Assembly: GCF_014595885.1 (NCBI RefSeq) | Contig: NZ_JABUKC010000002.1 | Span: 434,001 to 498,000 of the forward strand | Length of the DNA stretch: 64,000 nt | Direction of reading: 5' to 3' | Source of the DNA: Microcella alkalica | GTDB lineage: Bacteria; Actinomycetota; Actinomycetes; Actinomycetales; Microbacteriaceae | Shown here: positions 1-64,000 of the stretch, piece after piece | Layout of the letters: each line of letters begins with the position of its first letter | How positions within the stretch are numbered: the first letter of the stretch is position 1 | Program-made: the position numbers and the translations under genes | Notes under the pieces: model-generated | What the model saw: only the letters and a program-made list of their open reading frames with translations | What the model was told of the DNA's origin: nothing | Databases searched by the model: none

Positions 1-151
1 GTCGACCGGCGACCTGCGCGGCCGCTCCAGGAACACGCCGTACACGGGCGTCGAGCTCGCCGGCGCCATCGTCGCGACCGTGCACGGCGGCGTCGCGACC
101 GTGCTCGACGGCACGCTCGTCGACGCCGAGGAGGTCGCGCGCCGTGGATAG
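1..151 (+). CDS. pyrC: dihydroorotase, C-terminal end (partial)
   Basis: This is the last 49 codons of a gene that begins before the window, read from base 2 and ending in TAG. The visible tail carries RSRNTPYTG followed by a segment of the form ATVHGG...T..DG, which is the usual C-terminal signature of class I dihydroorotases. The enzyme cyclises carbamoyl aspartate to dihydroorotate in pyrimidine synthesis. The assignment is supported by its neighbours: in actinobacteria pyrC is normally followed by a small membrane protein and then carA, carB and pyrF, exactly as here. Its stop overlaps the start of the next gene by 8 bases. The metal-binding residues lie outside the window and cannot be checked. 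Confidence 0.85.
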   Translation, partial: STGDLRGRSRNTPYTGVELAGAIVATVHGGVATVLDGTLVDAEEVARRG

Positions 152-695
152 GACCGTCTCGACGATCGTGATCGTCGCCCTCATCCTCCTGCTCGTCGGC
201 CTCATGGCGCTCGGCTGGCGCCGGCGCGCGGGCCGGCAGCGCGACATCGGCGTGCCGCAGCCCGTGCCGACGACGATCGGGGAGGCGAGCATCCGCTTGC
301 CCGTGCTCTACGTCGCCACGACGCGCGCCGACGCTCCGCTCGACCGCGTGGCCGTGCACGGCCTCGGGTTCCGCGCGCGCGGCGAGATCTCCGTGCACCC
401 CGAGGGCGTCGTGCTCGCCCTCGACGGCCGTGAGCCGCTGCTCATGCCGCGCACCGACGTGCGCGGGGCCGGCCGCGCCACCTGGACCATCGACCGCGTC
501 GTCGAGGAGGGCGGGCTCGTGCTGCTCGCCTGGCGCCTCGGCACGGCCGACGTCGACACCTACCTCCGCGTCACCGACGCGCGCGAGGGCGAGGCCGTGC
601 GCGAGCTGCTCGCCGCCCTCGTCGCGCTCGCGCCGGGCATCCCGCACGATGCCCCGACGGCGACGCCCCCCACGGAAGAAAGGCACCCCTCGTGA
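144..695 (+). CDS. PH-like domain membrane protein of the pyr cluster
   Basis: This 183-residue protein has one N-terminal membrane segment (about residues 5-24), an Arg-rich cytoplasmic flank (WRRRAGRQR) and a soluble region rich in beta-strand patterns. It matches the small 'PH-like / export or membrane protein' always found between pyrC and carA in actinobacteria (the Rv1382 position in Mycobacterium tuberculosis). The function is unknown. The GTG start lies 8 bases inside the end of pyrC, and the stop overlaps the carA GTG by 4 bases, so it is translationally coupled on both sides. That suggests co-expression with pyrimidine synthesis, not necessarily a role in it. Confidence 0.8.
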
Positions 696-1879
696 CCCAC
701 GCCCCCGCAGTGCTCGTCCTGGAGGACGGCACCCGCTACACCGGCCGGGCCTACGGCGCTCGAGGCCGCGCGCTCGGCGAGGCGGTCTTCGCCACCGGCA
801 TGAGCGGCTACCAGGAGACCCTCACCGACCCCAGCTACGCCGGCCAGATCGTCGTGCAGACGGCGCCGCACATCGGCAACACGGGCATGAACGATGAAGA
901 CCCGGAGAGCCGCCGCATCTGGGTCGAGGGCTACGTCGTGCGCGAGCCCTCGCGCATCGTCTCCAACCACCGCGCCCAGCGCAGCCTCGACGACGAGCTC
1001 GTCGAGCAGGGCGTCGTCGGCATCAGCGGCATCGACACGCGGGCCCTGACGAGGCGGCTGCGGGATGCGGGCGTCATGCGCGCGGGCATCTTCAGCGGCG
1101 ACGAGGCAGCCCTCGACCCCGACACGCAGCTCGCCGAGGTGCGCGCGAGCGCGGCCATGAGCGGCCGCAGCCTCTCGGCGGAGGTGTCGGTCGACGCGGC
1201 GCAGGTGGTGCCGGCCGTCGGCGAGAGCATCGGCCGCCTCGCCGTGCTCGACCTCGGCGTCAAAGCCTCGACCCTGCGCCACCTCGCCGAGCGCGGCTTC
1301 GAGGTGCACGTGCTGCCGCAGTCGACGACGCTCGACGAGCTGCGCGCGCTCGACCCCGTCGCGGTCTTCTACTCCAACGGCCCCGGCGACCCGGCCGCGA
1401 GCGACGCGCACGTCGAGCTGCTGCGCGGCGCCCTGCGTGACGGCCTGCCGTTTTTCGGCATCTGCTTCGGCAACCAGCTGCTCGGCCGGGCGCTCGGCTT
1501 CGGCACCTACAAGCTGCCCTTCGGCCACCGCGGCATCAACCAGCCCGTGCTCGACAAGCAGACCGGCCGCATCGAGATCACCGCCCACAACCACGGCTTC
1601 GCCGTCGACGCACCCGTCGAGGGCGTCGTCGAGAGCCCCGCGGGCTTCGGCCGCGTCGAGGTCAGCCACGTCGGCCTCAACGACCAGGTCGTCGAGGGGC
1701 TGCGCGCGCTCGACATCCCGGCCTTCTCGGTGCAGTACCACCCCGAGGCGGCCGCGGGCCCCCACGACTCCACCTACCTCTTCGACCGCTTCCGCGACGT
1801 CGTGCTCGAGCACCGCGCGCGTCAGAGCGGATCGACCGAGCACGACGACGCCGCGAGCGCCGACCAGAAGGACGCCTGA
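692..1879 (+). CDS. carA: carbamoyl-phosphate synthase small (glutaminase) subunit
   Basis: The 395-residue protein hydrolyses glutamine and channels ammonia to CarB, making carbamoyl phosphate for arginine and pyrimidine synthesis. The N-terminal CPSase small-chain domain is followed by a class I glutamine amidotransferase domain. Its nucleophile is Cys258 in [12 protein letters not shown] and its His/Glu pair is His350/Glu352 in QYHPEA. The start is a GTG in a GTGA overlap with the preceding gene, with GAAGAAAGG upstream as ribosome binding site. Three bases separate it from carB. Length and motifs are normal for the family. Confidence 0.97.
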
Positions 1880-1882
1880 CCC

Positions 1883-5175
<3,293 letters not shown>

Positions 5176-5179
<4 letters not shown>

Positions 5180-6018
5180 CGGCGCCGATCGGCTTCGGCG
5201 AGCGGCTGCGCCGAGCGGTGGATGCCCGGGGCGCGCTGTGCCTCGGCATCGACCCGCACGGCGCCACGCTGCGCGCCTGGGGTCTGCCCGACTCCGCGGC
5301 TGGCGCGCGTGAGCTCGCTCTCGCCGTCGTGGAGGCGGCCTCCGGCCGCCTCGCGGTCGTGAAGCCGCAGGTGGCGTTCTTCGAGCGGTTCGGCTCGGCC
5401 GGCTTCGCGGTGCTCGAGGAGGTCATCCGCACCGCCCGCGCGTCGGGCCTGCTCGTGATCGCCGACGCCAAGCGCGGCGACATCGGCTCGACGGCGGAGG
5501 GCTACGCGAGCGCGTGGGTCGCGGCCGGAGCGCCCCTCGAGAGCGACGCGCTCACCGTCGCCCCGTATCTGGGGCTCGGCGCGCTCGACCCGATCATCGA
5601 GGCGGGCCGCGCCGCCGGCAACGGCGTGTTCGCGCTCGCCTCGACCTCCAACCCCGAGGGCGCCGGCGTGCAGGGCGCGCGGACGGCCGACGGGGCCACC
5701 GTCGCCGGGCTGCTCGCCCGCGAGGCCGCCGCCCGCAACGCCGCGGCGGCCGAGGCGGGGGAGTGGGGCGACGTCGGCGTCGTCATCGGCGCGACCCGTC
5801 CCCTCGCCGCATCCGGCATCGCCGCCTCCGATCTCGTCGCGACGCCCGTGCTCGCGCCAGGCTTCGGCGCGCAGGGCGCGAGACTCGCCGAGATCGACGC
5901 GATCTTCGGCGCGGCGGCCGCCACGGTCATCCCGAGCGTGTCGCGCAGCGTGCTCGACGCGGGCCGCGATGGGCTCGTCGACGCGATCGAGGCGCACCGC
6001 GCGGAGCTCGCCCGATGA
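5176..6018 (+). CDS. pyrF: orotidine-5'-phosphate decarboxylase, type 2
   Basis: The 280-residue enzyme decarboxylates OMP to UMP, the last step of UMP synthesis. The active-site signature [16 protein letters not shown] is present, with Asp97, Lys99 and Asp102 as the expected catalytic set. The protein is about 50 residues longer than the E. coli type and matches the 'type 2' family typical of actinobacteria. The ATG overlaps the carB stop as ATGA, and the gene's own stop overlaps the next ATG in the same way, so carB, pyrF and the mIHF-gmk gene should be translationally coupled. Confidence 0.96.
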
Positions 6019-6923
6019 CCGCCGCCGAGGGCATGCCCGAGGTCGACCGCGCGGCCGCCTCCCGCGCGGCCGTCGTCGCCCGACGCGCCCGCGCCGCGGT
6101 GAAGGAGGACGTGCGCGCCGGCCGGCGGTCGGCGCTCGACGTCGCCGAGTCCGCCTGGCGCGAGCCCGACGGCGTCGAGGGCGGGATGCGCGTGCGCGAC
6201 CTGCTCACGACCCTCAAGGGTCTCGGCCCGACCCGAACGCTCGCGGTGCTCGAGCGCCTCGGCATCGCCCCGGTGAAGCGCCTGGGCGGGCTGGGGCACC
6301 GGCAGCGTGCCGCCCTGCGGGAGTGGCTCAAGCAGCGCTCCGCGGTCGCCGGCCACGGGCGGCTCGTCGTGCTCGCGGGCCCGACCGCAGTCGGCAAGGG
6401 CACGGTGTCGGCGTTCATCCGCGAGCACTTCCCGGAGGTGCTGCTGAGCGTCTCGGCGACGACCCGCCGGCCCCGCCCGGGGGAGCAGGACGGCGTGCAC
6501 TACTACTTCGTCGACGACGCGCAGTTCGACGCGATGGTCGCCGGCGGCGAGTTCCTCGAGTGGGCGGTCGTGCACAACCTCTCGCGCTACGGCACGCCAC
6601 GCACGCCCGTCGCCGACGCGCTCGCGAGCGGGCGCAGCGTGCTGCTCGAGATCGACCTCGACGGCGCGCGCCAGGTGCGCCGCGCCATGCCGGAGGCGAC
6701 GCTCGTCTTCCTGCTGCCGCCCAGCTGGGAGGAATTGGTGCGCCGGCTCGTCGGTCGCGGCACCGAGAGCCCCGAGGAGCAGGCGCGTCGGCTCGAGACC
6801 GCGCGCGTCGAGCTCGCGGCGCAGGACGAGTTCGACGTGCTCGTCGTCAACGACGATGTGCGCCGCGCGGCCGAGGAGGTCGTAGACTTGCTCGCAGTGC
6901 CCGGTGCGCCTTCGCGCGCCTGA
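6015..6923 (+). CDS. gmk: mIHF-type DNA-binding domain fused to guanylate kinase
   Basis: This single 302-residue reading frame joins two proteins that are separate neighbours in Mycobacterium. Residues about 15-105 match actinobacterial integration host factor (mIHF): an Arg/Ala-rich helix, then [16 protein letters not shown] and the DNA-binding segment [20 protein letters not shown]. Residues about 115-295 are guanylate kinase (GMP + ATP to GDP + ADP), with P-loop GPTAVGKGT at 122-130 and the GMP-binding stretch [19 protein letters not shown]. No internal start or frameshift separates the domains. An internal ATG- or GTG-initiated shorter Gmk cannot be excluded. The kinase call is firm; DNA binding by the N-terminal part is inferred from similarity. 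Confidence 0.93.
6883..6888 (+). promoter_or_regulatory. candidate -10 element for rpoZ
   Basis: TAGACT lies inside the last codons of gmk, about 105 bases before rpoZ. It has the same form as the hexamers placed precisely before other genes in this window. There is no clear -35 box, so it is only a candidate internal promoter. Confidence 0.3.
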
Positions 6924-6993
6924 GCACGACCGACCACGCCCGGCCGCCCACGAGGTTCGCGGGGCCCGCACACGAAACGACGACGGAGCTGAC

Positions 6994-7251
6994 ATGGCTG
7001 ACAAGACCCAGGGCATCATCGACCCGCCCATCGACGAGCTGCTGTCGAAGGTCGACTCGAAATACCAGCTGGTGATCTTCGCCTCGAAGCGCGCCCGCCA
7101 GATCAACGACTACTACGCCGACCTCCACGAGGGCAGCCTGTTCGACAACGTCGGCCCGCTCGTCGACTCGACGGTCGACGACAAGCCGCTCTCGGTCGCG
7201 CTCCACGAGATCAACGAGGACAAGCTCGTCCTCACCCGCCTGGCCGACTGA
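6994..7251 (+). CDS. rpoZ: RNA polymerase omega subunit
   Basis: This 85-residue subunit helps fold and assemble beta' into core RNA polymerase. The protein has the conserved [19 protein letters not shown] start and the helix [16 protein letters not shown] (family core KRARQIN). The ATG is chosen for its GGAG ribosome binding site and fit to family length. It lies 70 bases after gmk and 10 before coaBC, the classic gmk-rpoZ-coaBC order of actinobacteria. Confidence 0.95.
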
Positions 7252-7261
7252 GGCTGATCGC

Positions 7262-8470
7262 GTGACCGCGGTCGCGAGCGCCGATCGGCGCCTCACGATC
7301 GTCGTCGGCATCACCGGCGGCATCGCCGCCTACAAGGCCGTCGGCGTGGCGCGGGCGCTCGTGCTCGCCGGCCACGACGTGCACGTCGTCGCGACCGAGG
7401 GCGCGCTGCGCTTCGTCGGCCGCCCGACGCTGGAGGCGATCAGTCGCAACCCGGTGCACACCAACCTCTACGAGGGCGTCGCCGAGGTGCGCCACGTGGC
7501 CCTCGGGCAGCGCGCCGACCTTATCGTCATCGCCCCCGCGACGGCGCACACGATCGCGTCGCTCGCGGCCGGTCTCGCTGGCGACCTGCTCGGCACGACC
7601 GTCCTCGCCTCCCGCGCCCCGCTCGTCATCGCGCCCGCGATGCACACCGAGATGTGGGAGAACGCGGCCACGCAGGCCAACATCGCGACCCTCCGCTCGC
7701 GCGGGGTCACGATCGTCGGCCCCGGCTCGGGGCAGCTCACCGGCAGCGATTCCGGGGCGGGCCGCATGAGCGAGCCCGACGAGATCGTGGCGGTGGCCGT
7801 CGCCGCGGCGGGCCCGCGCGATCTGGCCGGGCGCAGCATCCTCATCTCGGCCGGCGGCACGCGCGAGCCGCTCGACCCGGTGCGCTTCCTCGGCAACCGC
7901 TCGAGCGGGCGCCAGGGCGTCGCGCTCGCGCGGGCCGCGGTCGCTCGGGGCGCTCGCGTGACGCTCGTCGCCGCCCACCTCGAGGTGGAGCCGCCGCACG
8001 GCGTCGCCGTCGAGCACGTGGGCACCACCGACGAGCTGCTGGCGACGATGCGCCGACTCGCGCCCGAGCACGACACCGTCATCATGGCTGCCGCGGTCGC
8101 CGACTTCCGTCCCCGCGAGGTCGCCGAGGGCAAGCTCAAGAAGGAGGCCGTCGGCGAGACGCTGACCCTCGAGCTCGAGCGCACGCCCGACGTGCTCGCG
8201 ACACTCGCCGCCGAGCGCGCTCCCGGCCAGCGCATCGTCGGCTTCGCCGCCGAGACCGAGGCGGATGCCGAGGCCCTGCGGGCCCTCGGGGCGGCGAAGG
8301 TCGCCCGGAAGGGCGCCGACTACCTCGTGGTGAACCGCGTGGGCTGGAGCGAGGGCTTCGGCACCCCGACCAACGACGTCATGATCCTCGACGCGACCGG
8401 TAGCGTCGTCTCCACAGCCTCGGGCGACAAGCTGTCGGTGGCCGATCGTATCCTCGACGCGCTCGCCTGA
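7262..8470 (+). CDS. coaBC: phosphopantothenoylcysteine decarboxylase / synthetase
   Basis: The 402-residue bifunctional enzyme makes 4'-phosphopantetheine for coenzyme A. The N-terminal CoaC flavoprotein domain (1-185) has [11 protein letters not shown], the His-containing [19 protein letters not shown] and [10 protein letters not shown]. The C-terminal CoaB domain has [21 protein letters not shown] and AAAVADFRP. The whole protein contains no cysteine: the flap that in E. coli Dfp reads ACGD..GR with a catalytic Cys reads [11 protein letters not shown] here. PAMH also replaces the common PAMN. Both look like actinobacterial family traits rather than damage. The start is GTG, 10 bases after rpoZ. 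Confidence 0.95.
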
Positions 8471-8520
8471 GCCGCGCTCCGCGCTCCCTCGCTCCGCCCT
8501 CTCGACACGACAGGAACCGC

Positions 8521-9714
8521 ATGTCCTCGCTGCGCCTCTTCACCTCCGAATCGGTCACCGAGGGGCACCCCGACAAGATCTGCGACCAGGTCTCCGACTC
8601 GATCCTCGACGCGCTGCTCGCCGTCGACCCGCACGCGCGCGTGGCCGTCGAGACGCTCGTGACGACCGGGCTCGTGCACGTCGCGGGCGAGGTCACGACC
8701 TCCGGCTACGTCGACATCCCCGGCATCGTGCGCCAGCGCATCACCGACATCGGGTACACCTCGTCCGACGTCTGGTTCGACGGCCGGTCGTGCGGCGTGT
8801 CGATCTCGATCGGCGGCCAGTCGCCCGACATCGCCCAGGGCGTCGACGCGGCCTTCGAGTCGCGCGAGCAGTCGAGCGCCGACGCCGGTGACGCGCAGGG
8901 CGCGGGCGACCAGGGCATCATGTTCGGCTACGCCGTGCGCGAGACCCCGCAGCTCATGCCGCTGCCCATCTGGCTCGCCCATCGCCTCGCCGAGCGCCTC
9001 GCCGAAGTGCGCAGGTCGGGTGTGCTCGACTACCTCGCGCCCGACGGCAAGACGCAGGTCACGATCGGCTACGAGGGCCAGACCCCGCGCACGATCGAGA
9101 CGGTCGTGCTGTCGACGCAGCACGCTGAGAGCGTCACGACCGAGCGCTTGCGGGCCGAGGTCGCCGAGACCGTCATCCGCCCGGTGCTCGAGCAGCACGG
9201 GTTCGGCGAGCACGCGCCGCGCATCCTCATCAATCCGACTGGCCGCTTCGTCATCGGCGGCCCGCAGGGCGACGCCGGTCTCACCGGGCGCAAGATCATC
9301 GTCGACACCTACGGCGGCGCGTCGCGCCACGGCGGCGGTGCGTTCTCCGGCAAAGACCCGTCGAAGGTCGACCGCTCGGCCGCCTACGCGATGCGCTGGG
9401 TGGCGAAGAACGCCGTCGCCGCGGGGCTCGCCGACCGGCTCGAGGTGCAGGTGGCCTACGCGATCGGCACGGCCTCGCCCGTCGGGCTCTACGTCGAGAC
9501 CTTCGGCACCCACCACGTGCCGGAGGACCGCATCACCGCCGCCATCCGCGAGGTGTTCGACCTGCGGCCGGGCGCGATCGTGCGCGATCTCGACCTGCTG
9601 CGCCCGATCTACGCGCAGACCTCGACCTACGGGCACTTCGGGCGCGAGCTGCCCGACTTCACGTGGGAGCGCACCGACCGCGTCGACGACCTGCGGTCGG
9701 CCGCCGGGCTCTGA
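8521..9714 (+). CDS. metK: S-adenosylmethionine synthetase
   Basis: The 397-residue enzyme makes SAM from methionine and ATP. All family signatures are seen: [13 protein letters not shown] at the N-terminus, [12 protein letters not shown] in the middle and [19 protein letters not shown] towards the C-terminus. The ATG follows an AGGAA ribosome binding site. The 50-base space after coaBC is too short for a SAM riboswitch and shows no promoter. It is followed 14 bases later by priA. Confidence 0.97.
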
Positions 9715-9728
9715 CGAGCGGCCGGGCC

Positions 9729-11873
9729 GTGAGCGAGACGCTCGAGGGGCTCGAGCCCCCTCCGGTGCCCGCCGTCGCGCCCGCCGCGGCCGACGCCTCC
9801 GCGTCCCCGACGGATCGCTCCACGGGGCTCGTCGCTCGCGTGATGCTCGACTCGCCGCTGCCGCAGCTCGACAGACTCTTCGACTACCGCGTGCCCGAGC
9901 GGCTGCGCGCGTCCGCGCGGCCCGGCGTGCGCGTGACGGTACCCCTGCGCGCCGCCGGCCGCGAGGCGAAGGGATACCTCGTGGAGCTCGCCGACGGCGC
10001 CTCCTTCGATGGGGTGCTGAGCGAGCTCAGCGAGGTCGTCTCGGCCGCGCCTGTGCTCGATGCGGCGGTCTACCGGCTCATTCGCCGCGCCGCCGACCGC
10101 GCGGCCGGCACCGCGAGCGACCTCGCGCGGCTCGTCATCCCGCCGCGCCAGGTGCGCGTGGAGAAGGCGTGGCTCGCGGGGCTCGCGGCCAGCGCCGAGG
10201 CCGCGCCGTCCCCAGGCGCGCCCGCGCTCGACGCCGCCACCCCGGTGACCGTCGCCGGTTACGCCCCCGAGGCGCTCGCCCGACTGCTCGACGCCGCCGC
10301 ACCGCAGATGGAGCGCCGGGTCGCGCTCACCGCGATCGGCCAGCCCGTCGAGGTCGCCGGTCAGTGGATGCCCGCCGCGGCCCGCACGCTCGCCGAGCTC
10401 GCCGCCGCTGCCGTCGAGCGAGGCCGCTCGGCGATCCTCGCCGTGCCCGACTATCGCGACGTCGAGCACGTCGCCCATGCGCTCGCGGCCCTGCTGCCCG
10501 CCGAGTCGATCGCGCGCATCGACGCCGGCCAGCCCGCGGCCGACCGCTACCGCGGCTTCCTCCGCACCCTCGAGCCACGACCGGTCGCGATCCTCGGCAC
10601 GCGCGCGGCGCCGGCGAGCCCCGCGCACGCGCTCGGCCTCATCGCCCTGTGGGATGACGGCGATCCCCTCATGGCCGAGCAGCACGCGCCCGGGGTGCAC
10701 GCCCGCGACCTCGCGCTGCTGCGCCAGGCCGACGCCGACTGCGCCCTCGTGCTCGCCGCGCACGCGCGCAGCACCGAGACCCAGCGACTCGTCGAGATCG
10801 GGCACGCTCGGGCGGTCGCTCCGGCCGGCCGGCAGCGGCGCCGCATCACCCCGACCGCGCAGCAGCTCGGCGCCGACGGGCCCGCCGCGCGGGCCCGCAT
10901 CCCCTCGACCGCGTGGCGCGCGGTGCGCGAGGCTCTCGAGGCGGGGCCGGTGCTCGTGCAGGTCGCGCGCCCCGGCTTCGCGCCCCGACTGGCCTGCGCC
11001 GACTGCGGCGAGACGGCCCGCTGCCTCGCCTGCCGGGGCCCGCTCGCCCAGCGTCGCGGGGGCACCGCGCCCGCCTGTCAGTGGTGCGGGGCGCTCGCGG
11101 TCGACTGGCGGTGCTCAAGCTGCGACGGCACGCGCTGGCGCACGGTCGGCCGCGGTTCGGCGCGCACGGCCGACGAGCTCGGGCGCGCGTTCCCGGGCGC
11201 CCGGGTGATCGTCTCCGACGGCGACACCCCTGTGCAGGCGGTGCCCCGGGGCCGCACGCTCGTCGTGGCGACGCGCGGCGCCGAGCCCGTCGCGGAGGGC
11301 GGCTACCGGGCGGTGCTGCTGCTCGACGGCGAGCGGATGCTCGCTCGCGAGAGCCTGCGCGTCGTGGAGGACTGCGTGCGCTGGTGGTGCACCGCCGCGG
11401 CCCTCGCCGCACCCGACGCCCCGGTGCTGCTCGTCGGCGTCGGGGGCGCGGTCGCCACCGCGCTCGCCACGGGCGAGCCGGAGCGCGTGGCCGCGAGCGA
11501 GCTCGCCGACCGTCGGGCCCTGCGCTTCCCGCCCGCCGTCCGCGTCGCGGCCGTCGCCGGCGAGCCCTCCGCCGTCGCCGCCGCGACCGCGCAGGTCGCG
11601 CAGCTCGACGGGGTCGACGTGCTCGGGCCGGTCGAGCTCGGCGACGATCGCGTGCGGGCGATCGTACGCTTCGACTTCGCGCGCGGCCCCGAGGTCGCCG
11701 AGCTGCTGAAGGCCGCCCTCGTGAAGGCGGCCACGAGCCGCGCGCCGCGCATTCCCGGCAGCCCGCCTCGGCGGCGCGTCGTGCCGCTGCGCGTGCGCTT
11801 CGACGACCAGGAGCCATTCGACGACCCCGCCGGCACGGGCCCCGGCCGCACATCGGGGAGGATGGAGGGATGA
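9729..11873 (+). CDS. priA: PriA-like primosomal protein N' with degenerate helicase core
   Basis: This 714-residue PriA homologue keeps the N-terminal DNA-binding domain (ARVMLDSPLPQLDRLFDYRVP) and the zinc cluster of eight cysteines (423, 426, 432, 435, 450, 453, 462, 465). It lacks a recognisable Walker A GxGKT, and the DEAH-like position reads LWDDGD, so ATP-driven helicase activity is unlikely. The same degeneration is known for actinobacterial PriA annotated as 'probable primosomal protein N''. It may act as a non-helicase replication-restart or DNA-binding factor. The GTG start lies 14 bases after metK, and the stop overlaps fmt as ATGA. Confidence 0.88.
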   Translation: MSETLEGLEPPPVPAVAPAAADASASPTDRSTGLVARVMLDSPLPQLDRLFDYRVPERLRASARPGVRVTVPLRAAGREAKGYLVELADGASFDGVLSELSEVVSAAPVLDAAVYRLIRRAADRAAGTASDLARLVIPPRQVRVEKAWLAGLAASAEAAPSPGAPALDAATPVTVAGYAPEALARLLDAAAPQMERRVALTAIGQPVEVAGQWMPAAARTLAELAAAAVERGRSAILAVPDYRDVEHVAHALAALLPAESIARIDAGQPAADRYRGFLRTLEPRPVAILGTRAAPASPAHALGLIALWDDGDPLMAEQHAPGVHARDLALLRQADADCALVLAAHARSTETQRLVEIGHARAVAPAGRQRRRITPTAQQLGADGPAARARIPSTAWRAVREALEAGPVLVQVARPGFAPRLACADCGETARCLACRGPLAQRRGGTAPACQWCGALAVDWRCSSCDGTRWRTVGRGSARTADELGRAFPGARVIVSDGDTPVQAVPRGRTLVVATRGAEPVAEGGYRAVLLLDGERMLARESLRVVEDCVRWWCTAAALAAPDAPVLLVGVGGAVATALATGEPERVAASELADRRALRFPPAVRVAAVAGEPSAVAAATAQVAQLDGVDVLGPVELGDDRVRAIVRFDFARGPEVAELLKAALVKAATSRAPRIPGSPPRRRVVPLRVRFDDQEPFDDPAGTGPGRTSGRMEG

Positions 11874-12796
11874 CCGCTCTGCGCCTCGTCGTCGCCGGAA
11901 GCCCCGCGGCCGCTGTGCCGACGCTGCAGTCGCTCGCCGCGAGCGAGCACGAGATCGTGCGCGTCATCACCCGCCCGCCCGCACCCCTGGGCCGCAAGCG
12001 CGTGCTCACCCCGACACCGGTCGCGCAGGCTGCCGAGGCGCTCGGCCTGCCCGTGCTTGAGGCGGTGCGACTGCGCGAGCTCGAGCCCGAGCTGCTGCCG
12101 CTCGAGGTCGACCTCGGCGTCATCGTCGCCTACGGCGGCCTCGTGCGCGAGCCGCTGCTGAGCTGGCCCCGCCTGGGCTGGATCAACCTGCACTTCTCGC
12201 TGCTGCCGCGCTGGAGGGGTGCCGCGCCCGTGCAGCACGCGATCATCGCCGGCGACGAGGTGACCGGTGCGACCGTGTTCCAGCTCGCGCCCGGGCTCGA
12301 CGAGGGCGACTGGTTCGCGCAGGAGGCCGAGCCGATCGGCGCCCACCGCACCGCCGGCGCGCTGCTCGACGCGCTGAGCGTCTCCGGTGCCGCGCTGACG
12401 ACCCGGGTCGTCGACGAGCTCGCCGCCGGCACCGCGGTCGCGCACCCGCAGGTCGGCGAGCCCACGTTCGCGCCGAAGCTGCAGCGCGAGGATGCGCGCA
12501 TCCGCTGGGGGGAGAGCGTCGACGCCGTGCACGCGCGCGTGCGGGGCGTCACGCCGGAACCCGGCGCATTCACCTCGACCCGCGACGGCCTCGTGGTGAA
12601 GGTGCTCGAAGCCACCCCCGCCCGCGATGCGCGCATGCTGCCCCCGGGCGCCGTCGCCGTCGAGAGCGGCCACGTGCTCGTCGGCACGGCGACGGCACCG
12701 CTCGAGCTGCTGCGCGTGCAGCCGGCGGGCCGCTCGGCGATGCTCGCCGCCGACTGGGCCCGGGGGCTGGGCGCCGCCCTCCCGGAGTTCTCGTGA
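11870..12796 (+). CDS. fmt: methionyl-tRNA formyltransferase
   Basis: The 308-residue enzyme formylates initiator Met-tRNA using 10-formyl-tetrahydrofolate. The formyltransferase motif NLHFSLLPRWRGAAPVQ gives the catalytic Asn106 and His108, and Asp144 in GLDEGDWF completes the triad at the same numbering as in E. coli. The C-terminal tRNA-binding domain follows. The N-terminus reads VVAGSPAAAVP rather than the usual FMGTPDFAVP, a small divergence. It overlaps priA upstream and rsmB downstream by four bases each. Confidence 0.96.
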   Translation: MTALRLVVAGSPAAAVPTLQSLAASEHEIVRVITRPPAPLGRKRVLTPTPVAQAAEALGLPVLEAVRLRELEPELLPLEVDLGVIVAYGGLVREPLLSWPRLGWINLHFSLLPRWRGAAPVQHAIIAGDEVTGATVFQLAPGLDEGDWFAQEAEPIGAHRTAGALLDALSVSGAALTTRVVDELAAGTAVAHPQVGEPTFAPKLQREDARIRWGESVDAVHARVRGVTPEPGAFTSTRDGLVVKVLEATPARDARMLPPGAVAVESGHVLVGTATAPLELLRVQPAGRSAMLAADWARGLGAALPEFS

Positions 12797-14301
12797 GAGC
12801 CCCGCGCGGCGGCGGCGCGCGCCTCGGCGGCACCCCGGGCGGCGGAGCGGGCCGCGGTCGCGCGACCGGCGCCCGCGGCGACGGCGGCCGGGCAGCCGCC
12901 CGCGCCGGTGCGAAACTCGGGCAGTCGGCCCGCGGCGTCGCGCTCGAGGTCGTGCGGGCCGTGTCGCGCGACGACGCCTACGCGAACCTCCTGCTGCCCT
13001 CGACGATCTCCCGCGCGCGACTGAGCCCCGCCGACGCCGCGTTCGCGACCGAGCTCGCCTACGGCACCCTGCGGCGTCGCGGGCTGTACGACGCGATCAT
13101 CGTCGCCGCCTCGGGCCGCGAGCTCGACGCGATCGATGCCGTCGCACTCGACATCCTCCGGCTCGGCGCCCACCAGCTCGTCGGCATGCGCACACCCGCG
13201 CACGCCGCCGTCGGCGAGACGGTCGAGCTGAGCCGCGCGGTCGGCGCGCACCGCGCCACGGGCTTCCTCAACGCCGTGCTGCGCCGCATCGCGACGCGCA
13301 GCGAGGGGGAGTGGGTCGCGCAGCTGCTCGCCGAGCATCCGGGCGATGACGTGGATGCCCGCCTCGCCACCTCGACGGCGCACCCCGTCTGGGTCGTGGC
13401 CGCCCTGCGTTCGGCGCTCGAGCGCGAGGGGCGCTCCGACGAGCTCGGCGCCCTCCTGGAGGCCGACAACGCCGCACCCCGCGTGAGCCTCGTGGCGCTG
13501 CCCGGCCTCGCCGAGGTGCCCGCCGAGGCCGAGCGCGCACGCTTCTCGCCCGTCGGCCTGGCAGCGCCGAGCGGCGACCCCGCGGCCAACCCGCGCGTCG
13601 TGGCGGGCGTCGTGCGCGTGCAGGACGAGGGCAGCCAGCTCGCCGCGCTCGCCCTGAGCCGGGCGCGGCCGGTCGAGCCCGGCGAGCGCTGGCTCGACCT
13701 CTGCGCCGGGCCGGGCGGCAAGGCGGCGCTGCTCGCCGCCGAGGCCGCGGCCGGCGGCGCGCACCTGCTCGCGAACGAGGTCCTGCCGGCCCGCGCCGAG
13801 CTCGTGCGCCGCGCCCTCGCGCCGATCGACGCGAGCATCGTCGTGCGCGCCGGCGATGGGCGCACGATCGCGGCCGAGCACCCCGTGGGCTTCGACCGCA
13901 TCCTGCTCGACGCGCCCTGCACGGGGCTCGGCGCGCTGCGCCGCCGCCCGGAGGCGCGCTGGCGCAAGACCGCCGCCGACGTACCCGAGCTCGCGACCCT
14001 GCAGAGCGAGCTGCTCGAGGCCGCGATCGCGGCCCTGCGCCCCGGCGGCCTGCTGGCGTACGTGACGTGCTCGCCGCATCCGGCCGAGACGACCGAGGTG
14101 GTCGAGCGCGCCCTCGCCGCGCACCCCGAGCTCGAGTGGCTCGACACCGCGAACGTCGTGCAGCGGGTGGCGCGCGAGCCCCTCGACCTGCCCGACGCCC
14201 CCCGCCTCGGCGGCGCGGTGCAGCTGTGGCCGCATCGCCACGGCACCGACGCGATGTTCATCCAGCTGCTGACGAAGCCGGTCGCTACGCTTCAGCCGTG
14301 A
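12793..14301 (+). CDS. rsmB: 16S rRNA m5C967 methyltransferase RsmB
   Basis: The 502-residue protein methylates cytosine in 16S rRNA. An Arg/Gly/Ala-rich disordered head (1-40) precedes a NusB-like RNA-binding domain (about 45-185) and the SAM-dependent methyltransferase. The latter has the SAM loop LDLCAGPGGKAALLAA, motif IV DAPCTGLG (Cys376) and motif VI TCSPHPAET (Cys426, the expected nucleophile). The GTG start overlaps the fmt stop. Length is slightly above average because of the N-terminal extension. Confidence 0.95.
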   Translation: MRAPRGGGARLGGTPGGGAGRGRATGARGDGGRAAARAGAKLGQSARGVALEVVRAVSRDDAYANLLLPSTISRARLSPADAAFATELAYGTLRRRGLYDAIIVAASGRELDAIDAVALDILRLGAHQLVGMRTPAHAAVGETVELSRAVGAHRATGFLNAVLRRIATRSEGEWVAQLLAEHPGDDVDARLATSTAHPVWVVAALRSALEREGRSDELGALLEADNAAPRVSLVALPGLAEVPAEAERARFSPVGLAAPSGDPAANPRVVAGVVRVQDEGSQLAALALSRARPVEPGERWLDLCAGPGGKAALLAAEAAAGGAHLLANEVLPARAELVRRALAPIDASIVVRAGDGRTIAAEHPVGFDRILLDAPCTGLGALRRRPEARWRKTAADVPELATLQSELLEAAIAALRPGGLLAYVTCSPHPAETTEVVERALAAHPELEWLDTANVVQRVAREPLDLPDAPRLGGAVQLWPHRHGTDAMFIQLLTKPVATLQP

Positions 14302-14960
14302 CCGTGCGCATCAACCCGAGCATCCTGTCGGCCGACTTCGTCAACATGCAGCGCGACCTCGAGCGCATCGGCTCAGCCGATCTCGTGCACGTCGACGTCA
14401 TGGACAACCACTTCGTGCCCAACCTCACGTTCGGGCCGCAGATGGTGCAGCGCATCCAGGCCGTCTCGCCCGTGCCGCTCGACGTGCACCTCATGATCAG
14501 CGACGTCGACCGCTGGGCTCCCGGCTACGCCGAGCTCGGGGCGTTCTCGGTCACCTTCCACGCCGAGGCGGCGACGGATGTCGTGGCCACCGCCCGAGCG
14601 CTGCGCGAGCGGGGCGCACGGGCGGGCCTCGCTCTCAAGCCGGGCACGCCCGTCGAGGGCTACCTCGACCTCCTGCCGGAGTTCGACCAGGTGCTCGTCA
14701 TGACCGTCGAGCCCGGCTTCGGCGGGCAGGCCTTCATGGCCGACATGATGCCGAAGCTGCGGGCCCTCAAGCAGGTCGTCGACGCCGACGGGCTCGACGT
14801 CTGGCTGCAGGTCGACGGCGGCATCACGGTCGACACGATCGGCATCGCGGCCGAGGCGGGCGCCGACACCTTCGTGGCCGGGTCGAGCGTGTACGGCGCG
14901 TCCGACGTCGAGCACGCGATCGCCGAGCTGCGGGCCGCCGCGACCGCGCACGCGCACTGA
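14298..14960 (+). CDS. rpe: ribulose-phosphate 3-epimerase
   Basis: The 220-residue TIM-barrel enzyme interconverts ribulose 5-phosphate and xylulose 5-phosphate. Family motifs are complete: INPSILSADF, HVDVMDNHFVPNLTFGP, MTVEPGFGGQ, VDGGI and ADTFVAGSSVYG. The GTG start overlaps the rsmB stop, as is usual in actinobacteria. It works with the pentose phosphate operon at the far end of the window. Confidence 0.96.
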   Translation: MTVRINPSILSADFVNMQRDLERIGSADLVHVDVMDNHFVPNLTFGPQMVQRIQAVSPVPLDVHLMISDVDRWAPGYAELGAFSVTFHAEAATDVVATARALRERGARAGLALKPGTPVEGYLDLLPEFDQVLVMTVEPGFGGQAFMADMMPKLRALKQVVDADGLDVWLQVDGGITVDTIGIAAEAGADTFVAGSSVYGASDVEHAIAELRAAATAHAH

Positions 14961-15006
14961 GCCAGCGCCGGGCATCCGCGCACCGGGCGTCTGCTTGGAT
15001 GGAACC

Positions 15007-15375
15007 ATGAGTGAACTGAGCAAGCCCGAGATCGACTTCTTCGAGGGCCCCGCGCCCACCGAGCTCGTCATCACCGACCTTGTCGTCGGCGACGGCCCTG
15101 AGGCGACCCCCGGCTCGACCGTGAACGTGCACTACGTCGGCGTCGAGTTCGAGACCGGCGAGGAGTTCGACGCGTCGTGGAACCGCGGCTCGTCGATCAA
15201 CTTCCCCCTCGGCAGCCTCATCGCGGGCTGGCAGCAGGGCATCCCCGGCATGAGGGTCGGCGGCCGACGCCAGCTCGTCTGCCCGCCCCACCTCGCCTAC
15301 GGTCCCGCCGGCGGCGGCCACCGCCTCTCCGGCCGCACGCTCGTCTTCGTGATCGACCTGCTCGGCGTCAGCTGA
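15007..15375 (+). CDS. FKBP-type peptidyl-prolyl cis-trans isomerase
   Basis: This 122-residue single-domain FKBP has no signal peptide, so it is probably cytosolic. The core is clear: [20 protein letters not shown], then [27 protein letters not shown] and PPHLAYG. It would assist folding by isomerising prolyl bonds. The gene stands alone between rpe and hisE, with 46 bases upstream and a perfect 12-bp hairpin downstream. TTGGAT sits 6 bases before the ATG, but it is too weak to call a promoter. Confidence 0.92.
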
Positions 15376-15380
15376 GCCGC

Positions 15381-15414
15381 ACCGGGCGGCGCGGGGCCTC
15401 CTGCGCCGCCCGGT
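15381..15414 (+). terminator. perfect 12-bp hairpin after the FKBP gene
   Basis: ACCGGGCGGCGC (15381-15392) pairs perfectly with GCGCCGCCCGGT (15403-15414) across a 10-base loop. There is no T-run, but in this GC-rich genome strong stems alone often mark gene ends. The last base of the stem is the first T of the hisE -10 element, so the two signals interlock. Confidence 0.6.
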
Positions 15415-15419
15415 ACCCT
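15414..15419 (+). promoter_or_regulatory. candidate -10 element for hisE
   Basis: TACCCT fits the TANNNT actinobacterial -10 pattern and ends 8 bases before the hisE GTG. Transcription would start at or next to the start codon, giving a leaderless or nearly leaderless mRNA. hisE has no clear ribosome binding site, which agrees. Confidence 0.5.
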
Positions 15420-15427
15420 GGAGCATC

Positions 15428-15691
15428 GTGAAGACCTTCGACGCCCTCTTCGCCGAGCTCGGCGAGACCGCACGCACCAGGCCGGCCGGCTCCGGCACCG
15501 TCGAGCGACTCGACGCCGGCGTGCATGCGATCGGCAAGAAGATCGTCGAGGAGGCCGCCGAGGTCTGGATGGCGGCCGAGTACGAGAGCGACGAGGCCAC
15601 CGCGGAGGAGATCTCGCAGCTGCTCTACCACCTGCAGGTGCTCATGCTCGCCAAGGGCCTGACGCTCGACGACGTCTACAAGCACCTCTAG
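15428..15691 (+). CDS. hisE: phosphoribosyl-ATP pyrophosphatase
   Basis: The 87-residue all-helical MazG-like enzyme hydrolyses phosphoribosyl-ATP to phosphoribosyl-AMP, the second step of histidine synthesis. The metal-binding motif [16 protein letters not shown] matches the family (EExAEV...A). It is separate from hisI, which lies 1.7 kb downstream. It starts at GTG 8 bases after a TACCCT -10 candidate and ends in TAG, seven bases before a possible upstream start of hisG. Confidence 0.94.
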
Positions 15692-15754
15692 GCGGCCATG
15701 CCCGCCACCACCCCGCAGCCCGCCGCGCGCGTCGCGGCCGACGAAGAGACCCCC

Positions 15755-16594
15755 ATGCTGAGAATCGCGGTGCCCAACAAGGGCTCCCTCTCCGAGACCG
15801 CCGTCGAGATGCTCGTCGAGGCCGGCTACGCCGGCCGCCGCGACCCTCGAGCGCTCACCGTCGCCGACCCGCGCAACGGCGTCGAGTTCTTCTACCTCCG
15901 GCCGCGCGACATCGCGACCTACGTCGGCTCGGGCGCCCTCGACGTCGGCATCACGGGCCGCGATCTGCTGCTCGACTCCGGCTCCGAGGCGGTCGAGATC
16001 CAGTCGCTCGACTTCGGCGACTCGACCTTCCGCTTCGCCGCCGTGCCTGGCACGGTGCACGACCTCGCCGATCTCGAGGGCCGCCGCATCGCGACGAGCT
16101 ACCCGGGGCTCGTCGGAGCGTTCCTCGCCGAGCGCGGCGTGACGGCGCAGCTCATCCGCCTCGACGGCGCGGTGGAGTCGGCCGTGCGCCTGGGCGTCGC
16201 CGACGCGGTGGCCGACGTCGTCTCGACGGGCTCGACGCTCCGCGCCCAGGGGCTCGAGATCGTCGGCCCGGTGATCCTCGAGTCGACCGCCGTGCTCATC
16301 ACCGCGAAGCCCGACCTCGCCGGCATCGCGACGCTGCAGCGCCGCCTGCAGGGCGTGCTCGTCGCCCGCCAGTACGTGCTCATCGACTACGACCTGCCGC
16401 GCTCGCTGCTCGCCGCCGCGCAGGAGGTCACGCCCGGCCTCGAGTCGCCGACCGTGAGCCCGCTCGCCGACCCCGAGTGGGTCGCCGTGCGCGCGATGGT
16501 GCCGCGGCACGAGACGAACCACGTCATGGATGCGCTCTACGACCTCGGCGCCCGCGCGATCCTCGTCACGCCCATCCACGCCGCCCGCATCTGA
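15755..16594 (+). CDS. hisG: ATP phosphoribosyltransferase, long form
   Basis: This 279-residue enzyme performs the committed first step of histidine synthesis (ATP + PRPP). [19 protein letters not shown] opens the catalytic domain and [18 protein letters not shown] carries the PRPP-binding loop. The C-terminal ~75 residues form the ACT/PII-like domain of the histidine-inhibited long form. The start at the ATG directly before LRIAVPNKG fits the family. An upstream in-frame ATG at 15698 would add 19 residues of low-complexity sequence. The stop shares one base with hisF. Confidence 0.93.
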
Positions 16595-17355
16595 TGAGCG
16601 TCGCCGTCCGGGTCATCCCCTGCCTCGACGTGGCCGCGGGCCGCGTCGTGAAGGGCGTGAACTTCCTTAACCTGCGCGACGCGGGCGACCCCATCGAGCT
16701 CGCGCGCAAGTACTACGAGCAGGGCGCCGACGAGATCACCTTCCTCGACGTGAAGGCGACGGTCGACAACCGCGACACGATGTTCGACGTCGTGCGCGCG
16801 ACGGCCGAGCAGGTGTTCATCCCGCTCACGGTCGGCGGCGGGGTGCGCTCGAGCGATGACGTGGCGAAGCTGCTCGCCCATGGCGCCGACAAGATCGGCG
16901 TCAACAGCGCCGCGATCGCCCGCCCCGACCTCATCGACGACATCGCCGACCGGTTCGGCGCGCAGGTGTGCGTGCTCTCGCTCGACGTGACGCGCGACGA
17001 GCACGCCCCGAGTGGCTTCGTCGTGACGACGCACGGCGGCCGCACGCGCACCGAGATCGACGCTCTCGCCTGGGCGAAGGAGGCCATGGAGCGCGGCGCC
17101 GGCGAGCTGCTGGTCAACTCGATCGACGCCGACGGCACGAAGGCGGGCTTCGACACCGAGCTCATCGCCGCGATGCACGAGATCGCCCGAGTGCCCGTCA
17201 TCGCGTCCGGCGGCGCGGGCGCGCTCGAGCACTTCGCGCCCGCGATCGCGGCCGGCGCCGACGCCGTGCTCGCGGCGAGCGTCTTCCACAACGCCGAGCT
17301 CACGGTCGGCGAGGTCAAGCAGGCGCTGCGCGAGGCGGGGGTGAGCGTGCGATGA
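16594..17355 (+). CDS. hisF: imidazole glycerol phosphate synthase cyclase subunit
   Basis: The 253-residue TIM barrel uses ammonia from HisH (not in this window) to make imidazole glycerol phosphate and AICAR. Signatures include [20 protein letters not shown] with the catalytic Asp, [17 protein letters not shown] and VIASGGAG. It is linked to hisG by a TGATG junction and to hisI by a 4-base ATGA overlap. Confidence 0.97.
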
Positions 17356-17780
17356 CCGAGCACGAGCACGCCTCCGTGACGATGGCAGCGGATGCCGCGG
17401 CTGAGGTCGTCGCGCGCGCCCGGTTCGACGCCCAGGGCCTCCTGCCCGCGGTCATCCAGCAGTGGGATTCCCGCGAGGTGCTCATGGTCGGCTACATGGA
17501 CGCCGAGGCCCTGCGCCGCACCCTCACCGGCGGCCGCGTGACGTATTGGAGCCGCTCGCGCCAGGAGTACTGGCGCAAGGGCGACACGAGCGGCAACATC
17601 CAGCTGCTGCGCGGCGCGGAGCTCGACTGCGACGGCGACGCGCTGCTCGTCCAGGTCGAGCAGATCGGCCCCGCCTGCCACACGGGCGAGCGCCGCTGCT
17701 TCGACGTCGACCCCTTCCTGCCCCTGCCCGCCCCGTCTCGGGGCGAGGCGACCGCCGACCCGGAGGATCCCGAGCGATGA
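17352..17780 (+). CDS. hisI: phosphoribosyl-AMP cyclohydrolase
   Basis: The 142-residue zinc enzyme opens the adenine ring of phosphoribosyl-AMP. The conserved [30 protein letters not shown] and metal-ligand region CHTGERRCF are seen. It is a stand-alone HisI, not fused to HisE. Its stop overlaps the trpE ATG by four bases, so histidine and tryptophan genes are translationally coupled here. Confidence 0.95.
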
Positions 17781-19297
17781 CCGCGACGACGCGCGCCGAC
17801 TTCGACCGCCAGCTGGCCTCCGCCCGCGTCGTCCCCGTCGTGCGCGAGCTCTTCGCCGACGCGCTGACGCCCGTGGGCCTCTACCGCTCGCTCGCCGAGG
17901 GCCGGCCGGGCGGATTCCTGCTGGAGTCCGCCGAGCAGGGCGGCATCTGGTCGCGGTACTCGTTCATCGGTGTGCGCAGCTTCGGCGTGCTCACCGAGCA
18001 CGAGGGCAGCACCGCGTGGATCGACACGGGGCTCGACGCCGACCGCGCCTTCGGCGGCGCGATGCCCGAGGGCACGCTCGACGCCCTCGACGCGCTGCAC
18101 GCGCGCTGGGCATCCCCCCGCGACGCGGCGCACCCGCCGCTCACGGGCGGCCTCGTGGGCTTCATCGGGTGGGACGCGGTGCGGCGCATCGAGCATCTGC
18201 CGGATGCCCCGCCCGCCGACTTCCCGTGCCCCGAGCTGGCCTTCGCCTTCGTGAGCGAGCTGCTCGTCATGGACCACCGCCAGGGCACCGTGTCGCTCGT
18301 GGTGTCGGTGCTCGCCGACGGCGTCGACGAGCCCGACGCGATGTGGTCGCACGCCCAGCAGCGTCTGGACGCGCTCGAGGCCGAGCTGGGTCGCCCGGCG
18401 AGCACCGAGCCCGCCCACATCGACCTCGGGGTGGCGCCGACGCCGCAGCCGCGCTCGACGCGCGAGGAGTACCTGGCCGCGGTCGAGGCCTCGAAGCGGT
18501 TCATCCGCGATGGCGACGTGTTCCAGGTGGTCGTGGCGCAGCGCTTCGATCACCCGCTCACGGCATCCCCCCTCGACGTCTACCGGGTGCTGCGGGCCCT
18601 CAACCCCTCGCCCTACATGTACGCGCTCACGCTCACGACCGCGGCGGGCGAGCCGTACGCGATCGTCGGCTCGTCGCCCGAGGCCCTCGTGAAGGTCACC
18701 GATGGTCGCGTCTACTCGCACCCGATCGCGGGCTCGCGCCCGCGCGGTGAGACGCCCGAGGCCGACCAGGAGCTCGCCGACGAGCTGCTCGCCGACGCGA
18801 AGGAGCAGGCCGAGCACCTCATGCTCGTCGACCTCGCGCGCAACGACCTCTCGAAGGTGTGCCGAGCCGGAACGGTCGAGGTGACCGAGTTCATGCAGGT
18901 GGAGCGCTTCAGCCACATCATGCACCTGGTCTCGAGCGTCGAGGGCGACATCCGGCCGACGGCCTCGCCGATCGACGTGTTCCGCGCGACCTTCCCCGCC
19001 GGCACCCTGAGCGGCGCGCCGAAGCCGCGCGCGCTGCAGATCATCGACGAGCTCGAGCCCGCGCGCCGCGGCGTGTACGGGGGAGTGGTGGGCTACTTCT
19101 CGTTCTCGGGCGACGTCGACCTCGCCATCGCCATCCGCACCGCGTATCTGCGCGACGGGGTCGCGCACGTGCAGGCGGGCGCTGGCCTCGTGGCCGACTC
19201 CGACCCCGCGACCGAGCACCAGGAGGCCGTCAATAAGGCCGCCGCGCCGCTGCGCGCGGTCGCGATCGCGAACGCCCTGCGGGCGGCGGGCGCATGA
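17777..19297 (+). CDS. trpE: anthranilate synthase component I
   Basis: The 506-residue chorismate-binding enzyme makes anthranilate with a TrpG glutaminase encoded elsewhere. The N-terminal regulatory region contains LESAEQGGIWSRYSFIG (tryptophan-binding LLES..G type). The C-terminal catalytic domain has DVFQVVVAQRF, YSHPIAGSRPRGETPEAD, GTLSGAPKPRA and the C-terminal GAGLVADSDP. It starts in an ATGA overlap with hisI and ends in one with the next membrane-protein gene. No leader peptide or attenuator is present. Confidence 0.96.
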   Translation: MTATTRADFDRQLASARVVPVVRELFADALTPVGLYRSLAEGRPGGFLLESAEQGGIWSRYSFIGVRSFGVLTEHEGSTAWIDTGLDADRAFGGAMPEGTLDALDALHARWASPRDAAHPPLTGGLVGFIGWDAVRRIEHLPDAPPADFPCPELAFAFVSELLVMDHRQGTVSLVVSVLADGVDEPDAMWSHAQQRLDALEAELGRPASTEPAHIDLGVAPTPQPRSTREEYLAAVEASKRFIRDGDVFQVVVAQRFDHPLTASPLDVYRVLRALNPSPYMYALTLTTAAGEPYAIVGSSPEALVKVTDGRVYSHPIAGSRPRGETPEADQELADELLADAKEQAEHLMLVDLARNDLSKVCRAGTVEVTEFMQVERFSHIMHLVSSVEGDIRPTASPIDVFRATFPAGTLSGAPKPRALQIIDELEPARRGVYGGVVGYFSFSGDVDLAIAIRTAYLRDGVAHVQAGAGLVADSDPATEHQEAVNKAAAPLRAVAIANALRAAGA

Positions 19298-19926
19298 CGC
19301 CGCGCCGCGTGCGGCTGCTGGCGCTGCTGGCCCCCGCCGTCGTGGCCGGGCTCGCGCTGCTGGCCTGGACCCAGCCGTGGGTCGACGCGACGATCGAGGG
19401 CGGCGTCGCGGTGACCGCGGCGGGGGATGTCGCGGCGCCCGCGCTGCCCGCCCTGGCCCTCGCCGCGCTCGCGCTCGTCGCCGCCCTCGCGCTCGCCGGG
19501 CCGTTCTTCCGCGTCGTGCTCGGCGTGCTGCTGGTGCTGCTCGGCGCGGCGATCACGACCTCCGCCGCCCTCGCCCTCGGCGACCCGGTCGGCGCGGTCT
19601 CAGCGGCGGTCACGGCCGCGAGCGGCGTCGACGGCGACGACTCCGTGCGCGCGATCGTGGAGAGCGCGCAGCTCACCGCCTGGCCGTCGGTCGCCCTCGC
19701 CGCGGGCGTGCTCGGCATCGTCGCGGGCGTCGGCGTCGCCGCGAGCGCCCGGCGCTGGCCGGAGCGCGTGCGGAAGTACGACGCCGTGCGCACCGAGCCC
19801 GTCGCCGGCGCGACCCCGACCTCCGTGGCCGATCGAGACGCGACCGCGGCGGGCGACGCCGCCCGCACCGATCGACTCGACGCGTGGGACGCGCTGAGCG
19901 ACGGCCGCGACCCGACCGCGGGGTAG
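19294..19926 (+). CDS. Trp-cluster membrane protein (TIGR02234-like)
   Basis: This 210-residue protein has about four hydrophobic segments (near residues 7-24, 45-68, 70-92 and 125-150) and a charged, probably cytoplasmic tail. Position and topology match the 'trp region conserved hypothetical membrane protein' family found between trpE and trpC in actinobacteria. Its function is not known; a role in tryptophan transport or regulation is only a guess from context. It ends in TAG, which is also the first half of a TAGACT -10-like hexamer. Confidence 0.82.
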   Translation: MTPRRVRLLALLAPAVVAGLALLAWTQPWVDATIEGGVAVTAAGDVAAPALPALALAALALVAALALAGPFFRVVLGVLLVLLGAAITTSAALALGDPVGAVSAAVTAASGVDGDDSVRAIVESAQLTAWPSVALAAGVLGIVAGVGVAASARRWPERVRKYDAVRTEPVAGATPTSVADRDATAAGDAARTDRLDAWDALSDGRDPTAG

Positions 19927-19929
19927 ACT
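19924..19929 (+). promoter_or_regulatory. TAGACT -10 element overlapping a stop codon
   Basis: TAGACT begins with the stop codon of the preceding membrane-protein gene. A transcript would start near 19936 and give the next small membrane-protein gene a leader of about 60 bases, so trpC, trpB and trpA could be expressed apart from his-trpE. No -35 box is obvious. Confidence 0.45.
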
Positions 19930-19997
19930 GGCGGCAGCGCCGCGGCGGAGCGTCGCGCGCGCCACCCCCCACCTGCACTCGACGCTCGAGGAGACCC

Positions 19998-20228
19998 ATG
20001 AACGCGCACTCCGACCCCGGCCACGGACACTCGCCCGCCGCCTGGACGGCCGTGACGATCATCCTCATCGCGTTCGCGATCGGCACCCTCGCGTTCTGGT
20101 TCGACCAGCCCCTCATCGTGTGGGCGAGCGCCGGTCTCGTCGTCGTCGGCCTCGTCGTCGGCGCGCTCATGGCCAAGGCCGGCTACGGCGTGAAGGGTCC
20201 GCGCTACTCGCCGAAGGCGCACCACTAA
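19998..20228 (+). CDS. small membrane protein, HGxxPAAW family
   Basis: This 76-residue protein has the family-defining N-terminal HGHSPAAWT and two membrane segments (about residues 16-34 and 39-58), ending in a basic tail. A strong ribosome binding site (GAGGAGA) precedes the ATG. The family is a small actinobacterial one regularly found just before trpC, and its function is unknown. The stop codon abuts the trpC GTG with no gap, so the two are likely coupled. Confidence 0.85.
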   Translation: MNAHSDPGHGHSPAAWTAVTIILIAFAIGTLAFWFDQPLIVWASAGLVVVGLVVGALMAKAGYGVKGPRYSPKAHH

Positions 20229-21001
20229 GTGCTCGGCGACCTCGTCGCCGGAGCCCTCGCCGACGCGGCTCGCCGCCGCGAGACCCGCTCGCTCGCCGAG
20301 GTCGAGGCCGCCGCGCTCGCGGCGCCGCCCGCGCGCGACGCCCGCGCCGCCCTCGCCCCGGCCGAGACGATCAAGGTCATCGCCGAGGTGAAGCGCGCGA
20401 GCCCCTCGCGCGGGTCGCTCGCGAGCATCCCCGACCCGGCCGCGCTCGCGGTCGAGTACGCGGCGGGCGGGGCGAGCGCCATCAGCGTGCTCACGGAGGA
20501 GCGCCGCTTCGGCGGCAGCCTCGACGACCTCGTGGCCGTGCGCGCCGCGGTCGACACCCCGCTGCTGCGGAAGGACTTCATCGCCGACCCGTACCAGGTG
20601 CTCGAGGCGCGCGCCGCGGGCGCCGACCTCGTGCTGCTCATCGTCGCGGCGCTCGACGACGCGACGCTCGCGAGCCTGCACGGGCTCATCACCGAGCTCG
20701 GCATGACGCCGCTGGTCGAGACGCATGACGCCGACGAGGTGCGCCGAGCCGTCGACCTCGGCGCGGGCGTCATCGGCGTGAACGCTCGCAACCTGTCGAC
20801 CTTCGAGCTCGACCGAGACCTGTTCGGGCGCCTGGCCCCGATGATCCCGGCCGGCACCGTGCGCATCGCCGAGTCGGCCGTGCTCGGGGTCGACGACGTC
20901 ATCCACTACCGCGCCGCGGGCGCCGACGCCGTGCTCGTCGGCGAGGCGCTCGTGACCGGCGGCGATCCCCGCGCCGCGGTCGAGTCGTTCCGGAAGGTCT
21001 C

Positions 21002-21005
<4 letters not shown>
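20229..21005 (+). CDS. trpC: indole-3-glycerol phosphate synthase
   Basis: The 258-residue TIM barrel closes the indole ring from CdRP. Catalytic features are visible: [43 protein letters not shown] and RIAESAV. It is not fused to TrpF; the isomerase step is presumably done by a PriA-type (HisA/TrpF) enzyme encoded elsewhere. The GTG start directly follows the TAA of the small membrane-protein gene, and the stop overlaps trpB by four bases. Confidence 0.96.
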
Positions 21006-22257
<1,252 letters not shown>

Positions 22258-22261
<4 letters not shown>

Positions 22262-23055
22262 GCACCCCGACGATCGCGAGCCCCGTCGCCGCGGCGATCG
22301 CCGCGCGCAAGGAGGCCGGTTCCGGCGCGCTCATCGGCTACCTGCCGGTCGGCTTCCCCGACCTCGACACGAGCGTCGACGCGGCCGTGGCGCTGCTGGA
22401 GAACGGCGTCGACGTCGTCGAGCTCGGTCTGCCGTACAGCGACCCGGTCATGGATGGCCTGGTCATCCAGAAGGCCACCCAGCAGGCGCTCGAGAACGGC
22501 TTCACGCTGCGCCAGGGCTTCGAGGCCGTCGAGCGCATCCGCTCGCGCGTCGACGCCCCGCTGCTCGTGATGACCTACTGGAACCCGGTGATGCAGTACG
22601 GCGTCGACCGCTTCGCGACCGACCTGGAGAACGCCGGGGGAGCGGGCCTCATCACCCCCGATCTCATCCCCGACGAGGCGGGCGAGTGGATGTCCGCCTC
22701 CGACGCCCACGCGCTGGATCGCGTCTTCCTCGCCGCGCCCTCCTCGTCGGACGCGCGCATGCGCCAGGCCGTCGAGTCGAGCCGCGGCTTCGTCTACGCG
22801 GTCTCGACGATGGGCATCACGGGAGCGCGCGCCGACGTTGATGCCGCCGCACGCGGCGTCATCGGCCGACTGCGCGAGGCGGGGGCGACGAGCGCCTGCG
22901 TCGGCGTCGGTATCTCCACGCCCGAGCAGGTCGCCGACGTGCTCACCTACGCCGACGGCGCGATCGTCGGCTCGCGCCTGGTGTCGGCCCTCGCCGAGGG
23001 CGGCGTGCCCGCGGTGGGCCGCCTCGCGGCCGAGCTCGCCACCGGCAAGCCCTAG
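22258..23055 (+). CDS. trpA: tryptophan synthase alpha subunit
   Basis: The 265-residue TIM barrel releases indole from indole-glycerol phosphate. [26 protein letters not shown] (catalytic Glu and Asp) and [10 protein letters not shown] with GVGIST are seen. This last gene of the his/trp run ends in TAG, which is the first half of a TAGGCT hexamer before lgt. Confidence 0.97.
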
Positions 23056-23058
23056 GCT
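23053..23058 (+). promoter_or_regulatory. TAGGCT -10 element overlapping the trpA stop
   Basis: TAGGCT starts with the trpA stop codon. Transcription from about 23065 would give lgt a leader of roughly 31 bases that contains its GGAAAGG ribosome binding site. It is one of six such stop/-10 overlaps in this window. Confidence 0.45.
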
Positions 23059-23095
23059 GAACCGAGCCCCTGACGACGGAAAGGTCCTCTCCACC

Positions 23096-24112
23096 GTGAT
23101 CCACGCCCTGAGCATCCCGAGCCCGAGCGACGAGTGGCGCGTGTTCAACGTCGGCCAGTGGCTGCGCGACCTCGGTCTGTCGTGGTTCACCTTCGATGTG
23201 AACGTCTACGCCTACGCGCTGTGCATCCTGCTCGGCATCGTGGCGGCGACGGTGCTGACGAACCACCGCCTCTCGAAGCGCGGCGCCGAGCGCTGGATCA
23301 CGCTCGACATCGCGCTGTTCGCGGTGCCGCTCGGCATCATCGGCGGCCGCGTCTACCACGTGCTGACCCACCCCGACGACTACTTCTTCGAGGGCGCCGA
23401 CCTGTGGGCGACACTGCGCATCTGGGAGGGCGGCCTGGCGATCTTCGGGGCTCTCATCGGCGGGGCGATCGGCGTGTGGATCGGCTGCCGCGTGACGGGC
23501 ATCCGCTTCTGGTCGTTCGCCGACGCGCTGGCCCCTGGCCTGCTGCTCGCGCAGGCCTTCGGCCGGCTCGGCAACTGGTTCAACCAGGAGCTCTTCGGCC
23601 TGCCGACGAACCTGCCGTGGGGCCTCGAGATCGACCGCCCGAACGACGCGATCCCGGTCGGCCTGCCCGACGCCACGCTCTTCCACCCGACGTTCCTGTA
23701 CGAGATCGTCTGGAACCTCGCGGGCGTCGCCGTGCTGCTGCTGCTGGATGCCCGCCTCAAGGTGCAGTGGGGCAAGCTGCTCGGCGCCTACCTGATCTGG
23801 TATGGCGCGGGCCGCAGCGTGTTCGAGTCGATCCGCCTCGACCCGAGCGAGCTCTTCCTCGGCGTCCGGGTGAACGTGTGGGCGGCCTGGGCCGCGATCG
23901 TCATCGGTCTCGTGATCATCCTGGTGCAGCACCGCCGGCACACCGGCGTCGAGCCGAGCCCGTACGTGTCGGGCCGCGAGTGGTCGCCGCAGGCTGGGGT
24001 AGACTCCGACGAGGTCTACACCGAGACCGACGACGACGGCAACGGAGCCGATCTCGTCTCCGCCACCACCGGAACGTCTGCAGCCACAAGCGAAGCCACC
24101 ACTCGGTCGTAG
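23096..24112 (+). CDS. lgt: prolipoprotein diacylglyceryl transferase
   Basis: The 338-residue integral membrane enzyme transfers diacylglycerol to the lipobox cysteine of prelipoproteins. The Lgt signature GRLGNWFNQELFG is present together with GGLAIFGALIGG and the VYHVLTHP histidine region, among about seven membrane helices. The C-terminal ~60 residues are acidic and disordered. The GTG at 23096 is chosen because a GGAAAGG site lies upstream. The gene sits between trpA and gltB, as in many actinobacteria. Confidence 0.95.
   Translation: MIHALSIPSPSDEWRVFNVGQWLRDLGLSWFTFDVNVYAYALCILLGIVAATVLTNHRLSKRGAERWITLDIALFAVPLGIIGGRVYHVLTHPDDYFFEGADLWATLRIWEGGLAIFGALIGGAIGVWIGCRVTGIRFWSFADALAPGLLLAQAFGRLGNWFNQELFGLPTNLPWGLEIDRPNDAIPVGLPDATLFHPTFLYEIVWNLAGVAVLLLLDARLKVQWGKLLGAYLIWYGAGRSVFESIRLDPSELFLGVRVNVWAAWAAIVIGLVIILVQHRRHTGVEPSPYVSGREWSPQAGVDSDEVYTETDDDGNGADLVSATTGTSAATSEATTRS
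24000..24005 (+). promoter_or_regulatory. candidate -10 element upstream of gltB
   Basis: TAGACT occurs inside the 3' end of lgt, about 210 bases before gltB. The 105 bases between lgt and gltB hold no better hexamer, so this could start the gltBD transcript. It is also in-frame coding sequence (Val-Asp-Ser), so chance is possible. Confidence 0.25.
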
Positions 24113-24217
24113 AGGCGCGCCCACCAGCGTCTCGCGTCCCTTCTCGCGCCCATCGAGCGCGCCCCCTTCCATCGGGCCAGCGACGTCCCATCCTGCTCCA
24201 CACGAGGACGGTTCCCC

Positions 24218-28793
<4,576 letters not shown>

Positions 28794-28801
<8 letters not shown>

Positions 28802-30251
28802 CCCCCGCGGTTTTCTGAACGTGCCCGAGCGGGAGCTCCCGCCGCGCCGCCCCGTCCCGATCCGCCTCATGGACTGGAAGGAGGTGTACGAGCAGGGCGA
28901 CAGCGCCGTGCTCAAGCGCCAGGCCGGCCGGTGCATGGACTGCGGCATCCCGTTCTGCCACCAGGGCTGCCCGCTCGGCAACCTCATTCCCGAGTGGAAC
29001 GACCTCACCTGGCGCGGCGAGGGCCGGCAGGCCATCGAGCGCCTGCACGCGACGAACAACTTCCCGGAGTTCACCGGCAAGCTGTGCCCCGCCCCGTGCG
29101 AGGCCTCGTGCGTGCTCGGCATCAACCAGCCGCCGGTGACCATCAAGCAGGTCGAGGCGTCGATCATCGAGCAGGCCTGGCAGAACGGCTGGGTGCAGCC
29201 CGCGCCGCCGGAGCGCCTCACCGGCAAGACGGTCGCCGTGGTCGGCTCCGGCCCGGCCGGGCTCGCCGCGGCGCAGCAGCTCACGCGCGCCGGGCACACG
29301 GTCGCCGTCTTCGAGAAGGACGACCGCATCGGCGGCCTGCTGCGGTACGGCATCCCCGATTTCAAGATGGAGAAGCGGCACCTGGATGCCCGGCTCACGC
29401 AGATGCAGGCGGAGGGCACGCGCTTCCGCGCCGGCGTCGAGATCGGCCGCGACATCACCTGGAGCGACCTGCGCACCCGCTACGACGCCGTCGTGATCGC
29501 GACCGGCGCGCCCCAGCCGCGCGACCTGCCGATCCCGGGCCGCGACGCCCTCGGCATCCACTTCGCGATGGAGTACCTCACGCAGGCCAACCGCGTGCAG
29601 GCCGGTGACGCGGTAGCCGACCAGATCACGGCGGAGGGCAAGCACGTCGTCGTGCTCGGCGGCGGCGACACCGGCGCCGACTGCATCGGCACCGCGCACC
29701 GCCAGGGCGCGCTCTCGGTCACGAACCTCGCGATCGGCGTGCAGCCTCCGGCGGAGCGCCCCGCGCACCAGCCGTGGCCGATGCAGCCGACCCTGTTCGA
29801 GGTGCAGAGCGCCCACGAGGAGGGCGGTGAGCGCGTGTACCTCGCCTCGACCGTCGAGTTCCTCACCAACGACGCCGGTGAGGTGCGCGCGCTGAGGGTC
29901 GCCGAGACCGAGTACGTGGACGGCCGCCGCGTGCCGAAGGCTGGCACCGAGCGCGAGATCCCCGCCGACCTCGTGCTGCTCGCCCTCGGCTTCACGGGCG
30001 TCGAGCGGGCGACGCTCGACGAGCAGCTCGCGCTGCCGATCGACGCGAAGGGCACGGTCGCGCGCGGCGCCGACTACACCACGAGCGAGTCGGGCGTCTT
30101 CGTCGCCGGCGACGCCGGCCGCGGCGCCTCGCTCATCGTGTGGGCGATCGCCGAGGGCCGCGCCGTGGCCGCGGAGGTCGACCGCTACCTCCAGGGCTCC
30201 ACCGACCTGCCCGCCCCCGTGCGGGCGACCGATCGGGCACTCACCGTCTGA
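28794..30251 (+). CDS. gltD: glutamate synthase small subunit
   Basis: The 485-residue beta subunit passes electrons from NADPH through FAD and two [4Fe-4S] clusters to GltB. Cysteine motifs [17 protein letters not shown] and [12 protein letters not shown] lie in the first 110 residues. The FAD fold begins at [17 protein letters not shown] and the NADPH fold at [25 protein letters not shown] is near the C-terminus. The GTG start lies inside the end of gltB (8-base overlap), consistent with coupled synthesis. Confidence 0.97.
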
Positions 30252-30357
30252 CCCTCCGACCCTCCGCTCCGACGAGTTCTGCGACACTGTCGGGCGGAAG
30301 AACCGCCTGCGCGGCGGTGCGCACCACCTCTACCACCACCCCATCTGTAAGGAAGTC

Positions 30358-31815
30358 ATGAGACGAGCAAAGATCGTCGCGACCCTCGGGCCGGCGACCT
30401 CGAGCTACGAGAACATCCGCGCCATCATCGAGGCGGGCGTGGATGTCGCCCGCATGAACCTCAGCCACGGCAGCTACGCCGTGCACGAGGAGGTCTACCG
30501 CAACGTGCGGCAGGCGGCCCAGGACGCCGCTCGCCCGGTCGCCGTGCTCGTCGACCTCCAGGGCCCCAAGATCCGCCTCGGCAAGTTCGAGAACGGCCCG
30601 CACGAGCTCGCCGAAGGCGACGTGTTCACGATCACCACGGAGGACGTGCTCGGCACGAAGGAGCTCGTCGGCACGACCTTCAAGGGCCTGCCGAACGACG
30701 TCAAGCCCGGCGACTTCCTGCTCATCGACGACGGCAAGGTCAAGGTGCGCGTGCTCGACACCGACGGCGTGCGCGTGCGCACCGAGGTCGTCGTCGCCGG
30801 CCCCGTCTCGAACAACAAGGGCATCAACCTGCCCGGCGTCGCCGTGAACGTGCCGGCGCTGTCGGAGAAGGACGAGGACGACCTGCGCTGGGGTCTAAAG
30901 CTCGGCGCGGACTACATCGCCCTGTCGTTCGTGCGCAACGCCGCCGACGTCGTGCGCGTGCACGAGATCATGGCGGAGGAGGGGCGCACGATCCCCGTCA
31001 TCGCGAAGATTGAGAAGCCGCAGGCCGTCGACGCGCTCGAGGAGATCGTCGACGCCTTCGACGGCATCATGGTCGCCCGCGGCGACCTCGGCGTCGAGCT
31101 GCCGCTCGAGGCGGTGCCGATCGTGCAGAAGCGCGCCGTCGAGCTCGCTCGCCGCATGGCCAAGCCCGTCATCGTCGCGACGCAGATGCTCGAGTCGATG
31201 ATCTCCAGCCCCATCCCGACGCGCGCCGAGACCTCCGACGTCGCCAACGCCGTGCTCGACGGCGCCGACGCCGTCATGCTCTCGGGCGAGACGAGTGTGG
31301 GCGAGTTCCCCGTCATCACCGTCTCAACCATGGCCCGCATCGTCGAGTCGACGGAGGAGCACGGCCTCGAGCGCATCCCGCCGCTCGGCACCAAGCCCCG
31401 CACGCAGGGCGGCGCGATCACGCTCGCCGCCGCCGAGGTCGCCGACTTCGTCGACGCGAAGTACGTGTGCGTGTTCACCGAGTCGGGCGACTCGGCTCGC
31501 CGCATGTCGCGGCTGCGGTTCCGCATCCCGATGAAGGCGTTCACGCCCGACGCGGCGATCCAGCGGCGCATGGCGCTGACGTGGGGCATCCAGTCGTTCC
31601 TCGTCGACCGCGTGACCCACACCGACGCGATGTACCACCAGGTCGACGAGGCGCTGCTCGGCGCAGGCCTGGCCGAGGTGGGCGACAAGGTCGTCGTGAT
31701 CTCGGGCTCGCCTCCCGGCATCCCCGGCTCGACGAACGACCTGCGCGTGCACACCATCGGCGACGCCGTGCACGCCAAGGCTCCGGTCTGGGAGAGCGGC
31801 GACCACGCCGACTGA
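30358..31815 (+). CDS. pyk: pyruvate kinase
   Basis: The 485-residue enzyme converts PEP and ADP to pyruvate and ATP. Motifs include RRAKIVATLGPA, VDLQGPKIRLG, the active-site stretch VIAKIEKPQAVD with its catalytic Lys, and VARGDLGVELP and MLSGETSVGEFP. The ATG has an AAGGAAG ribosome binding site. The 106 bases between gltD and pyk contain a small 6-bp hairpin (ACCGCC/GGCGGT) but no strong promoter hexamer. A strong terminator follows 13 bases after the stop. Confidence 0.98.
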   Translation: MRRAKIVATLGPATSSYENIRAIIEAGVDVARMNLSHGSYAVHEEVYRNVRQAAQDAARPVAVLVDLQGPKIRLGKFENGPHELAEGDVFTITTEDVLGTKELVGTTFKGLPNDVKPGDFLLIDDGKVKVRVLDTDGVRVRTEVVVAGPVSNNKGINLPGVAVNVPALSEKDEDDLRWGLKLGADYIALSFVRNAADVVRVHEIMAEEGRTIPVIAKIEKPQAVDALEEIVDAFDGIMVARGDLGVELPLEAVPIVQKRAVELARRMAKPVIVATQMLESMISSPIPTRAETSDVANAVLDGADAVMLSGETSVGEFPVITVSTMARIVESTEEHGLERIPPLGTKPRTQGGAITLAAAEVADFVDAKYVCVFTESGDSARRMSRLRFRIPMKAFTPDAAIQRRMALTWGIQSFLVDRVTHTDAMYHQVDEALLGAGLAEVGDKVVVISGSPPGIPGSTNDLRVHTIGDAVHAKAPVWESGDHAD

Positions 31816-31828
31816 CCCTGGCACGACG

Positions 31829-31861
31829 AACGGGGCGCGACCTGCGTGGTCGCGCCCCGTT
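31829..31861 (+). terminator. intrinsic terminator of pyk
   Basis: A 14-bp perfect stem (31829-31842 with 31848-31861, core CGGGGCGCGACC) encloses a 5-base loop TGCGT and is followed by CGCCTTTCG. It separates pyk from the leftward membrane-protein gene and may work in both directions. Confidence 0.85.
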
Positions 31862-31906
31862 CGCCTTTCGCGGCGGATGCCCGGCGCGGGCCGAGGGCCC
31901 GCTCGA

Positions 31907-32695
31907 CTAGTGCCGCTCGAGCCCGAGGCCCGCGCGGTCGACCTTGCGGTGGAATCGCATGCCGGCGAGCCCGCCGAGCACGGCGCCGCCGAGGCTCACG
32001 AGCGCCACGACGACCGCCGTGATGATGCCGACCGTCGTCAGCTCGCCCTCGCCGATCGGCAGGCGCGGGAACCCGTTGAGGTTCGCCAGCACGTTGAACT
32101 GCGCACCGCCGATCGCGCCGATGATGGCGACGACGATCGCGATGATGATCGCCCACAGCCACACGGCGATGCCCTGCTTGGCGCCGTCGAGCCGTGCCAT
32201 GCGGCCGGCGACGTAGCCGCCGGCGTAGTAGGCGATGAAGACCACGAGCGCGAGGATGATCGCGCCGACGATCCCGACGGTGTCAGGCTGCCGGGCTGCG
32301 CCCTCGACGGCCTCCTCGGCCGTGGTGTCGTTCGCGAGGCCCAGCGCGGTGCCGGTGCCGGCGACGAGCGCCGTGAGCAGCAGCGCGGTGCCGACGGCGG
32401 TGAGCCAGCCGAAGAAGGCCGACCCCCACTTGATGCCGCCGTACTCCTCCTTCTCACGGGCGATGACCTCGCGGTGGAGCGCTCGGGGATCCTCGTCGAC
32501 GGCGTGATCGCCGTGGCGCGCCCCGGTGGCCCCGACGGGCGCGGCGACGGCCTCGCGGCGGTCGTCGATGCCGTCGTGGTCGCGGTCGTGGCGGTCGTGC
32601 TGGTCGTGGTGCAGCACCTCGGTGCGGTCGTCACGGCCGTCGCGGTCGCGGTCGGTGAAGCCCTGGTTGCGATCTCGATCGTTCGGAATGGTCAT
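31907..32695 (-). CDS. four-helix membrane protein with Asp/Arg/His-rich head
   Basis: This 262-residue protein of unknown function opens with a very charged low-complexity stretch (residues 5-50, e.g. DRDRDGRDDR and HHDQHDRHDRDHDGIDD). Four membrane helices follow at about 91-116, 140-165, 175-198 and 221-246. The helices contain glycine-rich faces (YYAGGYVAGRMARLDGAKQG) typical of small actinobacterial hypothetical proteins, perhaps of the YrzE/TIGR04086 kind. The ATG at 32695 is preferred over an earlier in-frame start because AAGGAGG sits just before it. It lies behind tRNA-Leu on the same strand. The His/Asp head could bind cations, which is speculative. Confidence 0.75.
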   Translation of the reverse strand: MTIPNDRDRNQGFTDRDRDGRDDRTEVLHHDQHDRHDRDHDGIDDRREAVAAPVGATGARHGDHAVDEDPRALHREVIAREKEEYGGIKWGSAFFGWLTAVGTALLLTALVAGTGTALGLANDTTAEEAVEGAARQPDTVGIVGAIILALVVFIAYYAGGYVAGRMARLDGAKQGIAVWLWAIIIAIVVAIIGAIGGAQFNVLANLNGFPRLPIGEGELTTVGIITAVVVALVSLGGAVLGGLAGMRFHRKVDRAGLGLERH

Positions 32696-32786
32696 GGTGG
32701 CCTCCTTCGAGGCACCAGCGAAGAGCATCCGTCATCGCACCGCACCGGGGTTGATTTCTCGGGTTCGGTGGGGGAGAGAGGGCGAG

Positions 32787-32869
32787 TACCGGCTGTGGGG
32801 CTCGAACCCACACGTCCTTCCGGACAACGCATTTTGAGTGCGCCGCGTCTACCATTCCGCCAAGCCGGC
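32787..32869 (-). tRNA. tRNA-Leu (anticodon CAA)
   Basis: The complementary strand folds as an 83-base class II tRNA. The acceptor GCCGGCT pairs with AGCCGGT (G1 opposite U72 as a wobble), and the T arm is GTGGG-TTCGAGC-CCCAC. The anticodon arm is GCGCA-CTCAAAA-TGCGT with CAA at 32836-32834, and a long variable arm around TCCGGAAGGA is typical of Leu. The discriminator base is A, as leucyl-tRNA synthetase requires. CCA is not encoded. It reads UUG codons. Confidence 0.95.
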
Positions 32870-32891
32870 CCGGGCCAGGCCCGACAGACCG

Positions 32892-32897
32892 ACCATA
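32892..32897 (-). promoter_or_regulatory. candidate -10 element for tRNA-Leu
   Basis: On the complementary strand TATGGT (32897 to 32892) fits TANNNT and lies about 22 bases before the tRNA 5' end. It is four bases from the opposite-facing TAGGGT of the pdtaR promoter, so the two promoters would compete for polymerase. Confidence 0.4.
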
Positions 32898-32900
32898 CCG

Positions 32901-32906
32901 TAGGGT
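32901..32906 (+). promoter_or_regulatory. candidate -10 element for pdtaR
   Basis: TAGGGT ends seven bases before the GTG at 32914. With the normal -10 to +1 distance the mRNA would begin at the start codon, predicting a leaderless transcript and fixing the start choice. Confidence 0.6.
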
Positions 32907-32913
32907 GATTTCC

Positions 32914-33549
32914 GTGAGTGATCAGGAACAGAGCACCGTGGCCCCCCGCCGAGTCGTCGTCGCCGAGGACGAGTCGCTCATCCGCATGGACATCGTCGAG
33001 ATCCTCCGCGACAACGGCTACGACGTGGTCGGCGAGGCCGGTGACGGCGAGACGGCCGTCGCGCTCGCGACCGAGCTGCGCCCCGACCTCGTGGTCATGG
33101 ACATCCGCATGCCGCAGATGGATGGCATCGAAGCCGCCAAGCGCCTGAGCGAGAACCACATCGCTCCGGTCGTGCTGCTGACCGCCTTCTCGCAGAAGGA
33201 GCTCGTCGAGCAGGCGAGCGAGGCGGGCGCCCTCGCCTACGTCGTGAAGCCCTTCACCCCGAACGACCTGCTCCCCGCGATCGAGATTGCGCTGAGCCGC
33301 TACCAGCAGATCCTGACCCTCGAGGCCGAGGTCGCCGATCTGGTCGAGCGCTTCGAGACGCGCAAGCTCGTCGACCGCGCGAAGGGCCTGCTCAACGAGC
33401 GCATGGGCCTCACCGAGCCCGAGGCGTTCCGCTGGATCCAGAAGGCGTCGATGGATCGCCGCACGACGATGCACGCGGTCGCGCAGGCCGTCATCGAGCA
33501 GCTGGCGCCGAAGAAGGATGCGCCGAAGAAGTCGACGCCCGCCGAGTAG
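32914..33549 (+). CDS. pdtaR: ANTAR-domain response regulator PdtaR
   Basis: The 211-residue protein has a receiver domain (about 12-130) with acidic pocket Glu18/Asp19, phospho-acceptor Asp63 in VMDIRMPQMDG and the conserved Lys in YVVKPF. A C-terminal ANTAR RNA-binding domain follows (about 135-195, AKGLLNERMGLTEPEAFRWI). ANTAR proteins bind paired hairpins in mRNA and act as antiterminators when phosphorylated; the cognate PdtaS kinase is not in this window. The GTG at 32914 is preferred over the GTG at 32905 because a TAGGGT hexamer lies 7 bases before it. It matches Rv1626 of M. tuberculosis in architecture. Confidence 0.92.
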   Translation: MSDQEQSTVAPRRVVVAEDESLIRMDIVEILRDNGYDVVGEAGDGETAVALATELRPDLVVMDIRMPQMDGIEAAKRLSENHIAPVVLLTAFSQKELVEQASEAGALAYVVKPFTPNDLLPAIEIALSRYQQILTLEAEVADLVERFETRKLVDRAKGLLNERMGLTEPEAFRWIQKASMDRRTTMHAVAQAVIEQLAPKKDAPKKSTPAE

Positions 33550-33577
33550 CGAGCGGCCGGCCACGGCCACGCGCCGG

Positions 33578-33641
33578 CGACCGCGAAGCGTCGCCTGCGC
33601 AGCGCCGACCGCGAAGCGTCGCCTGCGCAGCGCCGACCGCG
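33578..33641 (+). repeat. 28-bp tandem repeat, 2.3 copies
   Basis: Two identical 28-base units (33578-33605 and 33606-33633) starting CGACCGCGAAGCGTCGCCTG are followed by 8 bases of a third. They lie between the convergent pdtaR and thioesterase genes. Each unit can fold a small GC hairpin (GCGAAGCGTCGC), so the region may help end both transcripts. Confidence 0.85.
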
Positions 33642-33653
33642 CCCTGCGCCGGG

Positions 33654-34079
33654 TCAGCGGTCGCGCAGCATGTTCGTCATGCGCACCGTCGAGAGCCGGC
33701 GGCCCTCGTCGTCGCGGATGACGATCTCGTGCGTCGCGAGTGTGCGCCCGAGCACGAGCGCCGTGCAGGTGCCCGTGACCCAGCCCTCGGTCACCGAGCG
33801 CGAGTGGGTCGCGTTGATCTCGATGCCGACCGCGTAGCGGCCCGGCCCGGCGTGGATCGCCGACGAGATCGAGCCGAGGCTCTCGCCCAGCACGACGTGC
33901 GCGCCCCCGTGCAGCAGACCGATGACCTGCGTGTTGCCCTCGACGGGCATCCGCGCCACGGATCGATCGGCGCCGAGCTCGAGGAACTCGATGCCCATCT
34001 TGCGGGTGAGCGCGCCGCCGCCCGAGACGATGAGGCGCTCGTAGAGCTCGGGGTCCAGATCAGCGGGGAACTGCGTCAT
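33654..34079 (-). CDS. PaaI-type hotdog-fold thioesterase
   Basis: This 141-residue protein has the PaaI/YbgC-like hotdog core: GIEFLELGADRSVARMPV, then the active-site-like LLHGGAHVVLGESLGS, and NATHSRSVTEGWVTGTC. Proteins of this kind hydrolyse acyl- or aryl-CoA, for example phenylacetyl-CoA by-products or DHNA-CoA in menaquinone synthesis. The substrate cannot be told from the sequence. The ATG has a purine-rich GAGAGAG site upstream. It is divergent from polA with 78 bases between. Confidence 0.88.
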   Translation of the reverse strand: MTQFPADLDPELYERLIVSGGGALTRKMGIEFLELGADRSVARMPVEGNTQVIGLLHGGAHVVLGESLGSISSAIHAGPGRYAVGIEINATHSRSVTEGWVTGTCTALVLGRTLATHEIVIRDDEGRRLSTVRMTNMLRDR

Positions 34080-34129
34080 CGCGCTCTCTCGCAGGCTCGC
34101 GGAGGCCTGCTCGGCAGGGCCCCCTGGGG

Positions 34130-34151
34130 TGTCGGAGCGCCCCGTTAGGCT
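34130..34151 (+). promoter_or_regulatory. PafBC-type DNA-damage promoter of polA
   Basis: TGTCGGAG (34130-34137) is followed after exactly 8 bases by TAGGCT (34146-34151), and the polA GTG follows 6 bases later. This fits the RecA-independent damage-inducible promoter described in mycobacteria (TTGTCRGTG-N8-TANNNT) and predicts a leaderless mRNA. The same layout recurs at uvrB and uvrA. The function is inferred from motif similarity. Confidence 0.6.
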
Positions 34152-34157
34152 GGCCCC

Positions 34158-36821
34158 GTGACGGACTCCGGAAAGCCTACTCTGCTCATCGTCGACGGCC
34201 ATTCGCTGGCCTTCCGGGCGTTCTACGCCCTGCCGATCGACAGCTTCGTCACGCACGACGGTCAGCACACGAACGCCATCCACGGCTTCATCTCGATGTT
34301 CTTGGGGCTGCTGGCGAAGGAGAAGCCGACGCACGTCGCGGTCGCCTTCGACATCTCGCGGTTCTCGTTCCGCACGCGCGAGTACGCCGAGTACAAGGGC
34401 ACGCGCGGGGAGACCCCGCCCGAGTTCGTCGGGCAGGTGCCGCTGCTGCAGGAGGCCCTCGCGGCGATGAACGTCACGACCATCACGAAGGAGGACTTCG
34501 AGGCCGACGACATCCTCGCGACGCTCGCTCGCCAGGGCGCCGAGCAGGGCTTCGACGTGCTCGTCGTCTCCGGCGACCGCGACACGATCCAGCTCGTCAA
34601 CGACCGCGTGACCCTGCTCTACCCGAACGCGCGCGGCGTGAGCGAACTCAAGCGCTACGACGCCGAGGCGGTGCGCGAGCGCTACGGCATCGATCCGCAC
34701 CAGTACCCGGAGATCGCGGCGCTCGTCGGCGAGACGAGCGACAACCTGCCGGGCATCGACAAGGTCGGCGAGAAGACCGCCGTGAAGTGGATCACCCAGT
34801 ACGGCTCGCTCGAGAACCTGCTGGCCCACGCCGACGAGATCGGGGGAGTGGTCGGGGCGAACCTGCGCGAGCAGCGCGAGCGCGCGGAGCGCAACCGCCG
34901 CCTCAACCGCCTCGTCGACGACGTCGAGCTGCCGGTGGGGCCGACCGATCTGGAGCGTCGACCGATGGACGTCGGCGCGGTGAAGCGCGTGTTCGAGCGC
35001 CTGCAGTTCCGCACCCTCACCGAGCGGGTGCTGAAGATCGCCGCCGCCGAGGGCGCCGACATGAGCGGTGAGGGCGAGGCGCCGACCGCCGCCGCCGATG
35101 CGCCCCCCGTGCGCACCCTCGTCGACGAAGAGCTGGCAGCGTGGCTGCGCGCCGCCGTCGCGACCGGCGAGCCGATCGCCCTCGTGGTGGATGCCCCGCT
35201 CGGTTCGCTCGAGGGCTTCGGCCTCGCCGCCGGCACCGACACGGTGCACGTGAACTGGGCCGCGGGCCGCCCCGACTACGTCGCGCTCGAGCAGTGGCTC
35301 GCGGGCGGCGATCCCAAGCTCGTCGTCGACGGCAAGCGGGCCACGAGCATCCTCGCCGCCCAGGGCCTGCCGCTCGCGGGCGTGGTGTGGGATGCCTCGC
35401 TCGCCGCCTGGCTCGAGCGCCCGGGGTCGAGCACGCAGTCGCTCGCCGAGCTCGTGGGCAGCATCCTCGGCGAGAGCCTGCCCGAGCCCGACCCGAACCA
35501 GCTCGTGCCCGACACCGCGGCGCTGTCGCCCGCGACCGGTGCCTGGTACCTCGCCCGCATCGTCGCCGCGCAGCGTGAGCGCCTCGCCCCGCCCACGCAG
35601 TCGGTGCTCACGAGCATCGAGCTGCGCGTCACCCCCGTCATCGCCGAGATGGAGCGCACGGGCATCGCGGTCGACCGCGGCCAGCTCACGAGCCTCAACG
35701 CCGAGCTCGGCGAGACCGCCGCCGGGCTCGCCGAGCAGGCCTATGCCGAGATCGGCCGCGAGGTGAACCTCGGCTCGCCCAAGCAGCTGCAGCAGGTGCT
35801 GTTCGACGAGCTCGGCATGCCGAAGACCCGAGCGACGAAGACGGGGTACTCGACCGACGCCGCGGCCCTCGCCGACCTGCAGGAGGCGCATCCGCACCCG
35901 TTCCTCGGCCTGCTGCTGCAGCACCGCGACGCGACGAAGCTGCGGCAGATGGTCGAGACGCTCGAGAAGGCGACGGGCGCTGACGGGCGCATCCACACGA
36001 CGTACGACCAGACCGGCACGACGACGGGCCGCATCTCGTCGACCGACCCCAACCTGCAGAACATCCCCGTCCGCACCGAGGTCGGCCACCGCATCCGCGC
36101 CGCCTTCGTCGCCGGCGAGGGGTACGAGGGGCTGCTCACGGCCGACTACTCGCAGATTGAGATGCGCATCATGGCGCACCTCTCCGGCGACGCGGGGCTC
36201 ATCGAGGCCTTCACCTCGGGAGAAGACCTGCACCGCTTCGTCGGCGCCCGCATCTTCGGCGTCGCGCCCGCCGACGTCACCCCCGAGATGCGCACGAAGG
36301 TCAAGGCGATGAGCTACGGCCTCGCCTACGGGCTGAGCGCCTTCGGCCTGTCGAAGCAGCTGCGCATCTCCAGCGCCGAGGCCAAGCAGCTCATGACCGA
36401 CTACTTCGCGCGCTTCGGCGCCGTGCGCGACTACCTGCGCTCGGTCGTCGCCCAAGCGAAGGAGGACGGCTACACCGAGACGATCTTCGGGCGCCGTCGC
36501 CCCTTCGCCGACCTCAACTCGCCTAACCGCGTGCTGCGCGAGAACGCCGAGCGCGCGGCGCTCAACGCGCCCATCCAGGGCACGGCGGCCGACATCATGA
36601 AGCTCGCGATGATCGGCGTCGCCGACGACCTGCGCGAGCAAGGCCTCGCCTCGCGCATGCTCCTGCAGGTGCACGACGAGCTCGTGTTCGAGGTGGCGCC
36701 CGGCGAGCGCGAGCGACTCGAGGCGATCGTGCGGGCCCGCATGGGCTCGGCCGCCGAGCTCGCCGTGCCGCTCGAGGTGCAGGTGGGCACGGGCCCGAAC
36801 TGGGATGCCGCCGCGCACTAG
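34158..36821 (+). CDS. polA: DNA polymerase I, proofreading domain degenerate
   Basis: The 887-residue repair and Okazaki-fragment polymerase has three parts. The N-terminal 5' nuclease (1-300) has LLIVDGHSLAFRAFYALP, EADDILATLA and the helix-hairpin-helix GIDKVGEKTAVKWI. The 3'-5' exonuclease-like domain (about 320-500) has lost its catalytic acids (VVDAPLG in place of FDTE-type, KLVVDGKR), so no proofreading is expected. The polymerase domain has motif A DYSQIEMRI (Asp663), the O-helix KVKAMSYGLAYG and motif C VHDE (Asp840). Exonuclease loss is common in actinobacterial PolA. The TAG stop is also the first half of the next promoter hexamer. Confidence 0.97.
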   Translation: MTDSGKPTLLIVDGHSLAFRAFYALPIDSFVTHDGQHTNAIHGFISMFLGLLAKEKPTHVAVAFDISRFSFRTREYAEYKGTRGETPPEFVGQVPLLQEALAAMNVTTITKEDFEADDILATLARQGAEQGFDVLVVSGDRDTIQLVNDRVTLLYPNARGVSELKRYDAEAVRERYGIDPHQYPEIAALVGETSDNLPGIDKVGEKTAVKWITQYGSLENLLAHADEIGGVVGANLREQRERAERNRRLNRLVDDVELPVGPTDLERRPMDVGAVKRVFERLQFRTLTERVLKIAAAEGADMSGEGEAPTAAADAPPVRTLVDEELAAWLRAAVATGEPIALVVDAPLGSLEGFGLAAGTDTVHVNWAAGRPDYVALEQWLAGGDPKLVVDGKRATSILAAQGLPLAGVVWDASLAAWLERPGSSTQSLAELVGSILGESLPEPDPNQLVPDTAALSPATGAWYLARIVAAQRERLAPPTQSVLTSIELRVTPVIAEMERTGIAVDRGQLTSLNAELGETAAGLAEQAYAEIGREVNLGSPKQLQQVLFDELGMPKTRATKTGYSTDAAALADLQEAHPHPFLGLLLQHRDATKLRQMVETLEKATGADGRIHTTYDQTGTTTGRISSTDPNLQNIPVRTEVGHRIRAAFVAGEGYEGLLTADYSQIEMRIMAHLSGDAGLIEAFTSGEDLHRFVGARIFGVAPADVTPEMRTKVKAMSYGLAYGLSAFGLSKQLRISSAEAKQLMTDYFARFGAVRDYLRSVVAQAKEDGYTETIFGRRRPFADLNSPNRVLRENAERAALNAPIQGTAADIMKLAMIGVADDLREQGLASRMLLQVHDELVFEVAPGERERLEAIVRARMGSAAELAVPLEVQVGTGPNWDAAAH

Positions 36822-36824
36822 GCT
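36819..36824 (+). promoter_or_regulatory. TAGGCT -10 element overlapping the polA stop
   Basis: TAGGCT begins with the polA stop codon and ends 7 bases before the ATG of the DUF885 gene, predicting a leaderless mRNA. No ribosome binding site is visible there, which agrees. Confidence 0.55.
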
Positions 36825-36831
36825 CGCCTGC

Positions 36832-38496
36832 ATGACTGACAACGCCGCCAGCCGCCAGCCCACCGAGGTCGACACGATCGCCGAGGAGTGGGTCGCCACC
36901 CTGGTCTCCCTGAGCCCCGAGCTCGCCACCTACATCGGTGCCGACGGGAAGCTCGACGAGTACCAGGACTACTCGCCCGCCGGGCGCGAGCGCTCGCTCG
37001 CCGCGAGCCGCGAGATGCTCGCGAAGCTCGAGGCCGCCACCCCCGTCGACGACACCGACCGGGTCACGATCGCCGACATGTCGGCGGAGATCCGGCTCGA
37101 GCTCGAGCTCGCGGAGGCGGGGTGGGATGCGCGCGACCTCAACGTGCTCGCCTCACCCGCGCAGGGCATCCGCGAGATCTACGACCTCATGCCGACCGCG
37201 ACGGAGGCCGACTGGGAGATCATCGCCCGCAAGCTGACTCGCGTCGGCGAGGCGCTCGAGGGCTACGCCGAGACCCTCCGCGAGGGCGTCGCGAAGGGCA
37301 ACCCGCCCGCCATCCGCCAGGTGCGCGAGGTGCTCACGCAGGTGCGCACGAACGCCGCCCGTGACGGCTTCTTCGCCGAGTTCACCGGCGCCGCCGAGGT
37401 GCCCGAGAGCCTCAAGAAGCAGCTCGCCGACGCCGCCGAGCAGGCCGCCGACGCCTACGGCCGCTTCGGCGACTTCCTCGAGCACGAGCTCGCTCCCGCC
37501 GCGCGCGAGGAGGACGCGGTCGGGCGCGAGCTGTACTCGCTGCTCTCCCGCAAGTTCCTCGGGGCCACGATCGACCTCGACGAGACCTACGAGTGGGGCA
37601 TCGAGGAGCTCCGCCGCATGGTGGAGGAGCAGACCCGCATCGCGAACGAGATCCTGCCCGGCGCGAGCGTCGAGGAGGCCATCGCCCACCTCGAGCAGGA
37701 CGAGTCGCGCAAGCTGCACGGCCGCGATGAGCTGCAGCGCTGGATGCAGCAGCTCAGCGACACCGCGGTGGAGGAGCTCTCGCGCACTCACTTCGAGATC
37801 CCCGAGCCGGTCAAGGCGCTCGAGTGCATGATCGCCCCGACGCCCGGCGGCGCCATCTACTACACGGGCCCCACCGACGACTTCTCGCGGCCGGGCCGCA
37901 TGTGGTGGTCGATCCCGGAGGGCGTCGACTCGTTCGACACCTGGCGCGAGACGACCACGGTCTACCACGAGGGCGTTCCCGGCCACCACCTGCAGATCGG
38001 GCAGGCCGTCTACAACCGCGCGCAGCTCAACTCGTGGCGTCGACTGCTCGCCGGCACGAGCGGTCACGCCGAGGGCTGGGCCCTCTACGCCGAGCGCCTC
38101 ATGGAGGAGCTCGGCTACCTCGACGACCCGGCCGACCGCCTCGGCATGCTCGACGGCCAGCGCATGCGCGCCGCCCGTGTCGTGCTCGACATCGGCGTGC
38201 ACCTGGGCAAGATCCACCCCGAGACCGGCGAGGTCTGGACGAGCGAGGACGCCTTCGCGTTCATGCGGAGGAACGTCAACATGAACGACGGCTTCGTGCA
38301 GTTCGAGGTCAATCGCTACCTCGGCTGGCCGGGTCAGGCGCCCTCGTACAAGGTCGGCCAGCGCATCTGGGAGCAGATCCGCGACGAGGTGAAGGCCCGC
38401 GAGGGGGCGGCGTTCTCGAACAAGGCGTTCCACAAGCGCGCGCTCGACCTCGGCGGCGTCGGGCTCGACACGCTGAAGTCGGCGCTGCTGGGCTGA
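36832..38496 (+). CDS. DUF885 family predicted metallopeptidase
   Basis: This 554-residue soluble protein lacks a signal peptide. The DUF885 signature YHEGVPGHHLQIGQ gives His379, Glu380 and the GHH at 384-386, similar to the HExxH zinc site of metallopeptidases. GHAEGWALYAERLMEELGY and the C-terminal YLGWPGQAPSYKVGQ are also family hallmarks. Proteins of this family are suspected carboxypeptidase-like enzymes, but the substrate is unknown. The ATG at 36832 is chosen because TAGGCT lies 7 bases upstream; an earlier ATG at 36805 would lie within polA. Confidence 0.88.
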   Translation: MTDNAASRQPTEVDTIAEEWVATLVSLSPELATYIGADGKLDEYQDYSPAGRERSLAASREMLAKLEAATPVDDTDRVTIADMSAEIRLELELAEAGWDARDLNVLASPAQGIREIYDLMPTATEADWEIIARKLTRVGEALEGYAETLREGVAKGNPPAIRQVREVLTQVRTNAARDGFFAEFTGAAEVPESLKKQLADAAEQAADAYGRFGDFLEHELAPAAREEDAVGRELYSLLSRKFLGATIDLDETYEWGIEELRRMVEEQTRIANEILPGASVEEAIAHLEQDESRKLHGRDELQRWMQQLSDTAVEELSRTHFEIPEPVKALECMIAPTPGGAIYYTGPTDDFSRPGRMWWSIPEGVDSFDTWRETTTVYHEGVPGHHLQIGQAVYNRAQLNSWRRLLAGTSGHAEGWALYAERLMEELGYLDDPADRLGMLDGQRMRAARVVLDIGVHLGKIHPETGEVWTSEDAFAFMRRNVNMNDGFVQFEVNRYLGWPGQAPSYKVGQRIWEQIRDEVKAREGAAFSNKAFHKRALDLGGVGLDTLKSALLG

Positions 38497-38532
38497 GTCG
38501 CCGCGCGCACCGGCGCCGAGCATCCGCTCACC

Positions 38533-38570
38533 GCTGCGGCCCCGTCGTTCACGATCGGCGGGGCCGCAGC
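38533..38570 (+). terminator. 12-bp hairpin after the DUF885 gene
   Basis: GCTGCGGCCCCG (38533-38544) pairs perfectly with CGGGGCCGCAGC (38559-38570) around a 14-base loop. There is no T-run. It lies 37 bases after the stop codon and just before the rpsA promoter, so it probably insulates the two genes. Confidence 0.65.
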
Positions 38571-38585
38571 CGTGCGGTCGCGTGT

Positions 38586-38614
38586 TTGCCGGAGGAGTGG
38601 CGGAACGATAGGGT
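38586..38614 (+). promoter_or_regulatory. vegetative promoter of rpsA
   Basis: TTGCCG (38586-38591) and TAGGGT (38609-38614) are separated by 17 bases, the best -35/-10 pair in the window. Transcription from about 38621 would give rpsA a leader of roughly 100 bases, room for autoregulation by S1, as is known in other bacteria. Confidence 0.6.
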
Positions 38615-38719
38615 GGAGGGTCGCCATTCTGGCGTCGTTCTGTCCGTTCGCCCGGACGACATCTTCCAGCATCACGTCGCACCGGGCCCGATCCATGTCC
38701 GCATCGGAGCAACCACTAC

Positions 38720-40162
38720 ATGACCACCGTAACGACCAAGGCCCCCAAGCAGATCGCCATCAACGACATCGGCTCTGCTGAAGACTTCCTGGCCGCGGTC
38801 GAGCAGACCCTGAAGTTCTTCAACGACGGCGACCTCATCGAGGGCACCGTGGTGAAGATCGACCGCGACGAGGTCCTCCTCGACGTCGGCTACAAGACCG
38901 AGGGCGTCATCCCCTCGCGCGAGCTCTCCATCAAGCACGACGTCGACCCCGCAGAGGTTGTCTCGGTCGGCGACACCGTCGAGGCGCTCGTCCTCCAGAA
39001 GGAGGACAAGGAGGGTCGCCTCATCCTGTCGAAGAAGCGCGCCCAGTACGAGCGCGCCTGGGGCGACGTGGAGAAGATCAAGGAGGCCGACGGTGTCGTG
39101 ACCGGTCAGGTCATCGAGGTCGTCAAGGGCGGCCTGATCGTCGACATCGGCCTCCGCGGCTTCCTCCCCGCCTCGCTCATCGAGCTGCGCCGCGTGCGCG
39201 ACCTCACGCCGTACCTCGGCCAGGAGCTCGAGGCGAAGATCCTCGAGCTCGACAAGAACCGCAACAACGTGGTGCTCTCGCGCCGTGCGCTGCTCGAGCA
39301 GACGCAGTCGGAGAGCCGCACGACGTTCCTCAACAACCTCGCCAAGGGCCAGGTGCGCAAGGGCGTCGTGTCGTCGATCGTCAACTTCGGCGCGTTCGTC
39401 GACCTCGGCGGCGTGGACGGCCTCGTGCACGTCTCCGAGCTGTCGTGGAAGCACATCGAGCACGCCAGCGAGGTCGTCGAGGTCGGCCAGGAGGTCACCG
39501 TCGAGATCCTCGAGGTCGACCTCGAGCGCGAGCGCGTGTCGCTGTCGCTCAAGGCGACGCAGGAGGACCCGTGGCAGGTCTTCGCCCGCACGCACGCGAT
39601 CGGTCAGGTCGCGCCGGGCAAGGTCACCAAGCTCGTCCCCTTCGGTGCGTTCGTCCGCGTCGCCGACGGCATCGAGGGCCTCGTGCACATCTCGGAGCTG
39701 TCGGGCAAGCACGTCGAACTCGCCGAGCAGATCGTGTCGGTCGGCGACGAGGTGTTCGTCAAGGTCATCGACATCGACCTCGACCGTCGCCGCATCTCGC
39801 TGAGCCTCAAGCAGGCCAACGAGGGCGTCGACCCCGAGGGCACCGAGTTCGACCCCGCCGTGTACGGCATGCCGACCGAGTACGACGAGGCCGGCAACTA
39901 CAAGTACCCCGAGGGCTTCGACCCGGAGTCGGGCGAGTGGAAGGAAGGCTTCGAGGAGCAGCGCGCGAAGTGGGAGCAGGACTACGCTGCCGCCCAGTCG
40001 CGCTGGGAGGCTCACAAGAAGCAGGTCGCCGCGGCTCTCGCCGAGGAGGCCACCCTCGACCTCCCCGGTGGCTCGAGCTTCACCTCGGAGTCGAGCACGG
40101 GCGGCACCCTCGCCGACGACGAGTCGCTCGCCGCGCTGCGCGAGAAGCTCGCCGGCAACTGA
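38720..40162 (+). CDS. rpsA: 30S ribosomal protein S1
   Basis: The 480-residue protein has four S1 RNA-binding domains at about 35-105, 120-190, 205-280 and 290-370 (e.g. GLIVDIGLRGFLP and VNFGAFVDLGGVDGLVHVSELSW). An acidic, Trp- and Glu-rich tail follows. This is the usual actinobacterial four-domain form, two fewer than in E. coli. S1 helps recruit structured or leadered mRNAs to the 30S subunit. It stands alone, with a promoter before and a strong terminator after. Confidence 0.97.
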   Translation: MTTVTTKAPKQIAINDIGSAEDFLAAVEQTLKFFNDGDLIEGTVVKIDRDEVLLDVGYKTEGVIPSRELSIKHDVDPAEVVSVGDTVEALVLQKEDKEGRLILSKKRAQYERAWGDVEKIKEADGVVTGQVIEVVKGGLIVDIGLRGFLPASLIELRRVRDLTPYLGQELEAKILELDKNRNNVVLSRRALLEQTQSESRTTFLNNLAKGQVRKGVVSSIVNFGAFVDLGGVDGLVHVSELSWKHIEHASEVVEVGQEVTVEILEVDLERERVSLSLKATQEDPWQVFARTHAIGQVAPGKVTKLVPFGAFVRVADGIEGLVHISELSGKHVELAEQIVSVGDEVFVKVIDIDLDRRRISLSLKQANEGVDPEGTEFDPAVYGMPTEYDEAGNYKYPEGFDPESGEWKEGFEEQRAKWEQDYAAAQSRWEAHKKQVAAALAEEATLDLPGGSSFTSESSTGGTLADDESLAALREKLAGN

Positions 40163-40180
40163 CGCCAGCAGGTTCGTGAG

Positions 40181-40210
40181 CGGGCCGTCCTCCTTCGGGA
40201 GGGCGGCCCG
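40181..40210 (+). terminator. intrinsic terminator of rpsA
   Basis: CGGGCCGTCCTCC (40181-40193) pairs with GGAGGGCGGCCCG (40198-40210), one G-T wobble, around a TTCG tetraloop, and is followed by TTCCGCGTTCTC. It lies between the convergent rpsA and DUF4126 genes. Confidence 0.85.
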
Positions 40211-40261
40211 TTCCGCGTTCTCGGCTCCCCTCCGCATCGCGCCGACGGGGGATGCCCGGCT

Positions 40262-40858
40262 TCAGCGCTGCTCGACGGAGAGCCGGCGCCGCCGCGCTCG
40301 GGCGAGCAGCACCGGCAGGGCGATGACTAGGCCGAGCAGCGCCACGACCACGAGCACGGGCACGACGATCGCGAGGATGCTGAATCCGACCGCGCCGATG
40401 TCCTCCACGGTCGACAGCACGGGTGCCGCGGCGCCCCCCGTGAGCGCGTTCGCGGCCGGTCGCGCCGCCATCTTGAGGCCGTGCACGACGAGCGCGATGA
40501 CGACGCCCGCGGCGATCGGCACCCACTGCTGCGAGGCGAGGAAGGCCTCGGGGTCGGTCACGGCGACGGTCTGCGCACCGCTTCCGGAGCCGAAGACGAT
40601 GCCGCCAGCGGCGGGGCGCACGATCGTCTGCAGCCAGTCGTTGATCGAGTCGACGGCGGGGATCTTGTCCGCGACCACCTCGATCACGAGCAGCACGGCG
40701 AGGATGCCCAGCACCCACTCGTTCTCCAGCCACGCCCAGCCCGCGGGCAGCTGCACGACGTCGGTGAACCGCCCGGCGAGCCCGAGCAGCAGCAGCGGGA
40801 TGTACGCGTTGAGCCCGGCCGCGACGGCGAGACCGGTGCCGGTGAGGGCTTCGAGCAC
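40262..40858 (-). CDS. DUF4126 family membrane protein
   Basis: This 198-residue protein has about five membrane segments. The family-typical opening is GTGLAVAAGLNAYIPLLLLGL, with a conserved middle around DKIPAVDSINDWLQTIVRPAAGG. The function is unknown. The GTG start is firmly placed by a perfect AGGAGG five bases upstream on that strand. It is convergent with rpsA and divergent from coaE. Confidence 0.85.
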   Translation of the reverse strand: MLEALTGTGLAVAAGLNAYIPLLLLGLAGRFTDVVQLPAGWAWLENEWVLGILAVLLVIEVVADKIPAVDSINDWLQTIVRPAAGGIVFGSGSGAQTVAVTDPEAFLASQQWVPIAAGVVIALVVHGLKMAARPAANALTGGAAAPVLSTVEDIGAVGFSILAIVVPVLVVVALLGLVIALPVLLARARRRRLSVEQR

Positions 40859-40885
40859 GGTGGCCTCCTGGTCGACTGTGCGGTC

Positions 40886-40891
40886 ATGGTA
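40886..40891 (-). promoter_or_regulatory. candidate -10 element for the DUF4126 gene
   Basis: On the complementary strand TACCAT (40891 to 40886) fits TANNNT and would start an mRNA with a leader of about 21 bases that includes the AGGAGG ribosome binding site. Confidence 0.4.
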
Positions 40892-40919
40892 CTCGCCGCT
40901 CGGGCGCCCGTCACCGGGC

Positions 40920-40925
40920 TAGGGT
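40920..40925 (+). promoter_or_regulatory. candidate -10 element for coaE
   Basis: TAGGGT ends exactly six bases before the coaE GTG, predicting a leaderless mRNA. Unlike polA, uvrB and uvrA it lacks the TGTCGG box 8 bases upstream. Confidence 0.6.
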
Positions 40926-40931
40926 CGAGGG

Positions 40932-41552
40932 GTGGAGGTCATCGGACTCACGGGCGGCATCGCCGCCGGCAAGTCGGCGGTCGCGGCGCGGCTCGCCGAG
41001 CACGGGGCAGTCGTCATCGACGCCGATCAGCTGGCGCGCGAGGCGGTCGAGCCGGGCAGCCCGGGGCTCGCAGCGGTCGTCGATCGCTTCGGCGAGGGGA
41101 TGCTCGCCCCCGACGGTTCCCTCGATCGCGCGCGGCTTGGCGCGCTGATCTTCGGCGACGAGCAGGCGCGGCTCGCGCTCAACGCGATCGTGCACCCGGA
41201 GGTCCGGCGGCTGTACCGCGAGCACGTCGAGGCGGCCTTCGCGGCGAACCCCGACGCGATCGTCGTCTACGACGTCCCGCTGCTCGCCGAGGCCAGGGCC
41301 GCCGACGAGTTCGCGCTCATCGTGGTCGTCGACGCTCCGCCGGAGGTGCGGCTCGAGCGTCTGGTGAGCCTGCGCGGCCTGCCGCGCGAGCAGGCCGAGG
41401 CGCGCATCCGCTCCCAGGCCCCCGACGAGGAGCGTCGGGCGATGGCCGATGTCGTGATCGACGCAGGCGGCACCCTCGAGCACACCCTGGAGCAGGTCGA
41501 CGCGCTGTGGGAGCGCCTGGTCGCCCAGCGCGCTGTCGGAGGTCGCTCCTAG
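40932..41552 (+). CDS. coaE: dephospho-CoA kinase
   Basis: The 206-residue P-loop kinase phosphorylates dephospho-CoA, the last step of CoA synthesis. The Walker A motif is GGIAAGKSAVAARL (residues 7-20); VVIDADQLAREAVEPG and VYDVPLLAEARA are also conserved. It lacks the C-terminal GrpB-like extension found in mycobacterial CoaE. The GTG start follows TAGGGT by six bases, and the TAG stop is part of the uvrB promoter hexamer. Confidence 0.95.
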   Translation: MEVIGLTGGIAAGKSAVAARLAEHGAVVIDADQLAREAVEPGSPGLAAVVDRFGEGMLAPDGSLDRARLGALIFGDEQARLALNAIVHPEVRRLYREHVEAAFAANPDAIVVYDVPLLAEARAADEFALIVVVDAPPEVRLERLVSLRGLPREQAEARIRSQAPDEERRAMADVVIDAGGTLEHTLEQVDALWERLVAQRAVGGRS

Positions 41553-41555
41553 GCT
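41534..41555 (+). promoter_or_regulatory. PafBC-type DNA-damage promoter of uvrB
   Basis: TGTCGGAG (41534-41541), 8 bases, then TAGGCT (41550-41555) and the uvrB ATG 6 bases later: the same box, spacing and start distance as at polA. The motif lies in the last codons of coaE and its TAG is the coaE stop. GGGAGG touches the ATG, too close to act as a normal ribosome binding site, so a leaderless mRNA is likely. Confidence 0.6.
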
Positions 41556-41561
41556 GGGAGG

Positions 41562-43634
41562 ATGCAGCCCACGAGGTCCGTCCGCCCCTTCGAGGTCGTC
41601 AGCGAGTACCAGCCGAGCGGCGACCAGCCGCAGGCGATCGCCGAGCTCGCGGCCCGCATCAACGCCGGCGAGACCGACGTCGTGCTGCTCGGCGCGACGG
41701 GCACCGGCAAATCGGCGACGACCGCGTGGCTCATCGAGCAGGTGCAGCGCCCGACGCTCGTGCTCGCGCACAACAAGACGCTCGCCGCCCAGCTCGCGAC
41801 GGAGTTCCGCGAGCTGCTGCCGCACAACGCGGTGGAGTACTTCGTCTCGTACTACGACTACTACCAACCCGAGGCCTACGTGCCGCAGACCGACACCTTC
41901 ATCGAGAAAGACAGCTCGGTCAACGCCGAGGTCGAGCGGCTGCGGCACTCGACGACGAACTCGCTGCTGAGCCGCCGCGACGTCGTCGTGGTCTCGACGG
42001 TCTCGTGCATCTACGGCCTCGGTGCGGCAGAGGAGTACCTCGACGCGATGGTCGCCCTCCAGGTGGGCGAGCGCATCTCGCGGGATGCCCTCATCCGCCG
42101 CTTCGTCGGCATGCAGTACCAGCGCAACGACATCGACTTCTCGCGCGGCAAGTTCCGCGTGCGCGGCGACACGATCGAGATCATCCCGATGTACGAAGAG
42201 CTGGCGATCCGCATCGAGATGTTCGGCGACGAGATCGAGGCGCTCTACGCGCTGCATCCGCTCACGGGCGACGTCATGAAGACGCTCGACGCCGTGTCGG
42301 TCTTCCCGGCAACGCACTACGCGGCCTCGCCTGACACGATGCAGCGCGCGATCGTGACCATCAAGGAGGAGCTCGAGCTGCGCCTGGCCGAGCTCGAGCG
42401 GCAGGGCAAGCTCCTGGAGGCGCAGCGCCTGCGCATGCGCACGACGTACGACATCGAGATGATGGAGCAGATCGGGTTCTGCAACGGCATCGAGAACTAC
42501 TCCCGTCACATCGACGGGCGCGCCCCGGGCGAGCCGCCGAATTGCCTGCTCGACTACTTCCCGGAGGATTTCCTCGTCGTCATCGACGAGAGTCACGTCA
42601 CGGTGCCGCAGATCGGCGCGATGTACGAGGGCGACGCGAGTCGCAAGCGCACGCTCGTCGAGCACGGCTTCCGGCTGCCGAGCGCGCTCGACAACCGTCC
42701 GCTGCGGTGGGAGGAGTTCCTGGAGCGCACGGGTCAGAAGGTCTACCTCTCGGCCACCCCCGGCAAGTACGAGCTCGGCATCACCGACTCGGTGGTCGAG
42801 CAGATCATCCGCCCGACGGGCCTCGTCGACCCGGAGATCGTCGTGAAGCCCAGCGCGGGCCAGATCGACGACCTCCTCGAGCAGATCCGGCTGCGCGTCG
42901 AGCGCGACGAGCGCGTGCTCGTCACGACGCTCACGAAGAAGATGGCGGAGGAGCTCACCGACTTCCTCACCGAGGCCGGCGTGCGGGTGCGCTACCTGCA
43001 CTCGGACGTCGACACGCTGCGCCGCGTCGAGCTGCTGAGCGAGCTGCGGCAGGGCGTCTACGACGTGCTCGTCGGCATCAATCTCCTGCGCGAGGGGCTC
43101 GACCTGCCGGAGGTGTCGCTCGTGGCGATCCTCGACGCCGACAAGGAGGGGTTCCTGCGCTCGGCGACGTCGCTCATCCAGACGATCGGTCGTGCCGCGC
43201 GCAACGTGTCGGGCTCGGTGCACATGTACGCCGACGTCGTGACGCCGTCGATGGCGCAGGCGATCGACGAGACCAACCGGCGCCGCGACAAGCAGATCGC
43301 CTACAACGTGGCGCACGGCATCGACCCGACGCCGCTGCGCAAGCGCATCGCGGACATCACCGACCAGCTCGCGCGCGAGGGCGCCGACACCGCGGCGCTG
43401 CTCGCGCAGCGGGGGAGCAGCGCGGGCCGCAAGGCACCGACGCCGCGGGCGCCGCGCGAGGGTCGCGCGGCCGAGGGCGCCGCCGAGCTCGAGGGCATCA
43501 TCGCCGATCTCGACGCCCAGATGCGCACCGCGGCCGCCGAGCTGAAGTTCGAGCTCGCGGCCCGACTCCGCGACGAGGTGCAGGAGCTCAAGAAGGAGCT
43601 GCGCCAGATGGTCGAGGCTGGCCACGTGCGCTGA
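41562..43634 (+). CDS. uvrB: excinuclease ABC subunit B
   Basis: The 690-residue damage-verifying helicase of nucleotide excision repair is complete. Walker A is [15 protein letters not shown], the beta-hairpin region is [21 protein letters not shown], the DEAD-like box is VVIDESHVT, and later helicase motifs include [19 protein letters not shown] and QTIGRAARN. The C-terminal UVR domain (about 645-685) binds UvrC. It forms a cluster with uvrA and uvrC downstream. Confidence 0.98.
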
Positions 43635-43718
43635 CCTATAAGGCAAAGGAGTGAGGCGTTCCCGCATCGTTCCGAGCGGTCGCTCGTCGCACGTCGGCGA
43701 CCTGCGCTCCGGGAGGAA

Positions 43719-43740
43719 TGTCGGGGGCCGCACCTAGAAT
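43719..43740 (+). promoter_or_regulatory. PafBC-type DNA-damage promoter of uvrA
   Basis: TGTCGGGG (43719-43726), 8 bases, then TAGAAT (43735-43740), with a GTG 7 bases later at 43748. This is the third occurrence of the same arrangement, again before an excision-repair gene. It overlaps an in-frame ATG at 43718 that should therefore not be used as start. Confidence 0.55.
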
Positions 43741-43747
43741 GACGCGA

Positions 43748-46633
<2,886 letters not shown>

Positions 46634-46644
46634 TCCGGAGCGCC

Positions 46645-48633
46645 GTGGCGACCGCGAACGAGACGCGCGAGAGCTGGCGCCCCCGGCGGGGCGAGATCCC
46701 CACCGAACCGGGCGTGTACCGCTTCCGCGACGAGCAGGGGCGCGTGCTGTACGTCGGCAAGGCCAAGAACCTGCGCTCGCGGCTGAGCAACTATTTCCAG
46801 CCGCTGCACTCCCTGCACGACCGCACCCGGCGCATGGTGACGACCGCGCGCGGGGTCGAGTGGACGGTCGTCGGCAGCGAGCTCGAGGCGCTGAGCCTGG
46901 AGTACACATGGATCAAAGAGTTCGCCCCGCCCTTCAACGTCAAGTTCCGCGACGACAAGACCTACCCCTACCTCGCCATCACGCTCGGCGACCGCTTCCC
47001 GCGCGTCATGGTGACGCGCACGCGCGGCATCCCCGGCGCGCGGTACTTCGGCCCGTACACGAAGGTCTGGGCGGTGCGCGAGACCGTCGACATCATGCTC
47101 AAGGCTTTCCCGGTGCGCTCGTGCAGCGAGGCGACCTTCAAGCGCGCCCGCGACCGGAAGCGGCCGTGCCTGCTCGGCGACATCGGCAAGTGCGCCGCCC
47201 CGTGCGTCGGCCGCGTGAGCCCGGAGGAGCACAAGTCGCTCGCCCTCGACTTCGCCTCCTTCATGGCCGGCAACGATCAGACCTACGTGCGGCGCCTCCG
47301 CGAGCAGATGGCGGCAGCCGCCGCCGAGCTCGACTACGAGTCCGCCGCGCGGTTCCGCGACCAGATCGGCGCACTTGAGACGGCGCTCTCGAAGAGCGCG
47401 CTCGTGCTCGCCGACGACGTCGACGCCGACGTGTTCGGCATCGCCTACGACGAGCTCGCCGCCGCGGTGCAGCTTTTCATCGTGCGCGGCGGCCGCGTGC
47501 GCGGCGTGCGCGGCTGGGTCGTCGACACCGAGCTCGACGTCACGCTCGCCGAGCTCGTCGACACCGTGCTGCAGAACGCCTACGACGACGCGAGCGAGCC
47601 GCCAGCGCGCGAGATCCTGGTGCCCGCGGTGCCCGACGACGCGGCCGCGCTGCAGACCGTGCTCACCGAGCGGCGACGCGCGGCGGGGGAGCGGGGCGCG
47701 GTCGTCGTCCGCACCGCGCAGCGCGGCGACAAGGCCTCGCTCGCCGAGACCGCGCTCACCAATGCGCAGGGTGCGCTCCAGGTCTACAAGACGCGCCGCA
47801 GCGGCGACTTCACCGCGCGCTCTCAGGCCCTCGCGGACATCCAGGAGGCCCTGGGGCTGCCCGAAGCCCCGCTGCGGCTGGAGTGCTACGACGTCTCGCA
47901 CCTCGGCGGCACGAACCAGGTCGCCTCGATGGTCGTCTTCGAAGATGGCCTGCCGCGCAAGGATCAGTACCGCTCGTTCTCGATCGCGAGCGCGCGCGAC
48001 GACACGGATGCGATCCATCAGGTGCTCACGCGCCGTCTGGCCTACCTGCGGCCCGGCAGCGATCCCGGCGAGGTGCCGGCCGACACGAGCACCGACCCCG
48101 CCTCGCGCGACGCCGCCGCGTCCGACTCGGTCGAGGCCGAGTCGGTCACACCCGGGCAGACCCCGACGGGCACGGCGAAGGCGAAGAAGTCGTTCCACTA
48201 CCGGCCGGGACTGCTCGTCATCGACGGCGGCCAGCCGCAGGTGCAGGCCGCCGCACGCGCCCTCGCCAACGCGGGCATCACCGACATCGCAGTCTGCGGC
48301 ATCGCCAAGCGCCTGGAGGAGATCTGGCTGCCCGACAGCGACTTCCCGGTCATCCTGCCGCGCAGCTCCGACGCCCTGTTCCTCCTCCAGCGGCTGCGCG
48401 ATGAGGCGCACCGCTTCGCGCTCAAGCATCAGCGCACGAAGCGCAAGCAGTCGATCACGACCGAGCTCTCGAGCGTGCCGGGGCTCGGGCCGGCCCGCGT
48501 GCGCGAGCTGCTGTCGCGCTTCGGCTCGGTCGCGCGGCTGCGCGCCGCGAGCCTGGAGGAGCTCATGGCGATCGACGGCATCGGCCGCAAGACCGCCGAG
48601 GCCGTGCAGCAGGCCCTCGCGACCCGCCGGTAG
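46645..48633 (+). CDS. uvrC: excinuclease ABC subunit C
   Basis: The 662-residue dual-incision nuclease has the N-terminal GIY-YIG domain ([26 protein letters not shown] begins near residue 25), a UVR motif ([12 protein letters not shown]), the RNase H-like domain ([20 protein letters not shown] ... [11 protein letters not shown]) and two C-terminal helix-hairpin-helix motifs ([25 protein letters not shown]). An acidic Ala/Ser/Thr/Asp-rich linker of about 45 residues (around 470-515) interrupts the RNase H-like domain. The GTG start is 11 bases after uvrA. The TAG stop is part of a TAGGCT hexamer. Confidence 0.96.
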
Positions 48634-48636
48634 GCT
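48631..48636 (+). promoter_or_regulatory. TAGGCT -10 element overlapping the uvrC stop
   Basis: TAGGCT starts with the uvrC stop codon and lies 35 bases before the rapZ ATG, giving a predicted leader of about 28 bases with a purine-rich GAGG site. Confidence 0.45.
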
Positions 48637-48671
48637 GGCAGCACGACCCCCCAGCGCATCGAGGCCCGAGC

Positions 48672-49541
48672 ATGACCGACCGACCCCACGAGGTCCTCAT
48701 CGTGACCGGCATGTCCGGCGCGGGCCGCTCGACGGTCGCGAACGCCCTGGAGGATCTGGGCTGGTACGTGGTCGACAACCTGCCGCCGCAGATGCTGCGC
48801 CCGCTCGTCGACCTTGCCGTGCATCCGGGAAATCAGCTGCCGAAGATGGCGGCCGTCGTCGACGTGCGCGGCGGCCGGCTGTTCGCCGACGTGCGTCGCA
48901 TCGTCGACGAGCTGCGTGACCGGGCGACGGTCCGCGTGCTGTTCCTCGAGGCGACGGATGCCGCGCTCGTGCGCCGCTTCGAGCAGGTCAGACGGCCGCA
49001 CCCGCTGCAGGAGGACGGCACGCTGCTCGACGGCATCGCCCGCGAGCGCGAGCGCATGCGCGAGGTCCGCGAGCTCAGCGACATCATCATCGACACTAGC
49101 GAGTTCAACATCCACCAGCTCGCCTCGACGGTCTCCGAGATCTTCGCGCCGGAAGGCGCCTCGACCGTGCGCGTCACGCTGGAGAGCTTCGGCTTCAAGT
49201 ACGGGCTGCCGACCGACGCCGACATGGTGGCGGATGCCCGGTTCCTGCCCAATCCGTTCTGGCAGCCCGCATTGCGCGCCAAGACGGGCCTCGACGACGA
49301 GGTGAGCGACTACGTGCTCGCCCAGGAGGGCGCGAGAGAGTTCGTCGACCGGTATGTCGCCCTGCTGCAGCCGGTGCTGCGCGGGTACGCCCGCGAGAAC
49401 AAGCGCACGGCGACGATCGCCGTCGGCTGCACGGGCGGCAAGCACCGCTCGGTGGCGATCATCGAAGACCTCGCAGCGCACCTTCGGGGGATGCCCGGCG
49501 TCGCCGTCGCCGTGAAGCACCGCGACCTCGGTCGCGAGTAG
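48672..49541 (+). CDS. rapZ: RNase adapter / nucleotide-binding protein RapZ
   Basis: The 289-residue protein is the YvcJ/RapZ family member always found between uvrC and whiA in actinobacteria. The Walker A region reads [16 protein letters not shown], with Arg in place of the usual Lys, a substitution I recall from other actinobacterial members. [13 protein letters not shown] and the C-terminal [17 protein letters not shown] are conserved. In E. coli RapZ controls glmZ small RNA decay; the role in actinobacteria is not settled. The TAG stop is the first half of another TAGGCT hexamer. Confidence 0.94.
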
Positions 49542-49544
49542 GCT
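49539..49544 (+). promoter_or_regulatory. TAGGCT -10 element overlapping the rapZ stop
   Basis: TAGGCT starts with the rapZ stop codon. A transcript from about 49551 would give whiA a leader of about 52 bases containing its GAGAGGA ribosome binding site. Confidence 0.45.
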
Positions 49545-49602
49545 CGAGAGTCGCCCCACGAGGGCGAGGCCCTTCCACCCGCAACCTTCGAGAGGATCCG
49601 CC

Positions 49603-50580
49603 GTGGCTTTGACCGCCGACGTGAAAGAGGAGCTCGCGCAGCTGGCCGTCACCAAGACCACGGTGCGCGCGGCCGAGCTGGCCACGATCCTCCGCTTCGC
49701 CGGCGGCCTGCACCTGATCTCCGGCCGCGTGGCCGTCGAGGTCGAGCTCGACGCTCCGACGATCGCGCGACGCGTGCGACGCGACCTCGCCGAGCTGTAC
49801 GGCATGCGCAGCGACGCCGCGATGCTATCGCCCGGGGGCATCCGTCGCACACCCGCCTACGTGGTGCGCGTGCTGGAGGGCGGCGAGACTCTCGCTCGCC
49901 AGACCGGGCTGCTCGATGCGCGCCGCCGCCCCGTGCGCGGTCTGCCGAACAAGCTCACGACCGGCTCGAAGGAGGAGCTCGCCGCGGTCTGGCGCGGCGC
50001 CTTCCTCGCGCACGGCTCGCTCACCGACCCGGGCCGCTCCGCCTCGCTGGAGATCACCTGCCCCGGCAACGAGTCGGCGATGGCGCTCGTGGGCGCGGCC
50101 GGCCGGCTGGGCATCCCCGCGAAGGCGCGCGAGGTGCGCGGCGTGCACCGCGTCGTCATCCGCGACGGCGAGAAGATCAGCCAGATGCTGCGCCTCATCG
50201 GTGCCGAGCGCACCGTCACCGAGTGGGAGGAGCTTCGCCAGCGCCGCGAGGTGCGGGCGACCGCGAACCGGCTCGTGAACTTCGACGACGCGAACCTGCG
50301 ACGCTCGGCGCAGGCCGCGGTGGCCGCGTGCGCGCGCGTGTCGCGGGCCCTGGAGATCCTGGGCGACGACGTGCCCGAGCACCTGCGGTACGCCGGCCAG
50401 CTGCGCCTGGATCACCGCGACGCGAGCCTGGACGAGCTCGGCCACCACGCCGACCCACCGATGACGAAGGATGCCGTCGCGGGGCGCATCCGGCGCCTGC
50501 TCGCGATGGCCGACAAGCGAGCCGAGCAGCTCGGCATCCCCGGCACGGAGGCGGATCTGCCCGCTGAGGACGACGACTGA
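49603..50580 (+). CDS. whiA: DNA-binding protein WhiA
   Basis: The 325-residue protein combines an N-terminal LAGLIDADG-homing-endonuclease-like fold without nuclease function ([20 protein letters not shown] ...; [13 protein letters not shown]) with a C-terminal helix-turn-helix domain ([27 protein letters not shown]). In Streptomyces it activates sporulation septation genes together with WhiB. In a non-sporulating organism it more likely influences cell division. It is the last gene of the uvrC-rapZ-whiA string. The start is GTG. Confidence 0.95.
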
Positions 50581-50654
50581 CCGACGCTCCGGGCGGAGTC
50601 TGAGCGTCCCGTGGGCATCGGGAACAGCCCCGCAGTCTGAACGGTTGCCGTCAC

Positions 50655-50660
50655 TAGACT
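50655..50660 (+). promoter_or_regulatory. candidate -10 element for sodA
   Basis: TAGACT lies 63 bases before the sodA ATG and is the only good hexamer in the 140-base space after whiA. A leader of about 57 bases with AGAAGAAAG as ribosome binding site would follow. No -35 box is apparent. Confidence 0.45.
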
Positions 50661-50723
50661 GACAGCCGTCAGCGGGGCCGCCGCCACCGCGGTCTCGGAC
50701 CATCTGCGAGAAGAAAGCACGTG

Positions 50724-51350
50724 ATGTCCGTTTACAGCCTTCCCGACCTGCCCTACGACTACGCCGCCCTCGAGCCGCACATCAGCGCGCGCATCATGGA
50801 GCTGCACCACTCCAAGCACCACGCCGCGTACGTGACGGGCGCCAACACGGCCCTCGAGAAGATGGCCGAGGCTCGCGAATCCGGCGACTTCGCCAACATC
50901 AACCGCCTCGAGAAGGACCTCGCGTTCCACCTCGGCGGGCACGTGAACCACTCGATCTTCTGGACGAACCTCACCCCTGAGGGGGCCGGCCGCCCTGAGG
51001 GCGAGCTCGCCGCGGCGATCGACGAGTTCTTCGGCGACTTCGACAAGTTCGTCGCCCACTTCTCGGCCGCCTCGCTCGGCATCCAGGGCTCGGGCTGGGG
51101 CGTGCTGTCGTGGGATCCGATCGGGCGTCGCCTGGTCATCCAGCAGCTGTTCGACCAGCAGGGCAACACCGCACAGGCCACCGTGCCGCTGCTGCAGCTC
51201 GACATGTGGGAGCACGCCTTCTACCTCGACTACGTCAACGTCAAGGCCGACTACGTCAAGGCGTTCTGGAACATCGTGAACTGGCAGAACGTCGCCGAGC
51301 GCTTCCAGGCCGCCCGTTCGGGCACCGACGCGCTCCTGCTACTGTCGTAA
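50724..51350 (+). CDS. sodA: superoxide dismutase (Mn/Fe family)
   Basis: The 208-residue enzyme converts superoxide to oxygen and hydrogen peroxide. Metal ligands are recognisable: the first His in LHHSKHH (residue 28), the His of VNHSIFW, and Asp and His of [18 protein letters not shown] suggests the manganese type, though Fe use cannot be excluded. There is no signal peptide. The ATG at 50724 directly follows an in-frame GTG at 50721 and is the family-like start. Confidence 0.96.
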
Positions 51351-52487
<1,137 letters not shown>

Positions 52488-52510
52488 CCCCGAGCCCCGG
52501 AGCCGCCCCC

Positions 52511-53715
<1,205 letters not shown>

Positions 53716-53725
<10 letters not shown>

Positions 53726-54507
53726 CCCGCACCCCGCTCATCGCGGGCAACTGGAAGATGAACCTCGACCACCTGCAGTCGATCGCGTTCGTGCAGAAGC
53801 TCGCCTGGGCGCTGCGCGACGCGAAGCACTCCTTCAGCGACGTCGAGGTCGCGGTGTTCCCGCCCTTCACCGACCTGCGCAGCGTGCAGACCCTCATCGC
53901 CGCCGACAAGCTCGAGCTCGGGCACGGCGCGCAGGATCTCTCGGTCCACGACAGCGGCGCCTACACGGGTGAGATCTCGGGGGCCTTCCTCTCCGCGCTC
54001 GCCTGCCGGTACGTCATCATCGGCCACTCCGAGCGCCGTCAGTACCACCACGAGTCCGACGAGGTCGTCGCCCAGAAGACCGTCGCCGCCCTCCGCCACG
54101 GCCTCGTGCCGGTGGTCTGCGTCGGCGAGACGGCGGAGGACCTCGAGGCGCACGGGCCCTCCGCGGTGCCCGTCGCGCAGCTGCAGGTCGTGCTCGACGC
54201 GATCAGCGTCGACGCCGACGTCGTCGTCGCCTACGAGCCGGTCTGGGCGATCGGCTCGGGCCAGGCCGCAACGCCCGAGCAGGCGCAGCAGGTCTGCGCG
54301 GCGCTGCGCGCGGCGATCGCCGAGAAGCTGGGGGAGGACGCTGCCGCCCGGACGCGCATCCTCTACGGCGGCAGCGTGAAGTCGGGCAACATCGCCGGGT
54401 TCATGAACCAGAAGGACGTCGACGGAGCCCTCGTCGGCGGTGCGAGCCTCGACGTCGACGAGTTCTCGGCGATCGCGCGCTTCCGCCAGCACGTCGGCAC
54501 CGTCTGA
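53716..54507 (+). CDS. tpiA: triosephosphate isomerase
   Basis: The 263-residue TIM barrel interconverts dihydroxyacetone phosphate and glyceraldehyde 3-phosphate. [11 protein letters not shown] (Lys), [11 protein letters not shown] (His) and [11 protein letters not shown] (Glu) provide the catalytic residues, and YGGSVKSGN the phosphate loop. The ATG lies inside the end of pgk, so translation is coupled. Confidence 0.97.
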
Positions 54508-54542
54508 TCCCGAGCCGCGCTCGCCCGCTGGATGCCGTGGGC

Positions 54543-54548
54543 TAGACT
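54543..54548 (+). promoter_or_regulatory. candidate -10 element for secG-rbpA
   Basis: TAGACT lies 35 bases before the secG GTG and would give a leader of about 29 bases including GAGAGG as ribosome binding site. It could let secG and rbpA be expressed apart from the glycolytic genes. Confidence 0.5.
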
Positions 54549-54583
54549 GGGACGCTGTTCGTCACCCCGAGAGGCACTATTCC

Positions 54584-54832
54584 GTGGAAATCCTTCAGGT
54601 CGTGCTCCAGGTCATCCTGGGCATCACGAGCCTTCTGCTCACGCTCATGATCCTGCTGCACCGCGGTCGCGGCGGCGGCCTCTCCGACATGTTCGGCGGC
54701 GGCGTCACCTCCAACCTCGGCGCCTCGGGCGTGGCCGAGCGCAACCTCAATCGCATCACGATCATCCTCGCCCTCACCTGGGTGACCTCGATCGTGATCC
54801 TCGGTCTCATCACGCGTTTCGACGCGGTCTAA
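54584..54832 (+). CDS. secG: preprotein translocase subunit SecG
   Basis: The 82-residue SecYEG component has two membrane helices (about 3-22 and 55-75) separated by the conserved HRGRGGGLSDMFGGG loop. It follows tpiA, its standard neighbour in actinobacteria. The GTG is chosen from the family N-terminus (EILQVVLQVILGITS). Confidence 0.94.
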   Translation: MEILQVVLQVILGITSLLLTLMILLHRGRGGGLSDMFGGGVTSNLGASGVAERNLNRITIILALTWVTSIVILGLITRFDAV

Positions 54833-54841
54833 GGAGCAGTC

Positions 54842-55201
54842 ATGGTTTCCGGTGGCAGCGCCATCCGCGGCTCGCGCGTCGGCTCGGGCCCCATGGGCGA
54901 GCAGGATCGCGGCGTCCACGCCGAGCGCATCGCCGTCTCGTACTGGGACGCCCAGGGCAACGAGACCGTCCGCTACTTCGCGGCGAACCTCCCGGAGGAG
55001 GAGATCCCCGCGGTCATCGACTCGCCCACGACGGGCCTGCCGGCCGGACGCGACCGCGAGAACCCGCCGCAGCTGGCGAAGAACGAGCCGTACAAGACGC
55101 ACCTCGCGTACGTGAAGGAGCGCCGTACCGAGGAGGAGGCGAAGCAGATCCTCGAGGATGCTCTCGAGAAGCTGCGCGAGCGCCGCGGCACCTCGGCCTG
55201 A
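54842..55201 (+). CDS. rbpA: RNA polymerase-binding protein RbpA
   Basis: The 119-residue actinobacterial transcription factor stabilises open complexes and binds the primary sigma factor. The IRGSRVGSGPMGE segment near the N-terminus and the C-terminal sigma-interaction helices (KTHLAYVKERRTEEEAKQILEDALEKL) match the family. The middle lacks zinc-binding cysteines and has an insertion of the form TTGLPAGRDRENPPQ relative to mycobacterial RbpA. It lies 9 bases after secG and is followed by a strong terminator. Confidence 0.9.
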   Translation: MVSGGSAIRGSRVGSGPMGEQDRGVHAERIAVSYWDAQGNETVRYFAANLPEEEIPAVIDSPTTGLPAGRDRENPPQLAKNEPYKTHLAYVKERRTEEEAKQILEDALEKLRERRGTSA

Positions 55202-55224
55202 CGCCGACCCGCACCCCGTTCCAC

Positions 55225-55260
55225 CGCGAAGGGCCCCGACCGGAGTCGGGGCCCTTCGCG
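55225..55260 (+). terminator. bidirectional terminator between rbpA and pgl
   Basis: A perfect 16-bp stem (55225-55240 with 55245-55260, core AAGGGCCCCGAC) with a CGGA loop sits between convergent genes. It ends rbpA and probably also the leftward pentose phosphate operon. Confidence 0.85.
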
Positions 55261-55301
55261 CATCCCGACACGCCCCGTGGGCGCGACCGGGGCTGCTCGG
55301 C

Positions 55302-56117
55302 TCAGCCGCGCGGCATCCACTCCGTCGTGTCCATGGCGGCCGTCCAGTACGAGGTCGGCATGATGAGCGACTCGGGCACCTCGGCCGACGCAGCCTCGTC
55401 GACGAAGAACACGGTGCGCTTGCGGCCGAGCACGCCGGCGACGGGCACGTCGGCGGGCGACGCGCCCGCGAGCGCGAGCCCGAGCGCGGGAGCCTTGTCG
55501 CCGCCGGCGAGCACGAGCCAGATGCGCTCGGAGGTGTTGATGAGCGGCAGGGTCAGGCTCAGGCGCTGCGGCGGCGGCTTGGGGGAGTCGTGCACCGCGA
55601 TCACGCCGACGGTCTCGACGCGCGGGCCCTCGCGCTCGGGGAAGAGCGAGGCCACGTGGCCGTCCGGCCCGACGCCGAGGAAGGTGATCGCGAAGCGCGG
55701 GTGCTCGTCGCCCTCGGGCGCCGCGGCGCGCAGCTCGTCGGCGTAGGCCGCGGCCGCCGCCTCGAGCTCGAGCCCGTCATCGCTCGCGGGGAAGGGGTGC
55801 ACCTTCGCTGCATCGACCGGCACGTGGTCGAGCAGCGCACGCCTGGCCTGCTTCTCGTTGCGCTCGTCGTCGTCGCGCGGCAGCCAGCGCTCGTCGCCCC
55901 ACCAGACGTGCACGCGCGACCAGTCGATGCTGTTGCGCGCGGGGGAGTCGGCGATCGCGGCGAGCACCTCGATGCCGACGGAGCCGCCGGTGAGCACGAC
56001 GTGCGCCTCGCCCTCGTCCTCGATGAGGTCGACGACTTTGGTGAGGAAGCGCGCGGCGACGGATGCGGCGAGGGCCGCCCGATCGGGGTGGACGAGGACG
56101 CGGCGATCGGTGGTCAC
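55302..56117 (-). CDS. pgl: 6-phosphogluconolactonase
   Basis: The 271-residue enzyme hydrolyses 6-phosphogluconolactone made by Zwf. The family motifs VVLTGGSVGIEVLAAI, VHVWWGDERWLP (with catalytic Asp/Glu), and GVGPDGHVASLFPE are present. It starts at GTG, 44 bases after opcA, as the last gene of the leftward tkt-tal-pgi-zwf-opcA-pgl operon. Confidence 0.95.
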   Translation of the reverse strand: MTTDRRVLVHPDRAALAASVAARFLTKVVDLIEDEGEAHVVLTGGSVGIEVLAAIADSPARNSIDWSRVHVWWGDERWLPRDDDERNEKQARRALLDHVPVDAAKVHPFPASDDGLELEAAAAAYADELRAAAPEGDEHPRFAITFLGVGPDGHVASLFPEREGPRVETVGVIAVHDSPKPPPQRLSLTLPLINTSERIWLVLAGGDKAPALGLALAGASPADVPVAGVLGRKRTVFFVDEAASAEVPESLIMPTSYWTAAMDTTEWMPRG

Positions 56118-56161
56118 GGTGGAGCCTTTCGGGTGGAGCGGCGAGGCCGACCTGCGGTCGG

Positions 56162-57085
56162 TCAGACGCCGGCGTCGAGCCCCGAGCGGAGCACGTCGCC
56201 GTAGACGTCGTCGGGGTCGAGCCTACGCAGTTCTTCGGCGAGGCACTCGCGCAGCCCACGGCGGGGCAGCGAGAGCTCGTGCGTGGGCTGGCCGGCCTGC
56301 GAGAGCTGCGCGACGGCGGGCTGCACGCGCTCGAGCCGCACCGCGCCGGTCGCGCGATGCAGCACGACCCGGTGGATGCCCGAGGTCGGGTTGCCGTCGG
56401 CCACGTCGACCGTCACGGGCACCTGCAGCTGTCGCCGCAGCCACGCCGCGAGCAGCAGGGTCGAAGGGGAGTCGGGCGCGCCCGAGACCTCGGCGCTCGT
56501 GATGGGCTCGTACGGCGGCTGGTCGAGCGCCGCAGCGAGCTGCGCGCGCCAGAGCGTGAGGCGCGTCCAGGCGAAGTCGGTGTCACCGGGTTCGTAGTGG
56601 TCGGCGAGGCGCCGCAGCATGCCGACGGGGTCGTCGGCGGCACCGCTGTCGGTGATGCGTCGCTGGGCGATGCGGCCGAGCGGGGTGTCGCACGCGCGCT
56701 GGTCGGGGCATTCGCCCGGCCACCAGGTGACGACGGGCGCGTCGGGCAGCAGCAGGCCCGTGACGAGGCCCTGCTGGTCGCGCGCGGTGTCGCCGTGCGC
56801 GCGCAGCACGATGACCTCGCTGGCTCCGGCGTCGCCGCCGACGCGAATCTCGGCGTCGAGGCGGTTCTGCTCGCCCGCACCGTTCGTCGAGACGACGATG
56901 ATGCGCATCGGATGCTCGCGCGAGGCCTCGTTCGCGGCCTCGATGGCCTCCTCCTCGGCTCCGATCGCGGTGGCGATGACGAGCGTGAGCACGCGGCCGA
57001 GGGCGACCGCGCCGCCCTCCTCGCGGATGGTGACGAGCTTCTTCGACACCTGGCTCGTGGTGGTGTCGGGCAGGTCGATGATCAC
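56162..57085 (-). CDS. opcA: glucose-6-phosphate dehydrogenase assembly protein OpcA
   Basis: The 307-residue actinobacterial and cyanobacterial helper protein is needed for active Zwf and mediates its redox response in cyanobacteria. Family features include the N-terminal MIIDLPDTTTSQVSKKL, RIIVVSTN, the central ADAPVVTWW-like LLPDAPVVTWWPG and the C-terminal LRRLDPDDVYGDVL. The GTG start overlaps the zwf stop by four bases on the same strand, fitting joint production with its partner. Confidence 0.95.
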   Translation of the reverse strand: MIIDLPDTTTSQVSKKLVTIREEGGAVALGRVLTLVIATAIGAEEEAIEAANEASREHPMRIIVVSTNGAGEQNRLDAEIRVGGDAGASEVIVLRAHGDTARDQQGLVTGLLLPDAPVVTWWPGECPDQRACDTPLGRIAQRRITDSGAADDPVGMLRRLADHYEPGDTDFAWTRLTLWRAQLAAALDQPPYEPITSAEVSGAPDSPSTLLLAAWLRRQLQVPVTVDVADGNPTSGIHRVVLHRATGAVRLERVQPAVAQLSQAGQPTHELSLPRRGLRECLAEELRRLDPDDVYGDVLRSGLDAGV

Positions 57086-58623
57086 GGGCGCCTCCAGACG
57101 CGGCCGTCGCGGGCGAGCAGGTCGTCCGCGGACTTCGGGCCCCACGTGCCGGGGGCGTACTGCTCGGGCCTGCCCTGCGTCGCCCAGAACTCCTCGATCG
57201 GGTCGAGGATCTTCCAGCTGAGCTCGACCTCCTCGTGGCGGGGGAAGAGCGGGGGCTCGCCGAGCAGCACGTCGAGGATGAGCCGCTCGTAGGCTTCGGG
57301 GCTCTGCTCGGTGAAGGCGTGACCGTAGCCGAAGTCCATCGTCACGTCGCGCACCTGCATGCCCGCACCGGGCACCTTCGAGCCGAAGCGCATCGTCACG
57401 CCCTCGTCCGGCTGCACGCGGATCACGAGGGCGTTCTGCCCGAGCGCCGACGTCTGGCTCTCGGCGAAGAGGTACTGCGGGGCGCGCTTGAACACGACCG
57501 CGATCTCGGTGACGCGACGCCCGAGTCGCTTGCCGGCGCGCAGGTAGAAGGGCACGCCCGCCCAGCGGCGGGTCGAGATGTCGAGCCTCATGGCCGCGTA
57601 GGTCTCGGTGACCGACTGCGGGTTCATGCCCTCCTCCTCGAGGAAGCCGGGCACCCATTCCCCGCCCTGCCAGCCGCTCGCGTACTGTCCGCGCGCGGTG
57701 GCCGTCGCGAGGTCCTTCGGCAGTCGCACGGCCGAGAGCACCTTCTCCTTCTCGGCGCGCAGGTCGGCCGCGTCGAACGAGACGGGCTCCTCCATCGCGG
57801 TGAGGGCGAGCAGCTGCAGGAGGTGGTTCTGGATGACGTCGCGCGCGGCGCCGATGCCGTCGTAGTACCCGGCTCGTCCGCCGACGCCGATGTCCTCCGC
57901 CATGGTGATCTGCACGTGGTCGACGTAGTTGGCGTTCCAGATCGGCTCGTACATCATGTTGGCGAACCGCAGGGCGAGGATGTTCTGGACGGTCTCCTTG
58001 CCCAGGTAGTGGTCGATGCGGAACACCGAGTCGGCGGGGAAGACCGATTCCACGACGGCGTTGAGCTCGCGCGCGGTCTGCAGGTCGCTGCCGAAGGGCT
58101 TCTCGATGACGACGCGTCGCCACTCGCCCTCCTTCGCCTCGGCGAGCCCGCTGCGCCGCAGCTGCTCGGTGACGAGCGGGAACGACTTCGGCGGGATCGA
58201 CAGGTAGAAGGCGTGATTGCCCATCGTGCCGCGCTCGCGGTCGAGCTCGGCGATCGTCTCGGAGAGGCGCTGGAAGGCGCTGTCGTCGTCGAAGTCGCCG
58301 GAGACAAAGCGGATGCCCGCCGCGAGCTGCTTCCAGGTGGCCTCGTCGAACGGCGTGCGCGCGTACTGCTTGACCGCATCGTGCACGACCTGCTCGAAGT
58401 CCTGGTCCTCCCAGTCGCGGCGCGCGAAGCCGACGAGGGCGAAGCCCGGGGGCAGCAGGCCGCGGTTGGCGAGGTCGTACACCGCCGGCATGAGCTTCTT
58501 GCGCGACAGGTCACCCGTCACGCCGAAGATGATGAGCCCGCTGGGCCCGGCGATGCGGTTGAGCCTGCGGTCCTCCGCCGAGCGCAGCGGGTTGCTCTCC
58601 GGCGAGATCTCGACCGGTGCCAT
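57082..58623 (-). CDS. zwf: glucose-6-phosphate 1-dehydrogenase
   Basis: The 513-residue enzyme feeds the oxidative pentose phosphate pathway and yields NADPH. The coenzyme loop IIFGVTGDLSRKKLMPAVY, substrate motif RIDHYLGKETVQN and YLRAGKRL are intact. GGAGAA precedes the ATG. It lies 24 bases after pgi and overlaps opcA. Confidence 0.97.
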   Translation of the reverse strand: MAPVEISPESNPLRSAEDRRLNRIAGPSGLIIFGVTGDLSRKKLMPAVYDLANRGLLPPGFALVGFARRDWEDQDFEQVVHDAVKQYARTPFDEATWKQLAAGIRFVSGDFDDDSAFQRLSETIAELDRERGTMGNHAFYLSIPPKSFPLVTEQLRRSGLAEAKEGEWRRVVIEKPFGSDLQTARELNAVVESVFPADSVFRIDHYLGKETVQNILALRFANMMYEPIWNANYVDHVQITMAEDIGVGGRAGYYDGIGAARDVIQNHLLQLLALTAMEEPVSFDAADLRAEKEKVLSAVRLPKDLATATARGQYASGWQGGEWVPGFLEEEGMNPQSVTETYAAMRLDISTRRWAGVPFYLRAGKRLGRRVTEIAVVFKRAPQYLFAESQTSALGQNALVIRVQPDEGVTMRFGSKVPGAGMQVRDVTMDFGYGHAFTEQSPEAYERLILDVLLGEPPLFPRHEEVELSWKILDPIEEFWATQGRPEQYAPGTWGPKSADDLLARDGRVWRRP

Positions 58624-58647
58624 GGTTCTCCTCGGTTGCTTCGGGCG

Positions 58648-60243
58648 TCAGGCGATCGCGGCGATGAGCGCGGCGACCGCGTCCGCGTCGGCGACGGCGA
58701 GCGTCACGACGGGGCGGCCGTGCTCGGCGAGCACGCGCGCGTCACCGGCGGCCTGCGCCGCGATGAGCTGGCCGAACGTGAACGGGCGCTCGGGGATCTC
58801 CAGGTCGCCGGCAGGCGCGGTGACGATCTGCAGGAAGACGCCGTGCGCGGGGCCGCCCTTGTGGTACTGCCCGGTGGAGTGCAGGAAGCGCGGGCCCCAG
58901 CCGAACGTGACGGGGCGCCCGCTCGCGGCGGCGAGCCGGTGCCGGATCGCCTCGAGCTCCGGGTGCGCGGTGCGGTCGAGGTAGGCGTGCACGGCGATGT
59001 AGCCGTCGGCGGGCACGGCGTTACGCAGGCGCGCGACGGCCTCGGCTGCGGTGGTCGCGCCTTCGAGCAGCGCTGCGGGGCCCGTCACGGCGATGCCGCC
59101 GTCGACGAAGGCCGGCGCGGCCGGCTCGGGGCGGGCATCCAGCAGGCCTCGCGCAGCGATCTTGGCCGACTCGACGTCGGGCTGGTCGAAGGGGTTGATG
59201 CCGAGCAGGATGCCCGCGACGGCGGTCGCGTACTCCCACGTCATGAGCAGCCCGCCCAGCGAGCCGGAGAGCTCGATCTCGCCAGGAGCGACCTCCTCGG
59301 TCGCGCGGGCGCTGCCGACGAGGCGCACGACCTGCACATCGTCGGCGACGGAGCTCAGCTCGGGCGCGTCGGGGCCGACGACAACCGGCAGGATGCCCGT
59401 GCCCTGCTTGCCCGTCGACTCGGCGATGAGCTGCTCGACCCAGTCGCCGAGTCCCACGATGTGGGTGCCGTCGGCGACGATGACGAGCTTGTCGCGGCGC
59501 GGGGAGGTGCCGGCGATCGCGGCGCCGAGCTGCAGCCCGGGGTTGGAGGGGCTGTCGATGGCGAGGGGCGCGAGCGCCGCCTCGGCCTCGTCGAGCAGCT
59601 CGACGATGTCGGCGCCGGCGAGGCCCGAGGGCACGAGCCCGAACGCGGTGAGCGCCGAGTAGCGCCCGCCGACGGTCGGGTCGGCCCGGAAGACGCGGTA
59701 ACCGGCGGCGAGCGAGGCCTGCTCGAGCGGCGACTCGGGGTCGGTGACGACGACGATGCGCTCGGCGGGGTCGATGCCGGCGGCGCGGAAGGCGGCCTCG
59801 AAGGCGCGCTTCTGGCTGTCGGTCTCGACGGTCGAGCCCGACTTCGACGACACGACGACGACGGTCTCGGCGAGACGGTGCTCGAGCACGGAGCGCACCT
59901 GGTGCGGGTCGGTCGAGTCGAGCACGACGAGGTCGGCGCCGACGGTGCGCGTGATGACCTCGGGTGCGAGCGACGACCCGCCCATGCCGCACAGCACGAC
60001 GCGGGTGAGGCCGCGCGCGTGCAGGTCGTCGCGCAGGGCGAGGATCTCGTTCACGAGCGGGCGCGACACCGAGACGGCCTGGGTCCAGCCGAGTCGCTTC
60101 GACGCCTCCTCCTCGGCCTCGGGGCCCCAGAGAGTCGCGTCACCGGCGGTGATGCGGCTCGCGACGAACTGCTCGACGAGCTGCGGCACGACGCGCTCGA
60201 TGGCCTCCCCTGCGGCGCCGCGGGCGCCGATCGTCGCCGTCAT
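58648..60243 (-). CDS. pgi: glucose-6-phosphate isomerase (actinobacterial operon type)
   Basis: The 531-residue protein contains two sugar-isomerase (SIS) folds, with [42 protein letters not shown] and [14 protein letters not shown]. It differs from the E. coli-type Pgi and resembles the isomerase half of the bifunctional transaldolase/Pgi proteins of some bacteria. Its ATG overlaps the tal stop by four bases, the natural precursor arrangement of such a fusion. Placement between tal and zwf links glucose-6-phosphate supply to both pathway branches. Confidence 0.92.
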
Positions 60244-61349
60244 CGGGCCGCCTCGAGCGCCGCGGTGACGGTGTCGAGCAGCTCGTTCCAGCTGACGATG
60301 AACTTCTCCACGCCCTCCTTCTCCAGCAGCGCGGTCACCTCGGCGATCGAGATGCCGAGCCCCTCGAGCGCCGCGAGCACCTCGCGCGACGCCGCGTACG
60401 AGCCGGTGACCTGGTCGCCCGCGATGACGCCGTGGTCGAACGTGGCCTCGAGCGTCTTCTCGGGCATCGTGTTGACGGTGCTGCCGACGGCGAGCTCGGT
60501 GACATAGAGGGTGTCGGGAAGCGCCGGGTCCTTGACGCCGGTCGAGGCCCACAGCGGCCGCTGCACGTTCGCGCCGGCGTCGAGCAGCGCACGGGCGCGC
60601 TCGCCCGCGAACTGCTGCTCGAAGAGCTCGTAGGCCAGGCGCGCGTTGGCGATGCCCGCCTTGCTCTTGAGCGCGAGCGCCTCGGGCGTGCCGAGGGCGA
60701 CGAGTCGCTTGTCGATCTCGGTGTCGACGCGCGAGACGAAGAACGACGCGACCGAGTGGATCGTCGCGAGGTCGATGCCGGCCTCGCGCGCCTTCTCCAG
60801 GCCCGCGAGGTACGCCTCGATGACCTCCTGGTAGCGCTCGAGGCTGAAGATGAGGGTCACGTTGACGCTGATGCCGGCGCCGATGGTCTCGGTGATCGCC
60901 TCGAGACCCTCGCGCGTGGCAGGGATCTTGATCATCGCGTTGGGCCGGTTGACCTTCGCCCACAGCTGGCGGGCCTGCTCGATGGTGCCAGCCGCGTCGT
61001 GCGCGAGACCCGGCTCGACCTCGATCGACACGCGGCCGTCCTGACCGGCGGTGCTCGCATAGATCGGGGCGAAGATGTCGCTTGCCGCGGCGACGTCGTC
61101 CGTGGTGATCTCGAAGACCGCGTCGGTCACGTCGACGCCGGCCGCCGCGAGGTCGCGGATCTGCGCGTCGTAGGTGGTGCCCGTGGCCAGCGCCGCGGCG
61201 AAGATCGTCGGGTTCGTGGTGACGCCGACGACGTCGCGCGTCTCGATGAGCGAGGCGAGCGCGCCCGAGGTGATGCGGTCGCGCGACAGATCGTCGAGCC
61301 AGATGCTGACGCCAAGCGCGCTGAGCTGGGCGGTGGGGGTGGAGCTCAT
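60240..61349 (-). CDS. tal: transaldolase
   Basis: The 369-residue class I aldolase moves dihydroxyacetone units between sugar phosphates. The Schiff-base lysine is in [34 protein letters not shown] and [13 protein letters not shown] are also conserved in the long actinobacterial form. GAGAGGA precedes the ATG. It lies 73 bases after tkt, and its stop overlaps the start of pgi. Confidence 0.97.
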
Positions 61350-61422
61350 GATGGTCCTCTCGGTGCCCGCCGGGGGGGCGAGCGGATGCGGTGGTGGCGG
61401 TGAGGGGGAAGGGGGGCGTCGC

Positions 61423-63516
61423 CTAGGCGGCGGCGATCGACTCGAGCGCCGCGGCGACGGCGGCCTCGGCCGTGATGCCGAACTCGCGGAAGAGCGTCTG
61501 GTAGTCGGCGGATGCTCCGAAGTGCTCGATCGACACGGCCCGGCCGCGCGAGCCCAGGTAGCGGTGCCACGAGAGCGCCACGCCGGCCTCGATCGACACG
61601 CGCGCGGTCAGGGAGCTCGGCAGCACCGACTCGCGGTACTCGGCGCTCTGCTCCTCGAACCACTCCAGGCAGGGCGCCGACACGACGCGGGCGTGCACAC
61701 CTTGGGCGGCGAGCTGCTCGCGCGCGGCGAGCGCGACCTGCACCTCGGAGCCCGTGGCAATGAGCACGACGTCGGGAGAGCCGTTCGCGGCCTCGGCGAG
61801 CACGTAGGCGCCGCGGGCGACGTGGTGCGCGGCGGCCAGGACGTCGCCCGAGGCGGCGTCATCCCCGCGCTCGAAGACCGGCACGTTCTGACGGGTCAGC
61901 GCGATGCCGGTGGGCCGGTCGTTGCGCTCGAGCACGGTCTTCCAGGCCCAGGCGGTCTCGTTGGCGTCGGCGGGGCGCACGACCTCCAAGCCTGGGATCG
62001 CCCGCAGCGAGGCGAGCTGCTCGATCGGCTGGTGCGTGGGGCCGTCCTCGCCGAGGGCGACCGAGTCGTGCGTCCAGACGTAGGTGACCGGCACGCGCAT
62101 GAGGGCAGCGAGGCGCACGGCGGGGCGCATGTAGTCGCTGAAGATGAGGAAGGTGCCGCCGAACACGCGCGTGCGGCCGTGCAGCGCGATGCCGTTGAGG
62201 ATCGCGCCCATCGCGTGCTCGCGGATGCCGAAGTGCAGGATGCGGCCGTACGGGTTCGCCTGCCACTCGTGCGTGGAGTGCTCGGCAGGCGCGAACGAGC
62301 CGCCGCCGGCGATCGTCGTGAGGTTCGACTCGGCGAGGTCGGCCGAGCCGCCCCAGAACTCCGGCAGCACGCCGGCGATCGCGTTGATGACCTTGCCGCT
62401 CGCGGCACGGGTCGACACGCTCGTGCCGCCCTCGAAGACGGGCAGCGCCTGTTCGAGGCCCTCGGGCAGCTCGCCGGCGAGCATCCGGTCCAGCAGCGCC
62501 TTGCGCTCGGGGTTCGCGGCCGCCCACGCGTCGAAGCGCGCCTGCCAGGCCGCACGACGCTCGGCGCCGCGCTCGACCGCCTTGCGCGTGTGGGCGATGA
62601 CCTCGTCGGCGACGACGAACGACTGCTCGGGGTCGAAGCCCATGACGCGCTTCGTCGCGGCGAGCTCGTCCGCGCCGAGCGCCGAGCCGTGGATCTTGCC
62701 CGTGTTCTGCTTCGTCGGCGCGGGCCAGCCGATGATCGTCTTGAGGATGATGATGCTCGGCTTGTCGGTCTCGGCCTTCGCGGCCTCGAGCGCGGCGTGC
62801 AGCGCGTGCACATCCTCGACGTACTCGCCCGTCCTCTTCCAGTCGACCGTCTGCACGTGCCAGCCGTAGGCGGCGTACCGCGCGGCGACGTCCTCGGTGA
62901 AGGCGATGTCGGTGTCGTCCTCGATCGAGATCTGGTTCGAGTCGTAGATGACGACGAGGTTGCCGAGCTGCTGGTGGCCGGCGAGCGAGCCCGCCTCGGC
63001 CGTCACGCCCTCCTGCAGGTCGCCGTCGCCGGCGATGACGTAGACGTGGTGGTCGAAGACGCTCTCGCCCGCGGGGGTCTCCGGGTCGAGCAGACCGCGC
63101 TCGAAGCGCGCGGCGTAGGCGAAGCCGACGGCCGAGGCGAGGCCCTGGCCGAGCGGCCCGGTCGTGATCTCGACGCCATCGGTGTGGCCGTACTCGGGGT
63201 GGCCGGGGGTCTTCGAGCCCCACGTGCGCAGCGCCTTGAGGTCGTCGAGCTCGAGGCCGTAGCCGCCGAGGTAGAGCTGCACGTACTGCGTCAGCGAGCT
63301 GTGGCCCGCGGAGAGGATGAACCGGTCGCGCCCGAGCCACTGCGGGTCGCTCGGGTCGTGCTGCATGACCTTCTGGTGCAGGAGGTAGGCGACGGGCGCG
63401 AGGCTCATGGCCGTGCCGGGGTGGCCGTTGCCGACCTTCTCGACGGCGTCGGCGGCGAGCAGCCGCGCGGTGTCGACGGCGGCGGCGTCGATCTCGTCCC
63501 AGTGGAGCTCGGTCAT
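61423..63516 (-). CDS. tkt: transketolase
   Basis: The 697-residue thiamine-diphosphate enzyme swaps two-carbon units among sugar phosphates. [19 protein letters not shown], the thiamine motif [19 protein letters not shown] ending near [12 protein letters not shown], and [20 protein letters not shown] are intact. The ATG at 63516 fits the family start ([20 protein letters not shown]); longer in-frame starts would only add unrelated sequence. It is the first gene of the leftward pentose phosphate operon and diverges from ctaB. Confidence 0.97.
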
Positions 63517-63672
63517 GCGGGGGTACGGCCCTTTCTCGAATGGTGCCCGGCGCGCGGGCATGAGGCTCTTGCCCAGATCACCCTTGATCGAGACCGCGGC
63601 CTGCTCGGGCTCCCGAGGGGGATCGGGCGCCCCCGTTTCGAGAGACGGACGTGGCGGCGGACAAGCCTCCCC

Positions 63673-63678
63673 AGTATA
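63673..63678 (-). promoter_or_regulatory. -10 element of the pentose phosphate operon
   Basis: On the complementary strand TATACT (63678 to 63673) is the closest match to TATAAT in the window. Transcription from about 63666 gives tkt a leader of around 150 bases. A -35 box is not clear. The 262-base space between tkt and ctaB otherwise holds only the opposite ctaB promoter. Confidence 0.5.
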
Positions 63679-63741
63679 AGAGCGCGCTGGGAGGACGGGC
63701 ACCAGGGCTGCCCGCCGGAGGGGGCGGCTCCGGGCCTCGCG

Positions 63742-63747
63742 TAGACT
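63742..63747 (+). promoter_or_regulatory. candidate -10 element for ctaB
   Basis: TAGACT lies 31 bases before the ctaB ATG, giving a leader of about 25 bases with GAGGAG as ribosome binding site. Confidence 0.5.
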
Positions 63748-63778
63748 GGAGGGAGGCACGCCCGCAGAACGAGGAGTC

Positions 63779-64000
63779 ATGGACACAGCGCTGGATCAGC
63801 CCGTCGTCGCCCGGCGCCCGACCCTCCGCCGCACCCTCGCCGCCTACGTCGCCCTCATGAAGCTGCGCGTCGTCGAGCTGCTGCTCGTCACGACCGCCCC
63901 CGTCATGGTGCTCGCCGAGGGCGGCCTGCCCGACCCGTGGCTCGTGATCGCGACCCTCATCGGCGGCACGCTCTCGGCCGGCAGCGCGAACGCGTTCAAC
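63779..64000 (+). CDS. ctaB: protoheme IX farnesyltransferase, N-terminal part (partial)
   Basis: The first 74 codons are in the window. After a short Arg-rich head, VALMKLRVVELLLVTTAPVM begins the first membrane helix, and LIATLIGGTLSAGSANAFN (approximate family core GG.L..GSAN..N) starts the second. This matches the UbiA-type enzyme that farnesylates haem b to haem o for cytochrome c oxidase. Divergence from tkt is the standard actinobacterial arrangement. The active-site Asp motifs lie mainly beyond the window. Confidence 0.92.
   Translation, partial: MDTALDQPVVARRPTLRRTLAAYVALMKLRVVELLLVTTAPVMVLAEGGLPDPWLVIATLIGGTLSAGSANAFN

Follow-up and report, generated by a model that had tools for sequence, protein, structure and literature searches.

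The window (the whole stretch of DNA that was analysed, 64,000 nucleotides long) carries three repair genes on its forward strand, each with the same arrangement of putative promoter elements immediately upstream. The first, polA, encodes DNA polymerase I (34158..36821; NCBIfam TIGR00593 and NF004397 above cut-off) and has a putative PafBC −26 element, TGTCGGAG, at 34130..34137 and a −10 hexamer, TAGGCT, at 34146..34151, 6 nt before its GTG. The layout recurs at uvrB (41562..43634; TIGR00631 above cut-off), with TGTCGGAG at 41534..41541, within the 3′ end of coaE, and TAGGCT at 41550..41555, 6 nt before ATG; the TAG of this hexamer doubles as the stop codon of the upstream ORF (coaE). For uvrA (43748..46633; TIGR00630 above cut-off), the box is TGTCGGGG at 43719..43726 and the hexamer is TAGAAT at 43735..43740, 7 nt before GTG. 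The −10 hexamers were assigned from sequence layout, and the −26 elements from matches to the core in a window scan and from the register kept in relatives. As a preliminary description of this DNA had noted, a 662-aa ORF (46645..48633, forward strand) starts 11 nt past the uvrA stop. It is named uvrC from its position and from that description (also the source of the names coaE and DUF885 gene), and given the 11-nt gap it is probably co-transcribed with uvrA.

All three sites read as described earlier (box, eight bases, hexamer), except that the 8-nt spacer reported as identical is equal in length only, its sequence differing between the three genes. The TGTCGG-N10-TANNNT core ends 6–7 nt 5′ of each start codon and equals the motif published for PafBC of M. 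tuberculosis (TGTCGG-10N-TA-3N-T; PMC8151990), so the resemblance to the mycobacterial motif stands, and it counts for reading these sites as PafBC promoters. The pattern TGTCGGNG-N8-TANNNT occurs four times in the window, compared with 0.01 on average over 100 dinucleotide-shuffled sequences. The fourth exact site, absent from the preliminary description and found in the window scan at 8433..8454 (forward strand), falls within the ORF preceding metK, in its 3′ end, 66 nt before metK, and its function is uncertain. Among window ORFs of at least 150 codons there are seven leaderless-like starts, and TGTC stands 12 nt before TANNNT at three of them (polA, uvrB and uvrA); at other spacings from 4 to 25 it occurs at none of the seven. 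A TTGACA-like −35 element, sought at spacings of 15–19 in the three promoters, matched at best two of six bases.

In the whole genome, TGTCRGNG-N8-TANNNT occurs 15 times and the reversed pattern not at all, bearing out the earlier expectation that the motif would exceed chance. Directly after 10 of the 15 sites comes a leaderless ORF, the sites ending 6–8 nt before its start codon. As a chance baseline, 4.3% of positions in the window are followed by a leaderless ORF, as are 7 of its 48 TANNNT hexamers, a set of 7 that includes some of the sites. Five sites are without a leaderless ORF, and one of the 15 is without any ORF within 150 nt. Base 7 of the motif, where the preliminary description saw a departure from a usual T, is free in this genome (A7 T4 C2 G2 among the 15 sites), and that claim falls. 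Repair, replication or nucleotide genes, by our reading, lie behind 9 of the 15 sites. One site belongs to recA, with a 118-nt leader; other targets are an AdnAB-like helicase-nuclease pair, a SprT-like protein, a TM0106 RecB-like nuclease, holB and ribonucleotide reductase, while those lacking an obvious damage link include GNAT, RibD_C and an ABC ATPase. A box before dnaX is seen in this genome only.

The box layout is common to relatives and not private to this genome. For polA we used the best 80 of 583 relatives, whose record titles are presumably nearly all Microbacteriaceae genera, and for family-wide counts a family of 60 genomes, which we take to be Microbacteriaceae. In these 60 genomes the motif totals 1061 sites, against 99 for the control. 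At uvrB, counted in 59 of the 60 (G322, with a best match of 6.5e-6, was left out), TGTC is in register in 45/59 and the full TGTCRG in 44/59, with none at other spacings. At polA, among the best 80 of 583 relatives, TGTC is at spacing 12 in 57/80 and at each other spacing from 4 to 25 in at most one; the full core TGTCRG-N10-TANNNT is present in 32/80 and its strict form in 18/80, making the polA box the most degenerate of the three (compare 44/59 for uvrB). The register columns upstream of all 80 polA −10 hexamers in this best-80 sample read T59 G74 T77 C71. For uvrA, whose start could be located in 21 of the 30 uvrB loci (one of them, G299, looks misplaced), TGTC is at spacing 12 in 11/21 and at 11 in 8/21. 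A spacer of free length is ruled out, as uvrB has TGTC at spacing 12 only and 57 of the 60 polA matches (best 80 of 583) are at 12, with uvrA showing an additional class at 11. For holB, 59 of the 60 family genomes were scored (G334, best match 2.4e-10, was left out), and only 15/59 keep the box; it resembled a core member in this genome, but we do not claim it as one for the family.

An alternative is that these are constitutive SigA promoters and that TGTC is a general upstream feature of this lineage's leaderless promoters, with no damage switch. The TANNNT-N5-8-start layout is indeed widespread, being found at 80/80 polA loci and 52/58 DUF885 gene starts (both within the best 80 of 583 polA loci), and polA, for which a basal promoter is expected, has the least strict box. 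However, at the same loci TGTC at spacing 12 precedes coaE in 0/23 (those counted of 30 loci), though 19 of the 23 are leaderless, and the DUF885 gene in 0/58 (among the best 80 of 583 polA loci); one coaE instance has TGTC at 11, and in three of the 58 DUF885 genes it stands at 19 or 24. The earlier claim that the box is lacking before coaE and the DUF885 gene holds for this genome and, at the same register, for the relatives. The box-bearing genes of the genome, moreover, include recA, the AdnAB-like pair and nuclease genes. On the coaE, DUF885 and window-start controls we reject a general leaderless-promoter feature, and we consider constitutive promoters very unlikely.

Both proteins that would read such a box are encoded in this genome, as a pafB-pafC pair lying side by side 55 kb downstream. 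PafB matches (phmmer) the partner of PafC in 7p5x, 9fnd and 9fne at 1e-31 and the PafBC structure 6sj9 at 2e-28; in the first three the partner's molecule name is 'Transcriptional regulator-like protein', which we infer to be PafB. PafC matches PF19187 at 4e-23 and 6sj9 at 8e-33, and pafC sits behind pafB in 29/30 family loci. The preliminary description had proposed looking for pafBC next to proteasome genes, and of this the pair itself was found. The model for the Pup ligase (pafA), PF03136, has zero matches in the genome, though the same model matches the C. glutamicum control, and a position beside proteasome genes is therefore not established. An FKBP-like ORF (by reading) lies immediately upstream of pafB. 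The genome also encodes a third WYL protein, at G000:C1:98112.

Across the phylum, judging by families f15, f9 and f12, a PF19187 match did not predict motif excess. By hand count, f15, with PafC matches, has 190 versus 16 motif sites; f9, outside the class, has PafC matches in 15/16 genomes yet 35 versus 25 sites; and f12, with weak PafC matches in 3/23 genomes, has 119 versus 104. The model also matches 5/14 control genomes, 3 of them above its cut-off. As it is a poor predictor, we used PafB within the family instead. PafB match scores are 0–278 bits in the 12 genomes without a uvrB box and at least 223 bits in the 47 with the box or a GTCRG variant, but the two ranges overlap, and ancestry and genome reduction confound the association.

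That another activator reads the box is very improbable. Candidates would be the third WYL protein or ClgR, which an earlier proposal linked to the mycobacterial P1/RecA-NDp motif (the ClgR study is discussed in PMC5656591). Against them stand the tie between the uvrB box and PafB matches within the family (confounded with ancestry, as noted), the position of pafC behind pafB in 29/30 loci, and later structural work on PafBC at the same motif (PMC11804915).

Damage induction via LexA, with the PafBC-like box secondary, has some precedent: mycobacterial recA, uvrA and uvrC are under both systems (PMC8223512), and in this genome an exact SOS box lies 86 nt upstream of the PafBC site of recA. In one relative (G346), uvrB is preceded by an exact SOS box in place of the PafBC box, and one-mismatch forms occur in two polA upstream regions (best 80 of 583 relatives) and two further uvrB ones. 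Exact CGAACNNNNGTTCG, however, occurs nine times in the genome and never inside the window, and exact SOS boxes are found in 0/80 polA (best 80 of 583) and 1/59 uvrB upstream regions. A two-mismatch SOS palindrome starts 46 nt upstream of the box of uvrA, but matches this loose occur at close to chance level (72 versus 55.6 expected, with 72 reached in 3 of 100 shuffles). With CGAAC-N4-GTTCG not at the promoters, SOS control of polA, uvrB and uvrA is rejected, and we give the LexA explanation almost no weight. That some relatives have naturally lost the uvrB box, one of them carrying an SOS box there instead, suggests that the same repair gene can pass between PafBC and SOS control.

The three sites are very probably leaderless PafBC-dependent promoters of the RecA-NDp type, a known kind, which supports the earlier interpretation. 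Against this reading count the degenerate polA box, the altered PafB pocket, the confounded PafB association, family f9 with PafC matches but little motif excess, TGTC at other spacings before a few coaE and DUF885 genes, the low retention at holB, and genome sites lacking a leaderless ORF or an obvious damage link. What we observe is the layout, the motif's excess in this genome and its relatives, the presence of both proteins, and a window with no exact SOS box. Binding, sigma adaptation, ligand and induction are carried over from mycobacterial work, on which model SigA RNA polymerase would read TANNNT, while the PafB helix-turn-helix would read TGTCGG approximately 26 bases 5′ of the transcription start. 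The PafC helix-turn-helix would contact sigma domain 4 in place of the absent −35 element. With transcription beginning at the start codon or close to it, the mRNAs would be leaderless. Single-stranded DNA generated by damage (or another ligand) would activate PafBC through its WYL pockets, and active PafBC would raise PolA, UvrB and UvrA-UvrC, together with RecA, the AdnAB-like pair and others, without LexA. If this is true, excision repair, DNA polymerase I and recombination in a large actinobacterial family would be under one LexA-independent switch, whose signature would be legible in any genome from that family.

The original papers on the regulon are Gamulin 2004 and Muller 2018 and 2021. 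Mycobacterium RecA-NDp/PafBC promoters (recA P1) share with the present ones the core, its spacing, the kinds of target (recA, uvrA, uvrB and AdnAB) and adjacent PafB and PafC. In M. smegmatis sigma adaptation, the PafB helix-turn-helix is on the −26 element and that of PafC on sigma domain 4 (PMC11804915). Unlike in Mycobacterium, here 10/15 sites end 6–8 nt ahead of a start codon, base 7 is free, there is no Pup ligase match, PafB pocket residues are changed, and polA is a putative target. The M. smegmatis PafBC regulon already contains UvrABC (PMC8223512), and within the literature searched polA alone among the three would extend the target list; we found no polA target there, though supplementary tables may list it. 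The same motif class is reported outside mycobacteria, in RecA-NDp promoters of Streptomyces and other Actinomycetales (e.g., SCO6735; PMC5087735). Compared with the Streptomyces reports, we counted 60 genomes of one family and used neighbouring leaderless genes as a comparison.

The ssDNA pocket of PafB was compared at R181, Y196, R204, R208, R211 and R214 (mycobacterial numbering). This genome's PafB keeps R181, R208 and R214 but has Y196H, R204A and R211L, and so does not carry the residue set of an M. smegmatis-type ssDNA sensor. The family agrees: in the best 30 of 59 family PafBs, aligned, position 211 is Leu in 30/30, position 196 is Tyr in 1/30 (mostly His) and position 204 is Arg in 0/30, while R181 is kept in 29/30 and R214 in 30/30. 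Three further family PafBs match, bringing R211 to Leu to 33/33 aligned. By contrast, Y196, R204, R211 and R214 are all kept in 26/26 PafBs of other class families (best-scoring loci, by eye). In mycobacterial PafB, Y196A loses ssDNA binding and keeps RNA polymerase association, and changes at R204 and R211 abolish ssDNA binding in combinations (PMC11804915). In family PafC, on its side, W-Y-L/V and the two FR.DR arginines are present in 29/29. With pocket residues lost from PafB and the PafC arginines kept, damage sensing may shift to PafC or to a different ligand. We offer tentatively, from alignments, the possibility that Microbacteriaceae kept the PafBC regulon and rebuilt its sensor, sensing mainly via PafC or another ligand, with the halves of the heterodimer trading roles. 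The altered PafB pocket is a natural test of damage sensing by WYL regulators. In the literature searched, only mycobacterial PafBC and Caulobacter DriD are named as WYL proteins with ssDNA bound; DriD, likewise a damage regulator with a WYL domain, binds ssDNA (PMC12340889) and is a homodimer (PMC11804915).

Matching motifs that end 6-7 nt before the starts of polA, uvrB and uvrA had been noted in the preliminary description, and re-reading the window reproduced their sequences. The pattern TGTCGGNG-N8-TANNNT occurs four times in the window, where 0.01 matches are expected, and among seven leaderless-like starts of long ORFs, only polA, uvrB and uvrA have TGTC 12 nt before a TANNNT hexamer (the -10), i.e., at spacing 12. 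These predicted promoters carry every sequence feature of the RecA-NDp class that was tested. The fourth exact site (window 8433-8454) falls inside the 3' end of a coaBC-like ORF, upstream of a putative priA and with metK 66 nt further on; it could be genuine or coincidental within coding sequence. At window 41550-41552, the uvrB -10 hexamer begins with the TAG that stops the coaE ORF, whose final residues are encoded by the uvrB box.

The layout is conserved in relatives. The named records nearest to the window's polA are Microcella alkaliphila and M. pacifica (80-81% identity), so the host is probably a Microcella or belongs to a neighbouring genus of Microbacteriaceae. In the best 80 of 583 polA relatives, every locus has a leaderless TANNNT and 57 have TGTC at spacing 12, with at most one at any other spacing from 4 to 25 and the reverse complement of the box at 0 of 80. 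Only 32 of these 80 have the full core (TGTCRG-N10-TANNNT) and 18 the strict form (TGTCRGNG-N8-TANNNT), so the polA box is looser than the uvrB box. In register with all 80 -10s, the columns read T59 G74 T77 C71 G50 G66, and both Microcella relatives are among the 23 loci without TGTC yet keep GTCGG in register. For uvrB, which like holB was counted in 59 of 60 genomes, TGTC is present in 45 of 59 and always at spacing 12 (TGTCRG in 44, strict in 41); holB has the box in 15 of 59. uvrA was found at 21 of 30 uvrB loci, with spacing 12 in 11 (all strict) and spacing 11 in 8; all eight of the latter (within L099-L128) have TACAAT or TAGAAT as the -10. The largely leaderless control genes give a different picture: coaE, directly upstream of uvrB, has spacing-12 TGTC at 0 of the 23 of those 30 loci where it was found (one at 11), and the DUF885 gene, directly behind polA, at 0 of 58 among the best 80 of 583 relatives (three at 19 or 24). 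The box therefore tracks repair genes, not leaderless promoters at large. Judged by sequence, it is a genuine and conserved damage-regulon signature, of a type already known; polA is, as far as we searched, a new target, and of the three genes it has the loosest box among relatives.

A genome-wide scan, proposed in the preliminary description as a check, put the motif above chance. The host genome (G000; 2.49 Mb, 15 contigs), in which the window spans C2:434001-498000, has 15 strict matches on the two strands versus 0 for the reversed pattern. At ten of the 15, an ATG or GTG follows 5-8 nt on and opens an ORF at least 140 codons long; the corresponding figures for the window are 4.3% of its positions and 7 of its 48 TANNNT hexamers (a background from the window, not the genome). 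These putative leaderless targets are polA, uvrB, uvrA, holB, an SprT-like protein, the first gene of an AdnAB-like pair, a TM0106 RecB-like nuclease, a GNAT protein (L007), a RibD_C protein (L013) and a DrrA-like ABC ATPase (L018). The pair (1074 and 1099 aa, in overlapping frames) has UvrD helicase and PDDEXK nuclease domains in both members, and AdnAB is its likely name by our own reading. Four other strict sites lie farther upstream of a gene: recA (start 118 nt downstream), the ribonucleotide reductase large subunit (144 nt; L006, G000:C1:460498), metK (66 nt) and an MFS transporter (23 nt). The -10 at the ribonucleotide reductase site presumably resembles half of an NrdR box. At the last (L011, G000:C2:1874-1895), no ORF of at least 60 aa starts within 150 nt, and the site may be fortuitous or belong to an RNA gene. 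With a looser pattern there are 19 matches versus 2 controls; three of the four extra sites precede dnaX, a helicase carrying ResIII and DEAD domains and a 200-aa protein that has no Pfam match (L129), and the fourth has no leaderless start. The L018, L013, L007 and L129 genes begin 6-8 nt after a PafBC-like box, and their products are candidates for damage functions.

The proposed regulator is also encoded: PafB and PafC genes lie at G000:C2:553223-555215, ~55 kb beyond the window end. PafB matches the PafC-partner chain of 7p5x, 9fnd and 9fne (1e-31), PafC matches the PafBC fusion 6sj9 (8e-33) and PF19187 (4e-23), and we read a TatC-like ORF behind the two genes. The suggested position beside proteasome genes is not supported, as the Pup ligase family has no match in G000; the locus thus differs from the pafA-linked pafBC locus.

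The strict motif is matched 1061 times across 60 family genomes versus 99 for the reversed pattern, with 56 genomes above their own control, 2 tied and 2 below. PafB scores 0-278 bits in the 12 genomes without a uvrB box or GTCRG variant and at least 223 bits in the 47 with one (Mann-Whitney p 2.6e-7). The two ranges overlap, and small or divergent genomes make up most of the 12, so ancestry accounts for part of this tie. A 0.9-Mb genome with no PafB match (G310) has 4 sites versus 5 controls. Among 296 phylum genomes, 26 of 26 class members exceed their own control. Outside the class, hand counts are mixed, i.e., 190 versus 16 in genome family f15 (PafC matches), 35 versus 25 in f9 (PafC matches in 15 of 16 genomes) and 119 versus 104 in f12 (weak matches in 3 of 23), so a PafC-like match alone brings no motif excess.

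By analogy with mycobacterial work, PafB would bind at TGTCGG, PafC would act on sigma, ssDNA would be the signal, and the promoters would be induced and their transcripts translated leaderless. A changed PafB sensor is what would surprise a specialist. For M. smegmatis, PMC11804915 reports that PafB loses ssDNA binding with R211A/R214A or R181A/R204A/R208A jointly and with Y196A or R181A alone, that Y196A retains RNA polymerase association, and that PafC R201A/R204A does not lose ssDNA binding. In our reading of phmmer alignments, which sets the numbering, the G000 PafB has R181, R208 and R214, but its positions 196, 204 and 211 are H, A and L, unlike the M. smegmatis type. The best 30 of 59 family PafBs have L at 211 in 30, Y at 196 in 1, R at 204 in 0, R181 in 29 and R214 in 30, and three further family PafBs have the same residues. 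Y196, R204, R211 and R214 are present in 26 of 26 best-scoring PafBs from other families of the class, and the PafC adjoining PafB has W-Y-L/V and FR.DR in 29 of 29. We saw these changes mentioned nowhere among the papers listed on PafBC and DNA damage, and no paper was listed on PafBC in Microbacterium. Since the pocket residues of this PafB are changed, the mycobacterial ligand model is not simply transferable; the promoter reading is untouched.

The exact SOS box CGAACNNNNGTTCG occurs at 9 places in G000 (18 strand matches versus 2 in the control), none of them in the window, and polA, uvrB and uvrA, each with a PafBC box, lack an exact SOS box. recA bears both kinds of site, as an exact SOS box lies 86 nt before its PafBC box; a double site is likewise reported for mycobacterial recA in PMC8223512. 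One exact SOS box also precedes an ImuA' gene and another a radical SAM gene of the Rv2578c type; at both places, neither the strict nor the looser PafBC pattern matches. We infer from these motifs that genes in G000 would be divided between PafBC and SOS. In one relative (L220, G346), uvrB lacks a PafBC box, and 50 nt upstream of its start there is an exact SOS box, as if control had been handed to LexA. The exact palindrome TGCGAACGAGTGTTCGCA at L289 (G000:C3:327646), 49 nt upstream of a CoA-transferase-subunit-like gene, is perhaps the site of a regulator other than LexA.
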